A DNA stretch of 38,338 nucleotides from the NCBI GenBank assembly GCA_021780375.1, contig JAJXYT010000194.1, positions 1 to 38,338 of the forward strand. The letters are read 5' to 3'. The notes beneath the pieces are model-generated. The model did no database searches, was not told the origin of the DNA, and was given only the letters and a program-made list of their open reading frames with translations. Positions 1 through 38,338 of this stretch are shown piece by piece. The stretch is from a bacterium. GTDB taxonomy: Bacteria; Verrucomicrobiota; Verrucomicrobiia; Limisphaerales; UBA11358. The translations under genes were made by a program, and so were the position numbers. Within the stretch, counting starts at the first letter, position 1; each line of letters opens with the position of its first letter.

Positions 1-2135
1 TCCTCGCTCACGATGATGTCGTTGCGAAAATCCTGCGACGAGACCCAGAGCCGCACGATGTCCGCGCCCCATTTCTTCACATATGCCTCGGCGGTCTGCG
101 GTTTTTCATAACCGCCCTGTTTGCTCTTGGAAATCTTCTCGCGATCCGCATCCACGACAAAGCCGCTCGTGAGCACCCTTTTGAACGGCGCCGCGCCATT
201 GCCGGCCAGCGAGAGCAGCAGCGACGATTGAAACCAGCCGCGATGCTGGTCGGAGCCTTCGAAATACATGTCGGCCTGCCATTGTAGCGCGGGCGTCACG
301 CCTGCGGGTGCAGGCGGCATCTTACCGCTGGATTCGCGAGGCAAGGATGCCTCGCCAACTCGCAGGCTGGAAGCCGGCGCTACGTTGTGATGCAATTCTT
401 CCCGTCGCATCAAAACGCTTCGTGACGAGCTGCCGGAATCAATCCATACGTCAAGGGTGTCGCTGGATTTGTTGACCGCTTCCGCGCCCTTCCAACCTTC
501 CGGTTTCAAGAGCGACCAGAGTTCGACGGCGGATTTCTCGAACCAGACGTTCGAGCCGTGTTTCTCTATCAAATCGGCGGCGTTGCGGACGATTTGCGCA
601 TCGAGGATCGGTTCACCCTTGGCGTCGTAAAATGCCGGAATCGGCACGCCCCAGGTGCGTTGCCGCGAAATGCACCAATCGGGCCGCGTTGCAACGGCGG
701 CTTTGATGCGATTGACGCCCCAGTCGGGAACCCAATTCACGCGGTCAATCTCGGCAAGGGCGAGACCGCGAAAGGTTTCACCTTGGAGGGCAGCGCTTCG
801 TCGCCGCCCCAAAAGTTTGGGCACTGACGAAGCAGTGCCCTCCGGCACATGATCAATCTTGATGAACCACTGGTCCATCGCGCGGAAGATGACGGGCGTT
901 TTGCTCCGCCAGCAGTGCGGGTAGCTGTGATGATAATTTTCCTGGTGCAGCAGGGCATGGTGCGCCCGGAGTTCGTGCAAAACCGCTTCATTGGCGTCGC
1001 TTTTGCCGTGCTTTTCGAGAATCGATTTGCCGATCATTTCCTTTGGCATCTGCTGTTCGACCGGCAACTCGTTCGTGTAGGCGAACTTGCCGTCATCGTC
1101 CACCGGCGAATAAATCGGTAGACCGACGGACGAACCCAGGCCATAGTCCTCGAGACCGTGGCCGGGAGCGACATGGACGAAACCCGTGCCGGTGTCGCTG
1201 GTAACAAAATCGGCAGCGTAGGCTTTGCCTTTACGCGCCGGGATGAAGGGGTGCTGGTATTCCAACCTGGCGAGCTCTTCGGTCGGGAAAGGCGTTTGCG
1301 TGTAATTTGCCCAGCCGCATTTCTCGGCGACGACCGCAAGCAAACCACGGGATAAAATGTATTTTTCACCACCTGCTCCGACCTGGAGATATTGGAATTT
1401 CTCGTTGTAAGCGACGGCCAGGTTCGCCGGAAGCGTCCATGGCGTCGTCGTCCAGATGAGCACAAAGGTGTTTGCCCGGCCAATGACGGGAAACTTCACG
1501 TAAATGCTCGGGCTGACGTGGTCCTGGTATTCCACTTCCGCCTCGGCGAGCGCGGTACGGCAGGGAATGCTCCAATAAACCGGCTTTTTCCCACGATAAA
1601 CAAAGCCTTGCTCAACGATGTTGGCGAACAACCGCAATTCCTCGGCCTCGTATTCCTTGTTCAGCGTAAGGTAGGGATTCTCCCAGTCGCCCAGCACACC
1701 GAGCCGTTTGAACTGCACACGCTGGAGGTCAATGTACTTCCGGGCATACGTTTCGCAGGCCTTGCGAATGGCCGCGGCATCGGCGCTGGTGTCGCCCGCC
1801 TTGCGCATTTCCTGGGAAACCTTGAATTCAATGGGCAATCCATGACAATCCCAGCCCGGTACATACGGCGCGCTAAAACCGCGTAAGGACTTATATTTAA
1901 CAACGATGTCCTTAAGAATCTTGTTCAGCGCGGTGCCGATATGAACGTCGCCGTTGGCAAACGGCGGGCCGTCGTGCAGGACAAATTTGTCTTTTGCCCG
2001 GGCGCGGTTAGTCTGGATTTTCCGGTAAAGCCCGGCCTTTTCCCACTTTTTCAGCCGCTCCGGCTCCCGGGCCACCAGGTCGGCTTTCATCGGGAAATCA
2101 GTGTGCGGCAGATTCAATGTATTTTTATAGTCCAT
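1..2135 (-). CDS. ileS: Isoleucyl-tRNA synthetase, 3' end outside the window (partial)
   Basis: Reverse-strand translation from ATG at 2135 ([37 protein letters not shown]...[29 protein letters not shown]) through [42 protein letters not shown] and the KISKSK signature. It runs off the left edge, so it is absent from the ORF track. Confidence 0.95.
283..384. repeat. REP/BIME-like inverted repeat inside ileS (element A)
   Basis: Left arm TGTAGCGCGGGCGTCACGCCTGCG (283-306) matches the reverse complement of 361-384 (CGTAGCGCCGGCTTCCAGCCTGCG) at 19/24 positions. Internal perfect hairpin GCGAGGCA-AGGA-TGCCTCGC. 102 nt, read in frame as ...[35 protein letters not shown]... Confidence 0.8.
785..843. 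repeat. REP/BIME-like inverted repeat inside ileS (element B)
   Basis: GGAGGGCAGCGCTTCGTCGCCGCCCCAAA against the reverse complement of the right arm GGAGGGCACTGCTTCGTCAGTGCCCAAA. Read in frame as [20 protein letters not shown] between [10 protein letters not shown] and the VNWVPDWG motif. Confidence 0.8.
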
Positions 2136-2215
2136 CGTGACTTTTAGAAGGAACGAAGCTAACAGCCGGGGAAAATAGTGTCAACGAACGCGCGCGGCCA
2201 TTGGGATGGGTCGTT

Positions 2216-2263
2216 AAAAAGAAAAACCGGGTCAAACGGCCAGGGGGTGGCCGAGAGACCCGG
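2216..2263 (-). terminator. Rho-independent terminator, reverse strand, upstream of ileS
   Basis: Reverse strand reads CCGGGTC-TCTC-GGCCA-CCCCC-TGGCC-GTTT-GACCCGG followed by TTTTTCTTTTT: two stacked perfect stems and a U-tract. Confidence 0.8.
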
Positions 2264-2392
2264 GGAATTTTCGAGAGTACGTACGTAGGATTACGAAGAA
2301 CTCCGATCCGGGAGCGTACCGATACCCGGAACGAAAACGGTTATAGAAATTCAAAGAACACCTCGACAGACCCATGAACCCGTCGCACCTTG
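2216..2392 (-). ncRNA. Candidate structured small RNA or ileS leader RNA (~175 nt)
   Basis: Lies between a near-consensus promoter and a strong terminator on the reverse strand. Contains local hairpins (CGACGGG...UCUGUCG; UCCGGG...CCCGGA) and no convincing ORF. Family not recognised. Confidence 0.45.
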
Positions 2393-2396
2393 CAGA

Positions 2397-2426
2397 TATA
2401 AAATCACAATCGCTTATTTATGTCAA
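2397..2426 (-). promoter_or_regulatory. Sigma70-type promoter, reverse strand
   Basis: Reverse strand TTGACA (2426-2421), 17-18-nt spacer, TTTTAT/TTTATA (about 2403-2397). Confidence 0.6.
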
Positions 2427-2536
2427 CCTGCATTGATAAAGTATAAGTTATATTTCTTTTCCCACGCCAAACCAATAAGTGTGTCCTGCCCTTCAAGGCG
2501 TTCATTTCGTTCCCATTGGAATCTCACCGGGGATAA

Positions 2537-2953
<417 letters not shown>

Positions 2954-3013
2954 ACTGTAATTTAGAAGGATAGAATCGCAGAGAAAAGTTTTCGTCTGAG
3001 AACCAGTTTTTAT

Positions 3014-3376
3014 TGAATAAAACAGTCGGCAAAATCGTGAAATCATTTTGATTCAGGCGGGTGGCCGGCGGTTGTGAATAACTCGTGAACAAAAGTTAAT
3101 ATGTTGTCCTAGAAACGTCCGGCCGATTTGCGTAAAAAGTTCGCGTAACCAAAAAGCCGGTCGTGATGTTTCAAAGGTTTTAGAAGACGCAGTATCAGAG
3201 TTTTGGTCTTGTAATCCGCAACATACTACAAATCAGTGTGTTACATTGATGCTGGAGCGGCGGTTTCGATGAATAAGGGCGTGCGTGTGAACGCTTTATC
3301 GAAACCATAAGTTTAAAGCGGCGCAAGTGAGCAAGGCGGGCGAAGCCAAACGCCAATTTTGAGGCTAGGTGAATAA
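3014..3376. promoter_or_regulatory. Cluster of DnaA-box-like TTATTCA motifs upstream of dnaA
   Basis: TGAATAA (reverse of TTATTCA) at 3014-3020, 3075-3081 (full box TTATTCACA as TGTGAATAA at 3073-3081), 3270-3276 and 3370-3376 (GGTGAATAA, one mismatch). All have the same orientation. Confidence 0.4.
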
Positions 3377-3411
3377 AATGCTTGGAAAACGGGCTTTTTG
3401 ACAAAACGCAA

Positions 3412-4782
3412 ATGCAGCTTTCGGCAGAAAAAATTTGGAATTCAGCGCGGGAACATCTTCGTTCCAGGTTGAATACAGACACTTACAACATGTGGTTCGC
3501 CCCGTTGCGTGCCAATGCGGTTGACCCCAACTGCGTTACCCTGGAGGTGGCCAACGAATTCTGCGAGGTCTGGCTTAAGGACAATTATCTCAGCCTGTTG
3601 CAGGATGCCTTGACGGTCGCCGCCGGGCGCCAGTTGCAGATTAAATTCAAAATCGCTGCCGGCAACGATGCCCGGGCGCTTTCCGCACCTGTCGCTCCCG
3701 CGCCGGCCAAACCCACCCGGGCCGCCGAGTCCAGCCACGAGCGCGCGTCGCACAATGGGGACATTAATTTCAACCCCAAAAACACATTCGATACCTTTGT
3801 CGTCGGCAACAACAACAATTTCGCCTATGCCGCCGCGCTGGCCGTCGCCCAGGCTCCCGGCAAATCCTATAATCCGCTTTTCCTCTACGGCGGAGTCGGT
3901 CTGGGCAAGACCCATCTGCTCCACGCCATCGGCCAGTATGTCACCAGCAGCAAGAAGAGCGCGCGCGTCGCCTACGTCTCGTCCGAGAAGTTCACAAACG
4001 AGTACATTGATGGCATTCAAAACAACCAACTGGCCCGGTTCCGCAAGAAATACCGGCAAACCGACGTGTTGTTGATTGATGACATCCAATTCCTGGCGGG
4101 CAAGGAACGGATTCAGGAGGAATTTTTTCACACGTTCAACGCGTTGCACGAGGCGCACAAGCAGATCGTGCTCACCTGCGACCGCCCGGCCAGTGAAATC
4201 CAAGGACTGGAACACCGCCTCGTTTCCCGGTTTGAATGGGGCCTGGTCACCGATTTGCAGCCGCCGGACATCGAAATGCGCCTGGCCATCCTGAACAAAA
4301 AGGCACAACTCATGGGTGTCACCCTGCCTGAGGACATCTTGAATTTCCTCGCCAGCCGCATTCGCACCAACGTCCGCCGGCTCGAAGGCGCGCTCATCCG
4401 CGTGGCTTCCTACGCCTCGCTCACCGGCCGGAAATTGACCATCGAAGTGGTGGAAGGTTTGTTGCGCGAAATCCTCCATGAAGAAGGCCGGCTCTCCATC
4501 AGCATCGAAGTCATCCAGAAGCGTGTGGCCGAGCATTTTGATATCCGCCTTGCCGACATGACCAGTAAACGGCGCCCGGAAAACATTGCCTTCCCGCGCC
4601 AGGTGGCCATGTATTTGTCGCGCCAGATGACCGAAAGCTCGCTCAATACCATCGGCGAAGCCTTCGGTGGCCGCGATCATGGCACCGTCCTCCACGCCTG
4701 CCGCCTCGTGAAAGACCGCATGGAAGTGGACTCCAATGTCCGACAAGTCGTCCATTATCTCGAAAAGCAGTTGATGCGCTGA
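3412..4782 (+). CDS. dnaA: Chromosomal replication initiator protein DnaA
   Basis: NTYDMWF-like N-terminus, NPLFLYGGVGLGKTHLLHAIG Walker A, LLIDDIQFLAGKERIQEEFFHTFN, and C-terminal GGRDHGTVLHACR. ATG at 3412 preferred over the upstream TTG. Confidence 0.96.
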   Translation: MQLSAEKIWNSAREHLRSRLNTDTYNMWFAPLRANAVDPNCVTLEVANEFCEVWLKDNYLSLLQDALTVAAGRQLQIKFKIAAGNDARALSAPVAPAPAKPTRAAESSHERASHNGDINFNPKNTFDTFVVGNNNNFAYAAALAVAQAPGKSYNPLFLYGGVGLGKTHLLHAIGQYVTSSKKSARVAYVSSEKFTNEYIDGIQNNQLARFRKKYRQTDVLLIDDIQFLAGKERIQEEFFHTFNALHEAHKQIVLTCDRPASEIQGLEHRLVSRFEWGLVTDLQPPDIEMRLAILNKKAQLMGVTLPEDILNFLASRIRTNVRRLEGALIRVASYASLTGRKLTIEVVEGLLREILHEEGRLSISIEVIQKRVAEHFDIRLADMTSKRRPENIAFPRQVAMYLSRQMTESSLNTIGEAFGGRDHGTVLHACRLVKDRMEVDSNVRQVVHYLEKQLMR

Positions 4783-4825
4783 TTCCGCGCTCGACACTTT
4801 TCGCCCGTCACTCAACACTTCTGTC

Positions 4826-5803
4826 ATGCCGGTCATTGAAGTCAACGGCCTGACCAAGGCCTTTCGCACCTATAAAAAGCAGCCCGGCTTTGCGGGCGCG
4901 GTCAAAGGGCTTTTCCACCGTCAATACGAGCAAACCGTTGCCGTCAACGACGTCCATTTCCAGATTGAACCCGGCGAACTGGTCGGTTTTCTCGGCCCGA
5001 ACGGCGCCGGCAAGACCACCACGCTCAAAATGCTCGCCGGCCTGCTCTATCCAACGGGTGGCTCGGCCCGGGTCCTCGATTACACACCGTGGGAACGCGC
5101 CGACGGTTACCGTCGTCAGTTCGCGCTCGTCCTCGGCCAGAAAAACCAGCTCTGGTGGGATTTGCCCGCGCGCGAATCGCTGGAATTGAACGCGAAAATC
5201 TACGGCATTCCCCCCGACCGTTTCGAGCGAACGGTAGCCGAAATGAGCGAGCTGCTCGCCGTCCAGGAGAAGCTCAACGTCAGCGTCCGTGAACTTTCCC
5301 TCGGCGAACGCATGAAAATGGAGCTCATCGCCTCGTTGCTGCACCAGCCCAGGGTGCTTTTTCTCGATGAACCGACCATCGGACTGGACGTCGTCTCGCA
5401 AAAGACCGTCCGGGAATTCATCCGCCGCCACAACGCCGAGCAAAAGACCACGATTCTCCTCACCAGCCACTATATGGCCGACATCCAGGCACTGTGCCGG
5501 CGCGTCATCATCATTGACCACGGCAAAATCTTCTTCGATGGCCGACTGGACGAGATTGTGGACCGTTTCGCCGATTTCAAGTTCGTCACGATCCAATGCG
5601 CCAGCACGGAGGCGCACCCGAATGAAGATCTTTCGCGCTACGGCGAAGTCGTGGAAAAGACGCCGAACGCGATCACGCTCAAGGTCAAACGCGACCGCGT
5701 GATTGCCGTCTGCAAATCATTGCTCGACGACCTGCCGGTGACCGATATTGACATCCAGGAAGTCCCGATCGAAGACGTCATCCGCCAGATTTTCGCGCGA
5801 TGA
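4826..5803 (+). CDS. ABC transporter ATP-binding protein (ABC-2 type exporter class)
   Basis: GFLGPNGAGKTTTLKMLAGLLYPTGG Walker A, LSLGERMKMELIASLLHQPRVLFLDEPTIGLD signature and Walker B. Confidence 0.9.
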   Translation: MPVIEVNGLTKAFRTYKKQPGFAGAVKGLFHRQYEQTVAVNDVHFQIEPGELVGFLGPNGAGKTTTLKMLAGLLYPTGGSARVLDYTPWERADGYRRQFALVLGQKNQLWWDLPARESLELNAKIYGIPPDRFERTVAEMSELLAVQEKLNVSVRELSLGERMKMELIASLLHQPRVLFLDEPTIGLDVVSQKTVREFIRRHNAEQKTTILLTSHYMADIQALCRRVIIIDHGKIFFDGRLDEIVDRFADFKFVTIQCASTEAHPNEDLSRYGEVVEKTPNAITLKVKRDRVIAVCKSLLDDLPVTDIDIQEVPIEDVIRQIFAR

Positions 5804-5804
5804 T

Positions 5805-7328
5805 TTAATCACAGGGCACGGTGCGGTCGGACGCCCAATCGCGCGTTTCCTGGATCTTTTCCCGCATCACCACCGACAACGGCCGGGTTTGTTGGATTTC
5901 AGCAATCAAATCGGCCTGCGTCAGGCCGTGCCCTTGCGCGTGGGCCGTGTACATGGCCGAGACGATGGCCTGTTCGATTTCCGAACCCGAAAAACCGTTC
6001 GTGGCTTCCACGAGCGCGTCCAGGTCAAATTGCGCCGGTTCCAGCGCCCGTTTGCCCAGGTGAATCTGCAGGATGTCGCGGCGGTTCGGCGGCGACGGCA
6101 GATCCACGAAAAAAATCTCGTCGAACCGGCCTTTGCGCACCAATTCCGGCGGCAGACGCATGATATCATTGGCGGTGGCAACGACGAAAACCGGCTTTTT
6201 GCGTTCGGACATCCACGTCAGGAAGGTTCCCAAAATCCGGCGTGACAAGCCGTCGTCGTCTTCCTGCACGGCCACGCCTTTTTCAATTTCGTCCATCCAC
6301 AGAACACACGGTGACATGACTTCGGCGGTTTCAAAGGCCTTGCGCAAATTGCGTTCGGTTTCGCCGTAGTATTTGTTGTAAAGCACGCTGAAATCGAGCC
6401 GGAGGAGCGGCACACCGAAAATCGCGGCGGCCGCCTTGGCCACGAGGCTTTTGCCGCAACCCTGCACGCCCAGCAGCAACACGCCGCGCGGCGGGTCGAG
6501 CCGCGTGTCGGCGTCGCCCAGGAAAAAGTCCTTGCGCACGGTCAGCCAGTTCCGCAGCCGCTGCAGGCCGCCAATTTCCGAGAATTGCACGGTTTCATAT
6601 TCAAATGACAAAACGCCGTCGCGCCCGAGCAATTCATATTTCGCGCGCATGACTTCGGGCATTTCGGATTCGGAAATCACGCCGTCGTCGTTGATGGCCT
6701 TGAGCGCCAGCCGGCGCACATCCGTGGCGGTCAGACCGACGAGATTCCGCACCAGCAAATCAATCGCCTTGTTGGTAGTTTGGACATCACGTTTGCCGTG
6801 TTCCGCCCCCCAATCGGCGGCCACGTCATAAACGATTCCGCGCACGTCACCGGCTGAAGGCAGCGGCAGGCGGAAGCGCGCGGTGAACGGCTGCAGGTCC
6901 GGCGGTACCGGCATGGTCGAACCAACCAGGACCACCGTTGAATAGTGGCGCGAATACGCCAAGGCGATGTCTTTCAAATAACGGACAACCACCGCGTCCT
7001 GCAGATAGGGATGAAAATCCAGCAGGACAAACAGCGAGTGGGTGGCGGCAGTTTTAATGTAGTTTAAAACTTCCTGCGATTTGACAACCGACTGCAGTGG
7101 TTGGTCACAAGGATCAAACGCCTGCAAGCCTTCCGTCACCGTCCAGCGATAGGCCTTTAACTGAAAACGGCTCGCAATTTGCCGCACCATCTGGACAATC
7201 TGCGGCTCTTCGCCGGTCTCGACGGCGATCAGGGGCGTTCGCGAACGGATGATGGCCTCCAAATCACGAATCGGGCTTTCCGTGATCAACGATCCCGAGT
7301 TGGCGAGTTTGGCGGACGGCAAATTCAT
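5805..7328 (-). CDS. AAA+ family ATPase, Ycf46-like
   Basis: RGVLLLGVQGCGKSLVAKAAA, CVLWMDEIEKG, ANDIMRLPPELVRKGRFDEIFFVDLP, with a long N-terminal region typical of Ycf46-type proteins. Confidence 0.85.
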   Translation of the reverse strand: MNLPSAKLANSGSLITESPIRDLEAIIRSRTPLIAVETGEEPQIVQMVRQIASRFQLKAYRWTVTEGLQAFDPCDQPLQSVVKSQEVLNYIKTAATHSLFVLLDFHPYLQDAVVVRYLKDIALAYSRHYSTVVLVGSTMPVPPDLQPFTARFRLPLPSAGDVRGIVYDVAADWGAEHGKRDVQTTNKAIDLLVRNLVGLTATDVRRLALKAINDDGVISESEMPEVMRAKYELLGRDGVLSFEYETVQFSEIGGLQRLRNWLTVRKDFFLGDADTRLDPPRGVLLLGVQGCGKSLVAKAAAAIFGVPLLRLDFSVLYNKYYGETERNLRKAFETAEVMSPCVLWMDEIEKGVAVQEDDDGLSRRILGTFLTWMSERKKPVFVVATANDIMRLPPELVRKGRFDEIFFVDLPSPPNRRDILQIHLGKRALEPAQFDLDALVEATNGFSGSEIEQAIVSAMYTAHAQGHGLTQADLIAEIQQTRPLSVVMREKIQETRDWASDRTVPCD

Positions 7329-7476
7329 TCAAGTACCCCTTAAAACTCCCGAAATCGCTTCGGCCTGCAAGAAAAAACGTCCGTTTTCCTTCCTTTCTCA
7401 GCGCCGGGTGCCGCCGCATTTTCGCGCCGTAAGGAGCCATTGCTTTCGCCGACGGATTCCCTTTATCCTCTTCGCC

Positions 7477-7911
7477 ATGAAATGTCCAAAGTGCAATGCC
7501 GACCTGCAAACGAAAAACGATCGTGGCGTGGCAGTGGCAGCCTGTCCTCAATGCCAGGGAATGTGGCTGACGCCCGCGGAACTGGATCAGTTGGAAAACG
7601 AAGCTTTCAGCAATGAAGCCAATAAAGGCTCGCTTTATGTCACCAGCTACGAGACTGCCTTCAAGTGCCCATGCTGCTCCGCGCCGCTGAAAGAATTTGA
7701 TTATCGGTTCTTTGGCCTGCAGCTTGAATGCTGCCCGGACCACGGATTCTGGCTGGACAAGGACGAGGACGACCAAATTCTGGAACTGATGCGTGGCGAA
7801 GAAGAACGCGTTGAAAGGAAATTTGGAACGGAAAGCTCGTGGGCAACGTACGTCAACCATTTGCGCTCGCCTTCGTTTTTCGCAAAGGTCAAAGATTTAT
7901 TCCGTCGGTAG
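7477..7911 (+). CDS. Zinc-ribbon (TFIIB-type zinc finger-like) protein
   Basis: MKCPKCNADLQTKNDRGVAVAACPQCQGMWLTPAELDQLE: CPxC...CPxCxGxWL and a second CPCC...C motif. Confidence 0.75.
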   Translation: MKCPKCNADLQTKNDRGVAVAACPQCQGMWLTPAELDQLENEAFSNEANKGSLYVTSYETAFKCPCCSAPLKEFDYRFFGLQLECCPDHGFWLDKDEDDQILELMRGEEERVERKFGTESSWATYVNHLRSPSFFAKVKDLFRR

Positions 7912-7914
7912 AAA

Positions 7915-9192
7915 CTACGCCGCTTCCATATCCGGCTTGCGCCGCACCAGGGGCTGGGTTTCACCGAGCACGGCGGACCGCGTGATTTTCACGTGAACAA
8001 CGTCGCTGTTGTCGGGCGCGTCATACATCACGTCGAGCATCAGCCGCTCAATCAACCCGCGCAAGGCGCGCGCGCCGGTGCCTTTTTTCAGAGCCAACAC
8101 CGCCAGTTCGCGCAAGGCCTCGGGCGTGAACTCCAATTCCACGCCTTCCATCGCCATGAGCTTGGCGAATTGCTTCGTCAGCGCGTTTTTGGTCTCGGTG
8201 AGAATGGAAACCAGTTGATCTTCGGACAATTCCGCCAGCGTGGTCACCACCGGCAGCCGGCCGATGAATTCGGGAATGAAACCATAATCCAACAAATCCT
8301 CCGGTTCGGCGCGCTGTAAAATTTGATCGCGCGCGGCCTGGCCGCTCTTTTGCACCTCGCCGATGGCGCCAAAACCCATCGTGTGCCGGCCCAGCCGCCG
8401 TTGAATGATTTTTTCCAGTCCGACAAACGCCCCGCCGCAAATGAACAGAATGTCCGTCGTGTCCACGCGAATGTATTCCTGCTGCGGATGTTTGCGGCCG
8501 CCCTGGGGCGGCACGTTGCAGACCGTGCCTTCGAGGATTTTCAGCAACGCCTGCTGCACGCCTTCGCCGGAAACGTCGCGCGTGATGGACGGCCCCTCGG
8601 CCTTGCGCGCGATTTTGTCAATCTCGTCAATGTAAACGATGCCGCGCTGGGCGCGTTTCACGTCGTAATCCGAATTTTGCAGCAACCGCAATATGATGTT
8701 CTCCACGTCTTCACCCACGTAGCCGGCTTCGGTAAGCGTGGTGGCGTCGGCGATGGCGAAAGGGACATCGATGACTTTGGCCAACGTGCGTGCCAGCAGC
8801 GTTTTGCCGGAACCGGTCGGGCCGATCATTAAAATATTGCTCTTTTCAATTTCCACGCCGGCATGCTTGCCCTTGCTGGCGGCAAGCCCCCCTTCGGGTT
8901 CCTGCTGAATGCGCTTGTAATGATTGTGAACCGCGACCGCCAGCGTTTTCTTGGCGTGCTCCTGGCCGACACAGTGCATATCCAGTTGCCGTTTGATTTC
9001 CGCCGGTTTGGGAACGGTGAATTTCGGCTGTTTTTTCTGGTTCTGGAGTTCCACTTCGCGGTCGAGGACGTTTTTACAAAGGATGATGCAATTGTCGCAG
9101 ATATAAACGCCCGGTCCGGCGATGAGCTTGCGCACTTCCGCGTGCGATTTGCCGCAGAAACTGCACATGGTGAGCTGGTTGGGACGGGCCAT
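7915..9192 (-). CDS. clpX: ATP-dependent Clp protease ATP-binding subunit ClpX
   Basis: [27 protein letters not shown] zinc domain, [39 protein letters not shown]. Start assigned to MARPNQLTM (9192), because the upstream extension is encoded by AT-rich heptamer repeats. Confidence 0.95.
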
Positions 9193-9195
9193 TCT

Positions 9196-9232
9196 CGATT
9201 TTTGGTTTGCGATTAATGATTTACGGTTTTTA
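9196..9232. repeat. AT-rich heptamer-like repeat between clpX and clpP
   Basis: GATTTTT GGTTTGC GATTAAT GATTTAC GGTTTTT: consecutive 7-nt units with the same words as the array at 13978-14066. Confidence 0.6.
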
Positions 9233-9859
9233 CACATTCACCGACGATTTTTCCGCCATACCGGCGATATCCTTGCGTGACTGCACGACCTGGTCCACGA
9301 GGCCGTATTCCCTGGCTTCGTCGGCAGACATGAACCGGTCACGGTCCGTATCGCGCGTGATGTCCTCCACCGTGCGCCCGCAATGTTTGCCGAGAATTTC
9401 ATTCAACCGGTCCTTGAGCCGCAAAATTTCCTTCGCCTGGATGCTGATGTCGGTGGCCTGCCCCTGCACGCCGCCCCAAGGCTGGTGAATCATGATGCGC
9501 GCGTTCGGCAGCGCGTAGCGTTTGCCCTTCGTGCCCGCCGCCAACAGCACCGCCGCCATGCTCGCCGCCTGGCCGATACAGTACGTGTTCACGTCGCACG
9601 TCAAAAATTGCATCGTGTCGTAAATCGCCAGCCCGGCGGTGACGCTGCCGCCCGGCGAATTGATGTAAAGATGGATGTCCTTCTTGGCGTCGTTCATCTG
9701 GAGAAACAACAATTGGGCGATGATGATATTGGAGACGGTGTCATCCACCGGCGTGCCGATGAAAATGATGCGGTCCACCAGCAGGCGGGAATAAATGTCC
9801 CACGTCCGCTCGCCGCGTCCGGTCTGCTCGACCACAATTGGAACCAAAAAGTTTTGCAT
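9230..9859 (-). CDS. clpP: ATP-dependent Clp protease proteolytic subunit ClpP
   Basis: [42 protein letters not shown]. Start at MQNFLVPIV. Confidence 0.95.
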
Positions 9860-9934
9860 GCCTGAATAACTACTCCATTTTTCGCGCAAGTAAAGGAGCA
9901 AACCTTGCGCCAAACCATCAAGACGCACGGAAAT

Positions 9935-10444
9935 TTATTTTTTGTCTCTGGCTGAATACTTTTCCCAAATCAACCGGAAGGCACTGGCAAAATCCTGCGG
10001 GCGCCCGGCAATCCAACGCACAACCGCTTCCGGCGCAAACCATTCGCCGCGTTCGATTTCGTCGGGATGCAACTGAAACGGCCCTTCCGCCGCGCAACGA
10101 TAAACCCGGACAAATTCCTGATCCGTTTCCGCGCAGGCATCCATCTTGAATAAACATTCGGGCGCTTTTGAGACAATCAATCCAATTTCCTCGCGCAGCT
10201 CGCGCACCGCACAGGCATCGTAATCCTCGCCCGAATCCACATGGCCGGAGGTCGAGCAATCCCATTTCCCCGGCTCCCGATCCTTGGTGAGCGAACGTTT
10301 CTGGAGGAATGTTTCGCCGCGCGCATTAAACACCAGCACATGGATGGCGCGATGCAACAGCCCGCGCGCATGGACTTCGTGCCGCGGCTTCCGGTCAATC
10401 ACCTCGTCGCGTTCGTTAACCACATCGAAGATTTCTTCAGGCAC
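9935..10444 (-). CDS. NUDIX hydrolase
   Basis: NUDIX box GHVDSGEDYDACAVRELREEIGL preceded by an LVFN..GETFLQKRSLTKD..PGKWD context. Confidence 0.88.
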   Translation of the reverse strand: MPEEIFDVVNERDEVIDRKPRHEVHARGLLHRAIHVLVFNARGETFLQKRSLTKDREPGKWDCSTSGHVDSGEDYDACAVRELREEIGLIVSKAPECLFKMDACAETDQEFVRVYRCAAEGPFQLHPDEIERGEWFAPEAVVRWIAGRPQDFASAFRLIWEKYSARDKK

Positions 10445-10520
10445 GTGATAAAAGTAGTGTCGATTGCATGCTTTGCAATTAGATTGCTCTTTCTATTGGC
10501 GGGGCGTATCAACTTATATT

Positions 10521-11597
10521 ATGAAATTCGGCGGGTTCTTCCTGCTCGTGATGCTACCATTGGCTTGCCGCCCCTCGTCTCAAGAAGAGCAATGGTATCA
10601 AATCCTGAAGAAAGAAAAAATCGGGCAAGAACAACCTGTCCTGGTCACACCAGCAGGAGGTCAAGCCCGCACAGAAAGAATTCTTGTTTTTGGTCGAGGC
10701 CGGTGGATGGCAATCGCGCGCCAAATTGTGCAACCCGGAGAAAACCAAATGTTGCGTGGCGAAGCGTTGCGCGCCAAACGAAATCCGTCGGTAACCGAAC
10801 TATTGGTCGGGCAAGCCAATTTTGTTGCTGAACAGGCCAATCATCTCGATCAGTTCCAAGGTGTGGATGCAATTAATGCTGGAACTGAGCTTGCAGGAAT
10901 TATCAACAAATGGGAAGCGCCTACCGCTGTTGTGCCGGCACGAAGCCTGATGCGACGCGCGATCGCTCTTTGGCCAGATTGGACAACGTTCATTATGTCT
11001 TCCGGCCATGATCTGGCGCGTGACATTCCGCAACTGACTGAAATCCGTATCGAAGGCGGTGACACAAATGCGTTGGAGGAATATGCGGCATGGATTAAAT
11101 CAGCCGGGGAGGAAAAAGTTGATGAATACGCGGTTGAGGCCTTTGAACCACTTTGGCGTAATCCCACCAATTCGGTCGTTGCAACCGTGAGTGAGTGGCT
11201 TTTCAATGACCCAGCTTCGCCGTGGAGCAAATTGCCATGGCAGCGCTCCACTTTCCACGATCCACTTGATTCTGATTTGGTGAAACTGGCCGCGTTTCGC
11301 AAGCTGCTGGCAAGAGAGATGGAAAATCAGGTTGTCGTTGGTTCAATGCAATGGCAATCAGGTATTGGCATTAACATCCGTTACCATCTTCCCCGGAGCA
11401 GCGGCGGTTACCATTTTGACTGGCCGGATGCCGCAAGCCCGACTAATGGAACTAAAGTTGATATTCGTCGGTGCGACTGGATTGCTTGGAAACTGGCGAA
11501 GTCAAAACAGATTCCATTTTTCAATCCATTTGAAACAATTGAAAAACGGGATAAAGCCATTAAGAATGACGAAACGGAATTGATTAAATCAAAGTAA
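10521..11597 (+). CDS. Hypothetical protein with N-terminal hydrophobic segment
   Basis: Long ORF (MKFGGFFLLVMLPLACRPSS...). No family recognised. The N-terminal ~70 residues have odd composition and could reflect a frameshift. Confidence 0.5.
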   Translation: MKFGGFFLLVMLPLACRPSSQEEQWYQILKKEKIGQEQPVLVTPAGGQARTERILVFGRGRWMAIARQIVQPGENQMLRGEALRAKRNPSVTELLVGQANFVAEQANHLDQFQGVDAINAGTELAGIINKWEAPTAVVPARSLMRRAIALWPDWTTFIMSSGHDLARDIPQLTEIRIEGGDTNALEEYAAWIKSAGEEKVDEYAVEAFEPLWRNPTNSVVATVSEWLFNDPASPWSKLPWQRSTFHDPLDSDLVKLAAFRKLLAREMENQVVVGSMQWQSGIGINIRYHLPRSSGGYHFDWPDAASPTNGTKVDIRRCDWIAWKLAKSKQIPFFNPFETIEKRDKAIKNDETELIKSK

Positions 11598-12470
11598 TTT
11601 TTTCGTCAAAGCGACGAATTGTTTTAAGCTCAATTTCTCCGCGCGTTCCTGCGGCGGAATTTTCAGTTCCGCAGACGCTTGTTCCAATTTTTCAACCGGC
11701 CAGTCTTCGCGCAATAATTTCAGCACCATCTTCCGCCGTTGGGAAAAGGCGCGCTTCACGATTTTTACAAAAAACTCGCGTTGTTCCGCAGACAACAACG
11801 GCACTGGGCGGCGATCCAAAATTACGCAGGCCGAGTCCACGTCCGGTTCCGGAAAAAAGCAACTTTTCGAAATTTTGAAGGAACCGGCCGGCGCGTAATC
11901 GAGTTGCACCAGCAACGTCAGCAGACCGTAATCTTTGTCACCGGCTTTGGCCATGAGCCGTTGGGCGACTTCGTGTTGGAGCGTGGCCACGATTTTCTTT
12001 GGCGCGCGCGCGCCACAGGCCAGTTCCACCAGCATCGGCGAGGCGACGGAATACGGCAGATTGGCCACCAGCTTCCACGCGCTCCAATCCCGCGACTCGC
12101 GCTTGAGGAACTCCAAGGCGTCCGCGTGCAATAATTGGAGCGCCGGTCTCCGACCCGGCGCGTTCGGCGACCCATTCGACACCCCGGGTCGGAGACCGGC
12201 GCTCCGTTCCGAAGAAAATCGTTCGCACAAAACTTCCACCAGCCGCCCATCTTTCTCAATCGCCAGCATTTCACCGGCTCTTTCCAGAAGTAATTCCGTC
12301 AGCGGCCCCAGCCCTGGCCCGATTTCGAGAACCTTGTCGCCGCCGTTCAATTCGGCGGCTTCAATAATCCGCCGCAACTGGTTGCCGTCGTGCAGAAAAT
12401 TCTGGCCGAGGGATTTCGTGAGTTGAATTCCGCGCGACGCCAGCAGCTCCCGCATTTCAGAAAGTTTCAC
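11589..12470 (-). CDS. rsmA: 16S rRNA (adenine1518-N6/adenine1519-N6)-dimethyltransferase
   Basis: KSLGQNFLHDGNQLRRIIEAAELNGGDKVLEIGPGLGPLTELLLERA ... LVANLPYSVASPMLVEL. Confidence 0.94.
   Translation of the reverse strand: MKLSEMRELLASRGIQLTKSLGQNFLHDGNQLRRIIEAAELNGGDKVLEIGPGLGPLTELLLERAGEMLAIEKDGRLVEVLCERFSSERSAGLRPGVSNGSPNAPGRRPALQLLHADALEFLKRESRDWSAWKLVANLPYSVASPMLVELACGARAPKKIVATLQHEVAQRLMAKAGDKDYGLLTLLVQLDYAPAGSFKISKSCFFPEPDVDSACVILDRRPVPLLSAEQREFFVKIVKRAFSQRRKMVLKLLREDWPVEKLEQASAELKIPPQERAEKLSLKQFVALTKKLL
12137..12205. repeat. REP/BIME-like perfect inverted repeat inside rsmA (element C)
   Basis: GGAGCGCCGGTCTCCGACCCGG (12137-12158) and its exact reverse complement (12184-12205): 22/22 bp. 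69 nt total, read in frame as ERSAGLRPGVSNGSPNAPGRRPALQ. Confidence 0.92.
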
Positions 12471-12481
12471 CGGGAAAATTA

Positions 12482-12546
12482 GACACGGATTTCACGGATT
12501 AACACAGATTAAAATCGGCGCCGTGAAAATCCGTGCAATCCGTGTC
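12482..12546. repeat. Intergenic inverted repeat built from 9-nt units
   Basis: GACACGGATTTCACGGATT (12482-12500) matches the reverse complement of AATCCGTGCAATCCGTGTC (12528-12546) at 18/19 positions. Units of CACGGATTN within each arm. Confidence 0.85.
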
Positions 12547-12552
12547 AAAAGA

Positions 12553-13977
12553 TCAGTGTTTGTCTGTGTTCAAGACCTCCGCCAGCACGCCAACTGTCTT
12601 GGTCAATTGCGCCCTGGTGATGGTCAACGGTGGCGTGAAGCTGATGACGTTGGCGTGCTCGCCTTCGGGCAAAAGAATAAAACCCCGCCGCAACATTTTT
12701 TTGATGACCCGCATCGCGGCCTCGCTCGCGGGCTTGCCATCCGGCAATTGCAGTTCGACGCCGGCCATCAGGCCCAAACCACGAACAGAAATGCGGAGTG
12801 CGGAGTGCCGAAGGCGGAGAGAACCCAGCGCGTCCAGCAAAAATTCGCCGAGTTCGGCGCTTCGTTGGCAAAGGTTACGCCGGCGGATTTCCTCGATTTG
12901 CGCCAACGCCATCGCGCAGCCGACCGGATTTCCCAGAAACGTGCTGGTATGGATAGCCTCACCCCGCGACTTCGGCCAGGCGGCGTCCATGAGGTCTGCG
13001 CGCCCGACGCAGGCCGACAGCGGAAAACCGCCGGTCAATGCCTTGCCCAGGCAGATGAGGTCGGGTACCACGCCGCGGTGCTCACAGGCAAACCATTTTC
13101 CGGTCCGACCAAACCCCGTGTAGATTTCATCCAGAATCAACAGCGCGCCGTGTTCGTCGCAAAGTTTGCGGAGCCTCGGCAAAAATTCCGGCGGCGGGAC
13201 GTTGATGCCGCCGCGCGCCTGCACCGGCTCGGCCAGAATGGCGCCGATGGATTCGTGACGGAAGAGGTTGCGGATGCGAGCTTCAACCTTTCGGAGGGAC
13301 GAGTTATCCGAGTCCCTGACATCCGTGTTTTTGGGGACTCGTGCAACTCGTCCCTCCGTGCTCGCCGGGAACGGCACGAAATGGCCAAACTCGCGAAGCT
13401 GGTAATGGAACGGGCCTCGGAAAAAATCCCGGTGCGTGACGTTGAGCGCGCCGTATCCGAGCCCGTGATAAGCGCCGGAAAAGGCAATGACACCTTGTTT
13501 GCCGGTGGCCAGCATGGCGGTTTTGAGCGCGGATTCAACGGCTTCAAAACCGGAATTGGAGAAGATCACCTTTCCGGACGGACGAGTTACCCGAGTCCCT
13601 GATTTTATACGAGCCGCCTGTTTCCGGGACTCGGGTAACTCATCCCTCCGAATTTGTTCCCAACGTTCAAAGGCGAGCCGGCTCAATGCGCGCGCGAGTT
13701 CGGCCTTGCGCGCGTGGGGATGTACGTCACCCATGGCATGGGGCAGCCGGGCCAGTTGCCTCTGCGCGGCTTTCACCACGCGCCGGTTGGCATGGCCGGC
13801 GGCGGCCACACCAAACGCCGCGGTCAAATCAAGATACTTTTTCCCGCTGGCGTCCCAAACGTGCACGTCCCGGGCGCGATCCCAAACAATCGGCCAGGAA
13901 CCGTCACTCTCTAAAAATAAAATGTTCCGCGATTCAAAATCACGAAGCTGTTGCAGGATTTTTTTTGTTTTGGACAC
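12553..13977 (-). CDS. Class-III pyridoxal-phosphate aminotransferase
   Basis: VIFSNSGFEAVESALKTAMLATGKQGVIAFSGAYHG, LLILDEIYTGFGRTGKWFACEHRGVVPDLICLGKALTGGFPLSACVG. GTG start. Contains three in-frame repeat insertions. Confidence 0.88.
   Translation of the reverse strand: MSKTKKILQQLRDFESRNILFLESDGSWPIVWDRARDVHVWDASGKKYLDLTAAFGVAAAGHANRRVVKAAQRQLARLPHAMGDVHPHARKAELARALSRLAFERWEQIRRDELPESRKQAARIKSGTRVTRPSGKVIFSNSGFEAVESALKTAMLATGKQGVIAFSGAYHGLGYGALNVTHRDFFRGPFHYQLREFGHFVPFPASTEGRVARVPKNTDVRDSDNSSLRKVEARIRNLFRHESIGAILAEPVQARGGINVPPPEFLPRLRKLCDEHGALLILDEIYTGFGRTGKWFACEHRGVVPDLICLGKALTGGFPLSACVGRADLMDAAWPKSRGEAIHTSTFLGNPVGCAMALAQIEEIRRRNLCQRSAELGEFLLDALGSLRLRHSALRISVRGLGLMAGVELQLPDGKPASEAAMRVIKKMLRRGFILLPEGEHANVISFTPPLTITRAQLTKTVGVLAEVLNTDKH
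12789..12821. repeat. Heptamer tandem repeat inside the aminotransferase gene (element F)
   Basis: Reverse strand CTCCGCC TTCGGCA CTCCGCA CTCCGCA, encoding LRLRHSALRI. Confidence 0.65.
13293..13357. repeat. REP/BIME-like inverted repeat inside the aminotransferase gene (element D)
   Basis: GGAGGGACGAGTTATCCGAGTCCC against the reverse complement of the right arm GGAGGGACGAGTTGCACGAGTCCC(C). Confidence 0.88.
13576..13649. repeat. REP/BIME-like inverted repeat inside the aminotransferase gene (element E, same family as D)
   Basis: GGACGGACGAGTTACCCGAGTCCC (13576-13599) against the reverse complement of 13626-13649, GGAGGGATGAGTTACCCGAGTCCC (22/24). Shares the GGAGGGACGAGTT...CGAGTCCC arm with element D. 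Confidence 0.88.
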
Positions 13978-14066
13978 GATTTATGATTTTTGATTTACGA
14001 TTTACGATTGCGAAATTTTGCCGGGCCGCGAGCAAATCATAAATCATCAATCGTAAATCATAAATG
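13978..14066. repeat. Intergenic AT-rich heptamer array in inverted arrangement
   Basis: GATTTAT GATTTTT GATTTAC GATTTAC GATT, then a GC-rich centre, then AATCATAAATCATCAATCGTAAATCATAAAT. Confidence 0.8.
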
Positions 14067-14067
14067 T

Positions 14068-14811
<744 letters not shown>

Positions 14812-14932
14812 CGTTCTACAGTGTAATGTTTTGACATTAAAAAGGAAACAAAGGCCGTTATCCAACGTGCGGAAACCGTGGAAAAGCTCGCCTTTTGAGC
14901 ATGAAATTTGCTCTAATCGCGGCGAATTATCG

Positions 14933-16555
14933 ATGAAAACAACCCGTTGTTTGCCCCGTAGGTTTTCGGGGTTGCGGTTTCTGGCGATGTTTTTGGCAGG
15001 ATGTCAAACAGGTTTGACTGCTCAGGCGCAGCAACTTGACACCATCGGTGTGACCTTGTTGCGGACCGTAGTTACGAACGCGGATGGCACGGGCATGCGC
15101 GTCGCGCAACCCGAGGCGGGTTATCCAAGTTTTGAAGTCAACCCGGCGAACAGTTCCGTACAGCAGCCGGCCAGTCCTTTCACCTACCTCGGCACCAATG
15201 GCACCGCCAATGTTTTCCCCAACAGTCTGGGTACGGAGTCGGGTCATGCCGACAGTGTGGCCTCTTATTATTACGGATTGCCGGGCGGCGTGGCCACCAA
15301 CGTGGCGCACGTGGACAATTACGACGCGAATGATTTTTACACCGGCATCATCGCGGCGGCACTCCCGTCGGACATCAACGATCCGGTCGTCAACCAAAGT
15401 TTCATTTTTGGTTATGTTCCCGGTCAAGTGACGGTTTCCCAGCAACAGCAGCTTGATTCGCAATTTGATAATTACGCCGCGCAATACGATACGCTGTTTG
15501 TCTCCGGCGCAGGCAACGGCGGGCCGGGCAGCGGCACGGTGGCTCCACCCTCGACGTGCTACAATGGCATGTCGGTTGGCGCCTACGGCTATGCTGACTC
15601 CAGCGTGGGACCGACCGAGGACAATGGCCGCGCAAAACCGGACATTACCGCGCCGGCCGGCGCGACGAGTTTTTCCACACCCCAGGTCAGCGGCGCCGCC
15701 GCGGTGCTGATGCAAACCGGGCGGCGCGGCGATGGTGGCCGCGGCACCAATGCGGCCGCCGACATGCGGACGATCAAGGCCTTGTTGCTCAACGGTGCTG
15801 TGAAACCCGCCGACTGGACCAACAACCCGCCATCGCCACTCGACCCGCGTTACGGCGCCGGCATAGTGAATGTCTTTAATTCCTACGAACAACTCGCCGG
15901 CGGCGAACACGGTTATATCGCCACCACCAGCGTTCCCTCCGGCAGTGCGCATCCGCCGAATGGCGCGACCGGCACGATTGGCGCTTTGAGCGGCTGGGAT
16001 TTCAACACCAACACCAGCGGCAGCAGTTCCGACGAAATAAACCATTATTATTTCAACGTCACCAATGGCCTCGGCAACGTCCCTTTCGCCGCCACGGCCA
16101 CGCTCGTTTGGAACCGCCAGCAAGGCCAGACCAGCATCAATAATCTCAATTTGTTTTTATACAACGCCGCCAACAGCAATCTGGTCGCCGGCAGCACCAG
16201 CCTGGTGGACAATGTTGAACACATCTTCGTACCGCAACTGGCGCCGGGCCGTTATGATTTACAGGTCTGGAAGGCTGCCGGAATTCCCAGAGTCAGCATC
16301 GTCAGCTCATCTGAAACGTACGCCCTGGCATGGGAATTTTCCTCAACGTGGCTGAACGTTGCCCCCTCCGGCGCCCACCTGGTGCTCACCTGGCCGATTT
16401 ATCCGGATGGTTTTGCGCTGGCCTCGGCGACCAATCTGGTTGCGCCAATCCTTTGGAACACGAATTATCCGGCGCCGGTGGTGACGAACCGTTTGAACCG
16501 GGTTCTGGTCAGCGCGACCAACACCGGCCAGTTTTTCCGCCTGCAGCCGCCGTAA
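14933..16555 (+). CDS. Subtilase (S8)-like secreted lipoprotein
   Basis: Lipobox FLAGC. SGHADSVASYYYG, VSGAGNGGPGSG, APAGATSFSTPQVSGAAAVLMQ (Ser motif). C-terminal beta-rich domain. Confidence 0.72.
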   Translation: MKTTRCLPRRFSGLRFLAMFLAGCQTGLTAQAQQLDTIGVTLLRTVVTNADGTGMRVAQPEAGYPSFEVNPANSSVQQPASPFTYLGTNGTANVFPNSLGTESGHADSVASYYYGLPGGVATNVAHVDNYDANDFYTGIIAAALPSDINDPVVNQSFIFGYVPGQVTVSQQQQLDSQFDNYAAQYDTLFVSGAGNGGPGSGTVAPPSTCYNGMSVGAYGYADSSVGPTEDNGRAKPDITAPAGATSFSTPQVSGAAAVLMQTGRRGDGGRGTNAAADMRTIKALLLNGAVKPADWTNNPPSPLDPRYGAGIVNVFNSYEQLAGGEHGYIATTSVPSGSAHPPNGATGTIGALSGWDFNTNTSGSSSDEINHYYFNVTNGLGNVPFAATATLVWNRQQGQTSINNLNLFLYNAANSNLVAGSTSLVDNVEHIFVPQLAPGRYDLQVWKAAGIPRVSIVSSSETYALAWEFSSTWLNVAPSGAHLVLTWPIYPDGFALASATNLVAPILWNTNYPAPVVTNRLNRVLVSATNTGQFFRLQPP

Positions 16556-16610
16556 GTTCAGCCGGCACGGTCCGGCCTGGTCCGGCTCGAATTTTTTTCG
16601 AACGAGCGCT

Positions 16611-16639
16611 TTGGACTTTATCACGAATGGAGGTATAGT
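16611..16639 (+). promoter_or_regulatory. Sigma70-type promoter for the SDR gene
   Basis: TTGGAC - 17 nt - TATAGT, 29 nt before the ATG at 16669. Confidence 0.6.
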
Positions 16640-16668
16640 TTGCCGGATTTTTTGGTAACCTCAAGGAC

Positions 16669-17412
16669 ATGAGCAATTCACTGAAAGGAAAAGCCGCCCT
16701 CGTCACCGGCGCCTCGCGCGGGATCGGGCGGGCCATAGCCGAACGCCTCGGTCGGGAGGGAGCGGCGGTTGCCGTCAATTATGCCAGCCACGCCGGCGAA
16801 GCGCGAAAGGTTGTGGCGCAAATCGAAGCTTCCCGCGGAACGGCGTTTGCCCTTCAGGCCGACGTCGGACGCGTGTCGGAAATTGTCCGGTTGTTTGACG
16901 AAATCATCGCCCGGTTCGGCAAGCTCGACATTTTGGTAAACAACGCCGGCATCATGCCCGTCAACCCGGTCAGCGCCGTCACGGAAGCCGAGTTTGATCG
17001 CATCTTCGCCGTAAACGTCAAGGGCACGTTTTTCGCGTGCCAACAGGCGGCGACGCGGCTGGCTGAAGGCGGGCGCATCATCAACATGTCCAGCTCGACG
17101 ACGGTGAGAATGATGCCGGCCTACGGAGCTTATGTCGCCACCAAAGGCGCGGTGGAACAACTGACGCGTTCGCTGGCCGGGGAGCTCGGACCCCGCGGCA
17201 TTACGGTCAATATTATTTCACCCGGCCCGACCGATACCGAATTGTTCAACGCCGGCAAGACGCCGGAGCAGATTCAGCAGTTTGCGCGCGCGTCCGCCTT
17301 TGGCCGGCTCGGCCGGCCGCTGGAAATTGCGGAAGTGGTCGCGTTTTTGGCCAGTGACGCTGCCGGTTGGGTCACAGGCCAGAACATTCGCGTCAACGGC
17401 GGAATTGCCTGA
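16669..17412 (+). CDS. SDR-family oxidoreductase (FabG-like)
   Basis: ALVTGASRGIGRAIAERLGREGA, LVNNAGIMP, SS...YGAYVATKGAVEQLTRSLAGELGPRGITVNIISPGPTDT, C-terminal GQNIRVNGGIA. Confidence 0.93.
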   Translation: MSNSLKGKAALVTGASRGIGRAIAERLGREGAAVAVNYASHAGEARKVVAQIEASRGTAFALQADVGRVSEIVRLFDEIIARFGKLDILVNNAGIMPVNPVSAVTEAEFDRIFAVNVKGTFFACQQAATRLAEGGRIINMSSSTTVRMMPAYGAYVATKGAVEQLTRSLAGELGPRGITVNIISPGPTDTELFNAGKTPEQIQQFARASAFGRLGRPLEIAEVVAFLASDAAGWVTGQNIRVNGGIA

Positions 17413-17486
17413 GCCGCCCGCACTAAACTGCGCATTGCCAGACCTGCTGAAAATGGCGAAGATGTCGCCTGTCCATCTCACAACTC

Positions 17487-19178
17487 ATGGTCATCCGCAC
17501 TTTTTCAGCTATAACCGCGGTGGTTTCGGTTCTGGTCACCGCGCCAAGCCCAACTCACGCCGATACCTTTCCGGTCACCATCCAGGTTCACGCGGACAAG
17601 CCGATGGGCAAGTGGAAACCCATTTGGCGTTTCTTCGGCGCCGACGAGCCGAATTACGCCACCCGGCCGGACGGGAAGAAATTGCTCGGCGAACTCGGCC
17701 AGCTCGCACCGGACCGGGTTTACTTCCGCACCCACAATCTGCTCAACACCGGCGACGGCACGCCGGCGTTGAAGTGGGGTTCGACCGGCGTCTATACCGA
17801 AGACGCGCGGGGCAATCCCGTTTACAGCTGGACGATTCTGGACAGGATTTTCGACACCTACCGCGCCTGCGGCATCCGGCCGTACGTGGAAATCGGGTTC
17901 ATGCCGGAGGCGCTGTCCATCAAACCGGAGCCTTATCAGCATCACTGGACGCCCCACGCGAAATACGGCGAGATTTTCACCGGCTGGGCCTACCCGCCCA
18001 AAAGCTACACGAAGTGGTCGGACCTGGTTTACCAGTGGGCCAAACACGACGGGGAACGCTACGGACGCGCCGAGGTGACGAACTGGTATTGGGAAACGTG
18101 GAACGAGGCCAACATCGGCTACTGGCAGGGCACGCCGCAGGAATTCTTCCGGCTGCACGATTGCGCCATTGCCGCCGTAAGGCGCGCCTTGCCGGCGGCG
18201 CGTGTCGGCGGTCCGGATTCGGCGGGCGGCGGGACGAAATTTTTCCGCGAATTTCTCGAGCATTGCCTGCATGGCACCAATTTCGTCACCGGCCGGATTG
18301 GCACACCGCTTGATTTTATTTCATTTCACGCGAAAGGCGCGCCGGTTTTCACCGATGATCACGTCCGGATGGGTGTGGCGAACCAGTTGCGCGACATCAA
18401 TTCCGCTTTTGGCATCATCGCCTCGTATCCCGAATTGAAAAAAACACCAATCGTCATTGGTGAATCCGACCCGGACGGTTGCGCCGCCTGCCAAGCGCCG
18501 CAACTCGGCTACCGCAACCGGCCGGTTTATGCGTGCTACACCGCCGAATGCCTGGCCCGCGAATTGGAACTGGCGAACCACTACGGCGTGAACCTTGAAG
18601 GCGCGCTGACGTGGGCGTTTGAATTTGAAGACCAGCCGCCGTTCGCCGGCTTCCGCACGCTGGCAAGCGACGGCATTGATTTGCCGGTGCTCGACGCCTT
18701 CCGGATGTTCAGCCGGATGGGCGGTCGGCAATTGGCAACGGAAAGCGATCACACGGTCTCGCTGGATTCGATCTTGAAAGGCGGCGTCCGTGGCCAGCCT
18801 GATGTCTCGGCGCTCGCCAGCCTGGAATCCAACCAGTTGTGTGTGTTGGTCTGGCATTATCACGATGACGACATGGCAGGACCGGCGGCAGACGTGAAAA
18901 TTGCCTTGGACGGGTTGCCGTCAAAAACGACGCGAGCCCGGATCCGGCATTTTCGCATTGACGACCATCACAGCGACGCTTTCACCGCGTGGCAACGGAT
19001 GGGATCGCCGTTGTCGCTGTCGGCAAAACAATCCGCGGAACTGGAAAAGGCGGGACAACTTGCCGAATTGACGCCGCCGGAAGCCATCCGCATCAGAAAC
19101 GGCAAGGCCGAATTGCGCCTGCATCTGCCCCGTGAAGCGGTTTCACTGCTGGTGGTCAGTTGGGAAGCGCCTCAGTGA
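17487..19178 (+). CDS. Glycoside hydrolase family 39-like protein (beta-xylosidase type), secreted
   Basis: Signal peptide, then WRFFGADEPNYAT...YVEIGFMPEAL...NWYWETWNEANIGYW...VIGESDPDG: TIM-barrel GH39-like motifs. Confidence 0.75.
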   Translation: MVIRTFSAITAVVSVLVTAPSPTHADTFPVTIQVHADKPMGKWKPIWRFFGADEPNYATRPDGKKLLGELGQLAPDRVYFRTHNLLNTGDGTPALKWGSTGVYTEDARGNPVYSWTILDRIFDTYRACGIRPYVEIGFMPEALSIKPEPYQHHWTPHAKYGEIFTGWAYPPKSYTKWSDLVYQWAKHDGERYGRAEVTNWYWETWNEANIGYWQGTPQEFFRLHDCAIAAVRRALPAARVGGPDSAGGGTKFFREFLEHCLHGTNFVTGRIGTPLDFISFHAKGAPVFTDDHVRMGVANQLRDINSAFGIIASYPELKKTPIVIGESDPDGCAACQAPQLGYRNRPVYACYTAECLARELELANHYGVNLEGALTWAFEFEDQPPFAGFRTLASDGIDLPVLDAFRMFSRMGGRQLATESDHTVSLDSILKGGVRGQPDVSALASLESNQLCVLVWHYHDDDMAGPAADVKIALDGLPSKTTRARIRHFRIDDHHSDAFTAWQRMGSPLSLSAKQSAELEKAGQLAELTPPEAIRIRNGKAELRLHLPREAVSLLVVSWEAPQ

Positions 19179-19957
19179 AACAGCGGGTTCAGGGCAAAAT
19201 GTTTCCCAACGCGATAACTGCCGGCGATGGCCCGCGTGACGAAATCCTTGGCCAGGCCAACGGCTCGGGGCAAATCGTGGCCGAGCGCCAGCGCCGCCGT
19301 GATGGCCGCGGAATACGTGCAGCCGGTGCCGTGCGTTCGCACCCCCTTGATAAACGGCGCGGTTAAAAGCAGTTCCGTCCGGCCGTCGCAGAAAACATCC
19401 ACGGCTTCGCGCATTCCGCGCAAATGACCGCCTTTGACGAGCGCCGCGCAGCCAAAGCGCGTGTGAATTTCGCGGGCGGCGGCGCGCATCTTTTCGACGG
19501 ACGTGATTTTTCCTCCGGTTAAAATTTCGGTTTCGTGCAAATTGGGGGTGACCAACGTGGCGAGCGGCAACAACTGTTCCTCCAATACGTTGAGCGCGGC
19601 CGGGGCCAGCAACCTTGCGCCGCTGGTCGAAACGATCACCGGATCAACCACCAACGGCGGACGCCTTTGGCTTTTGAGGAAATGGGCGACGGCATGGACA
19701 TTTTCCGCCGAGAGCAACATGCCGGTTTTCACCGCCGCCGGCGACCATTCCTGGAAGACCGCCTCGATTTGCTGCCGCAACATTTTCGCCGTCGTGGATT
19801 TCAGGGCGAGAACACGGCGGGGATTCTGCGCGGTCAGGCAGCTAATGGCGCAGGCGCCATGGACCCCAAACGCGGCAAACGTTTTCAGGTCGGCCTGGAT
19901 GCCTGCCCCACCGCCGCTGTCCGAACCGGCAATGGTCAGCGCCACCGGGCAATGCAT
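19172..19957 (-). CDS. thiD: Hydroxymethylpyrimidine/phosphomethylpyrimidine kinase
   Basis: ALTIAGSDSGGGAGIQADLKTFAAFGVHGACAISCLTAQN, VVDPVIVSTSGARLL, THGTGCTYSAAITAALALG. Confidence 0.93.
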   Translation of the reverse strand: MHCPVALTIAGSDSGGGAGIQADLKTFAAFGVHGACAISCLTAQNPRRVLALKSTTAKMLRQQIEAVFQEWSPAAVKTGMLLSAENVHAVAHFLKSQRRPPLVVDPVIVSTSGARLLAPAALNVLEEQLLPLATLVTPNLHETEILTGGKITSVEKMRAAAREIHTRFGCAALVKGGHLRGMREAVDVFCDGRTELLLTAPFIKGVRTHGTGCTYSAAITAALALGHDLPRAVGLAKDFVTRAIAGSYRVGKHFALNPLFH

Positions 19958-20084
19958 GATTCGCGGCACGTCTTTGAGCTTACCGGAATTCGAAAAAGCG
20001 GCACTGAAAAAGAAAAAACACCGGGAAACCACGGCGGGAAAACCGCCCTGGGCCGACCAGGCGCGCAGGAACGGCGGCCTTGCT

Positions 20085-20987
20085 TTACACCGTGAGTTGA
20101 AGGATCAAATTGTTCAACTCCTGGATGCGCGGGGGTTTGCCGACCACCGCATCCACTTCCGGAGCGGTTTCTCCGTCCTCTTTCATGATCGTTCCCCAGC
20201 CGGTCATCATCACGATGGGCGTAGCCGGAGATTCCGCCTTGATGGTTCTGGCCACCTGGTGACCGTCAATGTCCGGCATCCCCAAATCCGTTATCACCAT
20301 CTGATACGGCTGTTTCTGAAGCATCGCCGCCCGAAACATTTCCACCCCCTGTTTTCCCCCGGCGGCCGTCGTTACCTGATGATCCAGGGTGGTCAGACAA
20401 TGTTTCAGCAGTTCCTGGATCTGCGACTCGTCATCGATGCAAAGGATGCGGAGCGAACCCCGACGCTTGTCGGGGTTGCGCGCCGGCGAGGTGGAAACGG
20501 TTGCGGGTGCAAGATCTTCCCGCACGGGGAAGCTGAGCCGGACACAAGTGCCCTGACCAGGCGCGCTCTCAATTTCAATGCTGCCATCGTGGCGGCGCAT
20601 CATGCCATACACCATCGCCAATCCCAGGCCCGTCCCTCCCCGTTTGGCCTTGGTGGAGAAGAAAGGTTCCAGGCAATGTTGGCGGATTTTTTCATCCATG
20701 CCGATGCCATTGTCCCGCACCTCAATCTGAATCTGCTTCTCGGAAGGCAGGTTTTTCACCGCCGCCGGGCGGTGGATGGATCGGGTGCCCAGGGTAATGG
20801 TGCCGCCCTGAGGAAGAGCGTCGATCGCATTGAAAATCAAGTTGGTTAACGCCTCCCGCAAATCGCCCGGCTCGCAAAGCAGTTGCGGCAGCCGGGGGTC
20901 CAATTTGCGTTGAACTTGTATGGAAACGGACTGCTTTTGCGAGAGATCGCGCCAGCGAGGGCGGGTCAGTTCGCGGGACGGACTTCA
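20085..20987 (-). pseudogene. 5'-truncated hybrid histidine kinase: HATPase_c plus receiver domain, no HisKA
   Basis: EALTNLIFNAIDALPQGG, VRDNGIGMDEKIRQHCLEPFFSTKAKRGGTGLGLAMVYGMMRRHDG, then ILCIDDES...MVITDLGMPDIDGHQVA. The reading frame meets TGA at about 20987, before any H-box; polX starts divergently 50 bp away. Confidence 0.55.
20456..20477. repeat. Perfect palindrome in the linker between HATPase and REC coding regions
   Basis: AACCCCGAC-GCTT-GTCGGGGTT, 9-bp perfect stem, encoding RNPDKRRGS in the linker. Confidence 0.7.
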
Positions 20988-21034
20988 CGCCACTTTCACT
21001 TTTGAATTCTTTCCGCCATAATTATACTCAGGTC

Positions 21035-22795
21035 ATGGACAAAGATGAGGTTGCGGAAATTCTGGCCGAGATCGGAACCTTGCTGGAATTGAAAGGGGAA
21101 AATCCGTTCAAGACGCGGGCCTACCAGAACGCCGCGCGCACCATTGAAAGCCTGAGTGAACCGCTGGCGAAAATGGTGGCCGAAAAACGGCTGGGCCAAA
21201 TCAAGGGGATCGGCGAAGCGCTGGAACAAAAAATCACCGAACTGGTGGAAACCGGCCAGCTCGCCTACTACGACGAGTTGAAAGCCTCGATCCCGCCGGG
21301 GCTGATGGAGATGCTGGACATTCCGGGACTCGGCCCTAAAAAAATCCAGGCGCTCAACCAAAAGCTCGGCGTGGATTCGGTGGCGAAATTGGAGGCGGCC
21401 TGCCGGGCGGGCAAGGTCGCGCAACTCGACGGCTTCGGCGAGAAGACGCAGACGAATTTGATGGAAGGCATCGAGCGCCGCCGCACCTACGCCTCCAAAC
21501 ACCTGTTGAGCGACGCCTGGGTGGCGGCCGAACCCTTGCTGGACGTTCTGCGCGGGCATCCGGAGGTCATCCGGTGCAGCGCGGCCGGCAGCCTGCGGCG
21601 GTTCAAGGAGGTCATCGGCGATATTGATTTGCTGGCCTCCTCAAAAAAACCGGACGACGTGATTGAATTTTTTGTGGCGCAACCGGAGGTCATCAAAATC
21701 ACCGCCCAGGGCGAGACGAAGGCGAGTGTCCTTGTTAAAGGCGGCATCCAATGCGACTTGCGGGTGGTCAGTGACCGCGAATTTCCGTTTGCCCTCGCCT
21801 ATTTCACCGGCAGCAAGGAACATAATATCGTGATGCGCCAGCGCGCGATTCAGCGCGGCCTGCGTTTGAATGAATACGGCCTGTTCAAATCCAAAACCGA
21901 AACCCGCGATCCCAAATTGCTGGTGTCGTGCCGGGATGAAGCGGAAATTTTTGCCCGGTTGAACCTGCCGTTTATCCCGCCCGAGTTGCGCGAAGATCAT
22001 GGCGAATTCGCCGCCGCAGAGAAGGACAACCTGCCCCGGCTCGTCGCATGGACGGATTTGAAGGGCGCGCTCCACAACCATTCGATCTGGAGCGATGGAC
22101 ACAATCGCCTGGAGGAAATTGCCGGCTACATGGAAGGACTGGGGCTGGAATATTGGGCCATCACCGACCATTCAAAATCATCGTTCCAGGCCAATGGTCT
22201 GGATGCCAAACGTGTCCGGCAACAGATTAAAGAAATCGGAAAAATCAACGGGCAACTCGCCGGACGCGGCAGCGAATTCCGGCTCCTCACGGGTTGCGAG
22301 GTGGACATTTTACGCGACCGGCTGGATTTCGATGACGAGCTGTTGGCGGAACTGGAAGTGGTGGTGGCGAGTTTGCACGTGCCGTCCAATAACGAAGCCG
22401 AAAACACAAAACGGCTGATTCGCGCAGCCCAAAATCCCTTCGTCCACATGCTTGGCCATCCCACCGGCCGGCTGTTGCTTGAGCGTGAGCCGTATCCGGT
22501 CAACCTCCAGGCCGTGATGGATGCCTGCGCCGAAACCGGCACGTGGATTGAATTGAATTGCAACCCGCATCGGCTCGATTTGGACTGGCGGCTTTGGCCT
22601 TATGCCAGGAGCAAGGGTGTTCAATGTGTCATCAACCCGGACGCGCACCGGAATGAGCACAGCGGCTTCCTCCGATTTGGCACTGGAATTGCGGCCAAAG
22701 GCTGGCTGGAGAGGGAAGATGTGGTAAACACATCCCCCCGCAAAGCCTTATTGGAAAAACTGAATGTTAAGCGCCGGAAAGGCAAAGCGTTTTAG
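21035..22795 (+). CDS. polX: DNA polymerase/3'-5' exonuclease PolX
   Basis: DEVAEILAEIGTLLELKGENPFKTRAYQNAARTIE, AGSLRRFKEVIGDIDLLASS, C-terminal PHP domain GALHNHSIWSDGHNRLEE. Confidence 0.95.
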   Translation: MDKDEVAEILAEIGTLLELKGENPFKTRAYQNAARTIESLSEPLAKMVAEKRLGQIKGIGEALEQKITELVETGQLAYYDELKASIPPGLMEMLDIPGLGPKKIQALNQKLGVDSVAKLEAACRAGKVAQLDGFGEKTQTNLMEGIERRRTYASKHLLSDAWVAAEPLLDVLRGHPEVIRCSAAGSLRRFKEVIGDIDLLASSKKPDDVIEFFVAQPEVIKITAQGETKASVLVKGGIQCDLRVVSDREFPFALAYFTGSKEHNIVMRQRAIQRGLRLNEYGLFKSKTETRDPKLLVSCRDEAEIFARLNLPFIPPELREDHGEFAAAEKDNLPRLVAWTDLKGALHNHSIWSDGHNRLEEIAGYMEGLGLEYWAITDHSKSSFQANGLDAKRVRQQIKEIGKINGQLAGRGSEFRLLTGCEVDILRDRLDFDDELLAELEVVVASLHVPSNNEAENTKRLIRAAQNPFVHMLGHPTGRLLLEREPYPVNLQAVMDACAETGTWIELNCNPHRLDLDWRLWPYARSKGVQCVINPDAHRNEHSGFLRFGTGIAAKGWLEREDVVNTSPRKALLEKLNVKRRKGKAF

Positions 22796-23046
22796 TTTGT
22801 TTGCCCGCGCCGTTCGGTTGTTGAGCTTTACACAGCAAAAGCTCAAAACCGGGCGCGGTGCCCTGCATCGCAAGATCCTGAATGCAAAAATTGTCACGGA
22901 AAAAACCAAAAAATGATGTTTGACAGGATTCCGGTTTTATTGATATTTGAAGAGCAGTCAAAACGGTCGTGGTATTGTCGTTAGTTGTTTGTATCCTTGA
23001 ACATCAAAAAGATGTCAAGTAGTGTAGCGGTATTTAACATAGCCCT

Positions 23047-24348
23047 ATGAGAAAATTCTTTGTCTGTGCGGGTCTGGCCCTGGCTGGAACAACTGGCCTT
23101 CACGCTGCTTACGCGCCGGATTTAAACCAGATGCAAACCGCCAAGCTCTGGAGTGTCTCGGGCACCTTGCGCGGGTTTTATGACGACAACTACAACACCG
23201 CGCCATCGGGGTCGGTCGCCAAGCGCGACAGTTTCGGATTCGAAGTCAGTCCTTCCATCGGTTTGAACGTGCCATTGCAACAGACGGAATTGGGGCTGAA
23301 ATACACCTACGGTCTGTATTATTACCAGGATCGCGAACAAATTAACGGGCGACCGATTGATCAAACCCATCAGCTCGATTTGTGGGCGGACCATGCTTTC
23401 ACTGAACGCTGGCAGGCAAAGGTGATGGACACCCTGGCGGTGGGTCAGGAACCGCAGTTGGTTAATGGTGGCAGCTTATACCGTACGGAAGGAAACAACA
23501 TTCATAATATGGGAGCCATTTCGGTGGACACACAATGGACCCGGCTCCTCGGCACGGAACTCAGTTACCAAAATAATTTTTACGACTTCCAGAACAGCGG
23601 CGGGAATTTCGCCAATCCCAGTCTGGCCGGACTGCTGAACCGGCTTGAGCACAATATTGCTTTGAATGTGAACTGGCGATTGCAGCCGACTTTGCTGGCG
23701 TTTGTCGGCTACCAATACCAGCAAGTTAATTATACCGCGAATGAACAGGTCGGTGAATTTTTCTTGCCTCCTTCCATTATCCCTCACTACTACTACAGTG
23801 ACAATCGGGACAGCCGGTCGCAATTTGGATATGTGGGTGCGCAATATAATCCCTTGGATAATTTGACCCTGGCGGCACAGGCAGGCATTCAGTACGCAGA
23901 TTATTACAATCCTCCCGCGGGTGCTCCCTCAACTGATCAGGTTTCTCCTTTCGCAAAACTGTCGGGAACTTACACCTATTTGCCGGGCAGTTACGTGCAA
24001 TTAGGTTTTACCCAATCGCGGAATGCGACGTCTATCATTGCGATCAGCGGCAACAAAGCCACCTTGGACGAGGAAAGCTCGGTGGCTTATGCCGTCCTTA
24101 ACCACCAGATTACCCCCAGATTGACCGGCAACCTGATGGGTCAAATCCAATACTCGACTTTCAACGGCGGCGCCGTGGACGGTCAGTCGCAAACCTGGTA
24201 CAGCGTGGGGTTGAACCTGGCTTACACCATTAATCCGCATGTCTCGGCTGAAATTGGTTACAATTACGACGATGTCACCTCAGCCGGGCCTTTCGTGCCA
24301 GGGTATGATCGTAACCGCGTTTATCTGGGTATCACGGGCACTTATTGA
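23047..24348 (+). CDS. Outer-membrane beta-barrel protein, probably linked to exopolysaccharide export
   Basis: Signal peptide, aromatic-rich alternating strands, C-terminal aromatic (...VYLGITGTY). Located upstream of BY-kinase and Wza-like genes. Confidence 0.75.
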   Translation: MRKFFVCAGLALAGTTGLHAAYAPDLNQMQTAKLWSVSGTLRGFYDDNYNTAPSGSVAKRDSFGFEVSPSIGLNVPLQQTELGLKYTYGLYYYQDREQINGRPIDQTHQLDLWADHAFTERWQAKVMDTLAVGQEPQLVNGGSLYRTEGNNIHNMGAISVDTQWTRLLGTELSYQNNFYDFQNSGGNFANPSLAGLLNRLEHNIALNVNWRLQPTLLAFVGYQYQQVNYTANEQVGEFFLPPSIIPHYYYSDNRDSRSQFGYVGAQYNPLDNLTLAAQAGIQYADYYNPPAGAPSTDQVSPFAKLSGTYTYLPGSYVQLGFTQSRNATSIIAISGNKATLDEESSVAYAVLNHQITPRLTGNLMGQIQYSTFNGGAVDGQSQTWYSVGLNLAYTINPHVSAEIGYNYDDVTSAGPFVPGYDRNRVYLGITGTY

Positions 24349-24430
24349 CCAGAAAGCATTGCGTGAGCCGTATTTGAACGTTTGAGCAGGAGCAAGGGTC
24401 TTTACTCTGGCTCCTATTTTTTTTTGAATT

Positions 24431-26581
24431 ATGGATCCATCAAAACCCGATTCCATGCAGGACGTAAAACTGCATTTTCTGGATTATTTGCGCATTTTAC
24501 GCATTCGCAAGGCGATCATCATCACCGTCTTTTTGATCACCTTCACCATTGCGACGGTGGTAACGTTCATTTTGCCGGAATCCTATTCCAGCACGGCCCG
24601 AATCAAGATTGAACCGGACACGATTGCCGATATTCAAGGGGTCGCGGGTGGATCCGGTGATGCCACTTATGCCCCTTACGATCCTTATTTCATCCAAACC
24701 GCGTTTGAAATCATCCAGGATCAAGTGGTCCTCAATAAGGTTATCGCCAAGCTGGATTTAAATACCGTATGGGGCAAACGGTACAATGGCGGCGTGCCAC
24801 TTCAGACTTCCGTCACCATGACCATGCTCAAGCGGCGACTGTCTCTTGACCCGGTCCGGAACACCAAATTAATCGAAATTACGGTTTACGACGAAGATAA
24901 AAACATGGCGGCGAACATTGCCAATGCCATCGTGGATGCCTATCGCGATTACCGGCAGAACCTGCGCACCCAACAAACCGAACGCGGCATCAAGGCCTTG
25001 CAGGATCAGTATGAGGCCGACCAGGTGAAAATCGATGCCGCCCAGCAGAAAGTGGACCAGTTGCGCAGTGATTTGCACATCAATGATTACGATCCCAACT
25101 CGACCAGTCCTTCCCCCACCCTGACCTCGGAGCAGTTGCGCATCTACAATAACCAGATGATTGAGGGTGAGGCGCAATACGTGAAGCTGGAAAAAGAGGT
25201 GACGGAACTGCAACCGCTCAGCCCGGAAAAATTAAGGGAAGTTCTGCCCACCGTGGTTCAAGACTCGACGCTGTCTGATTTGCTGGTCAAGTTGAATACC
25301 GCCAAACAGAACCTGGTCAGCCTGACGAACGATTTCTCGCCGGCCAATCCGGATGTCATCCGGGTTAATTCTTTGATTGTCGAGTTGAATAATCAAATCA
25401 ATGACCGGGTCAGTGGCATTATGGCGGGCCTGACCAGCGAGATGCAGGCGCAGAAGGCTTCGCTGGATGCGTTGACGGAATCGGTCAATGAAGCAAAACA
25501 GAAAGACCTGGACGCCGCCGTGAAAGATCAGCCGTATTGGGAGGCAAAACGCAAAGTGGCGACCATGCAGGATTTTCACCGGCTGCTGTCCACCAAGATT
25601 GAAGCCGAAAAGATTGACATGCAGATTCCCAAGACCGGCATGGTGGAAATTGTGCGCCGGGCCGAACCGGGTAAAGACCCCGTCCGCCCGAACAAGGCTT
25701 TGAACATTGTTTTGGGCGTGGTGGTGGGACTGATTGTCGGCGTTGGCCTGGCTTTCTTCATCGAATATCTGGACACCAGCGTTAAGACCATTGACGAGGT
25801 GGAACGTGCGTTCCAGGCGCCGGTACTCGGTGTCATTCCCCAGAACGTCGGTTATTTGCTGGAGGAAGGGCCGGACAGCCAGCATGCCGAGGCGTACCGC
25901 GTCTTGCGAACCCATTTCTTGTTCTCCCGGAAGGACGACAAGCTCAACAGCATTGTCATCATCAGCGCGGGCATGGGTGAAGGCAAATCCACCACCGCCC
26001 TGAACCTGGCCACCGTTTTTGCCCAGGCGGGCCAGCGCGTCGTGATCGTGGATTCGGACCTCCGTCGCCCGACCCTCCACAAAATACTTCGGGTCAGCAA
26101 TAATATCGGTTTGACCAATTATCTGTTGAAACAAAATTCGCTGGAGGAAGTCATTCAAACCACCCCGGTGCCGATGCTCGATTTCATGGCCAGCGGCAAA
26201 CTGCCCAGCAGCTCGATGAGCATCCTCAATTCGCTGCAGATGAAAAACCTGATCACGGAGTTGAAGCAGCGCTACGATTTTGTGTTTTTTGATTCGCCGC
26301 CCATCCTGGGCGTCAGTGATGCCGCGGTGCTCGCCAGCGAAGTGGACATGGCCATCCAGGTCATCCAATATCGCCGGTACCCGCAGCCGATGAACATCCG
26401 CGCCAAACAATTGATCGAAAAGGCCGGCGGCAATCTGATCGGTATTGTGCTTAACAACATCACCATGTCGCAGGACGAAGGCTATTATTACTACTATTCA
26501 CGCGACGAAGACGAAGTGGAAGCCACACCGCAGAGCACTGCGGACGACCCGAACAAAACCGGCATCAAACAAAAGTATTGA
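24431..26581 (+). CDS. Polysaccharide co-polymerase / bacterial tyrosine autokinase (Wzc/CpsD fusion type)
   Basis: N-terminal Wzz-like domain with TM, coiled coil, SAGMGEGKSTTALNLATVFAQAGQRVVIVDSDLRRPTLHK Walker A/A', FVFFDSPP, C-terminal tyrosine cluster GYYYYYSRDED. Confidence 0.92.
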   Translation: MDPSKPDSMQDVKLHFLDYLRILRIRKAIIITVFLITFTIATVVTFILPESYSSTARIKIEPDTIADIQGVAGGSGDATYAPYDPYFIQTAFEIIQDQVVLNKVIAKLDLNTVWGKRYNGGVPLQTSVTMTMLKRRLSLDPVRNTKLIEITVYDEDKNMAANIANAIVDAYRDYRQNLRTQQTERGIKALQDQYEADQVKIDAAQQKVDQLRSDLHINDYDPNSTSPSPTLTSEQLRIYNNQMIEGEAQYVKLEKEVTELQPLSPEKLREVLPTVVQDSTLSDLLVKLNTAKQNLVSLTNDFSPANPDVIRVNSLIVELNNQINDRVSGIMAGLTSEMQAQKASLDALTESVNEAKQKDLDAAVKDQPYWEAKRKVATMQDFHRLLSTKIEAEKIDMQIPKTGMVEIVRRAEPGKDPVRPNKALNIVLGVVVGLIVGVGLAFFIEYLDTSVKTIDEVERAFQAPVLGVIPQNVGYLLEEGPDSQHAEAYRVLRTHFLFSRKDDKLNSIVIISAGMGEGKSTTALNLATVFAQAGQRVVIVDSDLRRPTLHKILRVSNNIGLTNYLLKQNSLEEVIQTTPVPMLDFMASGKLPSSSMSILNSLQMKNLITELKQRYDFVFFDSPPILGVSDAAVLASEVDMAIQVIQYRRYPQPMNIRAKQLIEKAGGNLIGIVLNNITMSQDEGYYYYYSRDEDEVEATPQSTADDPNKTGIKQKY

Positions 26582-26613
26582 TTGTGCGGCCAATTTCGCG
26601 AGCATGGTCGGTG

Positions 26614-27288
26614 ATGAAACTGTTTTGGACTCTGTCGCGCGCGAAATGGCCCGCTTTGGGGTTGTTGCTGGCCGGATTGATTTTGAGCGGGTGCTCATCG
26701 CCATCTGAAGAAATTCTCTTTTCCGACAACCCCCAGCCGCCTTCCGCATTAACGGGAACGGATGCGGGAACAGGCACCGCGCCAGCAGACACAAACCCGG
26801 GTGATTTAACGGCTGCCCGTTTTCATATCGGTGACAACGTCACGGTGGACTACTCGGGCACGGTTACGCCCATCCCGGAAAATGTCCAAACCATCACGGA
26901 AAACGGCAACATCACGCTTCCCTACATCGGCACGGTTCGGGCCTTGGGCAAAACAGCAGGCGAATTGCAAAATGAGATTCATGACCTCTATGTGCCCAAG
27001 TACTATGTCCGGTTGACTATCACGGTCAGTTCTCCGCAGCGCGTCTTCTACGTCGGGGGAGAAGTGAAACAGCCCGGTCGCCAACTCTACATCGGTGAAA
27101 CCACGGTCACCAAGGCCATTCAGGCTGCCGGCGACTTCACCGACTTTGCCAATCGAAAGCGGGTCAAGCTCATCCGGCACAACGGTGAAATTATCACCGT
27201 CAATTGCATCAAAGCCCTGAAAGACCCGTCGTTGGATGCGCCCGTTTATCCCGGTGACCAAATCCAGGTGCCACGCCGGATTTTCTGA
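26614..27288 (+). CDS. Polysaccharide export lipoprotein (Wza-like)
   Basis: Lipobox LILSGC. FHIGDNVTVDYSGTVTPIPENVQTITENGNITLPYIGTVRALGKTAGELQNEI, VFYVGGEVKQPGRQLYIGETTVTKAI. Confidence 0.9.
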   Translation: MKLFWTLSRAKWPALGLLLAGLILSGCSSPSEEILFSDNPQPPSALTGTDAGTGTAPADTNPGDLTAARFHIGDNVTVDYSGTVTPIPENVQTITENGNITLPYIGTVRALGKTAGELQNEIHDLYVPKYYVRLTITVSSPQRVFYVGGEVKQPGRQLYIGETTVTKAIQAAGDFTDFANRKRVKLIRHNGEIITVNCIKALKDPSLDAPVYPGDQIQVPRRIF

Positions 27289-27673
27289 TGATTGAACTTC
27301 ACATTCTGACGGGAAAAAAGGCGGGCAGCCAATCGGTTGTTCGCCGTTTTCCTTTTCGCATCGGTCGCGCCAGCGGGAACGATCTGCAACTGAATGATGA
27401 TGGCGCGTGGGATCAACACTTGACCCTGGAATTTCACCGGCGGGAAGGTTTCAAACTCGCCGCCGCGCAGAACGCCCTGGTCATGATCAATAATCAACCG
27501 GTCCAGGTCGCGCTGCTCCACAACGGCGATGTCATTACCCTCGGCTCCGCCAAACTGCAATTCTGGCTTGCGGCCGCCCGCCAGCGTGGCCTCTGGTTGC
27601 GGGAAAGATTCGTTTGGGCGCTCCTGGCAGCGGTCGTTTTGGGTCAATTCATTCTGATTTACCGGCTGATTCG

Positions 27674-27677
<4 letters not shown>
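27288..27677 (+). CDS. FHA-domain protein with C-terminal transmembrane anchor
   Basis: [30 protein letters not shown]...[25 protein letters not shown], then [22 protein letters not shown]. Confidence 0.8.
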
Positions 27678-29245
<1,568 letters not shown>

Positions 29246-29291
29246 AACCCCCTGAAAATCCCCCAAAGCCGCCGGTGCCGTCAATGGTAAA

Positions 29292-30686
29292 TCAGGATTT
29301 CGGATTCTGCGTTTGCACCATGTCCGCGCCAGTCGCGCGTTCGAGCCGGGCGCGGGCGGCGGCGTAGTCGTGCAACGCCTGAATTTGCGTCGTGCGCGCC
29401 TGCGTCAGCGAAGTCTGGGCGTCCAGCACGTCCAATTGCGTGCCGGTGCCGGCCGTGGCGCGCGCCTCGGCTTCGCGCAGCGCCTCCTCGGCCTCCGCCT
29501 GGACGGTCTTTTGCGAATCCAGCACCTCGCGGGCTTCAATGAACTGGGAATACGCCGTGCGCACCTCCAGCTCGATCTGGCGTCCCATGTCCTCAACGTC
29601 CGTCCTGGACCTCTCGTAAAGTGCCCGCGCCTGCACCACTTTCCCCCGCGTCAGCATTCCGTCAAAGATGTCCCAGCTCAATTGCGCCCCGGCATTCCAG
29701 CCGTGAATGTCGTGATCGAGGTCAGCGGGCTGCGTGAATTGCGCGTTATACCAACCATAGCCGGCAAAAACCTGGACCGTCGGTTTGTAACCCGATCTGG
29801 CGCTGGCCACGTTTTCGCGTTGCAACGCTTCCGCTTTGCGCAGGGCGGCGAGCTCGGTGCGGCTGGCCAACGCCTGCTCGATGGCCTGCGGCAAATCAAT
29901 CTGATAGGGCTTGGCTTCGAGCTGGTCGGAGAGATTCAGCGGAATGTCCTCCCAAATGTCGCGCGGCAGATTGTAGCCGAGCAGGTTGGCCAGATTGTTT
30001 TTGGCGATGCGGTAATTGTTCCGCGCCTGAATCAGGGCCGGCCGCTCGTTGGCCACGGCGACTTCGGCCCGCAGCACGTTGAAATGCGGCACCGTGCCGG
30101 CATGGTACCGGCTTTGCTGGTCCTCGAGCTCTTTTGAAAGCAACGCCACGGACGCCTCATGCACGACGATTTGTTGCGCCGCCAGCAATACATCGTAATA
30201 AGCCAGCCGCGTGTTCAGCAGCGTATCCTGCACCACGGTCTGATATTGCAATAAGGACTGTTCCTTCGTGAGCCGGGCGGCGCGAATGGCAGCAACCATT
30301 TTCCCGCCTTCATAAATGGACTGGACAATCTGAACGCCCGCATTCCAATTTTGATCGGGCAACTGGGGAATGGTCGAGACGGGAAAGCTCTCAATCGCGC
30401 TGCGTTCGGTCCTCTTGTATTGGCCGGAAGCGACCACGTGGGGCAGCGCCACGGCCCGGGTCTGGATCACGATGCCGTAGTTCGCCTGCAAATCGCTCTT
30501 GGCCTTGAGAATCGTGGCGTTCTGGCTCAGCGCCAGGTTCAGGCAATCCACGAGCGACAGCGGTCGAGTGACCCAGGCGGGCGCGTTGGTGTCGGCGGCC
30601 GTGCTTTGCGCCGGAGCATTCGAACCGGCGATGAATCCGGCAAGCAACAACAGGAAAATCAGTCTGGTCGTTTTCATATTTTTCAA
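29292..30686 (-). CDS. TolC-family outer-membrane efflux protein
   Basis: Signal peptide, [25 protein letters not shown], paired repeats and long coiled coil, [36 protein letters not shown]. Confidence 0.9.
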
Positions 30687-30692
30687 ATTCTT

Positions 30693-31457
30693 TCAAGGCC
30701 GCCGGCGCTTGCCCCGTGGAGTAAGCTCCGCGGGTTTGCGGCGCATCCTGACCTCGGCTACTCCACGGGGCAGGGCCCGGCCCGGTTTGAACCCGGGTGT
30801 TTCAGGGTCGGACAAGTGCTTCATGGCGGCAAGCGAGAAGCGCGCAATATGCCCGGCCAGCGGCTCCACCGCCGAGGCGTCCAGTCGCTGCTCGGGAAAA
30901 AGCCGTGTAATCATGATCCGGCAATGATGAAAAAAAACACACTGGCTGACGATGCTGAAACAACACAGTCGAACTTCTTCGTCCTCGGGTGGACCGCCGA
31001 GAATTTCCGCCACCAGGCCGCGCAGCTGATCGGCCATCGGCCGGATCCGCCCTTCCAGCAACAGCTCCAGCGCCCCGGTCGGCTCCACCATTTCACGCGA
31101 CATGATCTTGCCAAACCGCGTGCTGGAGCCGCTGTCGAAGATGCGGAGCAGAAAAGACCGGATAAAGGCGCGCAGTTTTTCCTCCGGCGGCGCGTCAGCC
31201 GCCACGCCCAGCAAGGGGGGATATTTTTCAAAGGCCTTCTGCTGCGAATCCCGCAGAACCTCGGCGTAAAGCGATTCCTTGTCGCCGAAATGGTAGTTGA
31301 CGGCGGCGACGTTGGCGCCCGCCCGCCGGCAAATTTCGCGCACGGTGGCGTTGCGGAAGCCGGTCTGGGCAAACACCTCTCCCGCCGCCTCCAGGAGCTG
31401 ACGGCGCGTTTCATCATGCGCCGGGGGCCCGGGGCCGGACGACGATTTCAAATTCAT
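30693..31457 (-). CDS. TetR-family regulator, CecR/DUF1956-like C-terminal domain
   Basis: RRQLLEAAGEVFAQTGFRNATVREICRRAGANVAAVNYHFGDKESLYAEVLRDS; C-terminal region with FFHHCRIMITRLFP. Confidence 0.88.
   Translation of the reverse strand: MNLKSSSGPGPPAHDETRRQLLEAAGEVFAQTGFRNATVREICRRAGANVAAVNYHFGDKESLYAEVLRDSQQKAFEKYPPLLGVAADAPPEEKLRAFIRSFLLRIFDSGSSTRFGKIMSREMVEPTGALELLLEGRIRPMADQLRGLVAEILGGPPEDEEVRLCCFSIVSQCVFFHHCRIMITRLFPEQRLDASAVEPLAGHIARFSLAAMKHLSDPETPGFKPGRALPRGVAEVRMRRKPAELTPRGKRRRP
30711..30771. repeat. Inverted repeat at the 3' end of the TetR coding sequence
   Basis: GCCCCGTGGAGTA (30711-30723) and exact reverse complement TACTCCACGGGGC (30759-30771). Encodes the basic C-terminal tail LPRGVAEVRMRRKPAELTPRGK. 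Confidence 0.75.
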
Positions 31458-31460
31458 GTT

Positions 31461-31489
31461 TCAAACAAATAATTAAAACATTTGTTTGA
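31461..31489. promoter_or_regulatory. Inverted-repeat operator for the TetR-family regulator
   Basis: TCAAACAAAT - 9 nt - ATTTGTTTGA, perfect 10-bp arms, 4 bp upstream of the regulator start codon. Confidence 0.7.
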
Positions 31490-31607
31490 CATGTCAACGC
31501 CTTTTGTTAACTCATTGGAAGATAACGAAATCGTGCGCAGAACGTCGGCCTTCATCCCGCGCTTTTTTCCAGGCCATCCAATTTGCCGGCTGGCTGACTG
31601 CGATTCT

Positions 31608-31638
31608 CCCTCTCCCGGGGGAGAGGGCCGGGGTGAGG
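31608..31638. repeat. Dispersed-type GC palindrome CCCTCTCCC..GGGAGAGGGCCGGGGTGAGGG
   Basis: CCCTCTCCC-GG-GGGAGAGGG followed by CCGGGGTGAGGG, a recognisable repeat motif in many environmental bacterial genomes. Confidence 0.65.
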
Positions 31639-31852
31639 GCGGTCGTTTCAACCGATTCGTTCTCCCCGTGAAACTGCACGAGTTCAACTGGCAACGGTTC
31701 CGGGCGATCGGGGGTGATGCTGAGCATCGGCATCCGGCGTTAGCGGCAGACGTTGGATTAAATAATTGACAGCATCAACATAACTTTTTGTTGCTTAGAA
31801 GGTTTCTCGCTGAACTTGCAAATTTGCCCCACTTCGGTTCTCCTTAGCCTGA

Positions 31853-33424
31853 ATGTGGCGACGAAGTTGCCTGATTTTAACGGTGGTGATGGCCTTGACG
31901 GGACGAGTGGCGGCGAGTCTCGAATCCGGCGAGGTGAACCTGGATTATGTCGTCAAGCGCGCCGAGGAGCGGGCACGCCATCCGTTCCATTCGCCGCGCG
32001 CCGACCTGCCCAAGGTACTGCGGCAGGACAATCTTGATTACGACAAGTACCGGCAGATTCGTTTCCGCCGCAGCCAGGCTCTGTGGCGGGTGGAAAACCT
32101 GCCCTTCCGTATTGAATTTTTCCATCCGGGTTATCTCTACCAGGAGCCGGTGCATGTGTATGAATTCACGGCGACCCATTTGCAACCGATCCGGTTTGTG
32201 GAGGATTTTTTTGATTACGGCGGCCTGAACATCGAAAATGAAATTCCGGCCAACACCGGTTACGCCGGTTTTCGAGTCCTGTATCAACTGAACAAAACCA
32301 ATCAATGGGACGAACTCGGCGCGTTCCTCGGCGCGAGTTATTATCGGCTGCTGGGCAAGAATCAGCGCTACGGCCAGTCGGCGCGGGGTCTGGCGGTGGA
32401 TTGTGGAGAAATGGACCGCCCGGAGGAATTTCCCATCTTCACCGACTGGTGGCTTGGCAAACCACAACCCGGCGACAAGGAATTGACGCTGTTTGCCCTG
32501 CTGGACAGCGTCAGTTGCACCGGCGCGTATGAATTCATCATCCACCCCGGTGACACCACAACGGCGGATGTCGAGGCGGTGGTCTTCCTGCGCAAACCGA
32601 AACAAATCCTGGAGGCGAACCCGCAACGGAAACTGCCCATCAAAACCATCGGCATGGCGCCGCTGACCAGCATGTTCTGGTTCGGCAAAAATTCGGAACG
32701 CAAGTTTGACGACTATCGCCAGGAGGTGCATGACGCCGACGGCCTGCTGGTGCACATGGACAACGGCGAGGTGCTCTGGCGTCCGCTGGACAATCCGGCC
32801 ATCCTGCGGCACCAGGTTTTTTATGCGCCGCACATCCGCGGTTTCGGCCTGCTGCAGCGGGAACGTTCCTTTGCGGCGTATCAGGACATGTTCAACCTTT
32901 TTCAACGGGAACCCAGCGTGTGGGTCGAACCGCACAGCGATTGGGGCGAAGGCGATTTGCATCTGGTCGAATTGAGCGCCAACTACGAAGGCCTGGACAA
33001 TATCGTCGCGTTCTGGGACCCGAAAAACAAACCGGCGCCGATGCAACCTTTCCGTTTTGGTTACACCCTGTACTGGGAAAACGGTGAAGCGGACATAAAA
33101 CTTTCTGAAAACCGGGTCGTCAGCACGCGCATCGGTCTCGATGCGGGCCAGGCCAACACCCGCGTCATCATGATTGATTTTACCGGGCCAAAACTGGACG
33201 CCATTCCCCAAAACAATCCGCCGGAGGCCATCGCCAGTTGCAGCACCAACGCGGCGATTGTGTGGAACCAGGTTTTGCGCAATACTTTCCTCAAGACATG
33301 GCGTGTCGTCTTAAAAATGCAGCCGAATCCGGGTAATACCGATCCCGTGGATATCCGGTGCACGTTGCAACAGGGAACGAATATTCTGAGCGAAACATGG
33401 ACCTACCAATGGAGTCCGCCCTGA
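31853..33424 (+). CDS. opgG: Periplasmic glucan biosynthesis protein (OpgG/MdoG)
   Basis: Signal peptide, PFRIEFFHPGYLYQEPVHVYEF, IPANTGYAGFRVLY, FLGASYYRLLGKNQRYGQSARGLAVD, MAPLTSMFWFGKN. Confidence 0.92.
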   Translation: MWRRSCLILTVVMALTGRVAASLESGEVNLDYVVKRAEERARHPFHSPRADLPKVLRQDNLDYDKYRQIRFRRSQALWRVENLPFRIEFFHPGYLYQEPVHVYEFTATHLQPIRFVEDFFDYGGLNIENEIPANTGYAGFRVLYQLNKTNQWDELGAFLGASYYRLLGKNQRYGQSARGLAVDCGEMDRPEEFPIFTDWWLGKPQPGDKELTLFALLDSVSCTGAYEFIIHPGDTTTADVEAVVFLRKPKQILEANPQRKLPIKTIGMAPLTSMFWFGKNSERKFDDYRQEVHDADGLLVHMDNGEVLWRPLDNPAILRHQVFYAPHIRGFGLLQRERSFAAYQDMFNLFQREPSVWVEPHSDWGEGDLHLVELSANYEGLDNIVAFWDPKNKPAPMQPFRFGYTLYWENGEADIKLSENRVVSTRIGLDAGQANTRVIMIDFTGPKLDAIPQNNPPEAIASCSTNAAIVWNQVLRNTFLKTWRVVLKMQPNPGNTDPVDIRCTLQQGTNILSETWTYQWSPP

Positions 33425-33999
33425 CCGGCCCGGGCGCGTTGACCGACGTTTCCGGCCGGCTGGCCGGCCGCCCGTTGGAAGAGTGGAACGCCGCCTACGC
33501 CAAGGTGGAAAACTATTTCCACGCCCTGCGGATTCGCAACAAGGCGTTATTGGGCCAGTTGGTGCTCCGCGTGCTCGAACGCGCCATGAAGCGCGCCCCG
33601 GTCGAACCGGGCCACTCCGCCACCCAGATTGCCGCCGAGGAAATGGACCGCATCGTGACCGAGTGGTTTGCCGCAGTGTTGCATGAACCGCCCACCAACG
33701 CCGACCAGATGCTCTCCACCCGCGGGCGGCTTGCCCTGCTCCTCGCGGACATGCCCGGCAAGTGGCAGGATCAATTCCTCCGCCCGCCACCCTGGCCGGA
33801 GGAATTCGTCCATTCCATGCGCGATGCCTACCTGCGCGCCGGACCGGGGTTTCAACTTTCCAAAATGACCCCGCGCCCGTTTGACCTGGGTCCCCTCACG
33901 ACCCTGACGAATCTGGGCCGGATTCCTTATTTGAAAATGGTGATGGCCTGGACCTTGTTCATCCTGTTGCTGTTCGCGATTTTTTATTTCACACACTGA
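33397..33999 (+). CDS. Uncharacterised protein with C-terminal TM helix, encoded between opgG and opgH
   Basis: ORF overlapping the opgG 3' end and ending 3 bp before opgH. C-terminal YLKMVMAWTLFILLLFAIFYFTH. Possibly a separate counterpart of the OpgH N-terminal cytoplasmic region. Confidence 0.7.
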   Translation: MDLPMESALTGPGALTDVSGRLAGRPLEEWNAAYAKVENYFHALRIRNKALLGQLVLRVLERAMKRAPVEPGHSATQIAAEEMDRIVTEWFAAVLHEPPTNADQMLSTRGRLALLLADMPGKWQDQFLRPPPWPEEFVHSMRDAYLRAGPGFQLSKMTPRPFDLGPLTTLTNLGRIPYLKMVMAWTLFILLLFAIFYFTH

Positions 34000-34002
34000 A
34001 CC

Positions 34003-36168
34003 ATGCCCGGCGCCCCCCAGTCCGCTTCCGCCTCGGACCAGCCGCCGCCCCTGGGTGTGACTCCCCTGCCCCGGGTCCACCGCGGCTGGCGCGTGTTTGT
34101 TTTTTATTCCTGCGCCCTGTTGTTGACGGGATTGGTCTCCCTGCTCTTCGCCGATTTGCTCTGGCGCACCGGCTGGTCCGCCTCGAGCACCGTGTTGTTC
34201 GCCGTGTTCGTCATTCTGTTTTCGCTGATCGCGATCGGCTGTATGCATGGCGTGTTTGGTTTTGTCCTGCGCGCCGTCGGCGACCCCCGCCGCATCACGC
34301 AAACGGAGTACCGCACGCAAAGCATCGCCGGCGTCAGCACGGCCATCGTTTTTCCCATCTACAACGAAAACATCGTGCGCGTTTACGAAGGGCTGCGCGC
34401 CACCTACGAATCGCTCAAAAAAACCGGCCAGCTCGAACACTTCGACTTTTTCATTCTCAGCGATTCAACCGATCCGGACAAATGGGTGGAAGAAGAACGG
34501 TGCTGGTATGAATTGATCGGCGAACTGGACGCACTGGGACGGATTTATTACCGCCGCCGCACGGACAACGAAGGCCGTAAGAGCGGCAATGTGCGTGACT
34601 TTCTCAACGCCTGGGGCCGCCGTTACCGATATTTCCTGGTGTGCGATGCCGACAGCATTATGCGTGGCGAAACGCTGGTGGATCTGGTGAAGTTGATGGA
34701 ATTGCACCCGACCGTCGGACTGATTCAAACCGTTCCGGCGCTCGTGAACGCGGAATCACTCTTCGGCCGCATCCAGCAATTCTCCAACCGCCTTTACGCG
34801 CCGGTGTTCATCGCGGGGTTGAATTATTGGGCGCTGAATCTGGGCAATTATTGGGGACACAATGCCATCATTCGCACCGAACCGTTCATGCAGCATTGCG
34901 ATCTGCCGCAGTTGCCCGGACAGAAACCCTTTGGCGGCCAGATTCTCAGCCATGATTTCGTCGAGGCCGCGCTGTTGTCGCGGGCCAACTGGGAGGTGTG
35001 GCTCGCTTATGACCTGGAAGGCAGCTACGAGGAAGTCCCGCAGGGGATGATTGAAAATGCGCAGCGCGAACGCCGCTGGTGCCAGGGCAATCTGCAACAC
35101 GGCCTGGTCTTGTTCGTCAAAGGCCTGCGCGGGGTGAACCGGCTGCATCTGTTGCTGGGCATTTGCGGCTATCTCGCCGGGCCGCTGTGGCTGGTGTTTC
35201 TGCTCGTGTTCAACTGGATCCACTGGTATCAAAAATATACCGGGCTGTCGGAAATCACGGTCCATGGCTACCTGACCAACCTGAGCGGCACCGCCCATGC
35301 CTTTCTGGTCTTCAGCATCTGCATGGCGGTTCTGTTTTTACCGAAGGTGCTGGCGTTGATTGACCTGGCGTTTGATTGGGAACGCCGCCGGGCCTTCGGC
35401 GGCCTGGCCCGCACCACGGTGGGTGTCGTGGGCGAAACCATTTTTTCCACGCTGCATGCGCCGCTGCTCATGCTCTGGCACACGCGTTTTGTCGTCACCA
35501 ACCTGTTCGGGGCCAGCGTGGGCTGGGGCCAGCAAATGCGCGGCTCCGATGGCACAACGTGGTTGTCCGCCCTCCGGCGGCATTGGGGCCACACCCTCAT
35601 CGGCCTGGTTTGGGGCGTATTCATGTGGCGGTTGAATCAGTTCCTGTTCTGGTGGTTCACTCCGGTCTTCACCGGCATGGTGCTGTCCATCCCGCTCAGC
35701 GTGTGGACGAGCCAACGCAGCCTGGGCGCGCGCGCGCGAAAACTCGGGCTGTTTCTGACTCCGGAAGAAACCAACCCGCCGGTCGAACTCGTTTCGCTGC
35801 GCTCACAATTGCGAATCCACGAAATGACCGACGACACCACCCCGCGCCCTGCCTACGCCGGCCTGGCCGAAGCGGTGTTGGATCCTTACGTCAACGCGAT
35901 TCATGTTTCGCTGTTGCGGGAGAAGCAGCTGAATCCCGTTTATGCCGAGCAACTCGTCCGGCTCGGCGCCGGGCGTGAAGAAGTTCGGACCCTGGGCAGG
36001 AAATTGCTGGCCGAAGGCCCGGCCCAATTAACCGCCGCGGAACGACTCCTGGTCATGACCGACGCACACGCGATGGTCCGCCTGCATCAGCAAGCCTGGT
36101 TGCGCCCCGACGAGTCGCTGGCGCCGTGGTGGCGAGCGGCCATCCAGGAATATAGCCGTCGCGATTGA
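34003..36168 (+). CDS. opgH: Glucan biosynthesis glucosyltransferase H
   Basis: Multi-TM GT2: ...TAIVFPIYNENIVRVYEGLRATYESL, FFILSDSTDPDKWVEEE, YRRRTDNEGRKSGNVRDFLNAWG, DADSIMRGETLVDLVKLME, RERRWCQGNLQH. Confidence 0.93.
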   Translation: MPGAPQSASASDQPPPLGVTPLPRVHRGWRVFVFYSCALLLTGLVSLLFADLLWRTGWSASSTVLFAVFVILFSLIAIGCMHGVFGFVLRAVGDPRRITQTEYRTQSIAGVSTAIVFPIYNENIVRVYEGLRATYESLKKTGQLEHFDFFILSDSTDPDKWVEEERCWYELIGELDALGRIYYRRRTDNEGRKSGNVRDFLNAWGRRYRYFLVCDADSIMRGETLVDLVKLMELHPTVGLIQTVPALVNAESLFGRIQQFSNRLYAPVFIAGLNYWALNLGNYWGHNAIIRTEPFMQHCDLPQLPGQKPFGGQILSHDFVEAALLSRANWEVWLAYDLEGSYEEVPQGMIENAQRERRWCQGNLQHGLVLFVKGLRGVNRLHLLLGICGYLAGPLWLVFLLVFNWIHWYQKYTGLSEITVHGYLTNLSGTAHAFLVFSICMAVLFLPKVLALIDLAFDWERRRAFGGLARTTVGVVGETIFSTLHAPLLMLWHTRFVVTNLFGASVGWGQQMRGSDGTTWLSALRRHWGHTLIGLVWGVFMWRLNQFLFWWFTPVFTGMVLSIPLSVWTSQRSLGARARKLGLFLTPEETNPPVELVSLRSQLRIHEMTDDTTPRPAYAGLAEAVLDPYVNAIHVSLLREKQLNPVYAEQLVRLGAGREEVRTLGRKLLAEGPAQLTAAERLLVMTDAHAMVRLHQQAWLRPDESLAPWWRAAIQEYSRRD

Positions 36169-36305
36169 TTCAGCCCGCCTGCCGGAATTTCCTGAAACAG
36201 ATTCACGGGACGGGAGCTCGCCCTCTTCTCACTCTGTCTGCCATCAGCTTTGACGGGATATTTCGTTCTGGCGCGGCCCGGTTGGCGTTTTATACCGTTC
36301 ATCTT

Positions 36306-37613
36306 ATGCGATCCAAATGCTTCTCTCTCCCTGTCTTTACTTTTGTTGCGTTAATGGCCGCATGCCTCGGTCGCGCCCAAATGACGGTTGCGCCCGACAA
36401 GCCCGACGGCGTGTACCAGGTCGGAGACACCGTTCATTGGACAGTGGAATGGCAAGGCCAATCCAATGCGCCGGCCGCCCACTACACCCTTAAAAGCGGC
36501 GGCCTGACCGACGTGGGACAGGGCAACCTGAATTTCAGCAATGACGCCGCCGGGATCGAAACCCGGTTCGCGACGCCGGGCACCTTGTTGGTCGAGGTGC
36601 AATGGCAGCCGGAGAACGCCACTCATCGAGCCGTTGGCGGCGCCGTGGCCGCGCCGGACCGCATCACGCCGGCCGCGTCAATGCCGGCCGATTTCAACGC
36701 GTTCTGGAAGGCCAAAATCAAGGAACTGAAAAAAGTCCCGGCCAATCCCAAACTCGAAGCGGCGGCCAGCGGAAAACCGGGCGTGGCTTATTGGAAAATC
36801 ACCATGAACAACATCCGCGGAACCCATATCCAGGGCCAGATCGCCCGGCCCGCAACCGGCCAAAAGTTCCCCGCACTGCTCATTGTTCAATGGGCGGGTG
36901 TTTACGGATTGCAGAAAAGCTGGGTGACCGACCGGGCCGCGGAAGGCTGGCTGGCGCTGAACCTTGAACCCCACGATCTGCCGATTGATGAACCGGCGGA
37001 GTTTTACACGGAACAATCCGCCGGACCGCTCAAGAATTACTGGTCCATCGGCAACGACAATCGCGACACCAGCTATTTTTTGCGGATGTACCTGTCCTGC
37101 TACCGCGCCGTCGAATACCTGAAGACACGACCGGACTGGAACGGCCAGACGCTGGTGGTGATGGGCGACAGCCAGGGCGGACAACAAACCATCATGATTG
37201 CCGGGTTGCATCCCAAAGACATCACGGCGGCGCTGGCACTCGTGCCGGCGAACGGTGACACCCTGGCGCCTGATGTCGGCCGCGCGCCCGGCTGGCCGCA
37301 TTGGTATTTCAACACGGAAGGCAAAGACCCGGCGAAAGTGCGCGAAGCCAGCCGCTATTATGACATCGCCAACTTCGCGCGGCACATCAGATGTCCCGTG
37401 CTGGTCGGCTTGGGGCTGAGGGACGAAACCTGTCCGCCCTCCAGCGTATTGGCGGCAGTGAATGAAATGACTTCACCGAAGGAAGTGGTCATCCTGCCAA
37501 AGTCCGGCCATCAAGACGAACACGGAACGCAAAGTTTCTACAATCAACGCCGCTATGGCGGCTGGCTGCCCGCCCTGCGGCAAGGCAAGCCCGCGCCGAT
37601 TGAGCAACATTAA
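36306..37613 (+). CDS. Secreted acetyl-xylan esterase-like alpha/beta hydrolase
   Basis: Signal peptide; MPADFNAFWKAKIKEL, nucleophile motif MGDSQGGQQTIMIAGL, ...LGLRDETCPPSSVLAAVNEM, GHQDEHG. Confidence 0.8.
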   Translation: MRSKCFSLPVFTFVALMAACLGRAQMTVAPDKPDGVYQVGDTVHWTVEWQGQSNAPAAHYTLKSGGLTDVGQGNLNFSNDAAGIETRFATPGTLLVEVQWQPENATHRAVGGAVAAPDRITPAASMPADFNAFWKAKIKELKKVPANPKLEAAASGKPGVAYWKITMNNIRGTHIQGQIARPATGQKFPALLIVQWAGVYGLQKSWVTDRAAEGWLALNLEPHDLPIDEPAEFYTEQSAGPLKNYWSIGNDNRDTSYFLRMYLSCYRAVEYLKTRPDWNGQTLVVMGDSQGGQQTIMIAGLHPKDITAALALVPANGDTLAPDVGRAPGWPHWYFNTEGKDPAKVREASRYYDIANFARHIRCPVLVGLGLRDETCPPSSVLAAVNEMTSPKEVVILPKSGHQDEHGTQSFYNQRRYGGWLPALRQGKPAPIEQH

Positions 37614-37656
37614 CATGGCAGCCACGGTCTGCAACCGCCGCATTTTTGGAGAGGCG

Positions 37657-37689
37657 AAATAAAACTGGCGGCGTTCACCGAACGCCGCC
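37657..37689 (-). terminator. Rho-independent terminator for the malectin lipoprotein gene
   Basis: Reverse strand GGCGGCGTTC-GGT-GAACGCCGCC followed by AGTTTTATTT. Confidence 0.65.
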
Positions 37690-37711
37690 TCAAATGCTGA
37701 CGCAGCCGAAA

Positions 37712-38338
37712 CTACTGGGCCGGGATGATTTCTATTCCGTTGATCTCAGGACTTTGCACGTTGGCCGTGAAGGTAATGGCCAGTTTGCCGTCCGTGACAT
37801 CCACGTTGTCCACGGTTACGTCATAGGCCTTTTGCGGGCCGCCGGCCTTGACCCAGACGTCGAAATCTTTGAATTCATTTTGCCCTCCGACATTGAAGGA
37901 AAACACCCGCTCTCCCGGGCCGGTGATCCCTTCAAAGGTTTCGGCAAAATGCAGCTTCACCGTATATTTGCCGTTGGGAACGTTCTCGGAAAAGGACGTC
38001 ATGTCGTAATGTTCCGTCCGATATAGCGCGGGGTCTTTCGTGTTGGCAATGGGCATGTCGTCATCCCGGGTGATCACCTCACCATCCGCAAAACCCTGGT
38101 CGGCGAGCCAAGTGTTGCCTTCAACATCGACGTAGTTGGTGTCCGAGCCGGCATCAATGCGGATGGCCTTGAATGCGGAGGCCGGTGTGGCTTCGGCAGT
38201 TGCGGCGGGTGCCGCCGCCGGCTCGGTTGCGGTTGCCGGTTTGCTGCTGGATTGTTCCCTGGCAGATTGGCAACCGGCGACTAACAGCATCGCGAGCGCT
38301 GAAATCAGCGATCCGCACGACCACAGAGTGAAACGTTT
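37712..38338 (-). CDS. Malectin-domain-like lipoprotein (5' end at or beyond window edge)
   Basis: Lipobox LLVAGC. IRIDAGSDTNYVDVEGNTWLADQGFADGEVI...YTVKLHFAETFEGITGPGERVFSFNVGG. The frame stays open upstream of the Met at 38290 to the window edge. Confidence 0.75.
   Translation of the reverse strand, partial: KRFTLWSCGSLISALAMLLVAGCQSAREQSSSKPATATEPAAAPAATAEATPASAFKAIRIDAGSDTNYVDVEGNTWLADQGFADGEVITRDDDMPIANTKDPALYRTEHYDMTSFSENVPNGKYTVKLHFAETFEGITGPGERVFSFNVGGQNEFKDFDVWVKAGGPQKAYDVTVDNVDVTDGKLAITFTANVQSPEINGIEIIPAQ

Follow-up and report, generated by a model that had tools for sequence, protein, structure and literature searches.

GTAG-tagged REP dimers are small non-autonomous repeats that are thought to be mobilised by REP-associated tyrosine transposases (RAYTs). 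GTAG REPs, their HH dimers with structured spacers and their intragenic copies have been described (PMC3733652, BMC Genomics 2013), and the largest number of intragenic copies was recorded in Opitutus terrae, while in other species tRNA synthetase genes are among those entered (PMC3733652). The same paper discusses the Rickettsia RPEs, palindromic repeats that lie in frame within many unrelated, apparently functional genes (PMC3733652).

The element examined here, a 100-bp palindrome within the isoleucyl-tRNA synthetase gene ileS, has much in common with the GTAG REP HH dimers of that paper: GTAG ends that face outward, small hairpin units, an inverted dimer arrangement, a structured spacer and many copies, some of them in frame in genes. 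It differs in its host lineage, its sequence family and its coding length (~33 aa against ~20-30 aa), and most of its exact copies lie within recognisable genes. GTAG stands at the foot of each unit and on the outside of the dimer, the 22-nt units with their ~7-bp stems and 56-bp spacer fall within the ranges given for this class (units of 20-40 bp, stems mostly of 6-9 bp, spacing of 20-100 bp), and the copy number in the genome is high. The terminal tetranucleotide CGTC, which marks CGTC REPs and the elements RPE-4 and RPE-6, is absent, as the ileS element ends in GTAG. With the Rickettsia RPEs it shares in-frame palindromic repeats across many unrelated genes; those elements differ in the CGTC ends of RPE-4 and RPE-6, the greater length of RPE-1 and their alphaproteobacterial hosts, and we claim no sequence relation. 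MITEs of insertion sequences are likewise small, non-autonomous and built on inverted repeats, but their terminal repeats, 15-30 bp long, are those of a parent IS, whereas the ends here are GTAG-tagged hairpins; our search for a parent covered Y1-type transposases.

Two palindromic inserts in one ileS gene

The 38,338-nt stretch analysed (the window) begins at a contig end. The minus-strand ORF at 3-2135, which ends at this contig end, holds the N-terminal 711 codons of ileS and matched TIGR00392 with 696.5 bits in a profile search (cut-off 621.4). The gene is divided over two contigs, and its remaining C-terminal portion lies on contig C210 (2-745) of the same genome, G000, a MAG of 4.0 Mb in 210 contigs with a completeness of 84.7%. 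No additional ileS copy was found in this genome, and the HIGH/KMSKS-type motifs are undamaged in the ORF. Similar IleS proteins occur in relatives named as Limisphaerales, ‘Verrucomicrobia subdivision 3’ and Pedosphaera MAGs; the source genome is a verrucomicrobial MAG of the Limisphaerales/Pedosphaera group.

The element occupies positions 284-383 (minus strand, 33 aa) and runs from GTAG to CTAC, so that both outer ends of the cruciform carry the tag; on the coding strand, from 383 to 284, it reads GTAGCGCCGGCTTCCAGCCTGC...GCAGGCGTGACGCCCGCGCTAC. Two REP units of 22 nt, each with a stem of ~7 bp that contains one mismatch, match the unit pattern exactly: unit 1 at 362-383 (minus strand, GTAGCGCCGGCTTCCAGCCTGC) and unit 2, inverted relative to it, at 284-305 (plus strand, GTAGCGCGGGCGTCACGCCTGC). 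The 56-bp spacer between them holds its own perfect 8-bp hairpin at 336-355 (GCGAGGCA-AGGA-TGCCTCGC), which also appears in the minimum-energy fold. The stretch as a whole folds with z = -3.9, and none of 200 dinucleotide shuffles was equally stable. Three of the six reading frames of the element are open, the ileS frame among them, and the insert would be translated as part of IleS. Dimer anatomy and a multicopy unit, the latter described below, identify 284-383 as an intragenic GTAG REP dimer of the kind already described. A known structured RNA was also considered and rejected, since an Rfam search of the window returned no family above its cut-off.

The original prediction had proposed an insertion of 34 codons and 102 nt, a multiple of three, at this position. 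Its inverted repeat, its internal hairpin and the translation that it quoted across the stretch were all recovered as described. The repeat proper, however, is 100 bp long, a length that on its own does not divide by three. The insertion is in frame as proposed, but the net gain is smaller: the loop measures 47 aa here against 24 aa or fewer, for the most part 15-24, in 93 of the 115 orthologs, which gives ~23-32 codons. Because no near-identical empty ileS allele was found among the orthologs collected, the exact joints of the insert cannot be fixed to the base, and a target duplication, if there is one, is not visible.

Two features lay outside the prediction: a further palindrome read in frame in ileS, and the recurrence of different repeats at the same position in relatives. 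The second insert, at 785-845 (minus strand), follows DQWFIKIDH, belongs to a different family (GGAGGGCACTGCTTCGTC...) with 14 matches in its own genome, folds with z = -4.85 and is missing from many orthologs. We refer to this position as site 1 and to that of the GTAG dimer as site 2.

Further repeats were seen elsewhere in the window. At 12137-12205 a palindromic in-frame insert, SAGLRPGVSNGSPNAPGRRPAL, lies in a gene for an rRNA adenine dimethylase (ORF 11589-12470, minus strand), and a class-III aminotransferase gene (ORF 12553-13977, minus strand) has related palindromic in-frame inserts at 13292-13358 and 13575-13650. Adjoining the latter gene, an inverted pair of 7-bp-type repeats (ATTTACG-like) at 13979-14065 resembles in type the heptamer arrays that are translated at site 2 in relatives.

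Genome copies and candidate transposases

Copy counts were drawn from genome searches, from a sample of 246 kb and from the surroundings of listed matches. The count called for by the original prediction gave 42 BLAST matches for the site 2 element DNA in its own genome, 3 of them besides the element itself near full length, and 108 matches for the REP unit pattern at up to 2 mismatches, against 18 for a reversed control. The exact unit pattern occurs at 23 places that form 20 clusters. Fourteen of these are read in frame within ORFs that gave a family match (MnmA, PheT, NrdJ, IleS, GH31, an ArgD-type aminotransferase, an RND permease, a radical SAM protein, DsbD, TrpC, GH28, HypF, GcvP and LysS), 3 are in unnamed ORFs and 3 have no long ORF. 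Inexact copies are present in ValS, ThiC, HsdR, DnaX, an HpnN-like transporter and a second place in GcvP. The repeat is read in several frames, giving VAQASRL, SAGVSPA, AGGTPAL or PQAGGLRY. No use was seen of the frame in which the tag becomes the stop codon TAG, as expected if stop codons screen the survivors.

Four aminoacyl-tRNA synthetases of this genome (IleS, ValS, LysS and PheT), together with MnmA, carry GTAG repeats. Enrichment of such synthetases among the genes hit is possible (P ~0.001-0.002 under assumed gene-length fractions), but the comparison was post hoc and we make no claim from it.

Five Y1_Tnp loci were identified in the genome. The gene on contig C35 encodes a RAYT-like protein and is flanked by two near-identical GTAG dimers of a different family from the ileS element. 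A strict scan for perfect stems around the RAYTs came back empty, and the C35 dimers were picked up by a general inverted-repeat search; no GTAG repeats were detected by the strict scan near the other four loci. Since the dimers at C35 belong to another GTAG family, we infer rather than observe that a RAYT moved the ileS element. The same C35 locus (L290, 400-1545) also has a ~40-bp direct repeat, CAATACGGCAGCGGAAACTTCGCCGTCAACTCGCGCACGCG, outside the RAYT gene and its GTAG dimers, which is unusual for this class of transposase.

Recurrent filling of two IleS loops

IleS sequences were gathered from 116 genomes or contigs, and ~115 orthologs of the order were compared. The site 1 loop has 17-28 residues in most of them and at least 30 in 34. 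The site 2 loop has at most 24 residues in 93 and at least 25 in 22 (21 without one near-duplicate), and it varies from 15 to 24 aa in orthologs without repeats; the ortholog alignment that had been suggested returned short loops for orthologs without a repeat-like insert. Consistent with a normally short loop at this position, as had been predicted, alignment shows both inserts to be absent from the solved bacterial IleRS structures 8c9e and 1ffy. Both sites are filled in 13 orthologs and empty in most. Other internal positions of IleS are rarely filled, apart from a minor third position near residue 112-119. Several long site 1 loops lack a palindrome and may be native. The P value for hot spots under uniform placement ignores relatedness, and we therefore relied on tree counts: on a quick FastTree tree, the insert state changed at least 24 times at site 1 and 12 times at site 2, gains and losses being undistinguished. 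Both positions are recurrent landing pads for repeats in this order. A fixed target motif as the cause of these hot spots was rejected, since the 78 GTAG flanks compared from this genome have only weak base preferences, with G scarce at -2 and T scarce at -4.

The insert DNA is palindromic in many orthologs (fold z below -3), and the occupants of site 2 comprise about six unrelated palindrome families as well as 7-bp tandem repeats. By reading of the sequences, GTAGGGCGCGCTGTCCCC... was assigned to orthologs L147, L171 and L180, GTAGGGACG... to L148 (both sites), L182 and L036, GTAGGACAGGCGTCGCGCC... to L047 and L155, GTTTGGAGTCCCGCC... to L152 and GCAGGGCAGGCATC... to L077; the insert of L039 belongs to yet another family. 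Tandem arrays of the heptamer class, defined by autocorrelation and inspection, lie at the IleS sites of L174, L226 and L211. Copy number was checked for the repeats of two relatives: that of L147 has 22 matches in genome G024, and that of L047 has 2-66 matches per genome in five genomes. Outside the two sites L180 and L182 share 96.7% identity, and at site 2 their families differ; L039 and L148 (87.1%) have different inserts at site 1 as well as at site 2. In L031, L147, L148, L180 and L182, GTAG opens the site 2 insert at the same aligned codon position. A description of unrelated families repeatedly filling one codon position of IleS was not found in the literature searched, which took in few subscription papers, and we claim no priority.

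Two orthologs have inserts of another character. In L224 (CAMCFN010000008.1), site 1 holds a 135-aa insert with an MshEN domain (PF05157, E 6e-21) that directly follows a GTAG REP-like head, GTAGGACAGGCTTCCAGCCTGTC; the domain could have been brought in with the repeat, or the insert could be an assembly error. The site 2 loop of this ortholog, 43 aa long, is likewise unusual. In L215 (JAJXZJ010000056.1), the 139-aa insert at site 2 resembles by eye a decayed start of the IleS editing domain (FPNTFLLLPCGSEQPLPASLAVAF...), and Pfam gave no separate match there.

An AlphaFold model of the 711 IleS residues, built with 61 sequences, resembles IleRS structures. Residues 586-616, the site 2 insert, and 433-447 have pLDDT below 50, with site 2 placed between a helix and a strand and site 1 between a strand and a helix. 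The original prediction had suggested such modelling, and the low confidence of the modelled insert is in line with its reading; since the overall quality of the model is moderate (mean pLDDT 70.7) and low scores extend to some catalytic motifs, we treat the structure as supporting evidence only.

Origin and significance of the inserts

Alongside the observed dimer anatomy, genome copies, in-frame reading, insert-free orthologs and other families at the same codon, our main reading, to which we give a probability of about 0.9, is that 284-383 is a GTAG REP dimer that entered ileS in frame by RAYT-type insertion and was kept under selection in a tolerant loop. A RAYT would have placed the hairpin into ileS, and copies that brought a stop or a frame shift, or that fell within structured parts of a protein, would have been purged. 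We propose that the ileS copy survived because the dimer is open in this reading frame and because the loop, from the helix after DVWIDSGSS to the strand of DMYFEGSDQ, would be tolerant of length. The insert peptide would be translated with IleS, tolerated and not required.

That the insert has instead been co-opted, its peptide or mRNA hairpin regulating IleS synthesis or forming an interaction surface, with selection keeping both loops filled, we consider improbable. Strong hairpins at both inserts and the filling of both loops among relatives, 13 of which have the two sites occupied together, would fit such a role, but neither site is filled in most orthologs, the inserts of close relatives are wholly different in sequence, length and family, and the same repeats occur in other enzymes of the genome. 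An assembly artefact, in which a repeat was misjoined into ileS, or a decaying ileS pseudogene is less probable again: the MAG is fragmented and the gene lies on two contigs, yet the frame stays open across two separate inserts, no other ileS copy was found, and independent assemblies from other sites have repeats at the same codon position. Least credible, to the point of being negligible, is a native lineage-specific IleS loop that is palindromic and repeat-like by chance. Loop length does vary naturally in the order (15-24 aa without repeats), but a homologous 47-aa loop, which the original prediction had named as the observation that would count against it, was looked for and found in no ortholog, and membership of the insert DNA in a multicopy family spread over many unrelated genes refutes this explanation for practical purposes. 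The prediction of a repeat-derived insertion is upheld by that multicopy DNA, the short loops of orthologs without repeat-like inserts and the low-confidence insert in the model.

Beyond the RAYT-type insertion of this one dimer, we suggest tentatively, and at somewhat less than even odds, that unrelated repeats enter the two IleS pads and replace one another at the same codon, such that an essential enzyme would record the turnover of repeats; the head of a resident GTAG repeat may be the next target.

The ‘extragenic’ palindromes of this genome are largely intragenic and keep reading frames open, even in a single-copy essential enzyme. Peptides such as AGVSPAS, VAQASRL, AGGTPAL and PQAGGLRY that recur in these proteins are repeat DNA and not domains, of which annotators should beware. 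The two IleS loops, readable in more than 100 species, offer a comparative system for how repeats choose, fill and swap their sites and for the appearance of new protein segments.
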